Source of the DNA: a bacterium HR28
GTDB lineage: Bacteria; Chloroflexota; Chloroflexia; Thermomicrobiales; Thermomicrobiaceae
Length of the DNA stretch: 64,000 nucleotides
Direction: 5' to 3'
NCBI GenBank assembly: GCA_002898255.1
Contig: BEIE01000003.1
Coordinates: 62,001-126,000 of the forward strand
Positions 1-64,000 of this stretch are shown here, in pieces (position 1 is the first letter of the stretch; each line of letters opens with the position of its first letter). The notes beneath the pieces are model-generated. The model saw nothing but the letters and a program-made list of their open reading frames with translations. It was not told the origin of the DNA and ran no database searches. Made by a program: the position numbers and the translations under genes.

Positions 1-1
1 G

Positions 2-133
2 TTGAAGCGGAGCATGCGGCCAGGCTTTGCAGGTGTAGAGAACGAGCTCTTCCATATGCCGCAGACGCGCATGCTGTTCGGAGACGCAAAGGAAACGCTC
101 AAGCGTCTCGTGGAAGCGGTGAAAACTGTCTGA
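2..133 (+). CDS. pntB: NAD(P) transhydrogenase subunit beta, C-terminal end (partial)
   Basis: Only the last 43 codons are in the window, and the gene begins before base 1. The residues (KRSMRPGFAGVENELF, then MLFGDAKETL) match the conserved C-terminus of PntB, part of the NADP(H)-binding domain III of proton-translocating transhydrogenase. This membrane enzyme couples proton flow to hydride transfer from NADH to NADP+. The stop is TGA at 131-133, followed 18 bases later by a strong hairpin terminator, so pntB is probably the last gene of its operon. The family call is firm for so short a fragment because the motif is highly conserved. Nothing can be said about the start or the other subunits. 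Confidence 0.88.
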   Translation: MKRSMRPGFAGVENELFHMPQTRMLFGDAKETLKRLVEAVKTV

Positions 134-150
134 CGTTGGAGTACTTGTGG

Positions 151-187
151 AGGACGGCCCAGCGATACTGCCGGCTGGGCCGTCCTT
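151..187 (+). terminator. Terminator hairpin after pntB
   Basis: There is a perfect 12-bp stem, GGACGGCCCAGC (152-163) with GCTGGGCCGTCC (174-185), and a 10-base loop. A flanking A-T pair extends it to 13 bp, followed by TTG. The U tract is short, but stem strength and its position 18 bases after the pntB stop support termination. The rest of the gap, 188-480, holds no convincing gene and no clear promoter. The frames that stay open there lack a ribosome site and family resemblance. Confidence 0.75.
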
Positions 188-480
188 GCCTCTCTGGTTG
201 CCTGACTCTCCGATGTGTCAACACGGAAAAGCCCTCGCGAGAGTCGACGCAAAGAGGGTCGGCGGCCGGACAGGGCAGCAGGGGTCTTGCGTCTCGCCGC
301 ATGCTTCCAGCTGGCTCTGCGAAGAGGGGCGAGTCGTTAGTGCTTGGCTGATTTCCATGCCTCCGGGGAGTGGCGGCGGAAGAGTTATTGCCGACGAGTG
401 CACACAAGTTCACCGTTTGTCACAAGGTTGCTCTCGCGGTCGTACCAGTGAACCCGGGCGAAGGAAAGGGGTGTTTGGCG

Positions 481-849
481 ATGAGTGGCGAGAACCGGTT
501 GGAGCAGTTCCGAGCCTACCGAACTCGGATGAACCAGCGAATCAGCGAGTTGGGGCATCGGGAGATGAACCGCTTCTTCGCCTTGGATAGCGCGACGTAT
601 CGGGACGGAGCACTCGATGCCCGGACCAAGGAACTGCTGGGTCTAGTGGCTTCGCTCGTCCTGCGGTGCAACGATTGTGTCGATTATCACCTGGACCGTT
701 GCGTGGAACTCGGATGGTCAGAGAGCGAACTCGCTGACGCTATGCAGGTGGCACTCATGGTAGGTGGAAGCATTGTGATCCCACATCTGCGTCACGCGGT
801 GGAGACACTCGACCTTCTGCGTGCCGAGAAGGAGCAGCGTCTGTCCTGA
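481..849 (+). CDS. Carboxymuconolactone decarboxylase / AhpD-like protein
   Basis: 122 residues from ATG 481, which follows a purine-rich GAAAGGGG ribosome site. A longer frame opens at 370, but its extra residues resemble nothing in the family. The protein has the CMD fold signature: an acidic helix (DARTKELLGL) followed by C63-x-x-C66-x-x-x-H70 (CNDCVDYH). In AhpD-type proteins this is a redox or peroxidase-associated cysteine pair. Small single-domain members typically act as alkylhydroperoxidase-like enzymes in the cytoplasm. It leads a same-strand run with the S41 protease, DUF309 and PIG-L genes, although 83 bases separate it from the next start. The family is secure; the substrate is unknown. 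Confidence 0.85.
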   Translation: MSGENRLEQFRAYRTRMNQRISELGHREMNRFFALDSATYRDGALDARTKELLGLVASLVLRCNDCVDYHLDRCVELGWSESELADAMQVALMVGGSIVIPHLRHAVETLDLLRAEKEQRLS

Positions 850-932
850 AGGCCACGGGAAGCCGCAGTCCGCATGGTGACTGGCTATGCTTGTGCCCGT
901 GGTTGTGGATCCCCCTCTCGTGGAGGCGAAGC

Positions 933-2234
933 GTGCAGACAACAAATGTTAACGAGAACCGGGCACGGCCACCGGCACCGCAAGGGCCCTGGATTCTGAT
1001 CTCGCTGGCGCTCTTCCTCGCCGGACTTTTGATCGGGCAGGCATGGCGGGAACCACTGGCTCCGGCAACAACTGCTGCCGAGGTGCCGACGCCCGTCGCG
1101 ATCTTCAGCGAGGCCTGGACGCTACTCCATGAGCACTATGTCGATCCGGCAGCGCTTGATGATAAGCGTCTTCTGGCTGGCGCGCTGCGAGGGCTTGCCG
1201 ATGCAGTAGGGGACAATGGTCATACACGGTATCTCACTCCGGAGGAGCTTGCGCAACACAGCGAGCAGCTTGCTGGCGAATATGCTGGGGTCGGCATCGA
1301 GATCGAAGAGCGGGACGGGCTCATCATCGTCCGTGATGTCTTTGAAGGGTCACCTGCGCAGCGGGCCGGTATTGCGGTCGGCGATGTCCTCGTTGCTGTG
1401 GACGGACTCCCGGTCCAAGAGCTTGGTCTCGATGGTGTGGTGCAGCATGTGCGAGGGCAAGAAGGAACACCGGTGACACTGACACTCGAACGGCCGAGCG
1501 AAAGTGTGACGTTCGAAGTCACCCTCGTGCGTGCCAAGATTCGGGCGCCGTTGGTACGCTGGGCGCTTCTCCCGGAACAGGTTGGCTTCGTACGGATCAG
1601 TTCGTTCTCTAGCGGCGCGACGGATGAAGCGCGTGCGGCGCTTGAGCGACTTGAGCAGGTCGGTGTGCGTGCCCTCATCCTTGATCTCCGAGGGAATCCT
1701 GGGGGACTGGTGGATGAGGCGGTCAACGTGAGCGGACTGTTCTTGCCGCCAGATACGGTTGTCTTTCGATCACGTGATCGGACCGGTAATGAGACGACTT
1801 ACCGGACGAAGCCGGACAGCCAGCCAACGATGCTCCCGCTCGTTGTCCTCGTGGACCGCGACTCTGCCTCAGCAGCGGAGATTGTCGCCGGAGCGCTCCA
1901 GGACTATGGTCGTGCCCGCATTGTCGGTGAACGCACGTTTGGCACAGGGACGGTGCTCATTGAATTCCGGTTGCAGGATGGTTCCGCACTCCTCATCGGT
2001 ACCCAAATCTGGGTAACACCGAACGGTCGGGTCATTTGGCGGAACGGGATCGAACCCGACGTGCCGGTGACACTCGGGACGAACGAGATGCCTCTGGCTC
2101 CTCGGAACGGCCAGCACGTGACGCTGGATGATCTGCGCACCGATGCCCAACTGACCGCGGCGTGGCAGCTTTTGACCGGCGGAGATCCTGCGCAGACAGC
2201 GGTTGTGCATTCGGAGTGTATCGGATGTCGGTGA
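933..2234 (+). CDS. S41-family (CtpA-like) C-terminal processing peptidase with altered catalytic lysine
   Basis: 433 residues from GTG 933, chosen because GGAGG (922-926) lies six bases upstream. A frame from 891 would put extra residues before the membrane anchor. The order is: short basic N-terminus, one transmembrane anchor (about residues 17-35), an N-terminal helical part, a PDZ domain (about 105-190, GVGIEIEERDGL) and the S41 protease domain. The nucleophile serine lies in DSASAAE (S313). The catalytic Lys expected 25 residues later, in TFGKG, is threonine here (TFGTG, T338, codon aca). The family trims C-termini of periplasmic or extracytoplasmic proteins. My recollection is that related Chloroflexota proteins share this TFGTG form, so it may be a lineage variant rather than a dead enzyme. 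Its stop overlaps the next start by ten bases. Confidence 0.85.
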   Translation: MQTTNVNENRARPPAPQGPWILISLALFLAGLLIGQAWREPLAPATTAAEVPTPVAIFSEAWTLLHEHYVDPAALDDKRLLAGALRGLADAVGDNGHTRYLTPEELAQHSEQLAGEYAGVGIEIEERDGLIIVRDVFEGSPAQRAGIAVGDVLVAVDGLPVQELGLDGVVQHVRGQEGTPVTLTLERPSESVTFEVTLVRAKIRAPLVRWALLPEQVGFVRISSFSSGATDEARAALERLEQVGVRALILDLRGNPGGLVDEAVNVSGLFLPPDTVVFRSRDRTGNETTYRTKPDSQPTMLPLVVLVDRDSASAAEIVAGALQDYGRARIVGERTFGTGTVLIEFRLQDGSALLIGTQIWVTPNGRVIWRNGIEPDVPVTLGTNEMPLAPRNGQHVTLDDLRTDAQLTAAWQLLTGGDPAQTAVVHSECIGCR

Positions 2235-2653
2235 ACGACTACCTACAAGTCGCTTGCCGTGGAGCACCACCTGCCGAGCTTGTGAGGGCCCGTCAACTCT
2301 TTGCGATCGGCGACTATTTCACCTGCCACGAGGTGCTAGAAGAGCTGTGGCGCGCCACGGAGGGGCCGCTCCGCGACCTCTATCGTGGGTTAATTCAGAT
2401 CGCGGTGGGGCTGTATCACGCGCAGCGTGGCAATTTGGTCGGAGCTCGACAGGTGTTGACGCGTGGGCTTCGGCGTGTGGAAAAGTACCCGAATGGATGC
2501 CTCGGTATCGATCTCGAGGCGCTCTGTGTGGGGGCATCACGGTATCTCGCTTGGCTTGAGGCGGGCGCTCTGCCTCCAGCACCACCACTGCCGGTGTGGC
2601 GCTGGTGTGTTGGAATCTTCAATCAGGGAGACGAGGAGTCGAGGGGAGTGTGA
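2225..2653 (+). CDS. DUF309 domain protein
   Basis: 142 residues from ATG 2225, inside the last codons of the protease gene, so translation is probably coupled. The family hallmark HEVLEELWR, with DLYRGLIQIAVGLYH and a following RG-rich helix, identifies DUF309, a small all-helical family of unknown function. The motif histidine and glutamates (HEVLEE) look like a possible metal or catalytic site, which is inference. No signal peptide or membrane segment is visible. The stop at 2653 is five bases before the GTG of the PIG-L deacetylase, so the genes are probably co-transcribed. Confidence 0.8.
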   Translation: MSVNDYLQVACRGAPPAELVRARQLFAIGDYFTCHEVLEELWRATEGPLRDLYRGLIQIAVGLYHAQRGNLVGARQVLTRGLRRVEKYPNGCLGIDLEALCVGASRYLAWLEAGALPPAPPLPVWRWCVGIFNQGDEESRGV

Positions 2654-2657
2654 GGTC

Positions 2658-3392
2658 GTGCGCATACCGGAACGACCGCAACGGGTCCTGGTAGTGATGG
2701 CTCATCCAGACGATGCTGAGTTCCTTTGTGCAGGGACGGTCGCGCGTTGGGCGAGTGAAGGAAGCGAGATCGTCTACCTGTTGGTGACGAGTGGTGACAA
2801 GGGCAGCAACGACCCAACGATGACGCCGGAACGGCTTATGACGATCCGCGAAGCTGAACAACGCGAGGCGGCTCGTCTCTTGGGCGTCCAGCATGTGGAG
2901 TTTCTGCGTTACCGAGATGCGGAAGTCGTGGCCGACCTCCGGTTGCGGCGCGATCTTGTCCGGGCTATTCGACGGTTTCGCCCCGATGCGGTTGTCTGCC
3001 AGGATCCGACCGCCCGGTACTTCGGCCAAGAGTACATTCAACATCCCGATCACATTGCCGTTGGTGAAGCAACACTCGCTGCGGTCTTTCCGAGTGCGCG
3101 TGATCGGCTGACGTTTCCGGAGCTCCTTGAGGAGGGGCTCGAGCCGCACGTCGTGCCGTATGTGTATCTCTCGGGTGCACGTGAGCCGGATGTGTTTGTG
3201 GACATCACGGCTTTCTTTGAGCGCAAAGTGGAGGCCTTGCGGGCGCATCGTAGTCAATTGGGTGACTGGGATCCGGAACCGATGCTCCGGCTGTGGGCGC
3301 AGGATACGGCCGCAGAAGCACGCCGTCGTGGCTGGCCGAATGCTGAGCAAATGCTCTTTGCTGAGGCATTCAAGTTTTTCGACATTCGATAA
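2658..3392 (+). CDS. PIG-L/LmbE family deacetylase
   Basis: 244 residues from GTG 2658, just after the DUF309 stop. GAGGGGAG (2641-2648) is a plausible ribosome site. The zinc-binding signature AHPDDAE is present near the N-terminus (about residues 13-19), with the distal HPDH near residue 129. The family hydrolyses N-acetyl groups from GlcNAc-linked substrates, as in mycothiol and bacillithiol precursors and GlcNAc-PI. The length (about 230-250) is typical of BshB-like members, but no thiol-biosynthesis glycosyltransferase is adjacent, so the substrate is not assigned. A second PIG-L paralogue follows selB at 40097-40945. The gene ends 37 bases before the end of the convergent nar operon. 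Confidence 0.85.
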   Translation: MRIPERPQRVLVVMAHPDDAEFLCAGTVARWASEGSEIVYLLVTSGDKGSNDPTMTPERLMTIREAEQREAARLLGVQHVEFLRYRDAEVVADLRLRRDLVRAIRRFRPDAVVCQDPTARYFGQEYIQHPDHIAVGEATLAAVFPSARDRLTFPELLEEGLEPHVVPYVYLSGAREPDVFVDITAFFERKVEALRAHRSQLGDWDPEPMLRLWAQDTAAEARRRGWPNAEQMLFAEAFKFFDIR

Positions 3393-3429
3393 ATCTGGGT
3401 GGAGTGGGTGACTTGCGGGTGTGGCTGTA

Positions 3430-4548
3430 TCAAATGAGGAGTGTTGTGGTTGGGGATGATAATACCTGGCGTAGAAAGCCATACCAACGCACGAGTAAAG
3501 CTCCAGCGACGACCAGCCAGGCGACGAGCGCAAGGTAGGCGAAGCTGCGTGCGAGTGGGAGAAGGAACGGCACGTTGAGTGCCCGTGCGAGTGCGTCGGT
3601 GCAGGTGGAGTACATGCCAAGCGGGAAGACCATGCCCCAGTACTGGGGATCGTAGCGAAAGGCGAAACGCTTGTATCCATGTCGCCAGAACCCGAGGATA
3701 AATAGGAGGGGAATCCACCATGTGCCGATCGACCACGCCAGCCAAGTGCTCCCACGGAGGAATGGATCGAGGGCTCGCAGTGGAGGCCAGGCTGTTTCTT
3801 GCATGACGAGGCTGGCTCCGGCCAGAGTGGTGATGGCAACGGCGCCCATGTTAATCCAGTAAGGAGGGACAAGCGCATCGGGTCGAACCGGGAAAAACGT
3901 GAACCGGTACGCGATCAGTGTGATGAGCATGCCGTAGATGACTGCACCAGCAAGATGGAAAGAGACGGCAGCGAACAAGATCAGCTCGCGGTATGCCGGA
4001 TGCGCCTGTGCGACTGGAGCGCCGAGAACTGTGAGTGACTGGGTTGCGACCGTGGCCAGTAGCCATCCACCATGAAGGCCGGCGTCAAGCGTGGGCTTGT
4101 GCTCACGAATGGTGACAGCGGTGAAGAATGTGTAAGTGGTGAGAATCCAGAAAAAAAGCGCAACAAACCAAAGGGTGGTTGCGATAAGTTCGTTGTTGGC
4201 CTGAGTCAGGTACTGTCGGCCGAGCACAGCACTGCCGGCGACAAGGGTAAAAAAACCCGGTCCTCGAACATGGTCGCAGGCGTCCTGATAAATGCGTTTC
4301 GGGTAGCGGACAATACGCCAGACAAACAGGAGCCAAAGCGCAGTATATGCTCCAATATTGAGGAGAAAAAGACCTTTCGCGATTTGAGCGTGGCCAGCCA
4401 GACCAATCGCAGTCGACACGATACCAGTCGCCATGACGAAAGCAAAGTACGCAGGATGGAGATTTGCCACTTCCTGCGAGAGCTGAAACAGTGTTGACCT
4501 TGGTTGCACCGTTACCGGTAGAGGCATAAGTAATCTGCATTCACACAC
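3430..4548 (-). CDS. TDT / SLAC1-TehA family anion channel or transporter, last gene of the nar operon
   Basis: 372 residues if translation starts at GTG 4548, which overlaps the stop of the upstream gene. ATG 4527, seven codons in, is an alternative; neither has a good ribosome site. About ten hydrophobic helices are visible, beginning HPAYFAFVMATGIVSTA, a typical opening for the tellurite-resistance/dicarboxylate transporter (TDT) family that includes TehA and the plant channel SLAC1. SLAC1 conducts nitrate and chloride. No NarK is present in this operon, so a role in nitrate uptake or nitrite export is a reasonable inference. Malate/C4-dicarboxylate or sulfite export is the alternative within the family. 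Confidence 0.82.
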   Translation of the reverse strand: MCECRLLMPLPVTVQPRSTLFQLSQEVANLHPAYFAFVMATGIVSTAIGLAGHAQIAKGLFLLNIGAYTALWLLFVWRIVRYPKRIYQDACDHVRGPGFFTLVAGSAVLGRQYLTQANNELIATTLWFVALFFWILTTYTFFTAVTIREHKPTLDAGLHGGWLLATVATQSLTVLGAPVAQAHPAYRELILFAAVSFHLAGAVIYGMLITLIAYRFTFFPVRPDALVPPYWINMGAVAITTLAGASLVMQETAWPPLRALDPFLRGSTWLAWSIGTWWIPLLFILGFWRHGYKRFAFRYDPQYWGMVFPLGMYSTCTDALARALNVPFLLPLARSFAYLALVAWLVVAGALLVRWYGFLRQVLSSPTTTLLI

Positions 4549-5170
4549 CAGCTGAGGCGGCCTCTCGACTCACCCATTCATGGTAACGAGAGACGGGGCG
4601 GTAGTACGCGTCGCCCGCGCAGCTTCGGCAGAGGACCTGGTCGGCGATTCGGATCTCCCGCTGATCTAGGACCTCCTCGCCGCAAAGCGAGCAGGTGACA
4701 CGCTCGCCAGCCCGGCCGAGGAGCATCTTTAGATCGATGGTCAAAGTCACCTCGTTCCACTCCAAGAGTTCGTCATCTGGCATGTGCTGATATCCGATGA
4801 GCTGAGCGTGCCAGCGGGAGGGTGCCCCAGGAGCATAGAGCCCTGCTCGCTCGCGGGCGAGATGGTGAGGCCGAATGCGTATGGCGCGTCCAGTCACCGT
4901 ATCCACGAAAGTCGCGGCCACCTTCCCGTGGTCGACGATACGCATGGTGCGGCGGCCGATCCAGCAGTTGGCCCCAACGGCGACACCATCGGCCGCACAC
5001 CCATACGTCTCGACGATCGCGAGCACACGCTTCTCACGCTGAGGAAGCTCGATACCAAGGAGCCGGCCGGCTAAGAGACTCATCCGCACGCCAAGGACCT
5101 GGCGGGGACAGAGCCGACCGTCATGGAGGCGAGCACTCGCTTCCAGAAGCGCTTCAAGTGTGACGGTCAT
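4541..5170 (-). CDS. FmdE-like protein with C-terminal zinc finger
   Basis: 209 residues from ATG 5170, with TAGGAGCGAAAG upstream. The N-terminal two thirds resemble the FmdE family (RLCPRQVLGVRMSLLA, then VAIVE-type TYGCAADGV with a Cys, then a GKVAATFVDT strand). The C-terminus is a treble-clef or TraR-like zinc finger: CSLCGEE with CRSCAG (about residues 162-190). FmdE proteins were named from the molybdenum formylmethanofuran dehydrogenase operon. Their role outside methanogens is unclear, but they often accompany molybdoenzymes. Placement right after narI suggests help with molybdenum cofactor handling or NarG assembly, which is inference. The stop overlaps the next start. Confidence 0.75.
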   Translation of the reverse strand: MTVTLEALLEASARLHDGRLCPRQVLGVRMSLLAGRLLGIELPQREKRVLAIVETYGCAADGVAVGANCWIGRRTMRIVDHGKVAATFVDTVTGRAIRIRPHHLARERAGLYAPGAPSRWHAQLIGYQHMPDDELLEWNEVTLTIDLKMLLGRAGERVTCSLCGEEVLDQREIRIADQVLCRSCAGDAYYRPVSRYHEWVSREAASAGV

Positions 5171-5179
5171 CTTTCGCTC

Positions 5180-5869
5180 CTAGCGGGCAGGCGCGAAGCG
5201 ACGGCGGATGTTCCAGATGACCACCTGGTACGGTCGCCAAAGATAGGTAATTGGGAAAACTACGACATGCACCAGTCGTGTGAAAGGGAAAATAGCCAGA
5301 AGTAGGAAGCCGCCAAGATAGTGAAGTTTGATGATCCACGGTAGCGAGGTCACATATTGGATAGCGGGTTGGAACTTTGCCAACGAGATCATCCAAGGTA
5401 CGGCAGTGTACATATACCAGAGTGAGCCCCAACGATAGAAGAGTGCAACATAGACCCCGACGGCGAGCTGCAACATGAGGACAATGACCAGCAGCCAGTC
5501 GGGTAAGGTCGTCACCTTGCGGATGCGAGGATTTAGAAGGCGTCGCACGAATAAAACACCGAGCGTCACAACACTCGAAAGACCCAGTGCGGCGCCGAAG
5601 GCTTCGAGAGGGTAGAGTCGGCTTGGTGGAGCGATGAAGCGTGACCAGAAGCCCGTAAACATGCCCGCGATGTGTGCGGCAAGGATGATGAGGAGAGCAT
5701 AGTGCCACGGAGCTGAGCCGAAGAAGAGTGCACGGTTCTCCAGGAATTGTGATGAGAAGCTAGAGAAGGAGAAGCGATCAAAGAAGTAGCGGTAGAGGCC
5801 GACCAAGACAGCCAGTGCAACTGAGACATAGGGGAATACGACGAACAGCAGGATATCGACCGTCCTCAT
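5180..5869 (-). CDS. narI: Respiratory nitrate reductase gamma subunit (cytochrome b)
   Basis: 229 residues, five hydrophobic helices. NarI anchors NarGH on the cytoplasmic side of the membrane and passes electrons from quinol through two b hemes. Histidines H56 and H66 (WHYALLIILAAHIAG) and H183 and H201 (KLHYLGGF..., RLVHVV) reproduce the spacing of the four heme ligands of E. coli NarI. ATG 5869 overlaps the narJ stop (ATGA), so translation is coupled. The length is normal for the family. Nine bases separate its stop from the FmdE-like gene. Identity is secure. Confidence 0.95.
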   Translation of the reverse strand: MRTVDILLFVVFPYVSVALAVLVGLYRYFFDRFSFSSFSSQFLENRALFFGSAPWHYALLIILAAHIAGMFTGFWSRFIAPPSRLYPLEAFGAALGLSSVVTLGVLFVRRLLNPRIRKVTTLPDWLLVIVLMLQLAVGVYVALFYRWGSLWYMYTAVPWMISLAKFQPAIQYVTSLPWIIKLHYLGGFLLLAIFPFTRLVHVVVFPITYLWRPYQVVIWNIRRRFAPAR

Positions 5870-6585
5870 CGGTGCCCATTCCCTTCTACTTGGCCAGTCT
5901 CATTCCACTCTTGCCACAGTGCCTCAAGCAAGAGTCGTGTCGCGACAAGCGCACACCGGTATGCCGTGCGTCCTGGGCTGGTTTTGACGCTTGGTTGTCC
6001 TTCGGTCATCGTCAGGAGGAAACCGCCGGTGAGAACTTCGCCCAGGCTATGTCCCTCCAATTCGTGACTCTCGTCGCCCAGCCCTGCTTCCTCAACGAGG
6101 AGCGATTCGAACTGGGGAACCTTCTCGCCCAGCATCCGCTTGAGGGCCGGTAGTAATCCCTCCTGAACAATAGTCATCGCCTCGAGCGGGTCGGCAAGTG
6201 CCGTGAACCGCAAGAGCAGTGAGAGCCGGTCTGGTACCTCGCTCATATCACTCGGAAGACCAAGAGCGGCGTAGCGCTCTTTCAAGGCGATGAGGAAATG
6301 ACTGCGGCGATAGGTCTCGCCGAAAAGATGATAGCCAACATATGGATAAAAGACCGGATTAAGGTCGAAGATGGCGGTATAGACCTCCTCTAGCATCCCA
6401 GGACTGGTCTGAGTGACATAACTGCGGAAGGCGCGCAGGTAGGGCACGGCCGCAGGAGCAAGCGTCCCCGCCAGCTCCTCGAGCCGTGCCACCGTCGTCA
6501 CGAGACCGGGGCGAGGATAGTCGAGAAGGTCAGCGAGCAAACTAAGGACCTCAGTTCGTCGTACGGCTCCACTCGTCCCCGCCAC
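5866..6585 (-). CDS. narJ: Nitrate reductase assembly chaperone
   Basis: 239 residues from GTG 6585, preceded by GGAGGTG. It is an all-helical TorD/NarJ-type protein: LLDYPRPGL near the start, YVTQTSPGMLEEVYTAIFDLNP in the core and PDRLSLLLRFTALAD later. NarJ binds the NarG precursor in the cytoplasm, holds it apart from the membrane and allows molybdenum cofactor insertion before assembly with NarI. The family is very divergent, and the position between narH and narI gives most of the confidence. It starts three bases after the narH stop and overlaps narI. Confidence 0.92.
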   Translation of the reverse strand: MAGTSGAVRRTEVLSLLADLLDYPRPGLVTTVARLEELAGTLAPAAVPYLRAFRSYVTQTSPGMLEEVYTAIFDLNPVFYPYVGYHLFGETYRRSHFLIALKERYAALGLPSDMSEVPDRLSLLLRFTALADPLEAMTIVQEGLLPALKRMLGEKVPQFESLLVEEAGLGDESHELEGHSLGEVLTGGFLLTMTEGQPSVKTSPGRTAYRCALVATRLLLEALWQEWNETGQVEGNGHR

Positions 6586-6588
6586 GGT

Positions 6589-8130
6589 TTACCACCTCCG
6601 CTCTGGCGCCTTGCGGAAGCCAAAGCCAACTTCGGCACGATAGGTCGGGTAGTTACGCCGCTCTGGATCAAGCTCCGGGAACTGATTCTCGACCGCCATC
6701 TCGCGGGCGAGCGGCGGGACAACGAACCGCTCCTCAAACGTTGGCAGGGAGGTGAGGCGCCAGATGGCCTCGCACTCATCGGGTGTGGTCTGGCCCAGCT
6801 GCAATGCTCGTTGAACGTCACCCGGCGTCACATCACCGACCTTCTTGAAACGCATATAAATGCGCACTGCGATGAGCTTGTGATAGACCTCGCGGATAAT
6901 CTGTTCGTTTCCAGCGGAGAAGAGGCTGGCCAGGTACTTGATTGGTGTGCGGTTCTTCTCCAACGCCGCCAGCATCGGTGCGAGACCCTCTTGTCCGGCA
7001 TCCACCGTCTCATAGACACCATTGCGCTGCACTGCCTGAACTGGCTGCATTGGCGGTACATAGAAGAGCATCGGCAAGGTTCGGAACTCAGGATGCAGTG
7101 GCAGGGCCAGCTTCCAGAGCTTGAAGAATTTATAAACTGGTGAACGTTGAGCATACTCAATCATTAGATCGGTAATCCCGTTTGCCTTCGCATTGCGAAT
7201 TACTTCGGGATCAAACGGGTCAAGAATAACGCTGCGCTGAGCTTCGACCAAGTATTCATCTGGCTGCGAAATGGCCCACGTGATGCGGTCAGCATCATAG
7301 AGGATCAGGCCGAGGTAACGGATCCGTCCGACGCAGGCATGGAAGCACGCTGGCGGCTGACCGGTCTCCAACCGGGGATAGCAGAGGATACATTTCTCCG
7401 ACTTCCCGGTGAACCAGTTGAAGTAGACCTTCTTATAGGGGCAGCCAGAAATGCACATTCGCCAAGCGCGGCACTTCTCCTGGCTAATGAGTACGATTCC
7501 GTCTTCGCCACGCTTGTAGATGGCGCCAGCCGGGCAGGCTGCAACACAGCCTGGGTTCAAGCAGTGATTGCAAATACGTGGTAGATAGAAGAAGACCAGG
7601 TTACCCAATTCCTGCATCGAGCGTCGCTCTTCGGGCGAGAGGTTCTTGAGATTGGGATCGTTGTCCGCGTAGACTGGTGAACCGCCGAGATCGTCGTCCC
7701 AGTTTGGTCCTGCTTCGACCGTATCGATGTACTCGCCGGTCACCATGGAAATTGGTCGTGCCGTTGGCTGGTCATCACTGAGGGGCGCATTGAACAGATT
7801 CTCATAGTCATAGGTCCACGGCTCATAGTAGTCGTCGATGCGTGGGAGATATGGGTTGTAAAAGATGTTGGTGAGCGTTCCCAGCTTGCCCTGTAGCTTC
7901 AGGCGCACCTTACCGGTCCTGGGATCACGCTCCCATCCACCGCGGTACTTCTCTTGGTCCTCCCAGAGCGTCGGGAAGCCAGTACCGGGCTTCGTTTCGA
8001 CGTTGTTCCACCAGTGATACTCTGTTCCCTTTCGATCGGTCCAGATGTTCTTACAGGCGATGGAGCACGTATGGCACCCGATGCACTTGTCGAGGTGGAA
8101 GACCATCGAGACTTGTGCGCGGACGTCCAT
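6589..8130 (-). CDS. narH: Respiratory nitrate reductase beta subunit (iron-sulfur)
   Basis: 513 residues from ATG 8130, with AGGAGG six bases upstream. It carries electrons from NarI hemes to NarG through four Fe-S clusters. The cysteine groups are all present: CIGCHTCSIACKN near the N-terminus, CNHCLNPGCVAACP, CRAWRMCISGCP (Trp replacing a Cys, as expected for the 3Fe-4S cluster) and CILCYPRLETGQPPACFHAC. There is no signal peptide, consistent with a cytoplasm-facing enzyme. The length matches the family (about 490-520). It is separated from narG by the FKBP gene, an unusual arrangement since narG and narH are normally adjacent. Confidence 0.96.
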   Translation of the reverse strand: MDVRAQVSMVFHLDKCIGCHTCSIACKNIWTDRKGTEYHWWNNVETKPGTGFPTLWEDQEKYRGGWERDPRTGKVRLKLQGKLGTLTNIFYNPYLPRIDDYYEPWTYDYENLFNAPLSDDQPTARPISMVTGEYIDTVEAGPNWDDDLGGSPVYADNDPNLKNLSPEERRSMQELGNLVFFYLPRICNHCLNPGCVAACPAGAIYKRGEDGIVLISQEKCRAWRMCISGCPYKKVYFNWFTGKSEKCILCYPRLETGQPPACFHACVGRIRYLGLILYDADRITWAISQPDEYLVEAQRSVILDPFDPEVIRNAKANGITDLMIEYAQRSPVYKFFKLWKLALPLHPEFRTLPMLFYVPPMQPVQAVQRNGVYETVDAGQEGLAPMLAALEKNRTPIKYLASLFSAGNEQIIREVYHKLIAVRIYMRFKKVGDVTPGDVQRALQLGQTTPDECEAIWRLTSLPTFEERFVVPPLAREMAVENQFPELDPERRNYPTYRAEVGFGFRKAPERRW

Positions 8131-8148
8131 AAGATCCTCCTCTCTTTG

Positions 8149-9018
8149 CTACGTTTTGTCAGTTGTTGCTTGCCTGTCCATGACCCCGCTGTTGCTACTC
8201 ATATCAGTCCTGCCCTGTAGCCTTCCCTGGCTCGTCAAGAGTTCGAGTGGTGTAGACCCAGGCTGGAACATCGGTAAGGCGAGCCGCTTTGGCCGACCGG
8301 ACCGTACCGGACGAGTGGACTGTGCAGGCGTGCGCCTTGTCTGCTCCTGTACCCGCTGTTGTTCGAAAAGGCGCACCTCTCGCGCTTGGAAGACGGGTAG
8401 TTGCCGGCGCTTCTTGCCGTCTGAGCGCGTTTTGGGACCTGGCGGAGGCACGACCGGGCTCGGTTGCACTGAGGCAGGCTGCTGAAGCAACTGAGCAAGC
8501 GCGGCTTCGGGGTCTGGGCGATGTCGGGTGGGACGGCGAGCCAGGCCACGAGTGAGCTCGTGGAGCTCCTCCGGTGTTGGGTCGTGCACATCGACCACAT
8601 GCACCTCAAATTCCAGCGTTTGCCCGGCCAGTGGATGGTTCGCATCCAGAATGGCGATGCCGTTCTCCTCGTCGATCTCGGTGACAACGAGTGTTTCCCG
8701 TCGACCGTCCTCTGTCTCCGCTTGCAACACCATCCCAGCATCGAGTGGCCCCAGTTGCCGAAGTTCTTCGAGAGGAACCCGATGCTGCAGTGAACGTTTG
8801 CGTTCTCCGTAACCGAGCTCGGGCGGAACAACGACGGTGAAGCGCTCGCCGAGGTGGCGCCCAGCGAGTGCCTGCTCGAGTCCTGGAACCAGCTGCCCGG
8901 CTCCGTGCAAGTATTCGAGTGGTGGGTCGCCAAGCATCGGCGAGCGCATATATCGCACGACCCCGTTCACCTTGAGCACATAGTAGATGGCGACAACCTT
9001 GCCAGGCTCGATCACCAT
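8149..9018 (-). CDS. SlyD-like FKBP-type peptidyl-prolyl isomerase with long basic tail, inside the nar operon
   Basis: 289 residues from ATG 9018, whose first codons overlap the narG stop (ATGGTGA). Residues 1-70 form the FKBP half ([33 protein letters not shown]). Residues 75-125 are an inserted flap domain, and [19 protein letters not shown] (126-144) is the typical SlyD closing segment. These proteins speed prolyl isomerisation and act as folding chaperones; E. coli SlyD also delivers nickel through a His-rich tail. Here the roughly 140-residue tail is instead rich in Pro, Gln and Arg ([18 protein letters not shown]) with few His or Cys. Position between narG and narH suggests a maturation chaperone for the nitrate reductase, which is inference. 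Confidence 0.85.
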
Positions 9019-12000
9019 TCGAGCTTCTCCATCTTGCGCACGACCACAAAGGTGTCGCGCGTGGTGACACCGATCGGACCCCAATAGTTCATCGAGTAGG
9101 TGAACTGCGCGTAGCCACCAGCGAGTTGGACCGGATTCAGGCGTGTCCGCGTTGCACTGTTGTGGGCGCCACCGCGCCGACCGCGTTCCTGCGACTTCGG
9201 GATATAGACCGTGCGCTCAACGGCATGGTAGTACAGGCAAGTACCAGGCTGGACCCGTCGGCTGACGCAGGCCCGCGTGACGATCACACCGTTGTCGTTG
9301 TAGACCTCGACCCAGTCATTGTCCCTGATGCCGATCCGCTCGGCGTCCTTGTCGTTGATCCACACCGGATCCATAGCGCGCGAGAGGGTCAGCATGCGAT
9401 GGTTGTCCTTATAGGTGGAATGGATGTTCCACTTCCCGTGCGGAGTGATGTAGTTCAAGATCAGACACTTGTCGTCGACGCGGCTAGCAATGATGTCGCC
9501 CAGCTTGCGCCAGTCGAGCTTCGGCTTGTAGGTCGGCAACTGTTCACCAAAGTCGAGATACCACTCGTGGTCAAGGTAGAAGTGCTGCCGACCAGTGAGC
9601 GTGCGCCACGGCACGAGGCGCTCGACGTTGTAGCACCAGGCTGAGTAGGCACGTCCCTCAAGCGGGAGCCCTGTCCAGCATGGGCTGGGCAGTGTGCGGC
9701 GCGGCTGGCGTGTGATGTCGCCGAAGCACATGCGTACACCGCGATACGGTTCGGCCAGATCAGCCAGTGGTACTCCGGTGTGCTCTTCTTCGCTCTTATA
9801 GGCGGTGTAAGAGACTTCACCATTGCACTCCGGCGCGAGGTACATGAGGACGTTGGCCACATCGAGTGGATCTTCGAGAGCGGGATACTTCTCACCATTC
9901 CACTGGACGCAGCGCAGCTTCCAGGGGTCGGGTGTGCCTCCAACGGGGTGCTCGAGGAGGTCGTCGTAGAACTTCTGGATCGGTATGTGGACGCCGTTAC
10001 CAGAGATACCATCCTGGCGGATCAGCCGGCCCAGGGAGATGAATCGGTTGTAGAGGTCCACATAGTTACGCTCAACCACCCGAAGGTGCGGCATGGTCTT
10101 GCCAGGAATCGGCTCACATTCACCTTCGGCCCAGTCGCGGACCGATGGCTGGGCGATCTCGTCTGGCGTGTCATGCCAGAGCGGCGTCATGACGATGTCT
10201 TTGACCGGCCGTGGGAAGACGAGTGGCGCGAGCTCGCTGACTTTCTTAGCGAAGCTCTTGAAGATATCCCAGTCCGTGCGTGCCTCCCACACCGGTGGCA
10301 CAGCCTCACCCAGCGGGTGGATGTAAGAGTGGAGGTCAGTGGTATTCAGATCGTTCTTCTCGTACCAGAACGCGGTGGGTAGGACGATATCGGAGTAGAG
10401 CGCTGACGAATCCATGCGGAAGTTGATGTCGACCACGAGATCATACTTGCCGCGCGGGGCTGGTTCGCGGAAACGGATGATCTTGGCGTAGGATTTGGCT
10501 CGCTCTGGCGCAATCGCATTGTCGTGCGTCCCGAGGTAGTGGCGGAGGAAGAACTCATGGCCCTTGGCGCTGGAGGCGATGGCGTTGCCCCGCCAGATGA
10601 ACCAGACGCGTGGCCAGTTCTCAGGCGCGTCTGGATCTTCGACGGCAAAGCGCAGCTGCCCGCTCTTGAGCTGCTGGACGACCCAGTTGACGATCTCCTC
10701 GTTCGTCTTCGCACCAGCGCGTTCAGCCTCGGCTACCACCTCAAAGGGGTTCTTATTGAACTGCGGATAGAAGGGCATCCAGCCCATGCGGACAGCACGG
10801 ACAACGTTATCCGCAGCCAGCTCATGGGCCCAGCGCGTCTTCTTGGGCAGCGCTACGAATTCTGACTGAGCCGTGTCGTACCGCCACTGGCAGCTATTGA
10901 TGTAGTGCCAGAGTGGTGCCTGCTGGCGCCGCGGTGGTTTCAGCCAATCGAGGGCAAACGCGATGCTGGTCCATGGGGCGACAAGGGTCAACTTCTCCTG
11001 GCCCACATAGTGGTTCATCCCACCGCCATTGCGACCACAGCAGCCGCAGAGCAGGAGCGCAGTGATGGCCAGGCGGTAGATGAGGTTGTTATGGAACCAA
11101 TGGTTGACACTTGCACCAATAATGATCATCGAGCGTCCACGGGTCACTTCGGCGTTGTAGGCGAACTCGCGGGCAAAGCGTGTCACCGTCTCCCGACCGA
11201 TGCCGCTGTACTTCTCTTGCCAGGCTGGGGTGAAAGGCAGGTCATCGTCGTAGCTCTTCGGGTAGTCGCCTGGTAGGCCACGGGAGACACCAAAGTTGGC
11301 CATGAGAAGGTCGAACACGGTCGTTACCAGGATCTCGCCGTCGGCAAGCTGCAAGCGCTTGGCTGGCACACCACGCCGGAGAACGGCACCCGTCGCGAAG
11401 TCATCGAACTCAACGGGGACGACCACATCATGGGTGTCCAAGAAGGAGAGTCGTGGGTCAATCGGGCTATTATCGAGCCCGTCCTCGAGCTTGAGGTTCC
11501 ACTTCCCCTTCTCTTTGCTCCAGCGGAAGCCAACTGTCCCCTTGGGCATCCGTGGCTCACCACTGAGCTCGTCGAACATCAGGAACTTCCAGTCACCGTT
11601 CTCCACGTCGCGATAACGGGCGAGCCGATTGGCGCGGACAAACCTGCCAGGGCGGAACGCGTCGGGGCCGGCAGCACGCAGCTCAACCAAGAAGGGAAGA
11701 TCGGTATATCGCTTGACATAGTCGACGAAGTATGGCACCTGGCGATCGACGTAGAACTCCTTGAGGATCACGTGGTCAACTGCCGCCCACAGCGCAGCAT
11801 CCTGACCGGCCTTAATCGGGATCCACCAGTCAGCGTACTTGGCCACTTGGCTGAAGTCTGGGGCGATCACGACAAACTTTGCCCCCTCGTGACGGGCCTC
11901 GGAAATGAAGTGGACGTCTGGAGTGCGCGTCATATTGAGATTGGAGCCCATCGAGACGATGAACTTGCCGTTGTACCAGTCGGCGCTCTCACAGACGTCA

Positions 12001-12656
12001 GTCTGGTCGCCCCAGACTTCGGGGAAGGCATTGGGCAGGTCAGCGTACCAGTCGTAGAAGCTCAGGTTGAAACCGCCGAAGAGTTGGAGGAAGCGTGAAC
12101 CGCCTGCATAGGAGATATAAGACATGGCCGGAATGGGTGAGAAGCCAACGACGCGGTCGGGCCCCCAGCGCTTGGCTGTATAGAGGCAGGCTGCGGCAAT
12201 GATCTCCAGCACTTCGTCCCAGGTGGTGCGACGGAATCCGCCCTTGCCGCGCGCCCACTGGATACGGGACCGCTTCTGCTCGTCCTCGACGATCGAGGCC
12301 CAGGCCTCAATAGGATTGGCGAAGCGCTGACGTGCCTCACGCCAGTAGTCGAGCAGCACTCCCCGCGCATAGGGGTACTTAACCCGGATCGGACTATAGA
12401 CGTACCAGGACGCGGAGATTCCCCGCTGGCAGCCCCGTGGCTCGTAGGGTGGCAGGTTCTCACCAATCAGTGGGTAGTCGGTTTGCTGCATCTCCCACGT
12501 GACGACGCCGTCTTTGACGTAGACCTGCCAGGAGCAGCCACCCGTGCAGTTGACGCCGTGAGTACTGCGAACAATCCGGTCATGTGCCCAGCGGTTACGA
12601 TAGAACTCCTCCCAGAGTCGTGCCTTCGGTTTGGTGAGATCTTGGATCCAGCCCAT
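9012..12656 (-). CDS. narG: Respiratory nitrate reductase alpha subunit (molybdopterin)
   Basis: 1214 residues from ATG 12656. This start has an ideal AAGGAGG five bases upstream; the frame is open to 12692 but without such a site. NarG reduces nitrate to nitrite at a Mo-bis-MGD centre. The FS0 cluster ligands H33, C37, C41 and C76 ([19 protein letters not shown]) are present. So are the substrate-pocket segment [18 protein letters not shown] and the cofactor-binding segments [15 protein letters not shown] and [11 protein letters not shown]. There is no twin-arginine signal, so the enzyme faces the cytoplasm. Length and motifs match classic NarG of about 1220-1250 residues. A nitrite oxidoreductase function is not indicated because these relatives usually differ in signal and context. 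Confidence 0.96.
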
Positions 12657-12711
12657 GATGCCCTCCTTTGCGGCCGAGACTCGCTCGGTCATCTCAGCGC
12701 AACATCACTGT

Positions 12712-13332
12712 TCAGCTCCGTCGCCCCCAGGTCGCGTATGCCTGTTCGTAGAGTGGCCGCCGCACCTCAATGAGTCGCTTGCGCCAAATCAGAGCGGCAA
12801 TGACCCAGAACAGGACTGTGCCGAGTGCAGCAATTCCAAGAAGAATCAGCAAGACGCCGGTCGGACGTTTGGCAAGCGCTGCTTGCTCCAAAAACGCGAT
12901 GATGTCGGCCTTCTCCTGGTCTGTTAGCGGGTGCGGCGTCCAAACCGCCCGCATTGTTGGCCGACCACCGAAATTAGGAGGAGTGAGAATGTCCGCAATA
13001 ACGGGAATAGCTTGTGGATTTTGGCCAACGGCTGCACCAAGGGGCGTGAGATCAGGTCCGAGTTGTCCGCCACCAAGCGCACCGATCCCACCGATAGAGT
13101 GACAGGCTTGACATGGTGGTCCACCGTTCTCAAAGCGCAGTACTCCGGTGAATAGTTCTTTGCCCCGGATCGGATCCCCCGGTGGCAGTGGCGTGCTCGC
13201 TTGTGCGCCTGTCGAGGTCTGGGCAGTAGCCATCGCTCCACCTAAGGTCAGCATGAGCACGGTGAAGACGATGGCTAGCAGCAATCCGAAGCGCCATGCC
13301 GGGGATCCGCGCTTGGGCGTCTTTTCAAGCAT
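12712..13332 (-). CDS. Membrane-anchored monoheme cytochrome c, first gene of the nar operon
   Basis: 206 residues from ATG 13332, preceded by GAAAGGGGTG. A longer open frame upstream contains only the promoter region. There is an N-terminal hydrophobic segment (residues 15-36, cleaved signal or anchor), one c-type heme site C74-x-x-C77-H78 (CQACHSIGG), a candidate distal ligand M127 (GRPTMRAVW) and a C-terminal transmembrane helix (about 158-183) followed by a basic tail. The heme domain would be outside the cell membrane. Thermus nar operons also begin with a cytochrome c gene, narC, though of a different heme number as I recall. Here it may accept or donate electrons near NarI, which is inference. 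Confidence 0.85.
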   Translation of the reverse strand: MLEKTPKRGSPAWRFGLLLAIVFTVLMLTLGGAMATAQTSTGAQASTPLPPGDPIRGKELFTGVLRFENGGPPCQACHSIGGIGALGGGQLGPDLTPLGAAVGQNPQAIPVIADILTPPNFGGRPTMRAVWTPHPLTDQEKADIIAFLEQAALAKRPTGVLLILLGIAALGTVLFWVIAALIWRKRLIEVRRPLYEQAYATWGRRS

Positions 13333-13472
13333 CTCGACACCCCTTTCGTGTCCAGCGAAGGCCGATGATCTCGTGGGTCGTTCTCTCACACTTGCGTTAT
13401 GTGCAAGCCACTTCCAGAGAACTTCCACAAAGGCTTTCGATGCATTACGGTTCGTGAACTTCGTTAATTGTG

Positions 13473-13514
13473 AGTATAGGTACCGTTCTTCCGGAAGCCT
13501 TCCACACTGTGTGG
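13473..13514 (-). promoter_or_regulatory. Predicted nar operon promoter with activator palindrome
   Basis: On the minus strand a perfect-looking -10 TATACT (13478-13473) has no recognisable -35 at 17 bases. The place of the -35 is instead taken by two palindromes: CTTCCGGAAG (13488-13497), centred near -26, and CCACAC-T-GTGTGG (13502-13514), centred near -42 relative to the expected start at about 13466. A weak -35 plus a palindrome at -42 is the geometry of a class II activator-dependent promoter. The palindrome does not match the E. coli FNR or CRP consensus. The transcript would have a leader of about 130 bases before ATG 13332. Confidence 0.5.
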
Positions 13515-13545
13515 TTCGCACCGGAAAAGAAGGCACACCTATGCT

Positions 13546-15510
13546 TCAGGAGGGGGAGGGTGAACGACGGATGGCTTCCAAGAGTTGCTGCGTCTCAAGA
13601 GTCGGCTCAACGTTGAGGTGTTCGCGGAGGAGGCGAGCACATTCGGCATACTGCCGGACAGCTTCCGCACGCCGTCCGGCAGCCCATAGCGCATACATAA
13701 GCTCTCGATGCACCTCTTCCCGGAGGCGGTCGAGCTCGAGTGCACGGCGCAAGACCGCGATGCTGGCGTCCCAACGGCCGTCTTGCCCCCAGAATGTCGC
13801 GAGACGGCGGAGCGCGGCGATACAACCCTCTCGCAACCGTTCTCGAGCCGACCAACACCACTCTGCATACGGTTCTTCCTCAAGGAGATCTCCGCGGTAG
13901 AGTTCCACTGCGCGGGCATAAGCATCGGCAGCAGCGATCAAGTCTCCTGCTACTTCCGCCCGTTTTCCTCGCTCCAGTGCCTTTTCGAACTCGGCAAGAT
14001 CGAGCCAGACGTAAGGGTGAAGGACAAGCTGGTATCGTTCTCCATCGCGAACAATTGTGCGACTTCGCCGCGCATTTTCTGCCGGATCGAGAAGTCTGCG
14101 GAGTTCATGCACAAGTACATAAAACTGGGTGGTCCGACTAGCGCAGGCGTCTTCTGGCCAAAGCCATTCGATCAACATGTCCCGGGGAACAAAGCGGTCG
14201 TGATGGATTGCAAGGATTTTAAGAAGTTGCAGGACTCGCCGCCGGGGGACAGCTGTAGGATCGATCACTTTGCCGTCAATGGTGAGTTCGAAGGAGCCGA
14301 AGCAGCGGATAGTGATTGACGGTGCCTCTACTGAAGAGGTGGTGGACGGAACCAGAGTCTCACTTTCAGAGTACGAACCCCTGGCAACAAAGAGAGCGAG
14401 TGCCTCAGCGAGCGCAGAGCCTGCCAGTTCGGCAAGGGCGACGCTCTCAAGCGGGAAGGCCTGGTGCTCCGGAGTCTGGGCGCAACGGAGAACTCCGATC
14501 GCCTGACTTCCAATAAGAATCGGTACACAGCACCAATACCCGGTCCCGGTTGCGGCTGTCCGGCAGGGAGCTGGATACTCGGAGGAGTTTCCAAGAAGCA
14601 TAACGCTGCGCCGCTGAGTACAAGCTGGGCAGCGTCCAAAGTCAGCCCGGCCAACTGTCGAACAGCCTGGGATTGACCGGTGCGGGAGACTCGTGAAGCG
14701 GGGTAAGGATAGCTGGGGAGCAAAGTAGAGTTCAACCTGCCGTGCTCCAAGCTGTTGCCGTGTCTCACGAAGGAACGTTGTAAATGGGTCCACCTTCCTC
14801 TGTCGCGAGCCAAGAATGGTCGTGATGGCTGACTCTAGCCCGTTTTCTCGCCACGCAGTGAATGTGCTCGAGATGCGCAGGCCGAGCAGTGTCGCTGCCG
14901 TGCTGACAAGCGATGAGAATTGAGAAGGATCGGGAATAGTTCGAAAAGCTAAACCTAGGACACCCATCGGCCCGGACGAGCCGGGAATGGGGACACCATA
15001 GTAACACTGAAAGCCAGCTTCCTTGACCGCGGTGCGCAAGAATCTTGTGTCGTCTGGCAATGGTGCAGAGCAAAGTGAGGATCGTCGTACCCATACGGTT
15101 CCGGGAACACCCTGTCCCGGCCGAAAGCGGATGATCTGTGCAAAGGCGTCCTGTGCCTCGCCCAGGTGAAAGGTGAGCACAAGTTCACGGAATTCCGGTT
15201 CAGCGAGCAGAACCTCTCCCGCCTCAGCGCCTGTTTCGCGTAGTAGGAAGTCAAGGGTATCTTCAATTGCTCGTCGGAGTGACTCTGTTGTAATGTCGAT
15301 CGCCAGTCGGTGAAGGGAACTAACCGCTTTCAACGGATCATCTTGACAGACTGCATCTTCCACCATCATCTGAGGTGACTCATGGCCTGTGGCGTCGAGC
15401 GTTGATGTCGGCGGTGTCTGGGGACAACCTTGTGCTTGGAGACGATCGATTCCTGCATCTGGTCGGGGGGTTGCTGACCGTCCCTGAACCTCGGATGATT
15501 CACGCAGCAT
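13546..15510 (-). CDS. GAF-GAF-winged helix-BTAD transcriptional regulator, probable nar regulator
   Basis: 654 residues from ATG 15510, with GGGAGG seven bases upstream. Two GAF sensor domains (about residues 60-215 and 230-380) are followed by an OmpR-type winged helix (about 395-490; IRCFGSFELTIDGK, RRRVLQLLKILAIHHDRFVPRDMLIEWLWPE) and a bacterial transcriptional activation domain of TPR-like helices (about 500-650). The second GAF domain is unusually cysteine-rich (C283, C294, C297, C316, C327, C328, including CPAC), which could hold a metal or Fe-S centre or a redox switch. The gene lies directly upstream of the nar operon and on the same strand. Thermus uses a GAF-containing protein, DnrS, for nitrate respiration, as I recall. 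Control of nar is therefore a good guess but unproven. Confidence 0.85.
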   Translation of the reverse strand: MLRESSEVQGRSATPRPDAGIDRLQAQGCPQTPPTSTLDATGHESPQMMVEDAVCQDDPLKAVSSLHRLAIDITTESLRRAIEDTLDFLLRETGAEAGEVLLAEPEFRELVLTFHLGEAQDAFAQIIRFRPGQGVPGTVWVRRSSLCSAPLPDDTRFLRTAVKEAGFQCYYGVPIPGSSGPMGVLGLAFRTIPDPSQFSSLVSTAATLLGLRISSTFTAWRENGLESAITTILGSRQRKVDPFTTFLRETRQQLGARQVELYFAPQLSLPRFTSLPHRSIPGCSTVGRADFGRCPACTQRRSVMLLGNSSEYPAPCRTAATGTGYWCCVPILIGSQAIGVLRCAQTPEHQAFPLESVALAELAGSALAEALALFVARGSYSESETLVPSTTSSVEAPSITIRCFGSFELTIDGKVIDPTAVPRRRVLQLLKILAIHHDRFVPRDMLIEWLWPEDACASRTTQFYVLVHELRRLLDPAENARRSRTIVRDGERYQLVLHPYVWLDLAEFEKALERGKRAEVAGDLIAAADAYARAVELYRGDLLEEEPYAEWCWSARERLREGCIAALRRLATFWGQDGRWDASIAVLRRALELDRLREEVHRELMYALWAAGRRAEAVRQYAECARLLREHLNVEPTLETQQLLEAIRRSPSPS

Positions 15511-15574
15511 CGCAAAGCCTCCCGATCCAAAGTGGGACGGGCCCCACTCTGAGTTTGTCTGTCTGGTGCTTTTT

Positions 15575-15604
15575 AGTATAACGTCTGATTCCGACACGTG
15601 TCAA
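15575..15604 (-). promoter_or_regulatory. Consensus promoter of the GAF/BTAD regulator, overlapping a palindrome
   Basis: On the minus strand TTGACA (15604-15599) and TATACT (15580-15575) are separated by 18 bases, a near-consensus housekeeping promoter. The expected start lies about 60 bases before ATG 15510. The perfect palindrome GACACGTGTC (15593-15602) overlaps the -35 box, so a repressor bound there would block polymerase. It is a candidate autoregulatory or redox operator. Confidence 0.75.
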
Positions 15605-15667
15605 GCATATCCTTAGGATCACGGTAAGATTGTCTGGGTAGTCCAACCTTCTCGGCTTACTCTTCTC

Positions 15668-15683
15668 TTGTTCCATGGAACAA
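15668..15683. repeat. 16-bp perfect palindrome TTGTTCCATGGAACAA
   Basis: An uninterrupted perfect palindrome of eight bases per arm lies in the 214-base gap between the ABC permease stop (15725) and the regulator start (15510). It has no loop, so it is a poor terminator, and its symmetry suggests a binding site for a dimeric protein. It sits about 64 bases upstream of the regulator -35 box. The rest of the gap holds the promoter described separately. Confidence 0.6.
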
Positions 15684-15724
15684 CTGGCATCTGTGAAAAG
15701 AGGCTTCCGAGGAGCTTTCTCTCG

Positions 15725-16561
15725 TCAGGCTGCCCGTCGTGCGCGAAGCAGAACGAGAAGCTGTACAGCCAGAGCGAGCCCCATAGAGACGAGCAGCACG
15801 AACGCCGCAACAGCGTTGACGACGGGAGAGATCAGGAAGCGAATCCGGCTGTAGATCTCGAGCGGCAACGTAATCACACCGCTTCCCGTAACGAAGAAGG
15901 TGAGCACGAACTCGTCAAAGGACAGCGTGAACGCGAGGAGAAACCCAGCGACCAGTTCGGGGAAGATAAGCGGGAAAGTAACACGCCAAAACGTTCGCCA
16001 GGGTGATGCACCAAGGTCTTGCGATGCTTCTTCGAGCCGTCGGTCAAACCCGCTGAAGGCGCTCAGAACAATAGCCAGGGCATAAGGAAATGCATGAACA
16101 ATGTGGGCGATGAGTACGCTTGGAAATCCTAGCGGGACACCAATGCGTTTGAACCAGAAGACCAGCGCAATGCCTGTCACAATGCCAGGAACGACGACCG
16201 GCAAGTAGAAGCCGGCTTGGAGAAGACGACGCCAGCGCGAGGGGAGCCGAACGAGCCCGAGCGCGGTGAGCGTCGCGAAGAGAATGGTCAGGAAAGCTGT
16301 GGTGGTGGCGACGAGCAGGGAGGTCCGCAAGGCACGCAGGAGATCACCATCACGCAAAAGTTCGTGGTACCAGGCCACTGTGAACCCGGTCGGTGGGAAG
16401 CTGGTTAGTCCGCTCGCGTTAAAGGATGCGATCACGACGACGATGATTGGAGCGAATAAATACGCATAGACGAGTGCGGTCATCGTGTAGAGGACGAGGT
16501 GGCTCCAAGACCTTGTACGGTGTGGTTGGAGAGTCACGTGTGTGGCGGATCGCTCAGCCAT
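15725..16561 (-). CDS. ABC transporter permease, PotC type (polyamine-like uptake), copy 1
   Basis: 278 residues with six predicted membrane helices and the permease EAA loop (EEASQDLGASPWRTFWRVTFPL, about residues 175-196), which contacts the ATPase. It resembles PotC/YdcV of spermidine/putrescine transporters. The start overlaps the end of the upstream permease by eight bases. With that permease, the ATPase and the binding protein it completes a one-operon importer controlled by a GntR gene. Polyamine specificity is a family-level guess; other cationic or small organic substrates are possible. Confidence 0.87.
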   Translation of the reverse strand: MAERSATHVTLQPHRTRSWSHLVLYTMTALVYAYLFAPIIVVVIASFNASGLTSFPPTGFTVAWYHELLRDGDLLRALRTSLLVATTTAFLTILFATLTALGLVRLPSRWRRLLQAGFYLPVVVPGIVTGIALVFWFKRIGVPLGFPSVLIAHIVHAFPYALAIVLSAFSGFDRRLEEASQDLGASPWRTFWRVTFPLIFPELVAGFLLAFTLSFDEFVLTFFVTGSGVITLPLEIYSRIRFLISPVVNAVAAFVLLVSMGLALAVQLLVLLRARRAA

Positions 16562-17447
16562 AGAAGCGCTCCATGTCGACCAAGCGGAAGAGAAGAACCA
16601 ACGCGAGGAGGACTACTGCCGTGATCACTATGGCCAAGGCCGCTCCAAATGGCCAGTTAAACGCCTCGCCGAACTGGTCGGCGATCAGGTTGCCAATCAT
16701 GAGATCGCCGGTACCGCCGAGAAGCTGAGGCGTGACGAACGAGCCGAACACAGCGACGAAGAAAAGTGCCGCTCCGGCCACGAGACCCGGGAGGGTCAGC
16801 GGCAGTGTCACCCGCCAGAATGTTCGCCAGGGGCGGGCTCCGAGATCTGACGAGGCCTCAAGGAGACGCCGATCGAGCGAGCGACAGGCCGCGTAGATCG
16901 GGAGGATGATCAGGGGCAGATAGACGTGCACGAATCCGACGATCACTGCTGCTCGGGTATACAGGAGACCGAGCTCCACCTGCCCAGGAACGAGCAAAGA
17001 GACCAAGCTGTCCAGGAAACCACCCTTCTGGAGGAAGCCGATCCAGCCGTACGTACGGACGATGTAACTGGTCCAGAAGGGAACAAGAACAAACAGGAGG
17101 AAGAGCGGCTGTCGCCGTCGCGGAACGAGAGTGCCGAGCGTATATCCGATTGGGTAGGCGATGAGTAGTGCGGCAAGGGTACTGACACTGGCGATCTCAA
17201 GTGAGCGAAGGAAGACGCGGCGATAGACTGGCGAGCTGACGATCCGTGTGTAGTTGGCGAGTGTCAAGTCCGGTCGGATGAGGCCGGTGACCGGATCCGT
17301 TGAATAGACGCTATAGCCGGCGACCAGGAAGACAGGAAGAACGAGAAACAACAGAAGAAGCAGCAATGCCGGGGTAACGAAAACCAGCCCGGTCAGCAGA
17401 CCGGAATGCTGAATGTGGCGGAGATGTCGAACCTGCCAAATGGACAT
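16554..17447 (-). CDS. ABC transporter permease, PotB type, copy 1
   Basis: 297 residues, six membrane helices, EAA loop LEASSDLGARPWRTFWRVTLPLTLPG near residues 195-220. PotB/PotH-like permeases pair with a PotC-like partner to form the channel of spermidine/putrescine-class importers. ATG 17447 lies four bases after the ATPase stop on the minus strand, and its end overlaps the second permease. Both permeases were likely inherited as a unit with the ATPase and binding protein. Confidence 0.87.
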   Translation of the reverse strand: MSIWQVRHLRHIQHSGLLTGLVFVTPALLLLLLFLVLPVFLVAGYSVYSTDPVTGLIRPDLTLANYTRIVSSPVYRRVFLRSLEIASVSTLAALLIAYPIGYTLGTLVPRRRQPLFLLFVLVPFWTSYIVRTYGWIGFLQKGGFLDSLVSLLVPGQVELGLLYTRAAVIVGFVHVYLPLIILPIYAACRSLDRRLLEASSDLGARPWRTFWRVTLPLTLPGLVAGAALFFVAVFGSFVTPQLLGGTGDLMIGNLIADQFGEAFNWPFGAALAIVITAVVLLALVLLFRLVDMERFYG

Positions 17448-17451
17448 TGCA

Positions 17452-18525
17452 TCACTCTGTTACAACGTGTAGCCGCGACGGGTCAACCCCGATAGCGACA
17501 GTTTCTCCCACCGAGAAGACGCGCAAGCCAGAACCGGTTGGGACGTCAACCAGAATACTGACCTCGCCGTGCATCTGGACGCGGTAGGTGATCGTCGATC
17601 CCTTATAGACACGTTCCACGATCGTTCCTTGCCACTCAGCCGATTCGTCTTCTGCTGATCGGAGCGTCAACCAGTGAGGACGTACCACAAGGGCGACGGG
17701 TAAGCCCGCTGTGAGACCACGCACCGGAACCGTCAGACGACGCCCAGCGATCTCCAGGCATGCGCTGGTTGCATCAGCAGCACGAACAACGGCCGGAAGC
17801 ACGTTGGCCGCCCCGAGAAACTCAGCAACGAAACGTGTGCGCGGTCGCTCGTACAACTCCTCTGGTGTCCCGAGTTGCTCGATACGTCCGTGATTCATAA
17901 CAGCCACACGGTCGGACATGGTGAGCGCTTCCTCTTGGTCATGCGTCACGTAGATAAACGTGATGCCGACCTGTGTTTGGAGGCGCTTCAGCTCGAGTTG
18001 CATCTGCCGCCGCAGTTTCAAATCGAGCGCCCCAAGTGGCTCATCGAGCAAGAGGACAGCTGGCTCGATCACGAGCGACCGGGCGAGAGCAACTCGCTGC
18101 TGTTGTCCGCCGGAGAGCTGGCGTGGATAGCGATTCTCGAGCCCTTGGAGTGCCACAAGTTCGAGCATTTCGCGGACACGCCTCTGGATCGTCGTGCGGT
18201 CAACGCGACGTTCCCGCAAGCCATAAGCGATATTCTCGGCGACGGTAAGATGCGGGAACAGCGCGTAGTTCTGAAACACCATCGAGGTTGGACGCCGGTA
18301 CGGCGGGGTCCTCCCCATGGGCTGACCGCGGATGACGATCTCGCCACTGTCGGGGTGTTCGAAGCCGCCGATCAGGCGAAGCGTGGTGGTCTTGCCGCAG
18401 CCGGACGGTCCGAGCAAGGTTAAGAATGTGCCACGTTCGACGGCGAGGTCGACGCGGTCGACGGCGACGACCTCGCCGAAAGACTTCGTGACAGCGATCA
18501 GCTCGACGTCGTAACTCGCCGTCAT
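17452..18525 (-). CDS. ABC transporter ATP-binding protein, PotA type, copy 1
   Basis: 357 residues from ATG 18525; the longer frame upstream overlaps the binding-protein gene and lacks family residues. Walker [11 protein letters not shown] (about 39-48), ABC signature [15 protein letters not shown], Walker [13 protein letters not shown] and the switch histidine [11 protein letters not shown] are all intact. The C-terminal TOBE-like domain (about 260-357) is typical of PotA/MalK regulatory ends. It powers import by the adjacent permeases. No strong ribosome site is visible upstream of ATG 18525. Confidence 0.9.
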
Positions 18526-18553
18526 GGCTGTATCAGTGGCGCGTTCGTTCCGC

Positions 18554-19738
18554 TCATGCCAGCTTAATCTCGTTCCAGAGTTCCGAGGCTTTCTGAAGTA
18601 CTGCAGCAGGAGCAAGGTCGCCAAGGATCAACTTGGCACCGGCCGGTGGTTCGAAGCGAGCGCGCTCCTCGGGTGGCAACTCCTCGCGAGCTGCCGCATT
18701 GACGGCATCGTAACGCATGCTCCGTAGCTGCAGAAGCTGGATGTCCGGTCGCAAGAGGAAGTCAATGAATTTGTGTGCGTTTTCGACGTTCTTCGCTGTT
18801 TTCGGGATAGCGAAGGTGTCGATGAAGATCAGCACACCTTCCTTGGGAACAGTCCAGCCAACAGGTGCGCCAAGGTCTTGTGCCATGCGCACACGTCCGT
18901 CAGTGAGCTGGCCAACCACCGCTTCCTTATTGACAAAGAGTTCCATCCCGTTCTGGTAATCCTTCCAATACTTGCGAACCAAGGGCTTCTGCTCGAGAAG
19001 CTTCTGTCGGATTTCGTCCCAACGAGTCGGTTGAATCGGGTCGTCTCCGATCATAAGTGCAGCGTAAGCGATCCGAGAGTACGCGTTGTCATGAAGGGCG
19101 ATCTGGCCTGCGTAGGATTGGTCCCACGTGACTGCCCAGGAGTCAGGTGGTACCGAGAAGACGTCAGTGCGGTAGGCCAGGGCGTAGAAGACACGATCAA
19201 AAGGAACCGCGTAGGTCTTACCGTCTTTCACGTAGTAGTCGAGGTTCTGATACTCTGGCATTAAGTTCCGATAGTTCGGGATCGCCGTCAAATCCAGCGG
19301 AGTGAGCAGATCCGCTGCCATGGCTCGCATGACATAGCTCGTGGATGGGATGAAAACGTCCCACGATTCACCTGCTTGGAGCTTAGCCCACCACTCATCA
19401 TTCGACGCATAGGCACCAAGATAGGTTACTTTGATCCCAGTCTCCTGCTCGAAGGCTGGGATAGCTTGCTCCTTGATCCATTTCTGGTACCAGCTGTAGA
19501 CAATCAGTTCGCCACCCGAACCGGTGATGACCGTCGGCGCTCCACTGGTCGCGGGGGTAGAAGTACCACCCGCGGTGCTGCTCTCGCTCGCCGTGGGCGT
19601 CGGACGAGTGGTCTCCTGTCCACAAGCGGAGAGCAGTGACCCGCTGACGAGACCGACCGAAATCCCCACCAACGCGCGTAAGAGCTGCCGCCGCGAGACC
19701 AATGTGCCGCTCGTCGCAGCTCGGTGTATCTCATTCAT
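18554..19738 (-). CDS. Extracellular solute-binding lipoprotein, PotD type, copy 1
   Basis: 394 residues from ATG 19738, which follows AAGGAGG eight bases upstream. The N-terminus has a twin-arginine-like SRRQLLRALVG and a lipobox SACG, then a Thr/Ser/Pro-rich linker, so it is probably a membrane-tethered lipoprotein exported folded. The mature part begins ELIVYSWYQKWIKEQAIPAFEQ, typical of the PotD/PotF fold that binds spermidine, putrescine or similar ligands. The start overlaps the GntR gene by eight bases, indicating one transcript GntR-potD-potA-potB-potC. The exact ligand cannot be read from sequence. Confidence 0.88.
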   Translation of the reverse strand: MNEIHRAATSGTLVSRRQLLRALVGISVGLVSGSLLSACGQETTRPTPTASESSTAGGTSTPATSGAPTVITGSGGELIVYSWYQKWIKEQAIPAFEQETGIKVTYLGAYASNDEWWAKLQAGESWDVFIPSTSYVMRAMAADLLTPLDLTAIPNYRNLMPEYQNLDYYVKDGKTYAVPFDRVFYALAYRTDVFSVPPDSWAVTWDQSYAGQIALHDNAYSRIAYAALMIGDDPIQPTRWDEIRQKLLEQKPLVRKYWKDYQNGMELFVNKEAVVGQLTDGRVRMAQDLGAPVGWTVPKEGVLIFIDTFAIPKTAKNVENAHKFIDFLLRPDIQLLQLRSMRYDAVNAAAREELPPEERARFEPPAGAKLILGDLAPAAVLQKASELWNEIKLA

Positions 19739-20447
19739 CTGTTCTCCCTCCTTCCTCACGTCGAACTTGGGTCGGAACCACCGGCGAAGTTTCTCCAAAG
19801 GAGGCAAGGAGCTTTGTACGGGCATCTAGCAGGTGGTCGCGGATCGCTGCTTCTGCACGTTCCGGCTCTCCACTTGCTAGGACCGCGAGAAGGTGAGAAT
19901 GCTCCTGCACAAGCAGTTGCGGATCCGGGTAGATTGATCCAAGCAAGATGACTGTGCGCGCGATCAGCGTCTCAAGCTGACGAAGCAACTGGGCGGTGAT
20001 CGGTCGCCGGCTTGCCACAGCGATAGCAGCGTGAAAGGCGGCATCGGCCTGCACGAGAGAGGCCCAATCACCGCGGCTTGCAGCGCCATCCATTCGCCTG
20101 AGGATGTCGTCGAGTTCCCGCCCGAGTTCCTCCGTAAACGCTTGTGCGACCGTGCGGAAGACCGGTGGCTCGAGTGCCAGACGCAGATCAAAGAGTTCCT
20201 CGACCATCGTCGCCGTCAGAGGTTGTACGACATAGCCGTGTCGTGGACGGACGCTAACGAACCCCTCGTGTGCGAGGCGCTGCAGCGCTTCGCGCACTGG
20301 TGCGCGACTGACACCAAGTTCGCGAGCCAGCTGCTCCTCGATGAGGCGCTGACCTGGCGGGAGTTGGCCGAGCAGAATAGCCTCACGCAATTGCTCTTCC
20401 ACGCGTTGTGACAATGTTGAGGTCGAGATCGCTCGTAGTCGACGCAC
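19731..20447 (-). CDS. GntR-family (FCD) transcriptional regulator of the adjacent ABC operon
   Basis: 238 residues from GTG 20447, with GGGAG ten bases upstream. The N-terminal winged helix (about residues 10-75; EEQLARELGVSRAPVREALQRLAHEGFV) is followed by an FCD ligand-binding domain (FDLRLALEP, DAAFHAAIA, EHSHLLAVLASGE). Histidines in the FCD part could bind a metal. GntR/FCD proteins are usually repressors released by a pathway metabolite. It is the first gene of the transporter operon, and a large inverted repeat sits at its transcription start, so autoregulation is likely. Confidence 0.88.
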   Translation of the reverse strand: MRRLRAISTSTLSQRVEEQLREAILLGQLPPGQRLIEEQLARELGVSRAPVREALQRLAHEGFVSVRPRHGYVVQPLTATMVEELFDLRLALEPPVFRTVAQAFTEELGRELDDILRRMDGAASRGDWASLVQADAAFHAAIAVASRRPITAQLLRQLETLIARTVILLGSIYPDPQLLVQEHSHLLAVLASGEPERAEAAIRDHLLDARTKLLASFGETSPVVPTQVRREEGGRTDE

Positions 20448-20473
20448 GGTCGGTGGATCTCCCGGTCATGAAT

Positions 20474-20543
20474 GCCGTGGCCCGTCGATCGTCGACAGTC
20501 GACGGACCACGGCCAGCGTACGTGCCGACGCATTCGCCGTCAA
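20474..20543 (-). promoter_or_regulatory. Promoter and operator of the GntR-pot operon
   Basis: On the minus strand TTGACG (20543-20538) and TACGCT (20520-20515) are spaced by 17 bases. The expected start, near 20508, falls inside a large inverted repeat: GCCGTGGCCCGTCGA (20474-20488) against TCGACGGACCACGGC (20499-20513), 14 of 15 pairs with a 10-base centre that itself contains GTCGAC. The position overlapping +1 fits a repressor operator; in RNA it would be a strong leader hairpin. The remaining gap to 21007 shows only a lone TATACT (20956-20961) that could serve the + strand gene, without a convincing -35. Confidence 0.65.
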
Positions 20544-21007
20544 GAGGAGCGATGGGACAACCAAGTAAGGCGCGACCTTGCGGTTCCAGGAGGATCCGAC
20601 CGAAACGATGCTGATTCGCCTCGTCAGCGCCCTACGTCCGTGAGCAGTGCACAGTGCGGAACCGAACCCCTTTTGTCCGCGTTTTCTCTGGAGACGGAAG
20701 ACGTAACGGATCGATGTATCTGGTACCTTGGTGATAGCAGATGGTTGACGGCAGAGAGGCGAGTGGCCGCCCTGTTGGTAGAAGTCGAGGACTCCCGCGC
20801 CCGACGGAAGGCGCGACGAAAGAGTAGTACTGGTATCGGTTCCGGAGGCCTCGTGATCATGGGCGCTTCTCATAAGCCGATTGGCCAGATCTCAGGGCTC
20901 TCAGTGAGAGCCATCAGCGGTGTGAGATTCGCCGGCGCTTATAGAGGCGTCCTGCTATACTCCAGCGTCGGCGCGCCGCGAGGCGTGAGGAGGGGACGAA
21001 CGAACGA

Positions 21008-21994
21008 GTGCGACGCGTCGTCATTGGTGTTCTGATCAGCATCGTATTTCTCTATCTCGCGCTGCGTGGCCAGGACTTCGCGGCACTTTTCGCTGCGCTT
21101 CGGGCGGCCAATTATTGGTGGCTAATCCCTGCGATCCTTGTGTACTTCTTGGCAACTGCCATACGGGCGATACGCTGGTCGGTGCTGCTTCGCCCTGTGT
21201 GTCGAGCATCCTGGCGGGATCTTTTCCCAATCGTGGCCATCGGATACATGGCGAACAATATCTTGCCCTTCCGGACCGGTGAGGTCGTCCGGGCGTATGC
21301 GCTCTCACAGCGTTTTCGGACGAGCAAGACAGCAACGCTTGCCACCATTGTCATCGAGCGCTTACTCGATGGCTTGACGATGCTTGCTTTTATCCTCGTC
21401 GCCTCGGTTGCAGTGGCACTGAACTCAGCGCTGCGGCACGTCGCGCTAGTTGCGGCTGGAATCTTCCTACCCACGCTGGCCCTCGCGCTTGTCGCTGCGC
21501 GATCGGGGCGCACCGTGGAGCTCGTTGAGCGAACCACCAAACTGATTCCGCTGCGGTTTCGCCCTCGGGTTGACCGGATGTTCCGCTCCGGTTTCGACGG
21601 TATCGGTGCACTTCGACACGGACCGACGCTCAGGACAGCAGCCGTGCTTTCGATTGTTGCGTGGTTGGCCGAAGCGGCGATGTACGGGTTGATTGCTCGC
21701 GGTTTCGGACTGGACCTCTCGGCAGCGCTTGTGCTGCTCGCCACGGCGGTTGCGAACCTCGCCACTCTCATTCCATCATCTCCTGGGTATGTGGGACCGT
21801 TCGAAGCCGGAATCCTCCTAGCACTCTCCGGGCTTGCTGGACTGCCGCGTGCGGCGGTTTTCTCCTATGCCATCGTATTGCATGGGGCTCTCTACCTCCC
21901 GATCACGCTCGTCGGTCTTGCCTTCTGGTGGCAGCATCAGCTGAGCTGGTCGGTCATTCGCCGGACTCGGGTGGAGGAGGCTCCAGGATCGTGA
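21008..21994 (+). CDS. Lysylphosphatidylglycerol synthetase/UPF0104-type flippase-like membrane protein
   Basis: 328 residues from GTG 21008, with a purine-rich GAGGAGGGG a little far upstream. It has about eight transmembrane helices and the family signatures RAIRWSVLLRP, NNILPFRTGEVVRAY and SSPGYVGPFEAG, typical of the LPG_synthase_TM domain (UPF0104) that lacks the aminoacyltransferase part of MprF. Members are thought to flip or transport lipids. The stop overlaps the GTG of uppP (GTGA), so the pair probably acts in envelope lipid metabolism. Confidence 0.85.
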   Translation: MRRVVIGVLISIVFLYLALRGQDFAALFAALRAANYWWLIPAILVYFLATAIRAIRWSVLLRPVCRASWRDLFPIVAIGYMANNILPFRTGEVVRAYALSQRFRTSKTATLATIVIERLLDGLTMLAFILVASVAVALNSALRHVALVAAGIFLPTLALALVAARSGRTVELVERTTKLIPLRFRPRVDRMFRSGFDGIGALRHGPTLRTAAVLSIVAWLAEAAMYGLIARGFGLDLSAALVLLATAVANLATLIPSSPGYVGPFEAGILLALSGLAGLPRAAVFSYAIVLHGALYLPITLVGLAFWWQHQLSWSVIRRTRVEEAPGS

Positions 21995-22824
21995 ATGCGT
22001 GGCAGGCCCTCATCCTTGGGGTGGTGCAGGGACTGACAGAGTTTCTGCCTATCAGCAGCTCGGCGCATCTGATTATCGTGCCATGGGTGCTTGGTTGGTC
22101 CGAGCCGGGACTCGCCTTCAACGTTGCACTCCATTTGGGTACCTTGGTTGCCGTGTTGGCGTACTTCTGGAGAGATTTTCTCTACCTGGCGCAAGGTTGG
22201 ATGCGCGATACTTTGGCGGGCTCATTCCTTCGTTCGTCAGAGAGTCGTCTGGGGTGGGCGATTCTTCTTGGCTCGGTTCCTGCCGGTGTTGCGGGCTTTC
22301 TCGGTAATGACGCCATCGACCAGTTCTTCCATGCTGGGGGTGGGGGTGAAACAGCCATTGCATTGAGTGCCATTCTCCTCATTCTTCTGGGTGGGTTACT
22401 CTGGTTGGCCGAACGGCGGGCAAACCACTGCCGGACACTCTCCCAGCTCTCCCTTCGTGATGGACTACTCGTTGGGCTTGCTCAGATGTTTGCCCTGCTT
22501 CCTGGTGTCTCTCGATCGGGAAGTACGATCACTGCTGGCCTTTTCCTCGGCTTCGAACGTGCTGCAGCAGCGCGTTTCTCATTTCTTCTTGGTACTCCGG
22601 CCATCGCCGGAGCTGGTCTGCTTGAGGGGATTCATCTCCTTCAGACCGGGTTGCCTCGGGAGGAACTCGTTCCATTTGTGGTCGGGATGCTCAGTGCTGG
22701 GCTGACAGGATTTGCTGCGATCTGGTTTCTTCTGCGCTTTTTGCAGCGCTACAGCACTGGTGTGTTTGTTGCCTATCGGTTCATTCTCGGAGGAGCCATT
22801 TTGCTCTGGATCGTGTTGCGCTGA
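21991..22824 (+). CDS. uppP: Undecaprenyl-diphosphatase
   Basis: 277 residues from GTG 21991, preceded by GGAGGAGG. Translational coupling to the upstream gene is likely. The BacA/UppP signatures are present: GVVQGLTEFLPISSSAHL near the N-terminus and LLPGVSRSGSTITAGLFLG (about 165-185), which hold the catalytic Glu, Ser and Arg. The enzyme dephosphorylates undecaprenyl diphosphate to recycle the lipid carrier for peptidoglycan synthesis, and extra copies confer bacitracin resistance. About seven or eight membrane helices are visible. The length is normal. Confidence 0.95.
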   Translation: MNAWQALILGVVQGLTEFLPISSSAHLIIVPWVLGWSEPGLAFNVALHLGTLVAVLAYFWRDFLYLAQGWMRDTLAGSFLRSSESRLGWAILLGSVPAGVAGFLGNDAIDQFFHAGGGGETAIALSAILLILLGGLLWLAERRANHCRTLSQLSLRDGLLVGLAQMFALLPGVSRSGSTITAGLFLGFERAAAARFSFLLGTPAIAGAGLLEGIHLLQTGLPREELVPFVVGMLSAGLTGFAAIWFLLRFLQRYSTGVFVAYRFILGGAILLWIVLR

Positions 22825-23381
22825 ACTCGCGGATCACCCGGGTAGCAGGAACCGCAGTGATCCTTTCAGCCTTGATCCAAGGTAGCTAAGGACACCTGTG
22901 GTGTCCCTAATTGCGCTTCACGGGCTCTGGGGTGGCGTGAAGAGACACTGTTTTGAGTGATCATCAGCGTTGCCAGCCTTGATGCACCTCGGACAGCGAC
23001 CAGGACGCGGAATCTTTGAATGGATAGCGGTGTGTGTCCGCCGTCGGCTGCGCAGTCGACGGGCTCTCACTTCTCGGTCGCAGGTTCGAGAGGAGCCAGT
23101 TTACCAGAAAACCGATCGTGAGAAATGTGGCCGCGAGGAGTGCAGTGTGATGCGGCTATCGTCAAGGCTTCATCTGAACTCCACCATTTCTTCTTCCAAC
23201 CGCGCCAAACCTAGCTCTCATCAAAAGGACATACACCACCAGCGGTAGGTCTCTTGTACCGCTGGGTGAGATGTCAAGAACACGGCTCAAGGACGCGAGA
23301 CGAACGTCAGCGCGCGAATGTTCATGGGTGTAGTCTCGAGAATGCGCTCGCGTGGTACCAGGTAACCGGTAGCTGCGTGTA
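22825..23381. other. Non-coding gap between convergent genes, with three hairpins
   Basis: No convincing gene in these 557 bases; a 92-codon open frame at 22970-23248 has no ribosome site or family resemblance. Three inverted repeats are visible. GGACACC-tgt-GGTGTCC (22890-22906) and CTTCACG/CGTGAAG (22916-22942) lie after uppP. CCAGCGGTA/TACCGCTGG with a 9-base loop (23239-23265) lies beyond the end of the CsaA gene. They may be weak terminators for the two convergent genes; none has a strong U tract. Confidence 0.5.
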
Positions 23382-23726
23382 CTAGGCGATTGGACTCCCC
23401 AGCTCAGCCGCATCATCGGGTTGAAGCAATATCACCCGGCCGTCTGGTTGGATAGCCCCAAGCACCAGGACTTCGGAAGGAAACCCAGCAACGCGACGTA
23501 CCGGGAGATTGACAACGGCGACGACCAAACGGCCGAGCAAGTCTTCTGGTTCATACCAGGGGCGGATGGCTGCTGAGGAACGCTTAATTCCCAAGGGACC
23601 GAAGTCAATGGTGAGCTTATAGGACGGCTTACGGGCCTCAGGGAAAGGCTCGACACCGATGATGCGGCCGACGCGCATGTCTACCTGCTGGAAGATTGTG
23701 ATATCGATTTGGGGACGTGCCTCCAT
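23382..23726 (-). CDS. csaA: CsaA-like tRNA-binding domain protein
   Basis: 114 residues from ATG 23726, with AAGGAGG four bases upstream. The longer frame upstream reads into the promoter side of the NUDIX gene. The OB-fold tRNA-binding core is seen: FQQVDMRVGRIIGVEPFPEARKP, YKLTIDFG, and SSAAIRPWYEPEDLLGRLVVAVVNLP. In CsaA this is a stand-alone dimer with export-chaperone-like activity; the same fold ends MetRS. The length of about 110 is typical. It overlaps nothing and is divergent from the NUDIX gene. Confidence 0.9.
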   Translation of the reverse strand: MEARPQIDITIFQQVDMRVGRIIGVEPFPEARKPSYKLTIDFGPLGIKRSSAAIRPWYEPEDLLGRLVVAVVNLPVRRVAGFPSEVLVLGAIQPDGRVILLQPDDAAELGSPIA

Positions 23727-23801
23727 CGCTCCTCCTTCCACCGCGATCCGAAGCGTACCATTCAGGTGAATGGCTTCGCGTTTGGGAGATGGTGTTGTAC
23801 G

Positions 23802-24527
23802 ATGGCTGGCACGACTGATCCGCAGGGAGAGCTTTTCGATGTGCTCACTCCTGAAGGGGAGCGAACCGGACTCACCGTAACACGAGGTGTTGCCCATCGG
23901 TCGGGTTTATGGCATGCGGCGTTCCATCTCTGGGTTGCCTGGCGCGAGGGCGCGGAGATATTCGTTCTGCTCCAGCGCCGGAGTCTGACCAAGGACACCA
24001 TGGCCGGTCGGATTGACGTGAGTGTCGGCGGCCATTTTCGCGCTGGGGAATACGATCCACAACGCCTTCGGCAAGGGGCTGACCGCGAGCCAGTCCTGCG
24101 GGAACTCTACGAAGAGCTCGGACTCCAAGCTGACCCGCGTGATTTGCGTTGGGTTGGAACTCGCTGGTCACAGCATCAGGAGCAGAACACAGAGGATTAT
24201 GAGATTCAGGAGCTCTTCCTGTGGCTCTTACCTGCGCCACCACACACGCTCATGCCCGATCCGCAGGAGGTGGCGCAGGTGTTGGCTGTCCCATTGGCTG
24301 TGCTCGCTGACCTGCTCACTGGTGCCCTCCCAAGCGCTGAAGCACGTGTGCTCTGGGATGGAACGGGGAGGATGCCCGCGGACTCGAAGACCGTGGTAAC
24401 CTTGGCCGACCTTGTGCCAGGGCGACGAGCATACTGGCGGGCAATGCTCAAGCTGATTGAGTCGGCGGTCCTGGGTCGACCACTGGCGGTACTGACGCTC
24501 CGCAGTCGTGGAGCGGACGAGGAGTAA
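23802..24527 (+). CDS. NUDIX hydrolase (YfcD/IPP isomerase-like)
   Basis: 241 residues from ATG 23802, with GGGAG twelve bases upstream. The start of the domain, ELFDVLTPEGERTGLTVTRG...HRSGLWHAAFHLWV, is the typical opening of the isopentenyl-diphosphate isomerase-like NUDIX group. The Nudix box is GGHFRAGE ... REPVLRELYEELGL, with an insertion between its two halves but all the acidic metal ligands (REL-EE-GL) kept. The C-terminal 80 residues (DLVPGRRAYWRAML) are longer than in many members. The substrate is unknown. It lies six bases upstream of the ADP-ribosylglycohydrolase; the pairing suggests ADP-ribose or nucleotide-derivative clean-up, which is inference. Confidence 0.85.
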   Translation: MAGTTDPQGELFDVLTPEGERTGLTVTRGVAHRSGLWHAAFHLWVAWREGAEIFVLLQRRSLTKDTMAGRIDVSVGGHFRAGEYDPQRLRQGADREPVLRELYEELGLQADPRDLRWVGTRWSQHQEQNTEDYEIQELFLWLLPAPPHTLMPDPQEVAQVLAVPLAVLADLLTGALPSAEARVLWDGTGRMPADSKTVVTLADLVPGRRAYWRAMLKLIESAVLGRPLAVLTLRSRGADEE

Positions 24528-24532
24528 CGCTC

Positions 24533-25483
24533 ATGAATGAGCAACTGCGGGATCGTTTTCGCGGCTGCCTCTTGGGCCTCGCCGTCGGAGATGCACTCGG
24601 TGCAACGGTCGAATTCATGAGTTCCGCCGAGATTCAGCAGCGCTTTGGAGTCCACCGGGACATCATCGGTGGTGGTTGGCTGCGCCTGAAGCCTGGTGAG
24701 CATACGGACGACACAGACATGACCCTCTGCGTCGCACGCAGCATTGTCGCGTGCGGGAGGGTTGAACCGGCCGACATCGCGCAACGCTTCGTCGCCTGGC
24801 TCGCGACCGGCCCCAAAGACGTGGGAGGGACGGTGCGACAGGCCCTGGACCTGATTGCCCGTGGGGTCACGTGGCGCGAAGCCGGCCAACGTGTCTGGGA
24901 GCAACGTGGAGAGCACGGTGCCGGGAATGGCTCGCTCATGCGCACCGCACCTATTGCGCTCTTCCATGCCTGGCGGCCCGATGAACTGATCGCAGACAGC
25001 TTGGCGGTCTCTCAGATCACGCATGCGCATCCTGTTGCCTCCTGGTCCTGTGTGGCGCTTGGTCAAGCAATTGCTGCTGCCCTGAGGTCACGGGTGGGTA
25101 CCCCAACCGTCTCGCTTTTGGAACAGGCGGCGGTCGTAGCGGAACCGCGTGTCGCCGAGGCGGTGCGCGAGGCAATGCTCCGGTGGCCAGAGGAACTTCC
25201 GTCAAAAGGGTTCGTGCTGCATACCCTCCAGCTTGCCCTGACTGCCGTCTATCGGACAAACTCCTTCGAGGATGCTGTTGTCCGCGTGGTGAACCGCGGT
25301 GGAGACGCCGATACGGCCGGTGCGGTGACCGGGGCCTTGGCCGGGGCGCTGTATGGCGCCAAAGCGATTCCCGAGCGCTGGCTTACAGTCCTGCGAGCGC
25401 GCGAGGAGCTGGAGCATTTGGCTGACCAGCTCCTCGCTCTCGCGCTTCCGAGAGAGATAGGAACAAGTGCTCAGTCGATATAG
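24533..25483 (+). CDS. ADP-ribosylglycohydrolase family protein
   Basis: 316 residues from ATG 24533, with GAGGAG eight bases upstream. The ARH/DraG family metal ligands are clear: [14 protein letters not shown] at the N-terminus, [12 protein letters not shown] (about 61-72) for one Mg site and [21 protein letters not shown] (about 262-282) for the other. These enzymes remove ADP-ribose from proteins such as dinitrogenase reductase, or from small molecules. The last 13 bases overlap the end of the convergent malate synthase. It probably forms a unit with the NUDIX gene just upstream. Confidence 0.92.
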
Positions 25484-27042
25484 TCGTAGGCAATATATGT
25501 GAGGAACTCGGTGAATTCGTCAGCGAGTACGAGCCGATCAAGGATCTCCCGAGCTTCGCGGAGGCGCCCATTTTGCTCACCGCCAAGCTTGGCAAGTTCT
25601 TCGTCACGGATTTGGGCGTAGAGTTCGGACGTGACCGGGCGCCCATCCGCCAGCAGTGCGCCATGATAACGCCACTGCCAGAGTTGTGCGCGTGAGATCT
25701 CGGCGGTCGCGGTGTCCTCCATCAGGTTAAAGATTGCGGCCGCGCCCTGTCCACGCAGCCAGTTGTCAAGATACTGGAGAGCCACGCTCACGTTGTTGCG
25801 GAGGCCGCCTTCGGTGATCTGACCGCCAGGGACACGCACATCGAGGAGATCGCGCGCCGTGACGCGGACGTCCTCGCGAAGGCGATCCTTCTGGTGCGGT
25901 TTTTCGCCGAGCACGCGATCGAAGACCTCCATGGCGATAGGAACCAGGTCAGGGTGGGCGACCCAAGTTCCGTCGAAGCCATCATTGGCCTCGCGTTCCT
26001 TGTCCTCGCGGACCTTGGCCAAGGCGACTTCATTCACTTGTGGATCGCGGCGGCTGGGGATGAAGGCGGCCATTCCACCGATGGCATGAGCACCCCGCCG
26101 GTGACAGGTACGGACCAGCAGTTCGGTATAGGCGCGCATAAAGGGGACTGTCATCGTCACCTGGGCACGATCCGGAAGCAGGAATTCGCGGTGGCGTCGG
26201 AACTTCTTGATCACGCTGAAGATGTAGTCCCATCGGCCAGCGTTGAGTCCTGCGGCGTGGTCACGGAGTTCCCAGAGAATCTCGTCCATTTCAAAGGCAG
26301 CCAGGATTGTTTCGATCAGGACGGTCGCGCGAATCGTGCCACGCGGTATACCAAGGCGGTCTTGGGCGAAGTTAAAGACATCGTTCCAGAGGCGCGCTTC
26401 GAGATGGCTCTCAAGTTTTGGTAGGTAGAAGTAGGGGCCGGTGCCTCGTTCCAGGAGTTCGTGGGCGTTATGGAAGAAGTAGAGACCGAAGTCGAAGAGG
26501 CTGGCTGAAATCGGCTCGCCGTCGACCAAGACATGTCGCTCGACGAGATGCCAGCCGCGTGGGCGGACGAGGAGCGTGGCGGTTCGTTCAGCAAGGCGGT
26601 AGATCCGTCCATCAGGACTCTCAAAGCTGATCGTCCGACGGACGGCATCACGGAGATTGATTTGCCCTTGGATGACATTCGCCCAGGTTGGTGAGAGAGC
26701 GTCCTCAAAGTCGGCCATAAAGACGCGGGCACCGGAGTTGAGCGCGTTGATCATCATTTTCCGGTCCACGGGACCGGTGATCTCGACCCGTCGATCCTGC
26801 AGATCAGGCGGAGCCGGTGCGACCTGCCATTCACTGTCCCGGATGTGGGCCGTCTCGGGAAGGAAGTCAGGAAAGTGCCCAGCATCGATCGCCTGCTGGC
26901 GCTCGACCCGCCGCTGCAGAAGTTCAAGGCGGCGGGGGTTGAATTCACGGTGGAGCGCGGCGACGAAGTCGAGTGCTGGCTCGGTGAGGATTTCGGCGAA
27001 CTCGGCAGTTACCGGGCCGACGATACGGATTTCTCCTCCCAT
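25471..27042 (-). CDS. aceB: Malate synthase A
   Basis: 523 residues from ATG 27042, with GGGAGG seven bases upstream. It condenses glyoxylate with acetyl-CoA to malate. The A-type signatures are present: [28 protein letters not shown] near residue 100, [18 protein letters not shown], and the catalytic segment [42 protein letters not shown]. The length is typical of the A form (about 530), not the 720-residue G form. It follows isocitrate lyase by 110 bases, completing the glyoxylate shunt, which lets the cell grow on acetate or fatty acids. Confidence 0.96.
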
Positions 27043-27100
27043 CAGGTTGCCTCCCTCACCTGATCACCGCACGACACGCTCGCGGTTAGTGTAACGAAAT

Positions 27101-27142
27101 GACGCCGGGATGCGGAGAGAGCTCTCTCCACATCCCGGCGTC
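27101..27142. repeat. Long perfect-type hairpin between isocitrate lyase and malate synthase
   Basis: The 42 bases fold on themselves: GACGCCGGGATG (27101-27112) with CATCCCGGCGTC (27131-27142), then one C-A mismatch, then GGAGAGAG with CTCTCTCC at the centre. This gives 20 pairs and almost no loop. On the operon strand it is followed by ATTTCGTT, a weak U-rich tail. It starts 11 bases past the isocitrate lyase stop. It may be a partial terminator or an mRNA-stabilising hairpin that lowers aceB relative to aceA. Confidence 0.7.
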
Positions 27143-27152
27143 AGCGGTTGCT

Positions 27153-28313
27153 TCAGACCACAGCTTCTTCAGGAAGTTCTTCCTCGAATTGAGTACCGAG
27201 GCGTGGTGCGTCGTACGCCTGACCGAGCAGATGGTGATACGGGACACCGGAGAAGAAGTGATGGCTGCGTGTGGGGAAGTCGGTGCCTGGTGCCCATTCA
27301 CGGCGCTGCAAGTCGATATAGGCCTGCTCCTGGCGAGCAGCGAGGTCTTGCAAGAGTTCGCTGAAGCCAAGTCCCATGGCGTGCTGGGCAGCCAGAGTGA
27401 TGAAGATGAAGCGGACGCCCATCTCGCCGAGTTCGCGGAAGCTGATCGGGTTAGGATCAGTGAACCACTTGAAGGACGAGGACCAGTTGAAGGCGAAGCG
27501 AGCGTCGGGGAAGCGCTTGCGCACCTCTTCCACGAAAGTCTCGAGGGGACGGCGGTCCGAGGTGGGGAATTCACACCAGATAAGATCAGGCACACCACTG
27601 TCAAGATAGCGTAGGGCTCGCTCTATAGCGAGCGGGAGGCCACGGATTGATTCCGGTGCGTCAACTGCTGAGACACCGTCAGTGCGAGCAATGATGACGA
27701 AGTCAGGATTGCCGAGATCATCGGCCACTGCGCGCATCATCTTGAGCTTGCCGACCATTTCCTGGGCGGGAATGAGTGCCTTGCCGCCGATGTGCCCGCA
27801 GCGCTTTGGCATCACCTGGTCTTCGATGTGCGCTCCCGCCACGCCAGCAGTGACATAGAGTTCGGTCGTGCGCTGGACGTTGAACATGTTCCCATATCCA
27901 GTGTCCATATCGGCGACCACTGGGGGGATATGCAGGTGCTTGGGCGGAATACCCTTCTCAGGGTCACCGACAGCCATCGTCAGTTGGAACTTGCGGAGCG
28001 CTGAGACGATCCGACGGGCAGCGTCGGCAATTTCCACACTTGAGTAGAGGTCCATGTCGGTTGTACCGAGGTGACCGATAGCAAATGAGTAGCCGCTGAA
28101 GTAGACAGCGGGAAAGCCGTAGTACATCACAAGCTGTGCCCCGTGCGGATCGAACACGCCGGGTGCGAAGACGAATGGCAGCGTTTCGAGAAGTTGGCGC
28201 AGGCGCGTGCTTGGGTGCACCCAACGAGAAGCGGGCACCCGGTATCCGGGTGGCAGCAATGGGGTCTCACGGAGTTCTTCAGGATTGGCGACCGGTTGGG
28301 GCAACGACCACAT
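27153..28313 (-). CDS. aceA: Isocitrate lyase (short form)
   Basis: 386 residues from ATG 28313, with GGGAGG six bases upstream. It cleaves isocitrate to succinate and glyoxylate. The signature KRCGH (PKRCGHIGGK, about 165-174) carries the catalytic cysteine. Also seen are YFSGYS near the substrate pocket, VVADMDTGYGN for Mg binding and FVIIARTDGVSA. It is shorter than the E. coli enzyme (434) because an inserted segment is missing; the related PEP mutase/2-methylisocitrate lyase fold lacks this KRCGH context. It sits upstream of malate synthase and is divergent from a LysR regulator. Confidence 0.93.
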   Translation of the reverse strand: MWSLPQPVANPEELRETPLLPPGYRVPASRWVHPSTRLRQLLETLPFVFAPGVFDPHGAQLVMYYGFPAVYFSGYSFAIGHLGTTDMDLYSSVEIADAARRIVSALRKFQLTMAVGDPEKGIPPKHLHIPPVVADMDTGYGNMFNVQRTTELYVTAGVAGAHIEDQVMPKRCGHIGGKALIPAQEMVGKLKMMRAVADDLGNPDFVIIARTDGVSAVDAPESIRGLPLAIERALRYLDSGVPDLIWCEFPTSDRRPLETFVEEVRKRFPDARFAFNWSSSFKWFTDPNPISFRELGEMGVRFIFITLAAQHAMGLGFSELLQDLAARQEQAYIDLQRREWAPGTDFPTRSHHFFSGVPYHHLLGQAYDAPRLGTQFEEELPEEAVV

Positions 28314-28424
28314 GGCGATCCTCCCTTCTTTTTGCTTCACACTGACGGACAAGAAGTGTTGCCGCGACCGCAGTGACGCGTAGGCGGCGAGCGAGCTGGG
28401 CGCGAGACGTGTTGTGACTGGGGA

Positions 28425-28514
28425 TCAGCGTGATACTACAGAGGAATAGGCTTTGGTGCGGTAGGCTGAGGCGACTAGGTGCGTGATCTTCCGTGCGCTG
28501 ATCTGCCTGGGCAT
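28425..28514 (-). CDS. Candidate 29-residue leader peptide upstream of isocitrate lyase
   Basis: A short open frame from ATG 28514 has a textbook GGGAGG six bases upstream and ends TGA at 28427-28425, 111 bases before the isocitrate lyase start. The peptide (MPRQISARKITHLVASAYRTKAYSSVVSR) has no recognised domain, no transmembrane segment and no run of a single amino acid. It may be a translated leader or simply a small protein. The ribosome site is the only positive evidence, so this is tentative. Confidence 0.35.
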   Translation of the reverse strand: MPRQISARKITHLVASAYRTKAYSSVVSR

Positions 28515-28542
28515 ACGATCCCTCCCTCGGATCGATAACTCC

Positions 28543-28591
28543 TGACGGAGCGGCTCCGTCACTTCACAGCATACCGATATGGGCATATAAT
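28543..28591 (+). promoter_or_regulatory. Promoter and operators of the LysR gene
   Basis: TTCACA (28563-28568) and a perfect TATAAT (28586-28591) are separated by 17 bases, about 43 bases ahead of ATG 28634. A nine-base inverted repeat with a one-base centre, TGACGGAGC/GCTCCGTCA (28543-28561), abuts the -35 box. ATATG-GG-CATAT (28577-28588) overlaps the -10 box; with T and A ends it is compatible with a LysR-type site. Both could mediate autoregulation and control of the divergent aceA. The rest of the gap from 28314 holds only the small ORF. Confidence 0.7.
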
Positions 28592-28633
28592 TCGCAATAG
28601 CACTTCGTGATGTGTTGCATAGGGGGAATCTAT

Positions 28634-29533
28634 ATGGACGTGAGTTTACGGCAGCTGCAGGTGTTCCGAGCTGTGGCGCGCCACCGCAGCTTCTCGCGTG
28701 CTGCTGAGGAGCTCGTGATCAGCCAACCGGCTGTCTCGGCCCAGATCAAGGCGCTGGAACAGATCCTGAGTGTCCCGCTCTTCCAGCGTACCGGGCGAGG
28801 GGTCGAGTTAACCGAAGCGGGACGCCAACTCCTCCCGTACGCCGAGCGGATGCTCGATCTTTTGGACGAAGCGTTGAGTGCGGTACGCGAGCTGCGTTGC
28901 GCCCAGCGTGGTCAAGTACGGGTGGCTGCCAGTACAACAGCGGGCATCTACGTCGTCCCCAAGGCGCTCGGTGCCTTTCACCGTGCCTATCCTGGTGTGG
29001 AACTCTCGCTTGACGTGCTCAATCGCTTTGCCGTTCACCAACGGCTGCTCGCCGGGGACGCCGATCTCGCTATTATGGGACTGATCGAGGATCCACAAGA
29101 CCTGGAAATCGCTCAGTTCCTGCCGAACGAACTTGTTGTCATTGCCTCGCCTCGCCATCCACTGGCGCGCCGTCATCAAATTCCGCTCGAGGAGATTGCC
29201 CGCGAGCCGTTCCTCGTGCGGGAGATCGGCTCCGGAACGCGAGCCGATACCGAACGCATCTTTGCTGAAGCGGGTTTCCCGATTCGCGTGGCGATGGAGC
29301 TCCGGAGCAACGGTGCCATTAAGCAAGCTGTCGCTGCGGATCTTGGCGTAGCCGTTATGCCACGTGATGCGATTGGGCTCGAACTCGAGACTGGACGCCT
29401 CGTCATTCTTGATGTTCAGGGGTTTCCAGTGCGCCGCTGGTGGTCACTCGTGCGACGCGCCGGACGCCCGGTCTCGGCTGCGGCGGATGCTCTGTGGCAC
29501 TTCCTCCTACAGTACCGTTTGCAGGTGCACTGA
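28634..29533 (+). CDS. LysR-family transcriptional regulator, divergent from isocitrate lyase
   Basis: 299 residues from ATG 28634, with AGGGGGAA upstream. The N-terminal winged helix is canonical (SLRQLQVFRAVARHRSFSRAAEELVISQPAVSAQIKALEQ). The effector domain follows from about residue 90 (VRVAASTTAGIYVVPKALGAFHRAYPGVELSLD). It resembles the CbbR/CysL group. LysR proteins usually regulate the divergently transcribed neighbour, here aceA-aceB, so glyoxylate shunt control is plausible. The effector is unknown. Confidence 0.9.
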   Translation: MDVSLRQLQVFRAVARHRSFSRAAEELVISQPAVSAQIKALEQILSVPLFQRTGRGVELTEAGRQLLPYAERMLDLLDEALSAVRELRCAQRGQVRVAASTTAGIYVVPKALGAFHRAYPGVELSLDVLNRFAVHQRLLAGDADLAIMGLIEDPQDLEIAQFLPNELVVIASPRHPLARRHQIPLEEIAREPFLVREIGSGTRADTERIFAEAGFPIRVAMELRSNGAIKQAVAADLGVAVMPRDAIGLELETGRLVILDVQGFPVRRWWSLVRRAGRPVSAAADALWHFLLQYRLQVH

Positions 29534-29536
29534 CTC

Positions 29537-30376
29537 TCAAGTCAGGTTCGGTAACGGTGGGTGCTCGAGTCCGAGGAGATCCATGAGGAGCACGGCGTTG
29601 CGTGGCCCTTGATTTCCGTAATTGGTATTGAAGAAGACGTGCACCTCCTGCGCTTCAGCAGCAGCCCGGAGCAGCTTTGGCCGCCACTCTTCGAGTTCCT
29701 CCTGGCGGTACTCCCAGTTGAAGCGCTCGCCTGTCTTGCCCGTGAAACGGTACCAAGTCTCGGCATTTCGACCGTGGAAACGAACGACCGCGAGGCGGGG
29801 ATTGGTCACAGCATAGATCGGTGGAACACAGCCGACTCCGATCTGTGGCTCGTCGACCATCGTGTAGCTCAAGCCCGCCTCCCTGAGCAGTTCCAAAGTC
29901 TGGTGGGCATGGCGCTCATCTAACCAGTCGCGTCGCCGGAACTCGACCGAGATTGACAGGCCAGGGAAGAGTTCTGGCAACAGGCGTAGATACTCCCGGT
30001 GTTCCTCGGTATTGCGATACGACGGCGGAAACTGGAACGTGATCGCTCCCAACTTCCCCGCAGCGATCAGCGGCTCGATCGCGTCAAGGAAGCGAGCAGC
30101 GATCTCGCTATCCGGAACCGGCGCTTCCCCGCCAGGCTGTTCGGGTGTCGCGGTAAGCTGGCGCGGCGGCTTCACATCGAAGACAAACTCAGGGGGAGTG
30201 CGCTCAACCCAGCCTTGTACCACTCGGCGCGATGGGATGGCATAGTATGTCGAATTCACCTCAACGATGGGGAAGTAGCGGGCGTAAAAGCGCAACCGCT
30301 CGCGGTCAGGGATATTCGGCGGATAGAATCCCTCGTGGTCAGTCCAGGACGACGTCCCGACGAGGATGCGGCTCAT
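29537..30376 (-). CDS. DUF72 family protein (YecE-like)
   Basis: 279 residues from ATG 30376, with GGAGG seven bases upstream. Upstream codons in the same frame look like shadow sequence. The family signatures are GTSSWTD at the N-terminus, FPIVEVNSTYYAIPS, FVFDVKPPRQLT, LGAITFQFPPSY, SVEFRRRDWL and RFHGRNAETWY. DUF72 folds as a TIM-barrel-like domain of unknown function. The gene converges on the LysR gene with three bases between them. No catalytic assignment can be made. Confidence 0.9.
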   Translation of the reverse strand: MSRILVGTSSWTDHEGFYPPNIPDRERLRFYARYFPIVEVNSTYYAIPSRRVVQGWVERTPPEFVFDVKPPRQLTATPEQPGGEAPVPDSEIAARFLDAIEPLIAAGKLGAITFQFPPSYRNTEEHREYLRLLPELFPGLSISVEFRRRDWLDERHAHQTLELLREAGLSYTMVDEPQIGVGCVPPIYAVTNPRLAVVRFHGRNAETWYRFTGKTGERFNWEYRQEELEEWRPKLLRAAAEAQEVHVFFNTNYGNQGPRNAVLLMDLLGLEHPPLPNLT

Positions 30377-30480
30377 TCTTGCCTCCAGGCACGATCCTAT
30401 CACACAGGTGACATGGCAGCAGAGTGCCTGATGGTTTACGCTTCGGCCAGGAATAGTGCGAGACGGGAAGGGGGAACCCG

Positions 30481-31176
30481 ATGCCAATTCTCTCGCCAGC
30501 AGACCAGGAATACCTGCGCCAGGTGTTCGCCGAACGCCTGCGGGATCCTGTAACAATCGTCCTTTTCACGCAGCGTGTTACCCAGATTCGTATTCCAGGG
30601 TATGAATGCGCAACCTGCCGTGAGACGAACCAACTTCTCGAAGAAGTGGCTGCGCTCTCCGACAAGATTACGTTGGAGATGCACGACCTCCTGCAAGATG
30701 CCGAGTTGGCTCAGCAGGCTGGTGTCGAGGAGATCCCGGCGATCATTTTGAAGGGCCACAATAAGGGGACGGTGCGATTCATCGGCGTCCCCGCTGGCTA
30801 TGAGTTCGCAACGCTGATCGAGGATATTATCGAGGTTTCGCGTGGTACCACCGAACTCAGTCCCTTGAGCCGTGAGACGCTTGCCAAGCTTGCCCAACCG
30901 GTTCATATCAAGGTCTTTGTCACCCCCACCTGACCATACTGTCCAAGTGTCGCCAGGTTGGCGCACATGATGGCAATTGAAAGTGACAAGGTCACTGCCG
31001 ACGTCGTCGAAGTGAGCGAGTTCCCGCATATTGCACAGCGCTATCGGATCTTCGCAGTGCCCAAGGTCGTCATCAATGAGTCGCTAGAGTTCGAGGGAGC
31101 TCGACCGGAAGCCGCCTTTGTTGCGATGGTTGAGTCGGTGGCAGGTCGACAGGACGAGGAGACACCGCAAGGCTGA
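30481..31176 (+). CDS. Two-domain thioredoxin-fold oxidoreductase (PDO/glutaredoxin-like), probable selenoprotein with in-frame TGA (Sec)
   Basis: 231 residues if TGA at 30931-30933 is read as selenocysteine. Start ATG 30481 follows AAGGGGGAA. Two thioredoxin folds are visible, as in protein disulfide oxidoreductase. The first has the active site C43-A-T-C46 and a cis-Pro loop EEIPAI. The second has VHIKVFVTPT, then TGA, then PYCPSVARLAHMMAIE, and a cis-Pro loop FAVPKVVIN. Known PDOs read FVTPTCPYCP here, so the TGA replaces exactly the first active-site cysteine, giving U151-P-Y-C154. Downstream codons keep frame and homology to the stop at 31174-31176. A SECIS-like hairpin follows the TGA, and selB is at 40923-42818. 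Taken as ordinary stops, the gene would be two fragments (30481-30933 and 30958-31176). A nonsense mutation or sequencing error is the alternative but would not explain the hairpin or Cys alignment. Confidence 0.87.
30947..30966 (+). promoter_or_regulatory. SECIS-like hairpin for selenocysteine insertion
   Basis: Thirteen bases after the TGA the RNA can fold as GUG - bulged U - CGCCA - GGU loop - UGGCG - CAC: a 3-bp lower stem (30947-30949 with 30964-30966), bulged U at 30950, a 5-bp upper stem (30951-30955 with 30959-30963) and loop GGU (30956-30958). This mirrors the E. coli fdhF element, which has a bulged U and a loop containing GGUC bound by SelB. The loop begins 22 bases past the UGA, inside the usual bacterial range. 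All of it is also coding sequence. Confidence 0.83.
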
Positions 31177-31187
31177 CAGACGCTCTG

Positions 31188-32663
31188 ATGCGACAGTCTC
31201 AATGGGACGCGGTCGTCGTCGGCTCTGGTCCGAACGGACTGGCGGCGGCGATTGCGCTTGCGCGCAACCAGCGGCGCGTGCTCGTCCTTGAGGGGCAGGA
31301 ACGGATCGGAGGAGGACTGCGAACAGATCCCAGCATCGTGCCCGGCTGCCGACACGATCACTGTGCGACGGTGGTGCCACTCGCAGCGGCCTCGCCATTC
31401 TTCCGTGCGATCGGTCTTCCAGAACGCTTAGTCTGGGTTCGTTCTCCTGCGGCGCTTGCTCATCCGTTCGATGACGGAAGCGCGGTCCTGCTCTGGCAAG
31501 ATCTGGAGCGCACCGCGGACGAGCTCGGGGAGGATCGAGGAAGGTATCGCGCACTTTTTCAACCCTTACTCGAGCGTGGCGATGCGCTGCTCGCGACGCT
31601 GCTTTCTCCTGCTCCCGGAGTAATACGTTTTCCAGAATTTCCGGTACCTTGGAGCGCACTCCTGCACTTCGCTCGGGAGGGCACGCGCTCGGCAATCCAT
31701 TTGTGCCAGCAGTTTCGAACCGAACAGGCACGGGCATTGCTTGCCGGCCTCGCTGCGCACAGCACGCTGCCGCTCGAACGTGTGCCCTCAGCCGCCTTTG
31801 CCCTGGTGCTCGCGCTGTGCGCGCATCTGGTCGGTTGGCCATTGCTGCGAGGCGGCACAGCGCAACTTGCCGCTCGTTTGATCGACGAACTCGCTGCCTG
31901 GGGTGGAAGACTTCAGAGCGGGTATCCAGTACATCGACTTACGGAGATCCCCCCGGCTCGCGCAGTGCTACTCGACCTGGTTCCGAAAAATGCGCTTGCG
32001 CTCGTCGGTCAGCGCTGGCCCCGCTGGTATCGCCAGCAGCTGGCGCGTTTCCGGCATGGCCCTGGTGTCTTCAAGATCGACTGGCTGCTCCGAGACGAGA
32101 TTCCCTGGCGGGCCACAGCGTGCGCTCTTGCCGCGACCGTTCATCTTGGTGGGACAGCGGAGGAAATCGCTGCGGCAGAACGAGCGGTAGTGAATGGCCG
32201 AATGCCGGAGCGACCGTTCGTGATTCTCGTTCAGCCAAGCCAATTTGACCAGAGCCGCACGTTGGCCGGGGTGGCTGTTGCCTGGGGATACTGTCACGTG
32301 CCGAACGGCTGGCAGGGAGACGCGACGGACGTGATCGAGCGCCAGGTGGAACGGTTCGCTCCCGGGTTCCGCTCGCGGATTCTCGCTCGTCGGGCATGGG
32401 GCCCGCACGATTTGGAGATGAGGAATCCGAACCTTGTAGGTGGTGATCTTGGGGCCGGTTGGCCGACGCTCCGTCAGTTGTTTGCGCGTCCCTCCTGGTG
32501 GCCGTGGCCACCATATCGGACTCCCGACCCGGCGCTGTTTTTCTGTAGCGCGTCGACGCCACCCGGTGGTGGAGTCCATGGTCTGTGCGGGTACTGGGCC
32601 GCGCGGTGGGTGGGTCGTTGGCTCCAGCGCCTGGATCGAGTGGATCGGCTGAAATCGACTTGA
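31188..32663 (+). CDS. FAD-dependent oxidoreductase, phytoene desaturase-like
   Basis: 491 residues from ATG 31188, 11 bases after the selenoprotein stop, so probably co-transcribed. The N-terminus has a dinucleotide-binding fold: VVVGSGPNGLAAAIALARNQRRVLVLEGQERIGGGLRT, i.e. GxGxxG and the GG-motif of the CrtI/PYROXD2 group. The C-terminal part (GGGVHGLCGYWAA) matches the closing FAD motif of the same group. Members include carotenoid desaturases and uncharacterised dehydrogenases; no other carotenoid gene is adjacent, so the substrate is open. Confidence 0.82.
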   Translation: MRQSQWDAVVVGSGPNGLAAAIALARNQRRVLVLEGQERIGGGLRTDPSIVPGCRHDHCATVVPLAAASPFFRAIGLPERLVWVRSPAALAHPFDDGSAVLLWQDLERTADELGEDRGRYRALFQPLLERGDALLATLLSPAPGVIRFPEFPVPWSALLHFAREGTRSAIHLCQQFRTEQARALLAGLAAHSTLPLERVPSAAFALVLALCAHLVGWPLLRGGTAQLAARLIDELAAWGGRLQSGYPVHRLTEIPPARAVLLDLVPKNALALVGQRWPRWYRQQLARFRHGPGVFKIDWLLRDEIPWRATACALAATVHLGGTAEEIAAAERAVVNGRMPERPFVILVQPSQFDQSRTLAGVAVAWGYCHVPNGWQGDATDVIERQVERFAPGFRSRILARRAWGPHDLEMRNPNLVGGDLGAGWPTLRQLFARPSWWPWPPYRTPDPALFFCSASTPPGGGVHGLCGYWAARWVGRWLQRLDRVDRLKST

Positions 32664-32752
32664 TGGGGCCTGTTACAGCGCGTCGATCCCGCGTCTTGTC
32701 GGCCAGGGGAATCATCTCGAGGACCACCTCTGTGGGAGAAGTGCCGAGTGAG

Positions 32753-32781
32753 TTGACGAACGACGCAGCGCGCCGTAGACT
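32753..32781 (+). promoter_or_regulatory. Promoter of the riboflavin operon
   Basis: TTGACG (32753-32758) and TAGACT (32776-32781) are 17 bases apart. The predicted start, about 32788, lies just before the FMN aptamer at 32793, which is the usual arrangement for a riboswitch-led transcript. Confidence 0.75.
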
Positions 32782-32792
32782 GGGCAGTGCAA

Positions 32793-32934
32793 GACCTTCG
32801 GGGCAGGGTGAGGCGCGAAGCGCCAATTCCCGACCGGCGGTAAAGCCCGCGAGCGGCCAATGGCCGCAGGATCCGGTGAGGCGCCAACGGCGCCAATTCC
32901 GGGGCCGACGGTATAGTCCGGATGGGAGAAGGTC
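32793..32934 (+). ncRNA. FMN riboswitch (RFN element)
   Basis: The conserved FMN aptamer is easily recognised: P1 GACCTTC (32793-32799) with GAAGGTC (32928-32934), the block GGGGCAGGGTGA, ATTCCCGACCGGCGGT, AAGCCCGCGAGC, GATCCGGTGA, and ATTCCGGGGCCGACGGTATAG ending GTCCGGATGGGAGAAGG. It binds FMN in the nascent transcript and turns off riboflavin synthesis genes when FMN is abundant. Paired variable arms (GGCGCgaaGCGCC and GGCGCCaacGGCGCC) are intact. It precedes ribD-ribE-ribBA-ribH. Confidence 0.96.
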
Positions 32935-32982
32935 GTTGTTCCGGTCGTTCGCACCGGTCTCTCAGCGACTTCGACCGATCCT

Positions 32983-33015
32983 GAACCCGGGGGCTCTGCC
33001 ACCCGGGTTCTTCGT
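32983..33015 (+). terminator. Expression-platform hairpin of the FMN riboswitch
   Basis: GAACCCGGG (32983-32991) pairs with CCCGGGTTC (33002-33010) across a 10-base loop, followed by TTCGTC. It lies between the aptamer and the ribD start. It probably acts as the FMN-induced terminator, although the U tract is weak. An alternative role is to influence access to the ribosome site just downstream (GGGGCGAGGG). Confidence 0.65.
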
Positions 33016-33030
33016 CATGGGGCGAGGGAC

Positions 33031-34185
33031 GTGAGCGACGCGTACGCCTGCGATGTCGATCAGCAGTGGATGCGGCGAGCAATCGCCTGGGCCTGGCGTG
33101 CACAAGGACGTGTTGCCCCGAACCCGGCGGTCGGGGCGGTCCTGGTTCGCGACGGTGTTGTAGTCGGCGAAGGTTGCACGCAGCCGCCCGGCGGGCCGCA
33201 TGCAGAGATTGTCGCCATTCGTCAAGCGGGCGAGCGGGCGCGTGGAGCAACCCTTTACGTCACACTGGAACCCTGCGCCCACTACGGGCGGACTCCACCT
33301 TGTGTCGATGCGATCCTGCAAGCGGGCATTGCACGTGTGGTTGTAGCGGTTATTGATCCCTATCCAGAAGTTGCTGGGCGGGGTATAGCACGGCTCCGCG
33401 AGGCCGGTATCGTGGTCACCCTGGGGGTGGAAGCGCAGGCAGCGGCCGAGGTCAATGCTGGATATTTCAAGCGATTGCGGTATGGTTTACCGGACATCAC
33501 CTTGAAGTACGCAATGTCGCTCGATGGGCATATTGCGACGCGCAGCGGTCATTCGCGCTGGATCACCGGTCCTGAAGCACGCCGATACGCACACCAGCTG
33601 CGGGATCGCCACGACGCGATTCTGGTCGGAGTGGGAACGGTTCTTGCAGACGATCCGGAATTGACAACACGTCTCGATCCGGAGGATGCCGGCGACGGTG
33701 GTCCGCACCATCCGCTACGCGTTGTGCTCGATACGCACGCGCGGACGCCGCCGACAGCTCGCTTACTTGCTCCCGATCTCCCTGGTCGTACCCTGATCGT
33801 CACAACGGAAGCAGCCCCACCGGAACGAGTTGGAGCGCTGTGGCGCGCGGGGGCGGAGCTTGTCTTCGTTCCACAGCGCTGTGGCCGCGTTGATCTCCCG
33901 GCTGCACTGCGCGTTCTTGCCGAGCGCGGGATTAATCGAGTGCTTGTCGAGGGGGGTAGTCGCGTGCTCGGCGCGTTTTTCGACGAGGAGCTCGCCGATA
34001 GTGTGGTGGCCTTTATCGCGCCAGTGCTTATTGGCGGGGCGAACGCACCGGTCCCGCTGGCTGGGCAGGGCGTCGAAACGATGGAACAGGCTGTCCGGTT
34101 ACGAGAAATGCAAGTGCGTCAGGTTGGTACGGACGTCGTCATTGAAGGAAGACTCCGACCGCTCGAGATTCCGGAGGGCGTGTGA
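33031..34185 (+). CDS. ribD: Bifunctional riboflavin deaminase/reductase
   Basis: 384 residues from GTG 33031. The N-terminal deaminase has the zinc site H57-A-E, and EPCAHYGRTPPC with C82 and C91; it removes the amino group from the pyrimidine intermediate made by GTP cyclohydrolase II. The C-terminal reductase (from about 150; LKYAMSLDGHIATRSGHSRWITG, LVEGGSRVLGAF) reduces the ribosyl side chain with NADPH. Length and order are typical. Its stop overlaps the ribE start (TGATG). It is controlled by the FMN riboswitch just upstream. Confidence 0.96.
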   Translation: MSDAYACDVDQQWMRRAIAWAWRAQGRVAPNPAVGAVLVRDGVVVGEGCTQPPGGPHAEIVAIRQAGERARGATLYVTLEPCAHYGRTPPCVDAILQAGIARVVVAVIDPYPEVAGRGIARLREAGIVVTLGVEAQAAAEVNAGYFKRLRYGLPDITLKYAMSLDGHIATRSGHSRWITGPEARRYAHQLRDRHDAILVGVGTVLADDPELTTRLDPEDAGDGGPHHPLRVVLDTHARTPPTARLLAPDLPGRTLIVTTEAAPPERVGALWRAGAELVFVPQRCGRVDLPAALRVLAERGINRVLVEGGSRVLGAFFDEELADSVVAFIAPVLIGGANAPVPLAGQGVETMEQAVRLREMQVRQVGTDVVIEGRLRPLEIPEGV

Positions 34186-34829
34186 TGTTCACCGGTATTG
34201 TCGAGGAAATTGGTGAGGTTGTGGCGGTGCAGTCGCTCCCGGGGGGAGGGGCTCGGCTTCGCGTCCGCTGTCGGACCGTCCTGGAGGGTACTCGTGTCGG
34301 CGACAGCATCGCAGTCGAGGGTGTTTGCCTGACCGTCACGGAACTTGCCGGGGACAGCTTCCTGGTGGAGCTCCAGCCGGTGACGCTCCGCCGCTCCGCG
34401 CTCGGGTCGCTTCGGGTCGGGGATCCTGTGAATCTCGAGCGAGCCGTTCCGGTCGGTGGGCGATTCGGTGGGCACTATGTGCAAGGTCACGTTGATGCGG
34501 TTGGACGAGTGGTGCGGATGGAGCATGATGGTCCGGCGCTCGTCGTACGGATCGCTGCACCGGCGGACGTGATGCGCTACGTGGTGGAGCGAGGCTTTAT
34601 CGCGGTCGATGGGGCAAGCCTGACGGTGCAGCGACGGACAGATCATGAGTTTGAGGTCTCGCTTGTCGCCTATACCCAAGAACACATCACGTTGCCGCGG
34701 AAGCGACCGGGTGCTCCGGTGAATCTGGAGGTCGATATCGTGGCCAAATATGTCGAACAGTTCCTGCGCCTCGGCGCCGCCGACGGCCTGTCGCTGGAAG
34801 CGCTCCGCCGAGCTGGATTCGTCTCGTGA
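34185..34829 (+). CDS. ribE: Riboflavin synthase alpha chain
   Basis: 214 residues from ATG 34185, overlapping the ribD stop and preceded by GGAGGG. The N-terminus MFTGIVEEIGEV is diagnostic. The two homologous lumazine-binding barrels are visible, from residue 1 and about 98 (GHYVQGHVDAVGRV). The enzyme converts two 6,7-dimethyl-8-ribityllumazine molecules to riboflavin. The motif SIAVEGVCLTVT (about 45-56) recurs in the second half as FIAVDGASLTVQ, reflecting the internal duplication. Its end runs into the ribBA leader. Confidence 0.96.
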   Translation: MFTGIVEEIGEVVAVQSLPGGGARLRVRCRTVLEGTRVGDSIAVEGVCLTVTELAGDSFLVELQPVTLRRSALGSLRVGDPVNLERAVPVGGRFGGHYVQGHVDAVGRVVRMEHDGPALVVRIAAPADVMRYVVERGFIAVDGASLTVQRRTDHEFEVSLVAYTQEHITLPRKRPGAPVNLEVDIVAKYVEQFLRLGAADGLSLEALRRAGFVS

Positions 34830-34846
34830 AGAGAGGGAGGCGCACG

Positions 34847-36103
34847 GTGACGCGATTCGAGCGTGTGGAGCGCGCGATCGAGGCGTTCCGCTCTGGGCGG
34901 TTTGTCATCATCGTCGACGATGCTGAACGGGAAAACGAAGGCGATCTCGCGATCGCGGCGCAGTTCTGTACGCCAGAAGCGGTGAATTTCATGGCGCGCG
35001 AAGCCCGCGGCCTGATCTGCGTGCCCATGGCTGCCGAATGGGCGGACCGTTTGGGACTACCATTGATGGTGCCGCCCACAGTGAATGGCTCGCGTTTCGG
35101 GACTGCTTTTACGGTGTCCGTCGAGGCCCGTGAAGGAGTAACGACCGGGATCTCGGCGTTTGATCGGGCCACAACGATCCGAAAGTTGGCTGATCCGTCC
35201 GCGACAGCTGCCGATTTCGTCATGCCCGGCCATGTGTTCCCACTAAGGGCGCGGCCGGGTGGTGTCCTAGAACGCGACGGGCAGACAGAAGCATCAGTCG
35301 ATCTGGCACGCCTGGCAGGGTTGTACCCCGTCGCAGTTGTGTGCGAAATCATGAGTGCAGACGGCACGATGGCGCGTTTACCCGAGCTGGAGCGGTTTTC
35401 CGCTCTGCACGATATTCCTCTGGTCCACGTAGCTGATCTCATTGCTTACCGCCTGGTGCACGAACGGGTCGCCCGGTGTGTCGCTGAGACGACACTGCCC
35501 ACGCGATTCGGAATGTTTCGCCTGCGGGCGTACCAGCGTTTGGGTGGTGAAGAGATCGATCTCGCGCTCGTTTTGGGTGAAGTGAATAGTGAGGAGCCGA
35601 TCCTCGTTCGTCTGCACTCGGAGTGCTTGACAGGGGACGTGTTTGGATCACAGCGGTGCGATTGTGGTCCGCAGCTTGAGACGGCGATGAAGCGGATCGC
35701 CATGGAAGGGCGTGGGGTGATCGTCTACCTGCGCCAGGAAGGGCGAGGGATTGGACTGCTCAATAAACTCCGGGCGTATCACCTACAAGATCAGGGGTTG
35801 GATACAGTTGAAGCGAATCTTCAGCTTGGTTTCCCGGCCGACCTCAGGAATTACCGGGAAGCGGCGATTATCCTGCGCGATCTTGGTATCCAACGTGTCC
35901 GTCTGATGACCAACAATCCGCGCAAGGTCACTGCACTCGAAGAACTCGGATTTACAGTGGTGGAACGGGTCCCCATCGAGCTACCGCCGACCGAGCACAA
36001 TCACCGTTACCTGCGTACGAAGCGTGACAAGCTTGGTCATCTGGTCCTTCTGCAAGAACTCGCCAGCATCGGGGTCGAAACAGAGCGAGGAGGCACAGCA
36101 TGA
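34847..36103 (+). CDS. ribBA: Bifunctional 3,4-dihydroxy-2-butanone-4-phosphate synthase / GTP cyclohydrolase II
   Basis: 418 residues from GTG 34847, chosen because GGAGG lies six bases upstream; the frame is open to 34826 but without such a site. Residues 1-200 are RibB ([47 protein letters not shown]). Residues 205-418 are RibA, with zinc ligands in [15 protein letters not shown] and the catalytic region [21 protein letters not shown]. The fusion is common in Gram-positives and Chloroflexota. It feeds both branches of riboflavin synthesis. The stop overlaps the ribH start. Confidence 0.95.
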
Positions 36104-36615
36104 TGGAATCTGATCGGCGAGGTGTTCGGACGATCGAGGGGACGTTGAATGGGCGAGGCCGGCGGTTTGCGATTGTTGTAAGCCGATTCAATGAGTTCAT
36201 TTCGTCCCAGCTCTTGCGTGGTGCACTCGATGCGCTGGTACGGCATGAAGTCGATCCACGAGCGATTGACATTGTCTGGGTGCCTGGGGCGTTCGAGCTT
36301 CCCGTGACGGCCAAGCGCCTGGCACAAATGAACCGGTACCATGCAGTGATCTGTCTCGGCGCAGTCATCCGTGGAGCAACGCCACACTTTGACTACGTCG
36401 CGGGCGAGGTCGCCAAAGGGATCGCGCAGGTTGCGCTCCAAACAGGTGTCCCAGTGATTTTTGGTGTGCTGACAACGGACACCATCGAACAGGCAGTGGA
36501 GCGAGCAGGGACGAAGCTTGGCAACAAGGGTGCCGAAGCTGCTGTGACGGCGATCGAGATGGCGAGCCTCTTCGCCGAGCTGGAACGCCTCACTGTACCC
36601 TCGCTGGAAGCTTGA
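36100..36615 (+). CDS. ribH: 6,7-dimethyl-8-ribityllumazine synthase
   Basis: 171 residues from ATG 36100, with GAGGAGG six bases upstream and a four-base overlap with ribBA. The signatures [45 protein letters not shown] and [20 protein letters not shown] are complete, including the catalytic His in PHFDYV. The enzyme joins the RibB and RibD products and is often a 60-mer. It is the last gene of the rib operon. No terminator is evident directly after its stop. Confidence 0.96.
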
Positions 36616-37228
36616 GCAAGCCTAGGGCCAAGTGACGCACACCACAAGAGTGCTCGCGTCGGTGCTGCCTAAGAGGGAGCTTTTGCTGCCGCACAGCGAA
36701 ACTTTGCGGAGACCATCAGCCTGGTCTGTGAACGGGTATGCAATAGTTGGTCCATTCGCAGGACACAAAATTTCTAATCCTGCGGTTCCGTTGGCTGACG
36801 TCAACCGTTGTGTCGCTGCCTATTTCCCCGCACGGGTGTGGAAGAATTGCGCGCTCTTCCTTCGGGTGACGCTCTTTGTGAGTGACGCGCCGCGCGTGCA
36901 AGTACCGAGTGAGCGCAAGGCCGGTCCAGAGGATCACGCTCCAGGTCACGCAGGGGCTCGATTGTGGGGTCACGGACAGGAGGAGTAACCATCCGACAAA
37001 TGAGCTCGAAGCGTGTTGCGCGACTGCAGGGACACGGGAGGACGGGTTGAGGGTTTTGCGGTCGGTGTTCCTTTGCGATGATCCGGCTCCTGCGGTTCAA
37101 GGGAAGACAAAGGAGATACCAAAAGATCTGCCGGTGTGTAGGAGTCGTTAGTGCTTGCTCCTCCTTGCGCGGTGTCGGAACTTCCGCCAAGCTGAACAGG
37201 AATGTTCGGGCTCGAGGAAGGGAAGGGA
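36616..37228. other. Non-coding gap between ribH and the carboxypeptidase gene
   Basis: I see no supported gene in these 613 bases. A minus-strand frame around 36716-37090 encodes a hydrophobic stretch (WSVILWTGLALTRYL) but lacks a ribosome site. The octamer TGACGTCA palindrome near 36800 is too short to interpret. No clear promoter for the following gene was found. Confidence 0.4.
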
Positions 37229-38881
37229 ATGAGTCGCGTCGTCACGCTTCGGTCGCTCGTTCTGCTCTGCGTGCTGGTGTTCCAGATCCCAGTTTCTCCT
37301 GGTGTGCGAGCCGAGCCGTCGGTTGTGGCTCGGCACTGGGTAATCATGGAGGCAGTCGACGGAACAGTTGTCGCAGAGCACGCGGCGCGCCAGCCGGTTG
37401 CGATCGCCAGCTTAACGAAAGTGATGACGGCTCTCGTAGCCTTAGAGCACGGCTCACTCGACCTGCAGGTGACGATTGTGCCAGAAGACTTGATTGGTGA
37501 GTCCTCTGCTGGACTGGTTGCGGGACAAACCGTGACGCTTCGCACACTGCTTTACGGGTTGCTGCTACGTAGTGGGAACGATGCAGCTATGGCGATCGCG
37601 AGGGGAGTCGGTGGGAGTCCAAAGGCGGAAGATCCGTTAGCCCGGCAGCGATTCGTGAGCTGGATGAATGCGAAGGCGGCCGAACTCGGCCTCCACAATA
37701 CCCACTTTGTGAACCCGCACGGATTGGATGAACCGGGGCATGTGAGCAGTGCACTCGATCTGGCTCGGCTCACGCGCGTTGCGCTTGCAGATTCTCGTTT
37801 TGTAGAGATTTTTGGCGCACGCGAGTACCGCGGTGAGGGCTTTATGTGGCGTCACACGAATAAACTCCCTGAACGTTATCCCGGTGTCGTTGGGGGCAAG
37901 ACTGGATGGACTGATGAGGCTGGACTGTGCCTCATCGAGGTCGCCGAGCGGGCGGGCCACACGCTCATCGTTGTGCTCACTGGTTCCACATTCGAGTCGT
38001 GGTACGACGATGCAGCGAAGCTGCTTGACTTTGGCTGGACAGTGGTGGATCCACTCGATGGGCCAGATGATGCTGCGCGGCTGTTTCAATGGTGGTGGCG
38101 GCGGACCGACGATCCAATTGCCCAGGATCTCGTGCAGCGGACGTGGCTCTGGGGGCCGCCACTTGGCCCGGTGGAATGGGAGCCGTACGTTGAGGCCCCT
38201 GGTGGCCGTCGGCTCGTGCAGTACTTCGAGAAGGGGCGGATGGAGCTGACGCATCCAGACCAAGTGGTTGACGGGCGTTGGCGCGTGACTGGTGGACGGC
38301 TCGCATGGGAGCTCATGACTGGCTGGCAACAGGTCGGGGACAGGACCCTACGGCGCCGCAACCCGGCACGGATCGCGGTAGCAGGTGATCCAGGAAACGG
38401 CATTACGTATGCCTTGCTGGGCTCGATGATGCAGGCTGCAGCAGGCCGCCCAGGCGAGGTGGTGACAGCTCGCTTAGACACTGATGGGACCGTGTGGGCT
38501 GAACCGGAACTCGCTCGCTACGCTGTACGATACGGTGAGCCATTTCCGGAGACAGGCCATGGAGTCGCCTCGGTGTTTGCCGCATGGTTTGAGCAACGGG
38601 GGCCGGTCTGGGCGGGTAACCACCTGCGGGAAGAATCCCTCTTCTCACCCTGGGTCGCACTGGTGGGATTTCCGGTGACTGAACCGTACTGGGTTCGTGT
38701 CCGGGTGAACGGGGTAGAGCAAGATGTGCTGATCCAGTGTTTTGAACGGCGCTGCCTGACGTACACGCCGTCCAATCCCCGGGGTTGGGAGGTTGAGATG
38801 GGTAACATCGGCTTGCACTACTGGCAGTGGACACAGACGGGCGCGGTGGGGACGCTCGCGGCCTCCGCACGCCTTTCGTGA
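37229..38881 (+). CDS. D-alanyl-D-alanine carboxypeptidase with C-terminal Chloroflexota-type module
   Basis: 550 residues from ATG 37229, after GAAGGGAAGGGA. A signal peptide (residues 1-28, ending VRA) directs export. The S11 penicillin-binding domain has the three motifs SLTK (catalytic Ser), SGN and KTG (GGKTGWT), so it should trim D-Ala from peptidoglycan stems. The C-terminal 260 residues carry repeated segments: QYFEKGRME, then ETGHGVASVFAAWFEQRG, then CFERRCLTYTPSNPRGWEVEMGNIGLHYW. I recall these from many secreted Chloroflexota proteins; their function is unknown and may be cell-surface attachment. The MFS gene starts 13 bases after its stop. Confidence 0.9.
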   Translation: MSRVVTLRSLVLLCVLVFQIPVSPGVRAEPSVVARHWVIMEAVDGTVVAEHAARQPVAIASLTKVMTALVALEHGSLDLQVTIVPEDLIGESSAGLVAGQTVTLRTLLYGLLLRSGNDAAMAIARGVGGSPKAEDPLARQRFVSWMNAKAAELGLHNTHFVNPHGLDEPGHVSSALDLARLTRVALADSRFVEIFGAREYRGEGFMWRHTNKLPERYPGVVGGKTGWTDEAGLCLIEVAERAGHTLIVVLTGSTFESWYDDAAKLLDFGWTVVDPLDGPDDAARLFQWWWRRTDDPIAQDLVQRTWLWGPPLGPVEWEPYVEAPGGRRLVQYFEKGRMELTHPDQVVDGRWRVTGGRLAWELMTGWQQVGDRTLRRRNPARIAVAGDPGNGITYALLGSMMQAAAGRPGEVVTARLDTDGTVWAEPELARYAVRYGEPFPETGHGVASVFAAWFEQRGPVWAGNHLREESLFSPWVALVGFPVTEPYWVRVRVNGVEQDVLIQCFERRCLTYTPSNPRGWEVEMGNIGLHYWQWTQTGAVGTLAASARLS

Positions 38882-38894
38882 ATAGGATCACTCA

Positions 38895-40139
38895 ATGCGG
38901 CTGGCAACGCTTGCAGGCGAATACTGGCAGAATATCCGACAATTCACACCTGCAGCGCGAAGTGCGCTCGTGATCTTCGGTGCCCTCGGTGTTGCCTATG
39001 GTGTGTTCACGACTCTCTTCACGGTCTATCTACTGGCCATCGGGTTTGACGAACGGTTCATCGGGGTCTTGACGGCGGTGGGAACACTCTCCGGTGCCCT
39101 GGCGAGCCTACCAGCGGGGATCATCTACGACCGGTACGGGCCTCGTCTTGTCCTTTTGCTCGGCCTGACGATGACAGCACTTGGTGTGGCAGTTGAGTGT
39201 CTCCTGACTCAGGCGAGTCTCCTTCTCATCGGCGGTGCGTTGGCGGCCGTTGGGGTGTCCTTGCTCCTGATCGCCCAAGCACCGCTGCTTGCCGCGGTTT
39301 CCAGCGAGCAGGAACGGACACACCTGTATAGCGCGGCAGCTGCGCTTGGCATTCTCGCGAGTGTTATCGGTAACGCGTATGCGGGATTCCTCCCGGATGT
39401 GCTCGTCCGTTGGCAGGAGGATGCTGCGTTACGCTATCGCCTGACGCTCCTGACCGGTTGTCTGCCAGCGATTGCCGCTTTCTGGTTTGTGCCTCGCCTG
39501 AAACTCTCGGCGGGTGTGGGTGAGCGGCCACGGATTCGTGTGCGGGAGTGTCTCGACCATTCAGCTGTTCGCCGACTCATCTTCACTGGGGTGCTGCTTG
39601 CGGCAGGGGGTGGTCTTGTTCTTCCGTTCTTGAACGTCTTTTTTGTCTCCGAATACGGCGTGGGAAGCCGTGAAGTGGCGGTGGTGCGGACAGTGGGCAT
39701 CGTAGCGACGGCGGCTGGCGCACTCGCCGCGCCGCTGCTCGCTACGCGCTTCGGTCTTGTCCTGGGGATCGTGATCGGGCGAGCGTCGTCCGCGCCGTGG
39801 CTCCTCGCCGCTGGTCTGGCACCGACCTGGTGGCTTGCCGCAGCAGCCTATGCTCTGCGGACGTTCTGCGTCTACTGCTCCGATCCGCTGCACACAGACT
39901 ACTCGATGCGCATCGTGCCCGCGTCGCTTCGAGCGACAGTCAATAGTCTTACGTTCCTGAGCTGGAACGTCTCGCTAGCTGCAGCTGGATGGGCTGGTGG
40001 GCAGGTCGCGAGTGTCTGGGGCTATCCATCCCTGTTCAGCTGGGGAACCGCGCTTACTCTAGTGGCGGCAGTGACCTTTTGGCTTGTCTTCCGCTCCTAT
40101 TCCATGCCTTCGTTCTCTACGGCATCTGATTCGAGATAG
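38895..40139 (+). CDS. Major facilitator superfamily transporter
   Basis: 414 residues, about 12 hydrophobic helices. The region FDERFIGVLTAVGTLSGALASLPAGIIYDRYGPR is the MFS signature loop between helices 2 and 3. A second, weaker copy lies in the C-terminal half (ATRFGLVLGIVIGR). It resembles uncharacterised efflux-type MFS proteins; the substrate is unknown. The last 43 bases overlap the end of the convergent PIG-L gene, so the two 3' ends are interlocked. Confidence 0.85.
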   Translation: MRLATLAGEYWQNIRQFTPAARSALVIFGALGVAYGVFTTLFTVYLLAIGFDERFIGVLTAVGTLSGALASLPAGIIYDRYGPRLVLLLGLTMTALGVAVECLLTQASLLLIGGALAAVGVSLLLIAQAPLLAAVSSEQERTHLYSAAAALGILASVIGNAYAGFLPDVLVRWQEDAALRYRLTLLTGCLPAIAAFWFVPRLKLSAGVGERPRIRVRECLDHSAVRRLIFTGVLLAAGGGLVLPFLNVFFVSEYGVGSREVAVVRTVGIVATAAGALAAPLLATRFGLVLGIVIGRASSAPWLLAAGLAPTWWLAAAAYALRTFCVYCSDPLHTDYSMRIVPASLRATVNSLTFLSWNVSLAAAGWAGGQVASVWGYPSLFSWGTALTLVAAVTFWLVFRSYSMPSFSTASDSR

Positions 40140-40945
40140 GACACTGCGCTCACTGACGCGTGGAGTTCCCAAAAGCGTTCAGCGAGGCGGCCCTGACCAA
40201 CAGTAAGCGCGTAGGTTCGGAGGGCTTCTTCGACATCGCCCAGCTCGCGGAAGATGAAAGCGACCTGACTCTCGTAGCACGAGATAGCCTCGAGTCGACG
40301 GCGAAACAACTCCTCACTGAGAAAAACGAGCCACGGAGGAGCTGACGCGTATTGCTGAGTTAGCTCAGAGCAGTGCTCTTGACCGATTGGGCTAGCCGCA
40401 TATGGCAGATCTTCATAAGCCCAGACAGGGTAGCCGCGAGCGGCCACTCCCAACCCGACCATGCGAGCGATTTGGTGGTCGACGTGACCACCAATGGCTA
40501 GGGGCAGAAAGAGTGTCACCTGTCCGCCCTGTTGTTCGATCACGTCTTCGACCATTGCACGGAGTGTCTCGACCAGGGAAAGATCGTCCGGATGGATAGG
40601 GCCGAAGAGTTCGGAGTCGGAAGTGTAGCGTGCGTCGCGGTAGATTGCGTCAGGAATATCAAACCAGAGAGCTCGGGCACCGAGCACCTTTGCGGCGGCG
40701 AGTTCCTCTTTGCGGTGCAGCTGGACGACAGCAGCATCGTCCAGTCCTCGCCAACGATGCTGTTGTCGTGCAAAGGCACTGAGCGGCTCACGTGGTTCTC
40801 CACCGAAGAGCGTGACCACGAGCGGTTGGAGACCAAGTTCAGCGAACAGGCAGACTGTTCCGCCGCAAGAGAGTGCGACGTCATCGAAGTGGGGCGCAAG
40901 AAAAATCGGGTTCTGCACCTTTTCAGGCGTAACGGACCCGTGCAT
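40097..40945 (-). CDS. PIG-L/LmbE family deacetylase, paralogue 2, downstream of selB
   Basis: 282 residues from ATG 40945; earlier codons in the frame lie inside selB. The metal site motif APHFDDVALSCGGT (about 16-29) and GGHVDHQ (about 148-154) fit the PIG-L family, which removes N-acetyl groups from GlcNAc-type substrates. The start lies inside the 3' end of selB (23-base overlap), so the genes are translationally coupled. A role linked to selenium is not implied; the pairing may only be an operon neighbour. The other PIG-L gene in the window is at 2658-3392. Confidence 0.83.
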   Translation of the reverse strand: MHGSVTPEKVQNPIFLAPHFDDVALSCGGTVCLFAELGLQPLVVTLFGGEPREPLSAFARQQHRWRGLDDAAVVQLHRKEELAAAKVLGARALWFDIPDAIYRDARYTSDSELFGPIHPDDLSLVETLRAMVEDVIEQQGGQVTLFLPLAIGGHVDHQIARMVGLGVAARGYPVWAYEDLPYAASPIGQEHCSELTQQYASAPPWLVFLSEELFRRRLEAISCYESQVAFIFRELGDVEEALRTYALTVGQGRLAERFWELHASVSAVSYLESDAVENEGME

Positions 40946-42818
40946 CGCCAACCCGCCGCGTGACGCGACGCTGATCAAGGTACTCGAGGAGCGCTTGGGC
41001 GTATTTGCGACTGGTACCGAGTTCGTCTCGGACCTGGGCCAAAGTAACGCTCCCATGCGCATCAATGAGTGCGAGAACGCGCTGTTGGATGGCTTCCCAG
41101 GCTTCCGGTGCAAAAACGACGTCGTCGGTGATACGAACAACCCGGCCCAGGTCAGCGAGCGCCTGCACAAGCTCACTTTCCAGTCCATATTCCGCTGGTG
41201 CTGGTGGAGTGAATGGTGCGCGTCGGAGGGCTGCCTCATAGGCGCGGGCACGGCTCTCCTGCTCTGCATCAAGCCGGATGCGGTGCTCCGGAAGTCGCAA
41301 GATCTCGTCCTCTTCTACGAGTTGGCCAGCGTTGGCTAGGCGGAGAACAACGTAATCAAACGCACGTTGGGTAAGGCCGAGGCGACTGCGCGCCATTTCG
41401 CGGGGTAGACCGCGCCGCAGGGGGAAGCGTGAGTGGTAATCCTGGACCAACTCCAGGAGTCGGGCACAGAGTCGCTCTGCTGTCTCGCGCCGGACCAGGG
41501 GTGTCGTCGGGCTCAGTGGACCGTCACCGCCGTCAAGAACAAGCACGTGCCCTGCCGCAATGACTCGTTGGATCGCCTCTGTGGCCGTCGATTCGTCGAG
41601 ACTTGCGCGCTGCAAAAGTTCGCGCCACTCGAGAACTTGGTCGCCTTCAAGCACCTGGAGGAGAATCGTTTCTGGATCACCTGAGGCGAGTGCCTCCAGC
41701 GCCCGGATGACCTCTGGTCGGAAACGACGGTGTCGACGGGGTGCCGTGTCCACAATGATTCCACCGCCGAGCGTCGAACTGGGGGAGGGACGTCGAATAA
41801 TGAACCGGTCACCGCGGGTTGCGACGATCGGTTCCTGAAGACGTAACTGCACCCAGCCACTCTGCCCAGGTTCGAGACGTTCGGCATCGAGCAATGTCAC
41901 GCGGGCGAGCGTCTCGCTCGTTCCCACAAAGAAGTCGACCTCGTCGTTCTGCTCCAGTGGAGCGGGAGCGTCCGGTACCATGCGAAGCCGCGCGTCAAGC
42001 AACGTCGTCGGCTTCAGCCATCCCGGAACGGTGAGCACGTCACCGCGCTCAATTTCATCGACCTCAACGCCGCTCAGATTGACAGCTGTCCGAGAGCCTG
42101 GCAATGCCCGCTCAACCCGCGTCCGATGGCTTTGTAGCCCGCGCACCCTGGCACGCAGGCCACGAGGGAGAATTTCAACCTCCTGCCCTACTTCGAGTTC
42201 ACCGTCCCGCAGAGTACCAGTGACGACTGTTCCGAAGCCGGACATGGTGAAGACGCGATCAATCGCGAGGCGAGGTCGTCCACGACCGGGATGTGGGGGC
42301 ACGTGGTCGAGTACGCGATCGATTGCGTCGACGAGCTCTGTGAGTCCCTGGCCAGTAGTTGCTGCAACGGGGATGATCCGTGCTCCTTCCAGCGTCGTCC
42401 CCCGCAGGAGTTCCTCGACCTCAGCTTGGACGAGCTCGAGCCAGTCTTCATCGACGAGATCTCGCTTCGTGAGCGCGACGACACCGTGCCGGATCTCCAA
42501 GAGGTCAATAATCGCCAAGTGTTCCCGAGTCTGTGGCATTGGCCCCTCGTCGGCTGCCACGACCAATAACGCGGCGTCGAAGCCGCCCACCCCGGCAAGC
42601 ATGTTCTTGATAAACCGCTCGTGACCGGGCACGTCAACAATGCTCAACCGCCGACCGCTCGGAAGTGTCATCCAGGCGAAGCCGAGGTCGATGGTCATCT
42701 CTCGCTCTTTTTCTTCGCGGAGACGATCCGGATCGATCCCGGTCAGCGCCTTGACCAGTGTCGATTTCCCGTGGTCAACGTGTCCAGCGGTTCCGATAAC
42801 GAATGTCTGTCGCGTCAT
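40923..42818 (-). CDS. selB: Selenocysteine-specific translation elongation factor
   Basis: 631 residues from ATG 42818. The N-terminal GTPase is EF-Tu-like: G1 AGHVDHGKST (11-20), G3 DVPGHERF (62-69) and G4 TKRD. The switch sequence EREMTIDLGFAWM is diagnostic of SelB rather than EF-Tu. Beta-barrel domains II/III follow, and the C-terminal 250 residues form winged helices (LRRGLPREMARSRLGL, SVTLAQVRDELGTSRKYAQALLEYLDQ) that bind the SECIS hairpin. It delivers Sec-tRNA to in-frame UGA. Neither selA, selD nor a tRNA-Sec gene is recognised in the window. It confirms that this organism can decode UGA as selenocysteine, as required by the oxidoreductase at 30481-31176. Confidence 0.95.
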   Translation of the reverse strand: MTRQTFVIGTAGHVDHGKSTLVKALTGIDPDRLREEKEREMTIDLGFAWMTLPSGRRLSIVDVPGHERFIKNMLAGVGGFDAALLVVAADEGPMPQTREHLAIIDLLEIRHGVVALTKRDLVDEDWLELVQAEVEELLRGTTLEGARIIPVAATTGQGLTELVDAIDRVLDHVPPHPGRGRPRLAIDRVFTMSGFGTVVTGTLRDGELEVGQEVEILPRGLRARVRGLQSHRTRVERALPGSRTAVNLSGVEVDEIERGDVLTVPGWLKPTTLLDARLRMVPDAPAPLEQNDEVDFFVGTSETLARVTLLDAERLEPGQSGWVQLRLQEPIVATRGDRFIIRRPSPSSTLGGGIIVDTAPRRHRRFRPEVIRALEALASGDPETILLQVLEGDQVLEWRELLQRASLDESTATEAIQRVIAAGHVLVLDGGDGPLSPTTPLVRRETAERLCARLLELVQDYHSRFPLRRGLPREMARSRLGLTQRAFDYVVLRLANAGQLVEEDEILRLPEHRIRLDAEQESRARAYEAALRRAPFTPPAPAEYGLESELVQALADLGRVVRITDDVVFAPEAWEAIQQRVLALIDAHGSVTLAQVRDELGTSRKYAQALLEYLDQRRVTRRVGDARVRYA

Positions 42819-42903
42819 GATTCAGCTCGGCCTCCCGCCCTCGTTCGCGCTGTCAAGTGTAGTCTCTGGTTGGGAAAACCGGATCCATGGAAAGGGGATC
42901 AGC

Positions 42904-43812
42904 ATGACGGTTGACCGAGTCATCATTCCGTGCCAGCACCGACGTACCGCCCTGGAGGCCCATGCTCCTCCCGCGGCGCGTGTTTCGTCGGGAGCGATCG
43001 TGGAGTTTCAGACAAGTGATGAACCATACGAACTTCTCGCTCGCGGTATTCCGCCGGAGGCTCTATCCCTCGAGCGGTTCAACCAGGTGACGGGACCGCT
43101 CGCAATCATTGGTGCGCGACCGGGCCAGGTGCTCCGGATCGATATCCTGGACATCATCATTGAGCGTGCCTGGCTCGTCTCCCTACGGGGATTTGGACCA
43201 TTGGGTCATCTCATAGAAGAGTCTCGGTGTGAAGCGGTTACCCTCCTCGACGGGACGTTGACGATCTCAGAGCGCCTGCGGATACCGGTGCAGCCGAGCA
43301 TCGGGTGTATCGGATTAGCCCCGGCGCGGGGAGTGAGTTCAACGTTCCGGCCAGTGTGGCCGTGGGGTGGAAATCTTGACCTTGTGGAGCTCGGCCCTGG
43401 GAGCACAATCTGGCTTCCGGTGCAGCGACCAGAGGCGTACCTCTACATTGGGGATGTCCATGCGGCCATTGGCGCCGGCGAGCCAGCACATGTTGGCATC
43501 GAGGCTGCGGCGCGAGTCATTGTGCGCACGACTGTCGACCCTGAGGTCCGTTGCCGTGCCCCGCGGATTCGCACAGGGCATACCTTGCTCCTCGTGGGCG
43601 TTGGACCGACCTTCAGCGCTGCACAGCAGCACGCGCTGCAGCAGGCGATGGAGGTGCTTCGAACGGAGTTCGCCCTTACCCAGCGAGAGGCCTACGCCTA
43701 CGCCTGTGCCTGTCTATCCTATCGATTTGGCGGCCCGGCAGGGCCGGTCGTACTTGCGGAGCTCCCACTGCAGCTGCTCAGTCACTCGTCCGGTATGCGC
43801 ACCCCCAGTTGA
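42904..43812 (+). CDS. Acetamidase/formamidase family protein
   Basis: 302 residues from ATG 42904, with AAGGGGATC upstream; longer frames reach into the selB promoter side. The family motifs seen are [21 protein letters not shown] near the N-terminus, [31 protein letters not shown] and [13 protein letters not shown]. The enzyme class hydrolyses formamide or acetamide to ammonia and acid. It is divergent from selB, with 85 bases between starts, and converges on the DUF255 gene with a 31-base overlap. The exact substrate is unknown. Confidence 0.85.
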
Positions 43813-45845
43813 TCAGCCAGTTCGCGTGGTGTGGTTACGGGGCGCTGGCAGACAAATTGCCGGCAGACATACGCAGTGGGGCGCTGGTCGACTAAGGTCC
43901 GGTCGGCAAGGAGTGGGATACTCCGAGCCGCCTCTTCATCCTCGGGGTGGCGCAGCGCGAGTACCCGGTTCGGGATGTAATTTCCGTAGACGACACGCAA
44001 CAAGGCGCGTGTCTCTGGTAGTGTTGGATCCCCAATGATGGCAATCTCGTGCGGATTGCCCAGTGCAAAGTCCATGGCGAGCAACAGTTGGCCACAGGCA
44101 ATCGGATGCTCGACGGCGATTGGGGCATAGCGCTCGAGAATTGCTACTGCCCGGTCGGTGTACCGCCGTTCACCCAGTAATGTGCCAAGCCGTAAAAGTG
44201 CTTCCGCTGCACTTCCATTGCCGCTTGGTGTGCTCTGGTCAACGAACGTCTTCGGCCGAACGATGAGCTTCTCTCCATCAGCTGGTGTATCAAAGAAATC
44301 GCCTGCCTCCGGATCGAGGAAGCGTTCGAGCATCAGGTCGGTGAGCAAGCGGGCCCAGTCGACCCATCTTGGGTCGAAGGTTGCCTCGTAGAGCGAGAGC
44401 AGGCCGTTGACGAGGTTCGCGTAGTCATCGAGAAAGCCGGAGAACCGAGCCTCACCGTCCTCCCAAACGTGAAACAGTGTACGTCCGTCCCAGAGATTTT
44501 CTTGGATGAATTGTGCAGCCCGTTCGGCAGTTGCCAGTAAGTCGGGTCGATCGAACGCAGTGCCTGCTTCGGCGAAGGCGCGGATCGCCAGTCCATTCCA
44601 GGAGACGATCACCTTCTCATCGCGTGCAGGCCAGGGGCGCTGGCTGCGCGCTTCGTAGAGCAGGGCTCGGGCTCTGGCGATGCGGTGGGCCAACTCGTCT
44701 GGGGAAAGGCCGAATTCCGTGGCGACGAGCGCTGGATCGTCCGGCACGTGTAGGATCGATCGGCCTTCGAAATTCCCCTGTGGCGTGACGCCGAAATACC
44801 GGCAAACGAGCGTTGCCTCCTCAGGGCCGACAACTGCTTCGATCTCTTCTGGTGTCCAAAGGTAGAAGGCACCCTCTCCTTCCCCGGTGTCCGCGTCCTG
44901 CGCAGAGAAGAATCCACCGTGCGAACCGTGCATTTCGCGTAAAAGATAGGCGAACGTTTCTTCAGCGACTTGCCGACAAATAGCGGCGCCTGACGCCAGG
45001 TAGGCAAGCGTGTAGATACGGGCGAGGAGAGCGTTGTCGTAGAGCATCTTTTCAAAATGGGGAACGAGCCAAGCGTCGTCGACAGCGTAGCGGTGGAAAC
45101 CGCCGCCAATTTGGTCGTGGATTCCTCCGCGAGCCATCGCGGTTAACGTCTGTAAAACCATTTCCAATGCGCGCGGTGCTCCGGCACGGCGGTAGGTTCG
45201 TAGCAGGAATTCAAGCTGCATCGGCGAGGGGAATTTGGGGGCGGTGCCGAAGCCACCATGCTCGCGATCGTAGTGTGGGACGAGATTGCGCGCGGCCTCG
45301 TCAAGGAACTGCTCCCGAAGGGCCGTCGGTGAGAGTGGTGGCCTCGTCTGCTGTTGCAAGTACGCGACCAGATCATCGGCAGCTCGCTCGACTTCTTCCC
45401 GGCGCTGCCGATAGGCCTGAGCGACGGCGACCAGTACCCGCGGCCAGGCTGGAAGTTGTCCCCGGTCCTCTGGTGGGAAGTACGTGCCTCCATAGAACGG
45501 TTTGCCGTCCGGGGTCAGAAAGATATTCAATGGCCAACCGCCGGAGCCGGTCATCGCCTGCAGTGCGTTCATGTACAGTTCGTCCAGATCCGGTCGTTCC
45601 TCACGATCGACCTTGATATTGACAAAGAGTTCATTTTGCAACTGAGCGATCTCGGGATTCTCGAAGCACTCGTGTTCCATGACATGGCACCAGTGGCAAG
45701 ACGAGTAGCCGATGCTCAAGAGAATCGGCTTGTCTTGCTCCCGTGCGACGCGAAACGCTTCTTCTCCCCACGGATACCAGTCGACTGGGTTATCTGCATG
45801 CTGGCGGAGGTAGAGACTCTTTTCGTGGGCGAGGCGGTTCGGCAT
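43782..45845 (-). CDS. Thioredoxin-domain protein DUF255 (YyaL / SPATA20 family)
   Basis: 687 residues from ATG 45845. The N-terminal thioredoxin-like domain has the family hallmark [16 protein letters not shown] (about 45-60) with a CHWC site, preceded by [20 protein letters not shown]. The remainder is a six-hairpin glycosidase-like toroid ([42 protein letters not shown]). Function is not established; family members have been linked to redox or sugar-related activity. It belongs to a conserved bacterial family of about 680 residues, and its length is typical. Confidence 0.92.
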
Positions 45846-46364
45846 AGTCGACCTCGCTTTCGACGCTTCGGGGCACAGCCCCACTCAACGACCGGAGACT
45901 TCCGGTTCTCGCAAGGATACCTGTTCAGGCTGTCGATCACCATTGCCTGAGTGGTGGATCGGTGACCTCGTCTTGTCGGGGGCCGGAGCGCTCAGACACT
46001 GCCCGTTTCGAGCCGAGGGGGGCTGGAAGACAGCGGCAGTCCTCAGAGCGCCTCGATGCTGGTGTGCGGGGACTAACTCCGCGTGATGCAAAAGACCCGT
46101 TGAAGGTTCTGTACGTCTGCCTTCTGGGGAGAGCGCGACAAGGGTGGTGCTCAGCCTGTTATGGCTTAACGAGGTTCGAGGGGCCAACGTCGAGCAGTGA
46201 AGGCGATGTGTGCTGTGATCTAGAGGAGGCGCTGGAAGGCCTGGCCAGGTGAGGGGCACCAGCGGGTGCGCAAATGCAGCTCACAAGTCAGTCTGCCATC
46301 GGACACCGTATCGTGGAGCGTCTGTCAATCCTAGTCTGCGAGGCGGGCTGTCCATACTGCGCTG
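45846..46364. other. Non-coding gap before the small transcription unit
   Basis: No gene supported here; the open frames present are short and have no ribosome sites. I looked for tRNA (including the long selenocysteine tRNA) and found no acceptor/T-arm pair. A putative T-loop sequence near 46012 (GTTTCGAG) lacks a pairing stem. Confidence 0.45.
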
Positions 46365-46394
46365 TTGACGCTGAGTGCGAGGCGTGTTAGGCTC
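46365..46394 (+). promoter_or_regulatory. Promoter of the small transcription unit
   Basis: TTGACG (46365-46370) and TAGGCT (46389-46394) lie 18 bases apart, with the expected start near 46401. Downstream follow a hairpin, an 18-codon ORF and an intrinsic terminator, so the promoter is well placed to serve them. Confidence 0.65.
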
Positions 46395-46443
46395 AGCGCA
46401 TGTGCGGTTCTCGAGAAGAGACCGTGCAGGGGAAAGGGGGTGA

Positions 46444-46500
46444 TGCCCGGAATGAGTAGTCACGAACTTCCGGGCGTCACCGTGGAGGTGGTCGGGTAAC
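46444..46500 (+). CDS. 18-codon ORF inside the leader RNA
   Basis: ATG 46444 to TAA 46498-46500, with the strong purine-rich AGGGGAAAGGGGG directly upstream. The peptide is MPGMSSHELPGVTVEVVG, with four valines clustered at the end. Its start codon is sequestered in the 46440-46482 stem, and the stop falls 30 bases before the terminator stem, a layout like an attenuation leader. It may be untranslated. No match to a known leader peptide is recognised. Confidence 0.4.
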
Positions 46501-46530
46501 CGGCTCCCTCACGGGGGCGCCCACGCGAAC

Positions 46531-46567
46531 CACCGAGCCGGCCTCATCAGGCCGGCTCGGTGTTTTC
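46531..46567 (+). terminator. Intrinsic terminator
   Basis: A perfect 14-bp stem CACCGAGCCGGCCT (46531-46544) with AGGCCGGCTCGGTG (46549-46562) closes a CATC tetraloop and is followed by TTTTC. This is a classic Rho-independent terminator. It lies ahead of the DUF1684 start, so it either ends the small RNA or attenuates the following operon. Confidence 0.9.
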
Positions 46568-46626
46568 TCGGGTATCCTTGCCGCGGTGTAGGCGCAAAGG
46601 CGTGCAGGAGTAAGGAGCATCGGACG

Positions 46627-47220
46627 ATGGTCAGCGAAGAGACGTACATTCGCCGGATCGAGGAGTACCGGAAGCGTCGCGACGAGTTTTTCCGAAACAA
46701 TCCGAATTCTCCGTTGCTTCCGGAGCAGCGGGAGCGGTTCCAGGGACTCCGCTACTATCCGGTCAAACCTGAGTATCGGTTCGTCGTCGAACTTGATCGT
46801 GAAGGTGTGAGTCAGGAGCGAGTTGTGCTCGGGACAACAACGGGTGAGCCGAAGGAATTCATTGTTGCTGGCCGTGCACACCTCGTGATCGAAGGTCAAC
46901 CGGTTACCTTGACGGTCTACCGTGAAGTGGGCCGTGGGAGATACTTCCTGCCGTTTCGCGATGCGACAGCCGGAACGGAAACCTACTCGGTCGGGCGCTA
47001 TCTCGATCCGCAGGAGACGCCAGACGGGAAGCTAGTTATCGATTTCAACATGGCATACAACCCATACTGTGCCTACAACGATCGCTGGACTTGTCCCATT
47101 CCGCCGCGGGAGAACATTGTCGACGTGCCGATCCGCGCCGGGGAGATGGCGTATCCAGATTATGTATCCGTCACGGAAGTCGAGAAACCGAAAGGGCCGA
47201 TGCCGTTGATCGGAGGGTGA
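46627..47220 (+). CDS. DUF1684 domain protein
   Basis: 197 residues from ATG 46627, with AAGGAGC eight bases upstream. The family signature FRDATAGTETYSVGRYLD and IDFNMAYNPYCAYNDRWTCPIPPRENIVDVPIRAGE is strongly conserved; the Cys, Tyr and Arg residues in YNPYCAYND suggest an active or binding site. DUF1684 has no established function. It leads an operon with pepA, and the GTG of pepA follows its stop by one base. Located after a candidate attenuator. Confidence 0.9.
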   Translation: MVSEETYIRRIEEYRKRRDEFFRNNPNSPLLPEQRERFQGLRYYPVKPEYRFVVELDREGVSQERVVLGTTTGEPKEFIVAGRAHLVIEGQPVTLTVYREVGRGRYFLPFRDATAGTETYSVGRYLDPQETPDGKLVIDFNMAYNPYCAYNDRWTCPIPPRENIVDVPIRAGEMAYPDYVSVTEVEKPKGPMPLIGG

Positions 47221-47221
47221 C

Positions 47222-48718
47222 GTGGGGATCGAGGTCGTCACGTCGAGCGAGCCACTCGATCAGCTGGCTGGCAGCGTGGTGATCCCCATCGTTCCAGATG
47301 GCGAGGTGGAAGGATCGCTCGAGTTTCTCGAAGCATCCCTCCGCGCCTGGATTGGGCGGTCAGCACGCGCTGTTGGGGTCACTGGCCGTGTGGGACAAGG
47401 AGCCGTCCTCCCGCCGTGTGAAGGGATGGCTGCGGAGCGACTGATCGCCGTCGGTCTGGGTGGGTCGACTCAGCGAACGCTGACTGACGTCCGCAAAGCG
47501 GCGGCACTCGCCGTGAAACTGGCTGCCGAGGCCGGCGGGCGAAGTCTCGTTTGGCCACTGGTTCCGGTTCCAGGTATGAAGGGCGCAACAGTCGCGCAAG
47601 TGCTTGTCGAAGGCGCCGTGCTCGCGAGCTACCGGTTTTCTCGCTATCGGAGCGTCGAGGGCGGCGCGCGCATCGAACGTCTCACGATTGTCGCTGGGGC
47701 CGATATCGACACCGGTATCCGGTATGGCCGGCTGGTGGGTGACGCGGTCACGTTTGCTCGAGACCTCACAAACGAGCCAGGGAACATACTCGATCCGGAA
47801 CGACTCAGCGGCATCGCATGGGAGGTCGCGCAAGAGGTCGGACTGGAATGCGCGATATACGACCGTGCGCTATTGGAGGAACTCGGTGCTGGGGCGATTC
47901 TGGCTGTCGGGCAGGGAAGCCGTCGAGAACCGCGTCTTGTCCACTTGATTTACCGTCCGGAGGGGGAGGTGCGAGGGCGCCTTGCCCTCGTTGGCAAAGC
48001 GGTGACTTTCGATTCTGGAGGACTCAGTTTAAAGCCGGCCGAGGGCATGGAGCGGATGAAAGGTGACATGGCGGGTGGGGCCGCTGTGCTCGCCGTCCTG
48101 CGTGCGCTTCCGGCACTGAAGTTACCCTTGGAAGTTCACGGGGTTGTGGCAGCCGCTGAGAATCTACCGGATGGAAATGCCTTCCGGCCGGGCGACATCC
48201 TCCGCACTTTAAGCGGGAAGACGGTTGAGGTGATCAGTACCGATGCGGAGGGGCGCTTACTGCTCGCTGATGCGTTAACCTTCGCTGTGCGGCAAGGAGT
48301 GGAGCTCCTCATCGACATTGCGACGCTGACAGGAGCCTGTGCAGTCGCGCTCGGCAGGGGAGGAAGCGGCGTCTTTGCAAGCGACGAACATGCACGGGAC
48401 TTGCTACTCCAGGCGGCTGCGGACGTGGGTGAGCGCGTGTGGCCACTACCTTTGTGGGAAGAGTATCGCGAACAACTGCGCAGCGAGCATGCTGACCTCA
48501 AAAACACCGCTGGTCGCTGGGGTGCAGCGATCAATGCAGCTCTCTTCCTTCGCGAGTTCACCGAGGGGCGTCCGTGGCTGCACCTGGACATTGCCGGGCC
48601 GGCGTGGGCGGAGCAGGGGGGACTGTTTGGACCCGCCGGTGCGACGGGGCATGGTGTGCGAACGCTGATCCGCTTCCTTGAGCTGTGGGCTGGACGCGAC
48701 GAAGGTAGGCAAGCATGA
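47222..48718 (+). CDS. pepA: Leucyl aminopeptidase (M17 family)
   Basis: 498 residues from GTG 47222. It removes N-terminal residues such as Leu from peptides in the cytoplasm using two metal ions. The C-terminal catalytic domain carries VGKAVTFDSGGLSLKP (metal and Lys/Asp ligands), MKGDMAGGAAVLAV and the signature STDAEGRLLLADALTFA (usually NTDAEGR; here Ser replaces Asn). The N-terminal macro-like domain spans about residues 1-170. The length is typical. Its stop overlaps the YjbQ start (ATGA). Confidence 0.95.
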   Translation: MGIEVVTSSEPLDQLAGSVVIPIVPDGEVEGSLEFLEASLRAWIGRSARAVGVTGRVGQGAVLPPCEGMAAERLIAVGLGGSTQRTLTDVRKAAALAVKLAAEAGGRSLVWPLVPVPGMKGATVAQVLVEGAVLASYRFSRYRSVEGGARIERLTIVAGADIDTGIRYGRLVGDAVTFARDLTNEPGNILDPERLSGIAWEVAQEVGLECAIYDRALLEELGAGAILAVGQGSRREPRLVHLIYRPEGEVRGRLALVGKAVTFDSGGLSLKPAEGMERMKGDMAGGAAVLAVLRALPALKLPLEVHGVVAAAENLPDGNAFRPGDILRTLSGKTVEVISTDAEGRLLLADALTFAVRQGVELLIDIATLTGACAVALGRGGSGVFASDEHARDLLLQAAADVGERVWPLPLWEEYREQLRSEHADLKNTAGRWGAAINAALFLREFTEGRPWLHLDIAGPAWAEQGGLFGPAGATGHGVRTLIRFLELWAGRDEGRQA

Positions 48719-49137
48719 GCCGCGCGTTCGCTCGTCGATTCGAGGTCGCGACGACTGGCCGAGACCAGATGCTGGATGTGACCCGCCAGGTCCGTGAGGT
48801 GATCCAGGCGAGTGGTATTCGCGACGGATTGGTCTGTGTCTTCGTCGCTCACTCGACGGCCGCTGTCTCCGTCTCCGAGTACGAACCGGGGCTGGTGCAG
48901 GATATCCGGTTAACCGCAGAGCGCCTTGCGCCACAGCACGCTGACTATGCGCACAACCGGCTCAATGCAGATGATAACGCGCATAGTCACCTCCGGTCGC
49001 TCGTCATTGGCCCCTCGGTGACCGTGCCTTTGGTCGATGGTGCCCTCACGTTGGGCACGTGGCAGCGGATTGTTCTCTTGGACTTCGACACGCATCCGCG
49101 GACGCGAACTGTTTGGGTGCAGGTGCTTGGTGAGTGA
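48715..49137 (+). CDS. YjbQ-family protein (secondary thiamine-phosphate synthase-like)
   Basis: 140 residues from ATG 48715, four-base overlap with pepA. The small UPF0047 fold is evident: FVAHSTAAVSVSEYEPGLVQDI, HNRLNADDNAHSHLRS, SVTVPLVDGALTLGTWQRIVLLDFD. The conserved His residues (HNR, AHSHL) and Glu form the predicted site. Members can weakly complement thiamine-phosphate synthase, but their real role is not settled. Translationally coupled to pepA. Confidence 0.92.
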   Translation: MSRAFARRFEVATTGRDQMLDVTRQVREVIQASGIRDGLVCVFVAHSTAAVSVSEYEPGLVQDIRLTAERLAPQHADYAHNRLNADDNAHSHLRSLVIGPSVTVPLVDGALTLGTWQRIVLLDFDTHPRTRTVWVQVLGE

Positions 49138-49504
49138 GCGGTTACGAACCACGATCGCGGAGATCCTCACGCGATTCCGGGCGGAACGGGACTGGTCGTT
49201 GCGCGAGTTGGCGGAACGGAGCGGCCTCTCCATTGCGTACCTGAGCGAACTGGAGCGTGGGCGGAAGCTCCCCACGCTCGAAGTGCTGGACCGTCTCGCA
49301 GCCGCCTTCGGGATGACGACGGCGGAATTCTTTGGCGCGCTTGCCGGGCAGCTCGGACGAATGGAGGCCGTGTCGGAGGGGTGTGACCTTTGGCGGGGGC
49401 TTGAGGCTGAAGATCGTCAAGAACTCTTACGGTACGCCGACTACTTGCGGTGGCGGCGCGCGCGACTTGGAAGGGGGAGCAGTGGGAGCAGCGATGAGGC
49501 GTGA
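49130..49504 (+). CDS. XRE-family helix-turn-helix regulator
   Basis: 124 residues from GTG 49130, overlapping the YjbQ stop by eight bases; earlier codons in the frame are inside that gene. The HTH (residues 10-65) reads RFRAERDWSLRELAERSGLSIAYLSELERGRKLPTLEVLDRLAAAFGM, a classic Cro/C1-type domain. The remaining part is short and helical, without a cupin or other sensor. It probably regulates its own operon, but no operator was identified. Confidence 0.9.
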   Translation: MSERLRTTIAEILTRFRAERDWSLRELAERSGLSIAYLSELERGRKLPTLEVLDRLAAAFGMTTAEFFGALAGQLGRMEAVSEGCDLWRGLEAEDRQELLRYADYLRWRRARLGRGSSGSSDEA

Positions 49505-50369
49505 GGAAATTCTTGTCGACACCGATTGGTTGGCCGAACGCCTGCTCGATCCCCGTATACGGGTCGTAGATTGTCGATACTACTTTGACGGGCGTGACGG
49601 GCGTGCCGAGTATCGTAAAGGGCATATCCCTGGAGCCCGCTATCTCGACTGGACCGATGTGACGGTCGATCCGAACGATCCGATCGCCTATCGACTCGCC
49701 GCACCGGAACACGTGGCACGACGACTGGGTGACCTCGGAATCGGCGACGAGCACCTGATTGTCGGGTATGACGATGAGGGCGGACATTTTGTGGCTCGCC
49801 TGTGGTTGACGCTGACCACCTACGGATGCGGTGACCGTCTTCGCATCCTCGATGGTGGTTGGACACGGTGGGTGATGGAGGGGAGACCAGTCAGTGTTGA
49901 GGAGCCGGTCTGGCCGAGGTCGCGGTTCACCCTGCCGGGGCGAGATCCAGATCCTGCGTTGATCGTCGATGCAGATACGGTGCACCGAGCTATCGCTGAA
50001 GGGACGGCTGTTGTCCTTGATGTCCGCCGGCTTAGCGAGTACACGGGAGAGGAAGTCCGGGCGCGACGTGGTGGCCACGTCCCTGGTGCCCGTCACTGGT
50101 TCTGGCAGCAGAGCTTGGACTGGGATGGACAGCGGACCTTCCTACCGGCGGCGGAGATTCTGAGACGGGCACAGCGCGTCGGGCTTACACCTGAATCGGT
50201 GGCCATCACCTATTGTCACGGTGGAGTACGGGCTGCCCACGCGGCGCTCGCGCTGCGCCTTGCCGGTATCCGCAATGTACGAGTCTATGTGGGAAGTTGG
50301 GCCGAGTGGGGGAACCGAGACGACTTACCCGTCGCCTTGGGCCTTCCCGCTCCTCAGTTGTGCTCATAG
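49494..50369 (+). CDS. Sulfurtransferase with two rhodanese domains
   Basis: 291 residues from ATG 49494, with GGGAG upstream and an 11-base overlap with the XRE gene. Two rhodanese domains: the N-terminal one (about 5-135; HIPGARYLDWTDV) carries GYDDEGG where a Cys would be, so it is inactive; the C-terminal one has the active loop TYCHGGVRA with the catalytic Cys (about residue 241). This is the usual arrangement of thiosulfate/3-mercaptopyruvate sulfurtransferases. It likely transfers sulfane sulfur to cyanide or thiols. Confidence 0.93.
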   Translation: MRREEILVDTDWLAERLLDPRIRVVDCRYYFDGRDGRAEYRKGHIPGARYLDWTDVTVDPNDPIAYRLAAPEHVARRLGDLGIGDEHLIVGYDDEGGHFVARLWLTLTTYGCGDRLRILDGGWTRWVMEGRPVSVEEPVWPRSRFTLPGRDPDPALIVDADTVHRAIAEGTAVVLDVRRLSEYTGEEVRARRGGHVPGARHWFWQQSLDWDGQRTFLPAAEILRRAQRVGLTPESVAITYCHGGVRAAHAALALRLAGIRNVRVYVGSWAEWGNRDDLPVALGLPAPQLCS

Positions 50370-50990
50370 CGGCTTTTCGGCAAGTACGCGCTCGACGATG
50401 CCGAGCCGGCGTCGTTGGATGTCCAATACCCGGAAGCCACATTGTGGCACGAGTTCGAGCGGTTCGCGCGTGAGGTGGTCACAGGCGAAGCGAATGCTCA
50501 ACGGATCAATGAGATGCTGCACGGCGGCGATGGCCCGGTGGGGACTTCGAACATGTTCGACGAGGACAAGACGACCACCAGGTCGAAGAACCCGGTAGGC
50601 TTCGGCAAGTGCTTGGCGGTGATCGGGAATTGTGCATAGGCTGAGAATCGAGATAACGACGTCTATGGACTCGTCACGGATCGGCAGCGCTTGCGCATCG
50701 GCCCGGACGAGGAGGACGGGTAGCTGCCGACCCCTGGCTCGCTGGCGTGCGTACTGGAGCATGCCGGCACTGAGCTCCACACCAATAACCGCGACGCCCT
50801 CAGGATAGAAAGGGAGTGTGCGACCCGTGCCGATGGCGATCTCGAGCGTACGACCGTGGGCCTGTGCCGCTGCCCATGCCCGCCAGTCACCGAGTAGCCA
50901 TCCTTCGAGGCGATCCATCGCCGAGTCGTAGTGCTCAGCCAAGCGGTCGTAATGGCGCGCTAGTTTTGACAAAACAGAATGGTGACTCAT
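50364..50990 (-). CDS. Class I SAM-dependent methyltransferase
   Basis: 208 residues from ATG 50990, with GGGAGGAG about seven bases upstream. Motif I LEIAIGTGRTLPFYP (about residues 49-63), motif for the acidic end of beta-2 (VIGVELS), ADAQALPIRDESIDVVIS and LRPGGRLVLVEH (about 140-151) define the Methyltransf_11 fold. The ubiE/arsM-like length suits a small-molecule substrate, possibly a quinone or lipid headgroup; the target is unknown. It converges on the rhodanese gene with a six-base overlap. Confidence 0.88.
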   Translation of the reverse strand: MSHHSVLSKLARHYDRLAEHYDSAMDRLEGWLLGDWRAWAAAQAHGRTLEIAIGTGRTLPFYPEGVAVIGVELSAGMLQYARQRARGRQLPVLLVRADAQALPIRDESIDVVISILSLCTIPDHRQALAEAYRVLRPGGRLVLVEHVRSPHRAIAAVQHLIDPLSIRFACDHLTREPLELVPQCGFRVLDIQRRRLGIVERVLAEKPL

Positions 50991-51079
50991 GGGCGACTCC
51001 TCCCACGCTGGAGTGTAACTGGTCACCTAGGGCAGAAACCGGTAGTCTTGAAGTGGATCGGAGGAGGTCACAAGGGGCG

Positions 51080-51586
51080 ATGTGGTTAATCGTGCCGCTG
51101 ATCTTCGTCTTATCCTGGCGAACAACGCGTCGCTTTGGGCAGGCATTCAATGAGACAGTGGCCTGGGTTGTCGGATACTTTGCGACCGCTGGGGTTCTTT
51201 GGTTGACAGATTTCGGTGGCCTCGATCTGGTGGATACTCGGCCGAATAGCCCTGGGGCGCTCATCGCCGTCATGGGCGGATTTGTGGGTATGTTTGTGAG
51301 TCGCTGGCGTTGGAAACGGCGGGGCGGACATCGCGAGCCGCGCCGGGACTGGCTTAAGGAACTCGCCCGCGGTGCTGGACGATTAAGCGCGACGCGGGGA
51401 ACCCGAGGAGTTCCTACTGCGCCAGCACGGGGTGGCCAGGTGACGACGGATGATTTCGTGACGGCCACCGGGCGGATGCTCGGGCGTGTTGCCGCGCAGG
51501 TGTTCGTTCCAGAACTCCGCCGACGGAATCGGTGGCTACGCGCGCTACGCGCGCTTGTGGCGGAACCAAAACGAGAGCGAAGGTGA
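51080..51586 (+). CDS. Small membrane protein of unknown function
   Basis: 168 residues from ATG 51080, with AAGGGG upstream; longer frames overlap the divergent methyltransferase. Two or three hydrophobic segments lie in the first 80 residues (WLIVPLIFVLSW, TVAWVVGYFATAGVLWL, GALIAVMGGFVGMFV). The rest is basic and cytoplasmic, with RWRWKRRGGHREPRRDW. No family is recognised. It lies 21 bases upstream of the HD-domain gene and may be its partner. Confidence 0.6.
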   Translation: MWLIVPLIFVLSWRTTRRFGQAFNETVAWVVGYFATAGVLWLTDFGGLDLVDTRPNSPGALIAVMGGFVGMFVSRWRWKRRGGHREPRRDWLKELARGAGRLSATRGTRGVPTAPARGGQVTTDDFVTATGRMLGRVAAQVFVPELRRRNRWLRALRALVAEPKRERR

Positions 51587-51607
51587 TGATCTGCTGGGAG
51601 GGGACGA

Positions 51608-52213
51608 ATGGTGGAAGAACTCCGACTGCCGACGCGTGACGAGGCGTGGCGTCTGGTGACCGAGTTTACGACCCAGCCGCATCTCCTGCGGCACATGCGC
51701 GCCGTTGAGGCAGCCATGCGAGCGTACGCGCGGCGGTTCGGTGAGAACGAGGAACTTTGGGGTCTGGTCGGCCTCTTACACGACTTTGATTACGAGCGGT
51801 ACCCCAACATCAGCACCGAGGGGCATCCGGTCGTCGGCGCTCGGATTCTGCGCGAACGAGGCTACCCGGAAGTTGTAGTGCGGGCTATTCTCGCCCACGC
51901 CAGCGAAGTTACTGGGATCGAGCCGGAAACGCTCCTCGAGAAAACGCTGGTTGCAGTCGACGAGCTGACGGGTTTTCTTGTGGCTGTCGCATTAGTGCGA
52001 CCGACGAAGAGTATTTTAGACGTCGAGGTTTCGAGTGTAAAGAAGAAGTGGAAGGCAAAGGAGTTTGCCGCGGCAGTCAACCGGCAGGAGATTGAGCGGG
52101 CTGCGGCAGCGCTGGGGGTCTCGCTAGACGAGCATATCCGAATCGTTCTCGATGCGATGAAGGAGATCGCCGAGGAACTCGGGCTTGAGCGGAAACCGGT
52201 GGAAGCTGCGTGA
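51608..52213 (+). CDS. HD-domain hydrolase (HDIG type)
   Basis: 201 residues from ATG 51608. The HD signature is complete: H at HLLRHMRAVEAAM, then GLLHDFDYERYPN (the HD pair), and AILAHASEVTG with a further His. Such proteins are metal-dependent phosphohydrolases, often acting on nucleotides. The C-terminal half is helical, ending EEIAEELGLERKPVEA. A 15-bp hairpin terminator follows its stop by 17 bases. Confidence 0.88.
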   Translation: MVEELRLPTRDEAWRLVTEFTTQPHLLRHMRAVEAAMRAYARRFGENEELWGLVGLLHDFDYERYPNISTEGHPVVGARILRERGYPEVVVRAILAHASEVTGIEPETLLEKTLVAVDELTGFLVAVALVRPTKSILDVEVSSVKKKWKAKEFAAAVNRQEIERAAAALGVSLDEHIRIVLDAMKEIAEELGLERKPVEAA

Positions 52214-52230
52214 GAGCGTGGACAAGTGAG

Positions 52231-52263
52231 GAGGCGAGGCGGGCCAGCGGCCCGCCTCGCCTC
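52231..52263. terminator. Bidirectional terminator between convergent genes
   Basis: GAGGCGAGGCGGGCC (52231-52245) pairs perfectly with GGCCCGCCTCGCCTC (52249-52263), leaving a three-base loop. It lies between the HD gene stop (52213) and the end of the second polyamine binding protein (52277), so it can serve both strands. It lacks a strong U tract on either side. Confidence 0.75.
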
Positions 52264-52276
52264 TTGGCAAGTGTCA

Positions 52277-53515
52277 TCAAGCGGTCTTGATCTCTGTCCA
52301 GAGGCGGTCGTACTTCAGTGCGCCCTCTTCCCCGACGTCCTTAATCCACTGGAGGCGCTTCCACACCTCAGGTGGCGGATAGACTCCCGGGTTCTGGAGC
52401 ACAGCTTCGTCGATATAGCCTTGCTCGCGGGCTGCCTTGTTGGGACTGCCGTACATGATGTAGTTGGCATTCCGCCCAGCGATATCTGGGCGATTAAGGA
52501 AATCGATGAAGGCCATCGCCGTGTACTTGTGTGGTGCTGTCTTGGGGACACAGAGATTGTCTTGCCAAACCGTGCACCCCTCGATCGGAATGACATAACG
52601 CAGACTTGGCTTTTCTTGTTCACTCATGAGTGCATCGCCTGTCCAAATGTGCGCGATAAGTGCTTCGCCGGCAACCAGCAGGTCGTCATTGTTCTGGCTC
52701 GAATAGGCGAGGACATGTGGCTTCTGCGCGAGCAGAAGCTCTTTGGCCTTAGCGAGTGCCTCGTCGCTTGTCTCGTTGATCTCGTACCCAAGGTACATAA
52801 GGGCTGCGCCGATGACCTCACGCTGGTCGTCAAGCATCACAATTTTCTTGCGCACCTCGGGACGCGGTTGGAAGACCTCCTTCCAGCTCGTGAGATCTTC
52901 ACCGAGGACGCTTGTGTCATAGCTGTATCCGGACGTGCCCCACATATATGGGACGCTATAGGTATTGTCGGGATCGTAGTACGGTTTGAGGTTCTCCGGA
53001 TCGATGTTCGCGATCGTCTTGATGACCGAGTAGTCGAGTGGCTCGAGCATTCCCAGGTTGATCATGATGCTGACCATATAGTCGGAGGGGACAATCACGT
53101 CGTAACCTGTCGCGCCGCCTTGTAGCTTTGCCAGGAGATCCTCGTTTGAAGCGTATGTGTCCATTGTTACCTTAACGCCATAGGTCTCCTGGAACTCCGT
53201 GAGAATGTCGGGATCGATGTACTCCGACCAGTTGTAGAAGTTCAACTCTTTGTCAAGTTTCGTCCGGTCGATGTACTCGGGGATAGCTCCAGCTGCTGGC
53301 GTTCCTTGCTCGCCAGGAGTGGTTGGAGCCGCAGGGGTCGCGCCGCTCGGTGCGGTGGGCGTTTCGGCAGTACGGGCACAGGCTACCAGCGTTCCTATTG
53401 CGGGGACGCTCAAACTCAGGAGGCCGAGGCGACGCAGGAGTTCGCGCCGCGAAAGCCGTCCTTGGTGGTGGTCGCGGAGCCAGCGCTGGACGAGATCTTC
53501 AGGTCTCATGAGCAT
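52277..53515 (-). CDS. Extracellular solute-binding lipoprotein, PotD type, copy 2
   Basis: 412 residues from ATG 53515 (another ATG lies two codons in); GAGGAGG is close upstream. It has a twin-arginine-like SRRELLRRLGLL and lipobox VACA, then a Thr/Pro-rich linker. The mature sequence opens NFYNWSEYIDPDILTEFQETYGVKV, typical of PotD/PotF polyamine-binding proteins. It differs clearly from copy 1 (18554-19738), so the two importers may take different ligands. It is the last gene of folC-potA-potB-potC-potD. Confidence 0.9.
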   Translation of the reverse strand: MLMRPEDLVQRWLRDHHQGRLSRRELLRRLGLLSLSVPAIGTLVACARTAETPTAPSGATPAAPTTPGEQGTPAAGAIPEYIDRTKLDKELNFYNWSEYIDPDILTEFQETYGVKVTMDTYASNEDLLAKLQGGATGYDVIVPSDYMVSIMINLGMLEPLDYSVIKTIANIDPENLKPYYDPDNTYSVPYMWGTSGYSYDTSVLGEDLTSWKEVFQPRPEVRKKIVMLDDQREVIGAALMYLGYEINETSDEALAKAKELLLAQKPHVLAYSSQNNDDLLVAGEALIAHIWTGDALMSEQEKPSLRYVIPIEGCTVWQDNLCVPKTAPHKYTAMAFIDFLNRPDIAGRNANYIMYGSPNKAAREQGYIDEAVLQNPGVYPPPEVWKRLQWIKDVGEEGALKYDRLWTEIKTA

Positions 53516-53527
53516 GTCCTCCTCACG

Positions 53528-54391
53528 TTACGCCGTCCGACGCCGTTGCAGGAGCAAAGAACCGAGCACGAGCACAATAGAGGCGAGCAGCATGACCGTG
53601 GACAGTGCGTTGACGTCCGGGGTAATACCCCGACGCACCCGCCCATAAATTTCGAGCGGCAGGGTGGTAGAGCCAACGCCAGCATTAAAGAAGGTGATCA
53701 CGAAGTCGTCGATCGACAGCGTAAATGCGAGCAGTGCGCCAGCAATAATCCCCGGCATGAGGAGCGGCAGGGTAATGTACCGGAACGTCTGCCAGTCGGT
53801 AGCGCCAAGATCTTGGGCGGCTTGCTCGAGTGTCCGGTCGAAGTCGGCGAGACGCGCCCGGACGACGACTGCCACAAAGGGGAAAGAAAAGGCGATATGG
53901 GCGATGGTGATGGTACCGAGACCGAAGTTGAGCTGGAGTCCGAAGAGTCGATCCAACCACGTGAAGGCCAGATTGAAAAATACCAGGAGGGCAATGGCCA
54001 TAACGATTTCGGGCACGATGATTGGCAGGTACATTGCCCCCTCGTACAGGCGCTTGACTCGGAAGCGCGTGCGTTCTAGGGCCATGGCTGCGAGTGTGCC
54101 AATGACTGTGGAAACGAGTGTCGAGACGAGCGCAACTATCAGGGAGTTCTGCGCAGCGATCCGGACGCGTTCGTCATGCAGCATTCGGACGTACCAATCG
54201 AGCGTGAATCCCATCCAAACCTGCATCTGACGAGACGCATTGAAGCTGAAAATTGACATCACAACAATTGGTGCATAAAGGAAGACAAAGGCGAGAACTA
54301 CGTTGAGGTAGAGAGCGAGCCAACCGAACGAGACTCGCCACCGACGTTTGGGCAAGACAAGCGCGGATGGCATGGTTGCTTCCGAGGTCAT
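53528..54391 (-). CDS. ABC transporter permease, PotC type, copy 2
   Basis: 287 residues from ATG 54391, overlapping the potB-like stop (ATGA); earlier codons in the frame lie inside that gene. Six membrane helices and the EAA loop LEQAAQDLGATDWQTFRYITLPLLMPG are present. Partner of the PotB-type gene upstream, forming the channel for the copy 2 importer. Confidence 0.9.
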   Translation of the reverse strand: MTSEATMPSALVLPKRRWRVSFGWLALYLNVVLAFVFLYAPIVVMSIFSFNASRQMQVWMGFTLDWYVRMLHDERVRIAAQNSLIVALVSTLVSTVIGTLAAMALERTRFRVKRLYEGAMYLPIIVPEIVMAIALLVFFNLAFTWLDRLFGLQLNFGLGTITIAHIAFSFPFVAVVVRARLADFDRTLEQAAQDLGATDWQTFRYITLPLLMPGIIAGALLAFTLSIDDFVITFFNAGVGSTTLPLEIYGRVRRGITPDVNALSTVMLLASIVLVLGSLLLQRRRTA

Positions 54392-55302
54392 ACGCGTCGT
54401 CCCTCTCCAAGTCGGAAGTAGAGCATTGTCGCGGCAAGGACGATAGCCATGAGCACAAAGGAGACAGCGGATCCAAACGGCCAATGGCGGACGGTGAGGA
54501 ACTGTTGATTGATCAGGTTGGCGATCATGACAACTTTGCCGCCACCGAGCAAGTCAGGCGTGACAAAGGCTCCGACCGAGGGGATGAATACGAGGATCGA
54601 GCCGGCAAGGACTCCAGGCAGCGTCAACGGCAGGAGCACGCGCCAAAAGACATGCCAAGTGTTCGCACCAAGGTCTTGCGCGGCTTCAACGAGCGTGAAG
54701 TCGAATTTCTCAATTGAAGCGTAGATGGGGAGAATCATGAACGGAAGGTAGCCATAGACCAACCCCAGCACGACAGCAAATGGGGTGAAAAGCATCGGGA
54801 GCGGGCGCTCGATCACACCTAACCAGAGAAGCGCATTGTTGATCAAGCCGTCAGCTCGGAGCAGTAGCATAATGGCATACGTCCGTACAAGAAAGTTTGT
54901 CCAGAACGGAATGAGGACCAAGACGAGCAGAGCGTTCCGCCACCGTCGCGGGGCACGTGCGATGACATATGCAAACGGGTATCCGATGACGAGGCAAATG
55001 ATGGTTGACAGCAATGCAAGCCAGACTGACACGAGGAAGACTCGGATATAAAGCCAGTCGAAGAAGCGCGTGTAGTTCTCTATCGTAAAGGCCCACGCGA
55101 CCGTTCCATACGGACCGCGGTGCGCAAAGCTATAAGCGAAGACAATCGCGATGGGTAGGAGAAAGAAGAGCAATAACCACAGACCGCCGGGACCGGCGAG
55201 GAGAAGAGCACGTAATCCCTCACGCTGACGGATCACTTCAACGATGCGTTCACGCCATTTGAGAATCTGCTGATCAGGACGAACACGTTCGGCGACGACC
55301 AT
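54388..55302 (-). CDS. ABC transporter permease, PotB type, copy 2
   Basis: 304 residues from ATG 55302, with GAAGAGG upstream. Six helices follow an N-terminal cytoplasmic stretch; the EAA loop is LVEAAQDLGANTWHVFWRVLLPLTLPG (about 205-230). Overlaps the PotC-type gene by four bases. Part of the copy 2 polyamine-class importer. Confidence 0.9.
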   Translation of the reverse strand: MVVAERVRPDQQILKWRERIVEVIRQREGLRALLLAGPGGLWLLLFFLLPIAIVFAYSFAHRGPYGTVAWAFTIENYTRFFDWLYIRVFLVSVWLALLSTIICLVIGYPFAYVIARAPRRWRNALLVLVLIPFWTNFLVRTYAIMLLLRADGLINNALLWLGVIERPLPMLFTPFAVVLGLVYGYLPFMILPIYASIEKFDFTLVEAAQDLGANTWHVFWRVLLPLTLPGVLAGSILVFIPSVGAFVTPDLLGGGKVVMIANLINQQFLTVRHWPFGSAVSFVLMAIVLAATMLYFRLGEGRRV

Positions 55303-55315
55303 CGGGTGTCCTCTT

Positions 55316-56500
55316 CTACTCGGTCAAGACGCGGGCCGCGTCGGGTGCCCAGTCCAGGCTGACCGGCGTACCCACAGGGAGTAACTGACCGCCGTCGAGT
55401 CGGTTGCGGTCGTTCTGGCTGCGAACGCGTACCACCGTCTCGTCGGTGATCCGCACGACATAGAAGGTGTCGGTCCCAATGTAGATCACCTCTTCGACGC
55501 GTCCTCGCACCAGTCCGTTCGCTTCCGGTGCTTCTGCAGGCGCAATGCGGATCTTTTCTGGACGAACAGCGACGGTCACCTCGGTCCCACGTGCGGGGGG
55601 CTGGTCGCAGCGGACTGAGATGGGGAATCCGCCATCGAGCGCGACGGTCACCTCTCCTGGTCCCACCTCTGTGACGCGACCGCGCAAAAAGTTGGACTCG
55701 CCAATGAAGTCCGCAACAAAGCGAGAAGACGGACGCTCATAAATCTCTACCGGGGTTCCAACCTGCAAGACCCGGCCGGCGTTCATCACCGCGATACGGT
55801 CGGACATGGTGAGGGCCTCTTCCTGGTCATGGGTGACATAGATGAACGTAATGCCGACCGTCATTTGGAGATGCTTGAGTTCAAGCTGCATTTCTTTACG
55901 CAACTTCAGATCCAGTGCGCCGAGCGGCTCGTCGAGGAGCAGCACGCGCGGACGATTGACGAGTGCGCGGGCCAGTGCAACTCGTTGCTGCTGTCCACCC
56001 GAAAGTTGCCGGGGATACCGTTCCTCAAAGCCCTGAAGTCGTACCAACTGCAGTGCTTCTCGTACCCGACGGGCGATTTCGTCTCGAGGAATACGTTTCA
56101 TACGCAGTCCGAAAGCGACATTGTCATAGACCGTCATATGCGGGAACAGCGCGTAGTTCTGAAAGACCGTATTCACGTTCCGTCGGAACGGCGGGGTGTT
56201 GCCCATCGGGCGGCCTTCGATGAGAACCTCGCCGGAGGTCGGATGCTCGAAGCCGGCGATCATGCGAAGTGTTGTTGTCTTCCCGCAGCCGGACGGGCCA
56301 AGCAAGGAAAAGAATTCCCCTTGGTGAATCTGCAGAGAGACCCGATCAACGGCAACGACGCCATTGTCAAAAACTTTTGTCAACTCGACCAATTCGACAT
56401 CGATGGGGCGCTCCAATGGTCGCATCCCTCCCATGCCGGTCTCGCCTTGTGTGGCTGAACGGGTCAGCCCGACAGTCAATTCTATACCGGACGTGCTCAT
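55316..56500 (-). CDS. ABC transporter ATP-binding protein, PotA type, copy 2
   Basis: 394 residues from ATG 56500, overlapping the folC stop (ATGA). Walker [11 protein letters not shown], signature [16 protein letters not shown], Walker [13 protein letters not shown] and THDQEEALT are intact, with a C-terminal TOBE-like domain (VRPEKIRIAP). An N-terminal 35-residue extension is not typical of PotA and may be shortened if ATG at MGGMRPLERP is used. It energises the copy 2 importer. The coupling to folC is unusual. Confidence 0.92.
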   Translation of the reverse strand: MSTSGIELTVGLTRSATQGETGMGGMRPLERPIDVELVELTKVFDNGVVAVDRVSLQIHQGEFFSLLGPSGCGKTTTLRMIAGFEHPTSGEVLIEGRPMGNTPPFRRNVNTVFQNYALFPHMTVYDNVAFGLRMKRIPRDEIARRVREALQLVRLQGFEERYPRQLSGGQQQRVALARALVNRPRVLLLDEPLGALDLKLRKEMQLELKHLQMTVGITFIYVTHDQEEALTMSDRIAVMNAGRVLQVGTPVEIYERPSSRFVADFIGESNFLRGRVTEVGPGEVTVALDGGFPISVRCDQPPARGTEVTVAVRPEKIRIAPAEAPEANGLVRGRVEEVIYIGTDTFYVVRITDETVVRVRSQNDRNRLDGGQLLPVGTPVSLDWAPDAARVLTE

Positions 56501-57936
56501 TGTCGACAAGCCGCCTCGGCTTCTGTAGCTGTTCTCTCGACACGTTTCGGCCAACACGTCTGCTGGGTAACGATGTCGGCTGCCGGATACCAGCGTTCGC
56601 GTGCCTGACCGACGAGATACAGTGATCCGGTCACGAGCACCTGGTCTTCGGGGGTTGCGAGGGCGAGCGCAGTTTCGATCGCACCATCAACTTCGGGAAT
56701 GGCCAAGGCGGTGCAACCATGGGATGCAAAGATTGCTGCGAGCGAGTCTGGATCTGCTGCCTCGCGCAGAATTGCGCGTGGCGCTGTCGTGATCGCGATA
56801 TCAACCTGCCGGGCGAGCCGTGCAGCCATCGCGGGAGCGTCGTGACCATCGAGAACTCCGAAGACGACGATACGTCGCCCCGGCTGAGGTAACCGATCCA
56901 GCGCGGTGAGCAGCGCTTCAAGCTTTTGCGGGTTGTGTGCTCCGTCGAGCACGACTGTCGGAGCGCGCTGCACAATCTCGAATCGGCCTGGAAAACGGGC
57001 CGTCGCAAGACCATGTGCGATCGCCTCATCGGACAGGTGCGCAGCGAGTTTGGGCGAGAGCGCTCGAACTGCTGCAACAGCCAGGGCGGCATTTGTCGCC
57101 TGAAAGTCACCGTCAAGACCTAGCAGGAACTTGCGCTGGTGTAGCGTGTCGACGAGGAAGCTCCTACCCTCCTCCAACACATGGTCAAAATCGCGTCCTC
57201 GCATGAGAACGCGTAACGGAGCGCCGACCGCGGTGGCTTCGGCCTGGAGAACACTGAGGAGCTCCGGCTCAGTGACACCGGTGATGGCGGGACGACCGGG
57301 TTTGATGATGCCGGCCTTATGCCAGGCGATGTCACGGATAGTTGGACCGAGTGTCCGAATATGATCTAGTCCGACCGTGGTAATCACCGAGACCGCAGGC
57401 TGCACAACGTTGGTCAGGTCGAACCGACCGCCGACGCCGACCTCCACCACAGCGATGTCCACACGCTCGGCTCGGAAAGCGTTGAAGACGAGAGCAGTCC
57501 AGAACTCACCGTACGTGAGCGGTTGGCCGCCACGAGCGATCCAAGAGCGCGCGGCTTCGTCAAGTTCAGCGACCAGGTCGGCGAACCGCTCAGCGGCGAT
57601 CAGCTGGCGGCCGATCTGAAGCTTCTCGGTCTCAACCTGTAGATAGGGGGAAACATGCAGGCCGACGCGGTAGCCAGCGCTGTCCAAGATACTGGCAATG
57701 AACGCTGCGGTCGACCCCTTGCCGGACGTTCCCGTAACGTGGATAACCGGATAGGCGCAATGTGGGTCGTTCAGGAAGCTGAGAAATGCGCGCAATCGCT
57801 CAAGTCTTCGTTGCGCCCGCAGCCGTACGACCTCTGGCGGCGTACCTGGGGGCGGACCCGGCGGTGCTTGGATCAAGGCGCGCAAATAGGAGACAGCCCA
57901 ACGATAACGGGCATCCAGACGGGTAAGGTCGTGCAT
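56497..57936 (-). CDS. folC: Folylpolyglutamate synthase / dihydrofolate synthase
   Basis: 479 residues from ATG 57936, preceded by GAGGAG. The Mur-ligase-like ATPase motif HVTGTSGKGSTAAFIASIL (about 75-93), SPYLQVETEKLQIG, the substrate segment GVGGRFDLTNVVQPAVSVITTVGLDH and VLDGAHNPQKLEALL are all present. It adds glutamates to folates and makes dihydrofolate. It is the first gene of a same-strand run with the copy 2 importer, with an ATGA overlap to the ATPase. It is divergent from the NnrS-like gene. Confidence 0.94.
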   Translation of the reverse strand: MHDLTRLDARYRWAVSYLRALIQAPPGPPPGTPPEVVRLRAQRRLERLRAFLSFLNDPHCAYPVIHVTGTSGKGSTAAFIASILDSAGYRVGLHVSPYLQVETEKLQIGRQLIAAERFADLVAELDEAARSWIARGGQPLTYGEFWTALVFNAFRAERVDIAVVEVGVGGRFDLTNVVQPAVSVITTVGLDHIRTLGPTIRDIAWHKAGIIKPGRPAITGVTEPELLSVLQAEATAVGAPLRVLMRGRDFDHVLEEGRSFLVDTLHQRKFLLGLDGDFQATNAALAVAAVRALSPKLAAHLSDEAIAHGLATARFPGRFEIVQRAPTVVLDGAHNPQKLEALLTALDRLPQPGRRIVVFGVLDGHDAPAMAARLARQVDIAITTAPRAILREAADPDSLAAIFASHGCTALAIPEVDGAIETALALATPEDQVLVTGSLYLVGQARERWYPAADIVTQQTCWPKRVERTATEAEAACRQ

Positions 57937-57976
57937 GTGGTGATGACTCCTCTGTACCGCATACACTAGCGCCCCA

Positions 57977-59263
57977 GTGGCGGCGCGATTCTACCAGGTG
58001 GTGAGGCCGACGGTGGCGCTCCTCGATGTGCGTACCCTACCACCCTGGCGATTATTCGCCGGCAGTGCCGTGTTGGCGAGTGTGCTCTTCGGGTTTGCGG
58101 TCGGGACATGGCTCTTTGTCGCACCGCTGCTCGCCGTTTCTCCAGAGCGTCAGCTCGAACTCGTTCGCCTGCACGGCCACGTGCAACTGTACGGCTTTGC
58201 GATCACACTGACCATTGGTGTGGCCTATTGGTTTCTGCCCCGCCTGTGGGGAATGGCGCATACGACCATGATGCATCCAACCCGGAGCTGGGTGCTTCTC
58301 TTTGGTGGGATGGCGATCCGCACTCTTGGTGTTCTCCTGGGCCAGTATGAACTCGCCCTTTTGGGAGCTGTCATGGAGTCGGTTGGTGGAGCTTCAGTCG
58401 CCATCGATTTTGCTCGACTCGTCGCACAGCGGCCAGCAAGTGGTAAAGAGCGCGATCCAGCGGTGCTGGTGGCGATCGGTTTCACTGCAATGGCCTTGCC
58501 ATTGGGACTGGGAGCCGATACGCTCGGGATTGCTGGCGCGTCGTCGGTAGGGACCCAGCTCGGCATTCTTCTAGGGTTCTATGGTGTTCTGGTACCTGTA
58601 GCGCTGGCGATGTCAGGCCGATTATTCCCGCTGTATTTTCGGACTCATATACCGAACCGACGAGGCCTAGCTGTGACCATCCTCCTGAATTTGCTGGGGC
58701 TGGTTCTGCGATGTTTAGGAGTGGTCATTGGACAAGAAGGGAGCGTACGATTAGGAGGCGCGGTGCAGGGATTGGGGATGCTGGGGGCGATTGTTGCCTT
58801 GCGCTTGCTGGAACCTCGGCGAGCGCTGACGGGGGTTGCACGTGTGCTGTGGCATGATCCGACAGCGTGGATGGCCGCCATCGCCTATGGCTGGTTCGCG
58901 GTGGCCGCCGTCTGGCTCATGGGCACTGCTGTGGCCGAGAGCGGGAGGGCCGTGACACTCGAGTGGCACCTCGTAGGAGTGGGCTACCTACTCACATTGA
59001 TCTTTGCGGTTGGCTCACACTTGCTTCCTGGTTTTGCGGGGCAACGACCGCGTGCACCCCGTGCCGGCTGGCTGCTCCTGGTAGTGGCGCTCGGAATGAC
59101 AAGTTTGCGGTTGCTGGCTGCTCTCACCTCAGGTGGCCTGTCGTCTATTGCTGGTAGTCTCGCTGGTCTGCTCGGAATGGGTGCGATGGCGGTGTTCGCG
59201 TGGCATGTCGGTCTTCTTGCATCGCGCGGGAGGCGCCCACACGGTCGGGAACCGACGTGTTAG
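57977..59263 (+). CDS. NnrS-like / heme-copper oxidase-like multi-pass membrane protein
   Basis: 428 residues from GTG 57977; the ribosome site is weak. About 12 hydrophobic helices. The helix GHVQLYGFAITLTIGVAYWFLPRLWG with HGH and the later EWHLVGVGYLLTLIFAVGSHLLPGF, with candidate heme or copper ligands His, recall NnrS and the CcoN fold. NnrS proteins are linked to nitric oxide tolerance and denitrification. In a nitrate-respiring organism that fits, but this assignment is by resemblance only and may be a divergent oxidase-like protein. Confidence 0.65.
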   Translation: MAARFYQVVRPTVALLDVRTLPPWRLFAGSAVLASVLFGFAVGTWLFVAPLLAVSPERQLELVRLHGHVQLYGFAITLTIGVAYWFLPRLWGMAHTTMMHPTRSWVLLFGGMAIRTLGVLLGQYELALLGAVMESVGGASVAIDFARLVAQRPASGKERDPAVLVAIGFTAMALPLGLGADTLGIAGASSVGTQLGILLGFYGVLVPVALAMSGRLFPLYFRTHIPNRRGLAVTILLNLLGLVLRCLGVVIGQEGSVRLGGAVQGLGMLGAIVALRLLEPRRALTGVARVLWHDPTAWMAAIAYGWFAVAAVWLMGTAVAESGRAVTLEWHLVGVGYLLTLIFAVGSHLLPGFAGQRPRAPRAGWLLLVVALGMTSLRLLAALTSGGLSSIAGSLAGLLGMGAMAVFAWHVGLLASRGRRPHGREPTC

Positions 59264-59323
59264 GATACGCTGTAGTTACGAAAGTCTCAGGTGCCTGCGG
59301 GCACGGATAGGGGTCGGCAGTCA

Positions 59324-60415
59324 ATGAGTGAATTGACACGGGAACAGATTCTCGAAGCGTTGCGACCGGTACAGGATCCGGAGCTCCACCGTAGCCTGGT
59401 CGAGCTCGGGATGATCAAAGATATTGCTATTGAAGGGGCGAATGTGCGTGTCCAGGTTGAGTTGACAACGCCAGCCTGCCCCTTGCGCGAGCGCATTCGG
59501 AGTGACGTGGAGGAAGCGCTGCGTGGCCTTCCCGGGATCAAGCAGGTCGACGTCCAGTTCTCAGCTCGTGTGCGTGCGGCCGGCACAGGTCTTCCTGACC
59601 GTCAGCCGATTCCTGGTGTGAAGAACACGATCGCTGTGGCCAGCGGCAAGGGAGGCGTCGGAAAGTCGACGGTCGCGGTGAATCTCGCCGTGGCGCTTGC
59701 GGAAGAGGGCGCAGCTGTCGGTCTTCTCGACGCTGACGTGTACGGGCCGAGCATTCCCTTGATGCTGGGGGCGGAAGAGCAGCCGGGCCTGGCGGACAAC
59801 AAGATCATTCCGGGACGGGCGTATGGGCTCGCGGTGATGTCGGTAGGATACATCTTAGATCCAGAGAAGGCACTGATCTGGCGAGGTCCGCTGGTATCCC
59901 AACTTATTCGTCAATTCCTCAGTGACGTCCAGTGGGGCGAGCTCGATTACCTCGTTATCGATCTTCCACCTGGTACCGGTGACGTTCAACTAACGTTGGT
60001 TCAGACGATTCCGCTTTCGGGAGCGATTATCGTAACGACGCCGCAGGACGTTGCCCTCGCGGATGCAGTCAAGGGGCTCCAGATGTTCCGCGAAGTGAAG
60101 ACGCCGGTGCTGGGGATCATCGAGAATATGAGCTACTTTGTCTGTCCGCATTGCGGACACGTCGCAGAGATTTTCGGATCGGGTGGTGGTGAGCGCGTGG
60201 CGAACAAGTACGGCGTTCCGCTGCTCGGCCAGATCCCGATCGATCCCGCGGTCCGTGAAGGCGGTGACACAGGCGTTCCAGTTGTGGTTGGACATCCCCA
60301 ATCGGCGACGGCGCAGGCGTTCCGGGAAGCGGCCCGTCAGGCAGCAGCACGACTTGCGGTGGAAGCGGCCAAGAAACCGCGAAAACCGACTCTCCTGTTG
60401 CGTCCGAACCGCTAA
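59324..60415 (+). CDS. Mrp/ApbC-type iron-sulfur cluster carrier ATPase
   Basis: 363 residues from ATG 59324; GTG 59291 is possible. N-terminal DUF59/MIP18 domain (1-90; REQILEALRPVQDPELHRSLVELGMI), then the P-loop ASGKGGVGKSTVAVNLAVALAEEG (about 106-129) and a CxxC (FVCPHCGH, about 278-285) typical of Mrp/NBP35 Fe-S scaffold proteins. It assembles and delivers Fe-S clusters, useful for NarGH and others. The length is typical. A gap of 65 bases separates it from the KAS II gene. Confidence 0.93.
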   Translation: MSELTREQILEALRPVQDPELHRSLVELGMIKDIAIEGANVRVQVELTTPACPLRERIRSDVEEALRGLPGIKQVDVQFSARVRAAGTGLPDRQPIPGVKNTIAVASGKGGVGKSTVAVNLAVALAEEGAAVGLLDADVYGPSIPLMLGAEEQPGLADNKIIPGRAYGLAVMSVGYILDPEKALIWRGPLVSQLIRQFLSDVQWGELDYLVIDLPPGTGDVQLTLVQTIPLSGAIIVTTPQDVALADAVKGLQMFREVKTPVLGIIENMSYFVCPHCGHVAEIFGSGGGERVANKYGVPLLGQIPIDPAVREGGDTGVPVVVGHPQSATAQAFREAARQAAARLAVEAAKKPRKPTLLLRPNR

Positions 60416-60480
60416 GGGAGTTGGGTTATCTGTTCGGGTGTGATACAGCGTGCTAGGATCCGGACTGGGAAGGGGAGGGT

Positions 60481-61839
60481 ATGCGCTGCCACCACTGCGG
60501 TGATCAGGTACCTGAGGGAGCTCGCTTTTGCCCTTGGTGTGGCGCGCGAATCAGCAACGGTACTGGGCCGGTTCGCCGACGCGTCGTCATCACCGGTGTT
60601 GGGGCAGTGACGCCACTTGGGCTGAGTGCCGAAGAGACGTGGCAGCGTGTGCTGCGTGGTGAATCGGGAGTACGTCGCATTGAGCGGTTCGATCCCAGTG
60701 AACTTCCTGTGCAGATTGCTGCGGAGGTACGAGGCTTCACGCTCGGTGACTGGGTCGATCCGAAAACCGCTCGGCAAATGGCGATGTTCAGTCAGTATGC
60801 CCTCGAAGCTGGGGGGCAGGCGCTGCGAGACGCAGGACTCAACAGCAACGACCTCGATCCAGCGCGGGCTGCGGTCGTGATCGGTACCGGGGGCGGCGGA
60901 ATGGCGACCATCCTGGAGACGCAGGAGCTCGCCCAACGCCGGGGGCTGATGCGGATTTCGCCGCATTTCATGACCACGTTCCCGCACAACATGCCGGCCT
61001 ATCACCTGGCGCAGGCATTCCGCTTCCTTGGGCCAAGCCTCACGGTTTCGACGGCCTGTGCGACCGGTGCGCAAGCGATTGGTGAGGCGGCCGAGATGAT
61101 CCGTTCCGGCGCGGCAGATGTTGCGTTGGCCGGCGGAACCGAGTACTGTGTCTTCCCGCTTTTCATCGCCAGTTTTGCGGTGCAGCGGGCGGCCTCGACT
61201 TGGAATGATCGGCCAGAGGCGGCGAGCCGGCCCTTCGATGCCCAGCGCCATGGCTTCGTCGTCGGTGAGGGAGCAGGGATCGTTGTCTTGGAGGCGCTTG
61301 ACCATGCGCTCGCACGCGGTGCCCGGATCTACGCCGAATTACTGGGGTACGCCTCCAGTAACGACGGCTTCCACCCGATTGCGCCGGATCCCGAGGGGAG
61401 CGGGGCAGCACGGGCAATTCGTGCAGCGCTTGCGGATGCGGGCGTAACGCCCGAAGCCGTGGACTACATCAATGCCCATGCGGCTTCAACGCCCCTGGGT
61501 GATCGGGCGGAAACGGTCGCGATCAAGGCGGTCTTTGGGGAGCACGCTTATCGCATTCCCATTAGCTCGACAAAGTCGATGATTGGGCATCTGATGGGTG
61601 CCGCGGGGGCTGTTGAGTCGATTATGACGATCCTCAGTATTCGCGACGGGATGGTGCATCCAACTCGCAATTACGAATTCCCAGATCCTGAGTGTGACCT
61701 GGATTACGTGCCAGAGGGAGCGCGCCGGCATCGCGTGCGCGTCGCACTCAAGAACTCGTTCGGGTTGGGTGGGCAAAACTGCTGCCTCGTATTTGCGGCA
61801 TGGGAGGATGAACAGCGCGCCGAGCGGCAAGGAGGATGA
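60481..61839 (+). CDS. Beta-ketoacyl-ACP synthase II fused to an N-terminal zinc ribbon
   Basis: 452 residues from ATG 60481. Residues 1-24 form a zinc ribbon, C3-x-x-C6 and C17-x-x-C20 (CHHCGDQVPEG..., CPWCGARI), then the thiolase fold from about 32 (RRVVITGVGAVTPLGL). The catalytic triad is kept: Cys in STACATGAQAIG, His in NAHAASTP (usually NAHGTSTP) and His in KSMIGHLMGAAGAVES. The gate GFGGTN of FabF reads GLGGQN here. It elongates acyl-ACP in fatty acid synthesis; the ribbon fusion is unusual and its job is unknown. Confidence 0.9.
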   Translation: MRCHHCGDQVPEGARFCPWCGARISNGTGPVRRRVVITGVGAVTPLGLSAEETWQRVLRGESGVRRIERFDPSELPVQIAAEVRGFTLGDWVDPKTARQMAMFSQYALEAGGQALRDAGLNSNDLDPARAAVVIGTGGGGMATILETQELAQRRGLMRISPHFMTTFPHNMPAYHLAQAFRFLGPSLTVSTACATGAQAIGEAAEMIRSGAADVALAGGTEYCVFPLFIASFAVQRAASTWNDRPEAASRPFDAQRHGFVVGEGAGIVVLEALDHALARGARIYAELLGYASSNDGFHPIAPDPEGSGAARAIRAALADAGVTPEAVDYINAHAASTPLGDRAETVAIKAVFGEHAYRIPISSTKSMIGHLMGAAGAVESIMTILSIRDGMVHPTRNYEFPDPECDLDYVPEGARRHRVRVALKNSFGLGGQNCCLVFAAWEDEQRAERQGG

Positions 61840-61840
61840 G

Positions 61841-62800
61841 ATGCCGAAACGGTACGCGCCGGTGAGTGGGCTTGAGAGCCCACGGTTCGCAGGCATTCGG
61901 ACGTTCGCGCGCCTGCCATACGTTCGTGACCTTGATGGAGTCGACGTCGCGATTGTCGGGGCGCCTTTCGATACTGGCGTGACCTATCGTGTAGGAGCGC
62001 GGTTTGGCCCAGCAGCAGTACGCGAGATGTCCGCGATGTTGCGTACCTATCACCCTTCGCTGGATGTCGATGTTTACGAGGTGCTCTCGGTGATCGATTA
62101 CGGAGACCTTCCGGTTGTGCCGGGATACATCGAGGACAGCTACGAGCGTATCGAGAGCGGCTTACGGCCACTCTTAGAGCGAGACATTGTTCCGCTTGTG
62201 ATTGGTGGAGATCATTCTATTACCCTGGCCGAGCTCCGGGCCGTGGCTCGGCGATATGGTCCAGTGGGGTTCGTTCAGTTCGATTCGCATACCGATACGT
62301 GGGACGAATACTGGGGGAAGAAGTACACCCATGGAACACCGTTCCGGCGGGCCGTGGAAGAGGGGTTGATCGATACGCGGCGGGCGATCCAGGTGGGTAT
62401 GCGGGGGTCACTTTATGGCCCCGAAGATCTGGATCAATCCCGTGCGCTCGGTTTCGAGGTGTGGACCACCGACGACATGCGTCGCACCGGCCTTGGGGCC
62501 GTCAGTGAAGCGATCCGCCGTCGCCTGGGACGTGGACCAGTCTTCGTCAGTTTCGACATCGACTTTCTTGATCCGGTCTACGCGCCAGGTACTGGAACGC
62601 CGGAAGTCGGTGGATTTACGACGCGGGAAGCACAGGAGCTCCTACGAGGTCTTGTCGGTGTAGACATTGTGGCGGCGGATGTCGTCGAAGTTCTACCGGC
62701 GCACGACGTGAGCGGTGTTACGGCACTCGCAGCAGCGAATGTCCTGTTCGAGCTGCTGGCTGTGCTCGCAGTGAACCGGCGCACATCCGGTGTGATCTGA
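61841..62800 (+). CDS. Ureohydrolase (agmatinase family), copy 1
   Basis: 319 residues from ATG 61841, with a perfect AAGGAGG five bases upstream, beginning two bases after the KAS II stop. The dimanganese site is complete: GGDHSI (about 127-132), FDSHTDTWDEYW and SFDIDFLDP. The family cleaves agmatine, guanidinobutyrate or related guanidino compounds to urea and an amine. The tandem copy 2 and the adjacent DUF1989 gene suggest guanidino-compound or urea-related catabolism. The substrate cannot be read from sequence. Confidence 0.9.
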   Translation: MPKRYAPVSGLESPRFAGIRTFARLPYVRDLDGVDVAIVGAPFDTGVTYRVGARFGPAAVREMSAMLRTYHPSLDVDVYEVLSVIDYGDLPVVPGYIEDSYERIESGLRPLLERDIVPLVIGGDHSITLAELRAVARRYGPVGFVQFDSHTDTWDEYWGKKYTHGTPFRRAVEEGLIDTRRAIQVGMRGSLYGPEDLDQSRALGFEVWTTDDMRRTGLGAVSEAIRRRLGRGPVFVSFDIDFLDPVYAPGTGTPEVGGFTTREAQELLRGLVGVDIVAADVVEVLPAHDVSGVTALAAANVLFELLAVLAVNRRTSGVI

Positions 62801-62862
62801 CGACAATATGGGTGTGGAGGACGCAACTGGCCTTGCAAGGAGCTGGATCGGAAGAGCCGCAG

Positions 62863-63843
62863 ATGAGCGATTCAGCGAGCATCCATAATCCCGGGCCGTG
62901 GCAGCCCCGTTTCAGTGGGATGCGCACCTTTGCCCGTTTTCCCTATTCGCGAAGCCTTGACAGGGTGGATGTCGCGATCGTTGGCATTCCGTTCGATACT
63001 GGTGTCACGTATCGGCCGGGTGCGCGATTTGGGCCAGCGGCCGTGCGCGAGCACTCGTCACGCATCGAACAGTATCATCCAGTGCTTGGTGTGGATGTTT
63101 TGGCAGAGCTCTCGGTCATCGATTACGGCGATCTTCCTGTGGTTGCCGGATATACCGAGCGAAGCTTCCAGCTCATCGAAGAAGGGATAGGCTCACTCGT
63201 TGAGTCTGGAGTGATCCCGATTGGTATTGGTGGTGACCATTCGATCTCGCTGCCGGAGCTTCGTGCCGTCGCGCGACGGTATGGACCGGTGGCGCTGGTG
63301 CATTTCGACTCGCATGTAGACACCTGGGATACCATTTGGGAGACGAAGTACAACCACGGCACGCCATTTCGTCGGGCAGTGGAGGAGGGATTGGTCGACC
63401 CGGGCCGCTCGATCCAAATTGGTATCCGTGGGTCTCTCGGGGGACAGGATGAATTGGATCAATCGCGCGAACTCGGCTTTGAGGTCTGGACTGCCCGCGA
63501 AGTGCGGCGTGCGGGACTCGCGCGGATGTGTGAGGCAATCCATCGACGAGTGGGTGCGTCTCCGGTCTTCTTGAGCTTTGATATCGATTTCCTCGACCCT
63601 GTCTTCGCGCCGGGCACAGGAACCCCAGAGGTGGGAGGTTTTGCGACCTGGGAAGCGCAGGAACTCCTCTGGGGGCTGGTGGGGCTGGACATTGTGGCAG
63701 CGGATCTGGTTGAGGTCTTGCCAGACCGCGATCCTGCCGACGTGACCGCGCTCAATGCAGCAAACCTTATCTTTGATATGGTCGCGGTCATTGCCGCGAC
63801 GAGAAGGGAGAGAGGCAATGGCGCAGCCGATAGCGCCCAGTGA
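62863..63843 (+). CDS. Ureohydrolase (agmatinase family), copy 2
   Basis: 326 residues from ATG 62863, with GGAAGAG upstream; the frame is open to 62812 but the extra residues are not family-like. It is clearly a paralogue of copy 1 (shared IPFDTGVTYRPGARFGPAAVRE, GGDHSISLPELRAVARRYGP, FDSHVDTWD, SFDIDFLDPVFAPGTGTPEVGGF). The metal ligands are intact. Two copies in tandem might form a hetero-oligomer or split specificity. It overlaps the next start by 26 bases. Confidence 0.9.
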   Translation: MSDSASIHNPGPWQPRFSGMRTFARFPYSRSLDRVDVAIVGIPFDTGVTYRPGARFGPAAVREHSSRIEQYHPVLGVDVLAELSVIDYGDLPVVAGYTERSFQLIEEGIGSLVESGVIPIGIGGDHSISLPELRAVARRYGPVALVHFDSHVDTWDTIWETKYNHGTPFRRAVEEGLVDPGRSIQIGIRGSLGGQDELDQSRELGFEVWTAREVRRAGLARMCEAIHRRVGASPVFLSFDIDFLDPVFAPGTGTPEVGGFATWEAQELLWGLVGLDIVAADLVEVLPDRDPADVTALNAANLIFDMVAVIAATRRERGNGAADSAQ

Positions 63844-64000
63844 GCACATCTTGTTTGGCCGCGTGCCGAAGCGAGCAGCACAGGTGCGGCCAACGGTGCC
63901 GATCGCTTTTCCCCTCAAGGAGGGGCAGCTTTTACAGATCACCGATGTCCAAGGAAAGCAGGTCGCGGACATGGTCGCCTTCAACTTCCACGATGTCCGC
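63818..64000 (+). CDS. DUF1989 / urea carboxylase-associated family protein, N-terminal part (partial)
   Basis: 61 codons are visible from ATG 63818, which follows GAAGGGAGAG; the gene runs past base 64000. The sequence reads VPIAFPLKEGQLLQITDVQGKQVADMVAFN, the opening of the DUF1989 family found next to urea amidolyase, urea carboxylase and guanidine-degradation genes. With the two ureohydrolases it points to a guanidino or urea pathway continuing beyond the window. Confidence 0.75.
   Translation, partial: MAQPIAPSEHILFGRVPKRAAQVRPTVPIAFPLKEGQLLQITDVQGKQVADMVAFNFHDVR

Follow-up and report, generated by a model that had tools for sequence, protein, structure and literature searches.

An in-frame UGA that appears to break a gene in two is in all probability (about 0.96) a selenocysteine (Sec) codon at the catalytic site of a two-domain protein disulfide oxidoreductase (PDO), decoded by way of tRNA-Sec, SelB and a stem-loop. 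The gene, termed here Sec-PDO, lies in a window of 64,000 nucleotides (the whole stretch of DNA that was analyzed, with positions counted from its first letter). The window is part of contig C3 in a genome of 3.1 Mb, to which Thermomicrobium stands closest among named relatives. As far as sequence comparison can speak to decoding, the Sec reading of this TGA, which had been proposed from the sequence alone, is strongly supported by the presence of the machinery, by the Sec/Cys conservation of the affected column and by a bSECIS stem-loop, such that the apparent broken gene is corrected to that of a full, predicted selenoenzyme (Table 1).

Table 1. Positions in the window of the Sec-PDO gene, its parts and the SelB gene
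Feature	Position	Strand	Details
Sec-PDO gene (predicted selenocysteine-containing protein disulfide oxidoreductase)	30481..31176	+	231 aa, ATG start, TGA stop 31174-31176
Shine-Dalgarno-like AAGGGGG	30468..30474	+	6 nt 5' of the Sec-PDO ATG; direct sequence reading
N-terminal redox site CATC, residues 43-46	30607..30618	+	CxxC of the PDO N-unit
In-frame UGA, residue 151, probably read as selenocysteine	30931..30933	+	position 1 of UPYC
C-terminal redox site UPYC, residues 151-154	30931..30942	+	
bSECIS stem-loop GUG-U-CGCCA-GGU-UGGCG-CAC	30947..30966	+	nucleotides 17-36 from the UGA
bSECIS core stem	30951-30955/30959-30963	+	5 bp
bSECIS apical loop GGU	30956-30958	+	3 nt, 22 nt after the UGA
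SelB, selenocysteine-specific elongation factor	40923..42818	-	631 aa; ~10 kb from the Sec-PDO gene

A two-domain oxidoreductase frame with one internal UGA

Translation of 30481-31173 and the terminal TGA yielded a single internal TGA, at codon 151, with VHIKVFVTPT on its 5' side and PYCPSVARLAHMMAIE on its 3' side, and no further in-frame stop between it and the end of the gene. Homology extends across this codon: the NCBIfam model TIGR02187 gave one match spanning the TGA (residues 7-218, E = 2e-79, 265.7 bits against a cut-off of 185), and phmmer aligned the Pyrococcus PDO (1j08/1a8l) to residues 2-216 (E = 4e-42), placing the TGA opposite the first Cys of FVTPTCPYCP. Foldseek matched the AlphaFold2 model (mean pLDDT 90.8) to the PDO structures 2ayt and 1a8l at a TM of about 0.85; model, Foldseek and sequence together give the product two thioredoxin-fold domains with a CxxC-type site in each (CATC and UPYC), of which the N-unit site is changed or missing in distant homologues (alignment of 98 loci). 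The sequence-only reading of this window had put forward a frame of 231 residues with one TGA, homology on both sides of it, and a PDO-type enzyme with one CATC and one UPYC site, in which the TGA takes the place of the first redox cysteine: the translation reproduced that frame exactly, the alignments bore out the homology and the position of the TGA, and the enzyme type with its two sites is strongly supported. Thiol/selenol-disulfide oxidoreductase is the function best predicted for the protein.

Under the standard code, the locus reads as an ORF of 150 codons with a broken-up stretch behind it. One rival reading takes the UGA for a real stop that yields a functional one-domain product of 150 residues, the 3' part being translated on its own or forming a conditional extension. 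A short form is in fact expected under selenium starvation, and internal TTG, ATG and GTG codons downstream of the TGA speak for separate translation. Nevertheless, we regard real termination as very unlikely: no ORF of at least 80 aa that begins at a start codon of its own spans the 3' part of the gene, and re-initiation was rejected; a separate 3' fragment would, judging from the model, miss both the catalytic residue and the initial strand of the C-terminal domain; and the conserved hairpin described below would have no role.

A gene for an FAD-dependent (phytoene desaturase-like) protein (31188-32663, + strand) begins 12 nt past the Sec-PDO stop, and this gene order, a putative functional link, is held in Thermomicrobium and some relatives and lost in others. 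Two genes upstream of Sec-PDO is a LysR regulator (28607-29533, + strand), which scored 223 bits against the 'selenium metabolism-associated LysR' model (cut-off 250) with a nearly equal match to CbbR, so that it is assigned to neither. An FMN riboswitch (RF00050, 32790-32937, + strand, 85.6 bits) stands upstream of a riboflavin operon (33031-36615, + strand) composed of ribD, lumazine-binding riboflavin synthase, ribBA and lumazine synthase.

Selenocysteine machinery and a stem-loop behind the UGA

The genome holds a complete Sec machinery. Its tRNA-Sec scored 73 bits and was called SeC with anticodon TCA by ARAGORN, SelA and SelD are present (SelD with an in-frame TGA of its own), and SelB matched TIGR00475 with 365 bits (cut-off 242) and has the SelB winged-helix domains. 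Several relatives also carry the SelB and PDO genes on one contig, some 8-20 kb apart. Two FdhA-like (formate dehydrogenase-like) genes (L152, G000 C2:344601; L153, C1:441682) have TGA in the canonical NQARI-U-H, and each TGA is followed by the hairpin CCC-GGUCU-GGG, whose loop begins with GGU, as does the PDO loop. The in-frame TGAs of SelD and the two FdhA-like genes thus point to Sec decoding in at least three other genes, on the same kind of evidence.

Behind the PDO UGA, the 33-nt stem-loop region has an MFE of -11.6 kcal/mol, and the stem-loop falls within all four of the bounds that PMC13188914 gives for bacterial SECIS elements (a loop of 3-9 nt with G in the first two positions, a stem of 4-16 bp, a spacing of 16-37 nt and an MFE of at most -7.5). 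The codons over it, GCC-AGG-YTG-GCG-CAC, are nearly frozen in homologues that carry the TGA (Sec forms): codons 158, 159, 161 and 162 are each written in one way only (GCC, AGG, GCG and CAC) in nine Sec orthologues, as against 2.4% of invariant-residue codons equally fixed elsewhere in the PDO gene, and AGG is rare (13 of the 511 Arg codons counted over ten genes of the window). All 8 stem pairs were kept in 16 of 20000 synonymous shuffles. The outermost core pair (21-33) covaries: in 57 unique Sec sequences it occurs as CG, UG, GC, GU and AU, and it is paired in 41 of them compared to 25 in shuffles; it is this pair that mainly carries the covariation in the register of Table 1. Pair 24-30 is paired in 47 compared to 37 in shuffles, an excess that comes mostly from lineages using another hairpin register. 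Some lineages (f19, f28 and f31) have their hairpin in such a register, with CGUGCU- or CGUGA-type loops. Among the other Chloroflexota (L091-L135), the loops of such other-register hairpins in the Sec-PDO genes of some families are CGUGCU, CGUGA and GUGC.

When compared with dinucleotide shuffles, the folding of the whole 45-nt zone is weak (z = -0.55), and that of the 33-nt core reaches z = -1.95, with 3 of 200 shuffles equally stable. Because the 45-nt comparison is uninformative, we used synonymous-codon shuffles and contrasts between Sec forms and forms with a cysteine codon (Cys forms). Measured against synonymous shuffles, folding is better in the Sec than in the Cys forms (p = 1.3e-5). 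The Cys orthologue of Thermomicrobium sp. CFH 73360 retains the residues Arg-Leu-Ala-His over this stretch, encoded by CGT CTC GCG CAC, which disrupt the stem.

Readthrough of the UGA as some other residue, whether by near-cognate insertion of Trp or Cys or under a reassigned code, would agree with the Cys that relatives have as the equivalent residue. It is extremely improbable in a genome that has a dedicated tRNA-Sec, SelA, SelB and SelD and other genes with predicted Sec at canonical positions, and the PDO hairpin matches recruitment of the SelB type; UGA also terminates the Sec-PDO gene itself (31174).

Conservation of the UGA column

In an alignment of 98 homologous loci, drawn from Chloroflexota and from a small number of other phyla (with a few genomes represented by two loci each), column 151 is TGA in 63, TGC in 26 and TGT in 9, for a total of 35 Cys codons, and TAA or TAG in none. 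Similarly, 400 evenly sampled Chloroflexota genomes gave 120 family matches, of which 55 (about 46%, counted by eye from a table) have a single TGA and none has TAA or TAG. Values of dN/dS after the TGA range from 0.01 to 0.10 in the seven pairs of the window with a relative and in those other pairs for which a value is defined, and dN/dS is low before the TGA too; as judged from the aligned genes, purifying selection is acting on both parts of Sec-PDO, before and after the TGA. TAG in two relatives (L043 and L046) was considered as evidence of other stop types and rejected, as neither lies at the Sec column: L043 has no stop in the 98-locus alignment, the single one of L046 falls at residue 223, and in the 400-genome sample the family domain of that genome contains none.

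The restriction of column 151 to TGA and Cys codons, with no TAA or TAG, effectively rules out both a pseudogene and a sequencing error. A nonsense mutation followed by a decaying 3' part would account for the ORF being interrupted under the standard code, yet such decay is exceedingly unlikely: the TGA is conserved over many genera, which led us to reject this explanation, the downstream frame is under the low dN/dS given above and free of further stops, and the genome has its complete Sec machinery. The chance that the true codon is TGC or TGT, as the Cys in this column of PDOs with solved structures might suggest, is practically nil, and sequencing or assembly error was rejected because the same TGA occurs in independent assemblies, both isolate and MAG, of several genera.

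Predicted mechanism

The continuous conserved frame, the Sec/Cys column, the hairpin under synonymous constraint, the complete Sec machinery and the PDO fold were all computed directly, and we infer the actual insertion of Sec, the catalysis, its redox direction and the electron donor. In the proposed mechanism, tRNA-Sec and SelB would decode UGA 30931, with recruitment by the stem-loop at 30947-30966, and the resulting Sec would replace the nucleophilic cysteine of the C-terminal CPYC in a PDO of double thioredoxin fold. Sec151, as the selenolate, would react with disulfides or with other oxidized groups by attacking them, Cys154 would resolve Sec151 through a selenenylsulfide, and the N-terminal CATC would act as a second redox site or an electron relay. 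The roles of Sec151 as nucleophile, Cys154 as resolving residue and CATC as second site follow by homology with PDOs, in which they are established. A search of the genome for a canonical thioredoxin reductase as electron donor gave no match that exceeds the cut-off of the family (best match 143 bits, cut-off 343), and electrons may reach the PDO from an unusual flavoprotein. The best thioredoxin-reductase-like gene of the genome is at G000 C1:809301-810212.

Exchange between selenocysteine and cysteine

A tree of 91 proteins required 7 Sec/Cys changes, compared to 28 in shuffles, indicating strong clustering of the two forms. The Sec cases of f19 are nested among Cys forms in this tree, which is suggestive of an independent gain. 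CFH 73360 (L020/L029) has TGC where the window has TGA, and its flanking DUF72, LysR and RibD proteins share 96-98% identity with those of the window (90% for the FAD-dependent protein). In the comparison with window positions 30400-31100, its DNA is only 64-80% identical along the PDO gene, and nowhere else, with flanks mostly at 86-99%; a second species (L018) has normal identity over the whole region, and in the tree the CFH 73360 Cys form falls outside the other four Thermomicrobium PDOs. The confinement of the drop to the PDO gene, the normal identity in L018 and the position in the tree together point to an apparent replacement in place, in this one genome, of the whole gene, a Sec allele giving way to a Cys allele. 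Rapid divergence following the loss of Sec is the less likely alternative, given that the PDO is saturated at synonymous sites as well.

For the Chloroflexota PDOs as a whole, we lean slightly towards a history of repeated Sec/Cys exchange in which the bSECIS was gained more than once at one and the same site, in different registers, and in which CFH 73360 switched by taking up a diverged Cys allele in place and not by point mutation. No link was found between loss of Sec in the PDO and loss of the Sec machinery: tRNA-Sec is also present in most Cys-form genomes searched, and CFH 73360 has kept both tRNA-Sec and SelB. Natural Sec/Cys pairs of this kind, one of them within a single genus and with syntenic flanks, provide a test of what Sec adds to a thermophile PDO.

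Comparison with known systems

The sequence-only reading, which knew of no PDO-type selenoprotein, was mistaken on this point. Both PMC9312934 and PMC13188914 list the TIGR02187 family (UxxC, with ABB15282.1 as example) among the predicted selenoprotein families, and PMC13188914 gives credit for it to Kryukov and Gladyshev 2004; the NCBIfam model itself is named PDO_seleno_TRX. The family was listed in 2006 for Carboxydothermus and Symbiobacterium, two members only (PMC1794560), and has been reported in Asgard archaea (PMC11227280). In the literature searched, we found no mention of a copy at the level of the genus Thermomicrobium, and papers on selenocysteine or selenoproteins in Thermomicrobium and Sphaerobacter, judged by title and abstract, include none on the Sec-PDO gene. 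A selenoprotein family with two members in the 2006 list is thus widespread in Chloroflexota, at about 46% of the family matches sampled.

The Cys-type PDOs of Pyrococcus (1a8l, 1j08), Aquifex (2ayt, 2ywm) and Aeropyrum (2hls) have the same double thioredoxin fold as Sec-PDO, which is 30-36% identical to the five best-matching PDO entries at a TM of about 0.85. The FVTPTCPYCP context of the Pyrococcus enzymes is common to Sec-PDO apart from the Sec; Cys-type PDOs have Cys first in the C-terminal site, whereas Sec-PDO has predicted Sec there and CATC as its N-site. More distant is the N-terminal domain of AhpF (5h29, 6il7, 1zyn, 1hyu), a related double thioredoxin fold with 18-24% identity to Sec-PDO: AhpF carries a fused flavoprotein, Sec-PDO (231 aa) does not, and its score of 68.6 bits against the AhpF model TIGR03140 (cut-off 502.9) places it outside full-length AhpF. 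With the known Sec-type TIGR02187 proteins, by contrast, Sec-PDO shares the HMM family, the C-terminal UxxC and predicted Sec at the position of its first Cys, the sole difference being that those come from Carboxydothermus, Symbiobacterium and Asgard archaea and these from Thermomicrobium and other Chloroflexota. The Thermomicrobium Sec-PDO is therefore no new kind of system but belongs to a selenoprotein family that has been predicted since 2004.

Follow-up and report, generated by a model that had tools for sequence, protein, structure and literature searches.

The window, by which we mean the whole 64,000-nucleotide stretch of HR28 DNA that was analysed, carries at 46365-46567 an element that comparison with its relatives identifies as a real, free-standing mini-gene of ca. 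165 nt and as part of a conserved family. The element contains a short open reading frame (ORF) that is preceded by an unusually complete Shine-Dalgarno (SD) stretch and that includes one arm of two competing helices. We propose, with our confidence evenly divided for and against, that it encodes an autonomous, translated, bistable RNA switch that responds to translation.

Architecture of the unit

The unit (Table 1) is flanked by a divergent DUF255 gene on one side and by DUF1684-pepA on the other, as assigned with Pfam. Both promoter boxes named in the original prediction are present, but they are separated by 17 nucleotides, not 18; this promoter scores 8 of 12 and was hence missed by our simple promoter scan, which listed only scores of at least 9 of 12. 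The strong ribosome site and the intrinsic terminator were recovered as described, the former complementing the 16S 3' end almost perfectly. That 3' end, in the form GGATCACCTCCTTT, was read in 12 of the 61 genomes of the order, with no match to that exact pattern in genome G000, and the motif AAGGRGGTGAT occurs four times in the 3.12-Mb genome.

The position of the start codon had to be revised. The first ATG (46443) does give the 18 codons originally described, but it is not the start conserved across relatives, which is the second ATG, at 46452; in sister genera with a longer spacer the first ATG meets a stop at once. The 14-bp stem in which the ATG was said to be buried is real (46439-46452 with 46468-46481), but the conserved start codon contributes only its A, which closes the 5' arm. 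The predicted fold of the element's RNA has a free energy of -99.9 kcal/mol, compared with -71.2 for dinucleotide shuffles (z -7.0), and none of 200 shuffles was as stable.

Table 1. Features of the unit in the window.
Feature	Position	Strand	Basis and remarks
Sigma-70-like promoter TTGACG-17-TAGGCT	46365..46393	+	Read in the sequence; TTGACG 46365-46370, TAGGCT 46388-46393
Predicted 5' hairpin of the transcript	46401..46428	+	Fold prediction; start site probably near 46400
SD stretch AAAGGGGGTGAT	46433..46444	+	Complements the 16S 3' end ATCACCTCCTTT, with one G-U
Arm 1 (SD/start side)	46439..46452	+	Partner is 46468-46481
Conserved short ORF MSSHELPGVTVEVVG, stop TAA, 15 codons	46452..46499	+	Comparison of relatives
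Arm 2, within the ORF	46468..46484	+	Pairs with arm 1 through 46468-46481 and with arm 3 through 46472-46484
Arm 3, downstream of the stop codon	46510..46522	+	Competes with arm 1 to pair with arm 2
Intrinsic terminator, 14-bp stem and T tract	46531..46566	+	Terminator scan; stem 46531-46562, 11 G-C

Distribution of the element

A DNA search with positions 46366-46575 as the query gave matches at E ≤0.1 in 44 of the 61 order genomes, the weaker matches being short and some of them due to chance; the 33 rows at E ≤1e-3 align across the promoter, SD, ORF, arms and terminator. A strict pattern composed of the long SD, the spacer and ATGAGTAG was present in 51 of the 158 class genomes and in 21 of 400 genomes sampled from the phylum; when reversed, it had no match in either set. 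The covariance search in related genomes, which had been suggested as a check, gave a much broader distribution. A model built from ten rows of a single family (R1) matched 132 of the 158 class genomes at a cut-off of E 0.01, nearly always with one copy each, including 85 of the 93 with at least 90% completeness and at most 5% contamination. Within the phylum sample, R1 matched 62 of 400 genomes, at least two of them falsely (G158, G401), since four loci (L271, L277, L251 and L268) were judged on reading not to be the element. Among 38 genomes reached via named loci, R1 matched three, two from the Thermomicrobiales and one from the Anaerolineae; it had no match in the 28 not labelled Chloroflexota or in the seven further Chloroflexi/Anaerolineae genomes.

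A related form of the element occurs in other classes. A second covariance model (R2), built from six sequences of those classes, matched 47 of the 400 phylum-sample genomes. Because R2 falls on the R1 element itself in four genomes (G028, G050, G069 and G093), we take the two forms as one family. The R2 matches were read in part, 31 loci against 47 matching genomes, one of the 31 coming from the 38-genome set; three of these loci (L287, L289 and L301) yielded nothing by script, L289 being the place of L145, which was read separately.

Second copies look intact in G113 (L216, L217), G122 (L230, L231) and G131 (L193, L218), and degenerate or cut in G001 (L267) and G054 (L278). At L020, two overlapping copies stand face to face (1499-1648), with arm 3 of one complementing the ORF of the other; as this locus is close to the end of a MAG contig, the arrangement is perhaps an assembly artefact.

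The short ORF

The conserved ATG starts an ORF of 14-19 codons, with the same hairpin region at its end, in 33 of 33 aligned rows, which is beyond chance, and then in 53 of 53 elements; neither count carried an ORF-length filter. The curated set used below comprises 138 elements in 20 family handles, with ORFs of 12-20 codons. Its ORF counts are conditional, because the filter demanded an SD motif, an ORF of 10-22 codons and complementarity. It was obtained from 140 distinct script matches by removing two matches of family f8 (at another site, with peptides beginning MPAGS). Four listed loci gave no script match: the in-frame stop is gone from L197, the SD is variant in L228 and missing from L267, and L278 is cut.

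Arm 2 keeps a fixed register with the reading frame. In all 121 distinct class ORFs it starts 17, 20, 23 or 26 nt past the start codon, with no change of codon phase, and 19, 22, 25 or 28 nt ahead of the stop. At least 11 ORF length changes, each a multiple of three, are needed within families alone, a number that is a minimum because it was counted without a tree. The SD-to-start spacer, by contrast, varies from 9 to 14 nt. The peptide itself is not what is conserved: wobble T is mostly kept at codon 2 (104/121) and codon 3 (98/121) while the amino acids vary, and the C termini differ between elements, with an N terminus that is rich in Ser, Asp and Asn. In other classes the GGCATC arm is read in a different frame (MDSSNKPSAVASLLK and similar). 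Because ORF lengths shift in frame while the peptide varies, it is the act of translating the ORF, not the peptide product, that seems to matter. Reading the peptides of the 20 family handles revealed no shared regulatory codon run, and the valine codons with which the short ORF had been said to end are not conserved. A separate feature of many elements, although not all, is the frequent start ATGAGTAG (46452-46459 in the window), which shuts both other frames, with TGA in +1 and TAG in +2.

Pairing of the ORF arm

At least 8 of 10 bases pair between arm 2 and the SD arm in 137 of 138 elements. For an RNA ending at the stop codon, fold prediction put SD:ORF pairing above 0.5 for 124 of the 138 elements, compared with 106 of 414 RNAs in which the ORF-tail codons had been shuffled; for the full-length RNA, pairing exceeded 0.5 in just 15% of 137 elements. 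The window element is an exception, since its 14-bp SD:ORF helix is predicted to stay dominant at full length (0.60 at 37 °C and 0.63 at 65 °C). Changes in the SD:ORF helix are one-sided only, with zero double changes, the outcome that a fixed SD arm would give, and they offer no proof of covariation.

The helix between arm 2 and arm 3 has double changes at 4 of 14 pairs among ten rows. In the same ten rows, 95.8% of cells pair in the two-helix structure, a value that falls to 30-58% when the structure is slid by one to three columns. Across 136 elements, arm 2 pairs with its own 3'UTR at -20.2 kcal/mol, compared with -15.8 when 3'UTRs are swapped and -18.2 when they are swapped within a family. 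None of 20000 permutations reached the observed mean, either across all elements or within families, and the same was true (0/20000) of the apical part. An earlier duplex test, in which the whole ORF tail was set against shuffled 3'UTRs, had given a weak and uneven signal, since in many elements more than 5 of 100 shuffles did equally well; shuffles rich in G+C also pair well, and the swap test therefore took its place. On these comparisons of sequence, the ORF:3'UTR helix is supported by covariation between genomes.

Transcription signals and flanking genes

Promoters scoring at least 9 of 12 are found in 106 of 137 related elements, as against 5.6% of mononucleotide shuffles, and TTGAC is present in 123 of the 137. 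Terminators were detected in 111 of 136 elements, as against 53 of 680 shuffles, leaving 25 of 136 without one by scan. Judged by these signals, the element is a free-standing transcription unit with its own promoter and terminator. In 59 of 138 elements, from eight families (f1, f2, f3 and f5-f9), a small LysM-domain gene with the same orientation ends directly upstream, as checked with Pfam at L119, L122, L017 and L039; this link may be historical or functional. On the downstream side, a convergent gene for ribosomal protein L25 is the neighbour of 26 elements of f2, f5 and f9 (27 cluster members, two of which belong to one element), with Pfam checks at L016, L119, L122, L166 and L180. DUF1684 is downstream in f1 only, most of that family having DUF1684-pepA, and at L045 a long opposite-strand ORF separates the element from DUF1684. 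A conserved co-directional regulated gene was not found downstream, where neighbours vary. Because the downstream genes differ among families, the unit appears to be free-standing and not the controller of one neighbour.

A conserved antiterminator competing for the 5' arm of the terminator was also sought by swapping, and none was found among 111 elements: this arm pairs with its own upstream sequence at -11.4 kcal/mol and with swapped sequence at -11.7, and 4974 of 5000 within-family swaps were as good. Since the terminator arm pairs no better with its own upstream region, the switch does not appear to be a transcription attenuator.

Discussion

The switch that we propose would work as follows. 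Before arm 3 is made, arm 2 is predicted to mask the SD; once made, arm 3 would capture arm 2 in most genomes, forming a long hairpin with the stop codon in its loop. For Thermomicrobium itself, folding predicts that the SD-hidden form is dominant even at full length. Ribosomes that load on this very strong SD and translate across arm 2 would reset the helix competition, and because their transit resets it, the shape of the RNA would report the supply of initiating ribosomes. The long SD, together with the exclusion of other roles, suggests that the RNA may act in trans, where its most likely role would be to hold or sense 30S subunits. Taken to its fullest extent, this would lead to a phylum-wide housekeeping RNA directed at the ribosome: a near-perfect complement of the 16S 3' end, gated by a hairpin, would park or count 30S subunits as they initiate, and the switch would be reset by translating a dispensable 15-codon ORF; we offer this version tentatively and would sooner bet against it than for it.

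One alternative is a mini-mRNA whose short peptide is the product, with hairpins that merely tune its translation. Retention of the frame and stop in nearly all elements, and a peptide N terminus rich in Ser, Asp and Asn, fit such a gene. The freely varying C termini, the wobble T retained at codons 2 and 3 while the amino acids change, and the other frame in which other classes read the GGCATC arm are not what a functional peptide would predict, and we think this explanation unlikely. We hold a similarly low opinion of the idea that the element is a base-pairing sRNA that regulates mRNAs in trans, with translation of the ORF gating which arm is free. Its independent promoter and terminator and its variable neighbours would suit an sRNA, and on reading, arm 2 looks like the 16S 3' tail and might base-pair with SD regions; arm 2 is, however, largely paired in the predicted states.

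The original prediction had likened the element to an attenuation leader. As far as architecture goes, the likeness stands, since the short ORF, competing hairpins and terminator are all there, and DUF1684-pepA does follow in most of f1. A function as the cis-acting transcription attenuator of the next gene (DUF1684-pepA in the window) was nonetheless rejected and is, in our estimation, very improbable: the downstream gene depends on the family, 26 elements face a convergent L25 gene, the opposite-strand ORF at L045 stands ahead of DUF1684, and the swap test gave no sign of a conserved antiterminator. Least probable of all is a CsrA-binding sRNA of the RsmW/RsmZ kind. The window element scores 40 bits (E 1.2e-5) against RsmW (RF02809), but the gathering score of that family is 52, and other elements weakly match other Rfam families instead, again below threshold. 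CsrA is encoded in the window's own genome, but a search of the 61 order genomes found it in 14, with none belonging to f5, the family that has the highest R1 scores; an RsmW/CsrA-type sRNA was rejected on this score and on the lack of a link to CsrA presence. A membrane toxin was set aside as well, the peptides being short and polar on reading.

The suggestion that the element could be a new regulatory RNA or small protein of no known class has held up, in that it is conserved in the phylum and no Rfam 15 family reached its gathering score on it. Scans of eight relatives together with the window element gave sub-threshold matches only. Our literature search found no description of the element; outside that search lies a 2017 survey of candidate RNAs, which reportedly presents 224 of them. 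The element is uncatalogued, a statement that covers Rfam 15 and the literature searched. Chloroflexi-1, which is listed for Chloroflexus aggregans (PMC2864571), was compared here through Rfam scans alone.

Several known systems share features with the element. The Trp_leader, Thr_leader and Phe_leader attenuators in Rfam likewise have a short ORF and mutually exclusive helices with a terminator behind them, and some relatives of the element give weak sub-threshold matches to such leader-peptide families. Unlike these, the element has neither a conserved regulated gene downstream nor a codon run, and its terminator lies outside the switch. Translation attenuation of the ermC type also involves a helix-hidden SD, a short ORF and a rearrangement driven by the ribosome, but the SD hidden here is that of the short ORF itself, and no second ORF precedes the terminator. 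Dual-function RNAs such as SgrS/SgrT and SR1/SR1P are also small free-standing transcripts with a short ORF, whereas the 12-20-codon ORF of the element lies within the switch. The hok-type mRNAs share co-transcriptional refolding that governs translation, but they differ in their products, since the peptides of the element are short and polar, unlike membrane toxins. With RsmW the element shares a sub-threshold covariance score, without any tie to CsrA presence.

The element is usually single-copy and, being present in 85 of the 93 good class genomes and having relatives in other classes, is conserved like a housekeeping RNA. If our proposal is correct, it would be a natural gene that separates being translated from making a peptide, and the ribosome-directed reading, if true, would make it a counterpart of 6S RNA.

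Two other features of the window were seen in passing. A SelB-like elongation factor is encoded at 40923-42818 on the minus strand, as judged by reading; neither a tRNA nor a tmRNA was found in the window. The window's only match at an Rfam gathering score is an FMN riboswitch at 32790-32937 on the plus strand (85.6 bits), which by reading is ahead of a ribD-like gene at 33031, with a riboflavin-synthase-like ORF at 34182 also downstream.
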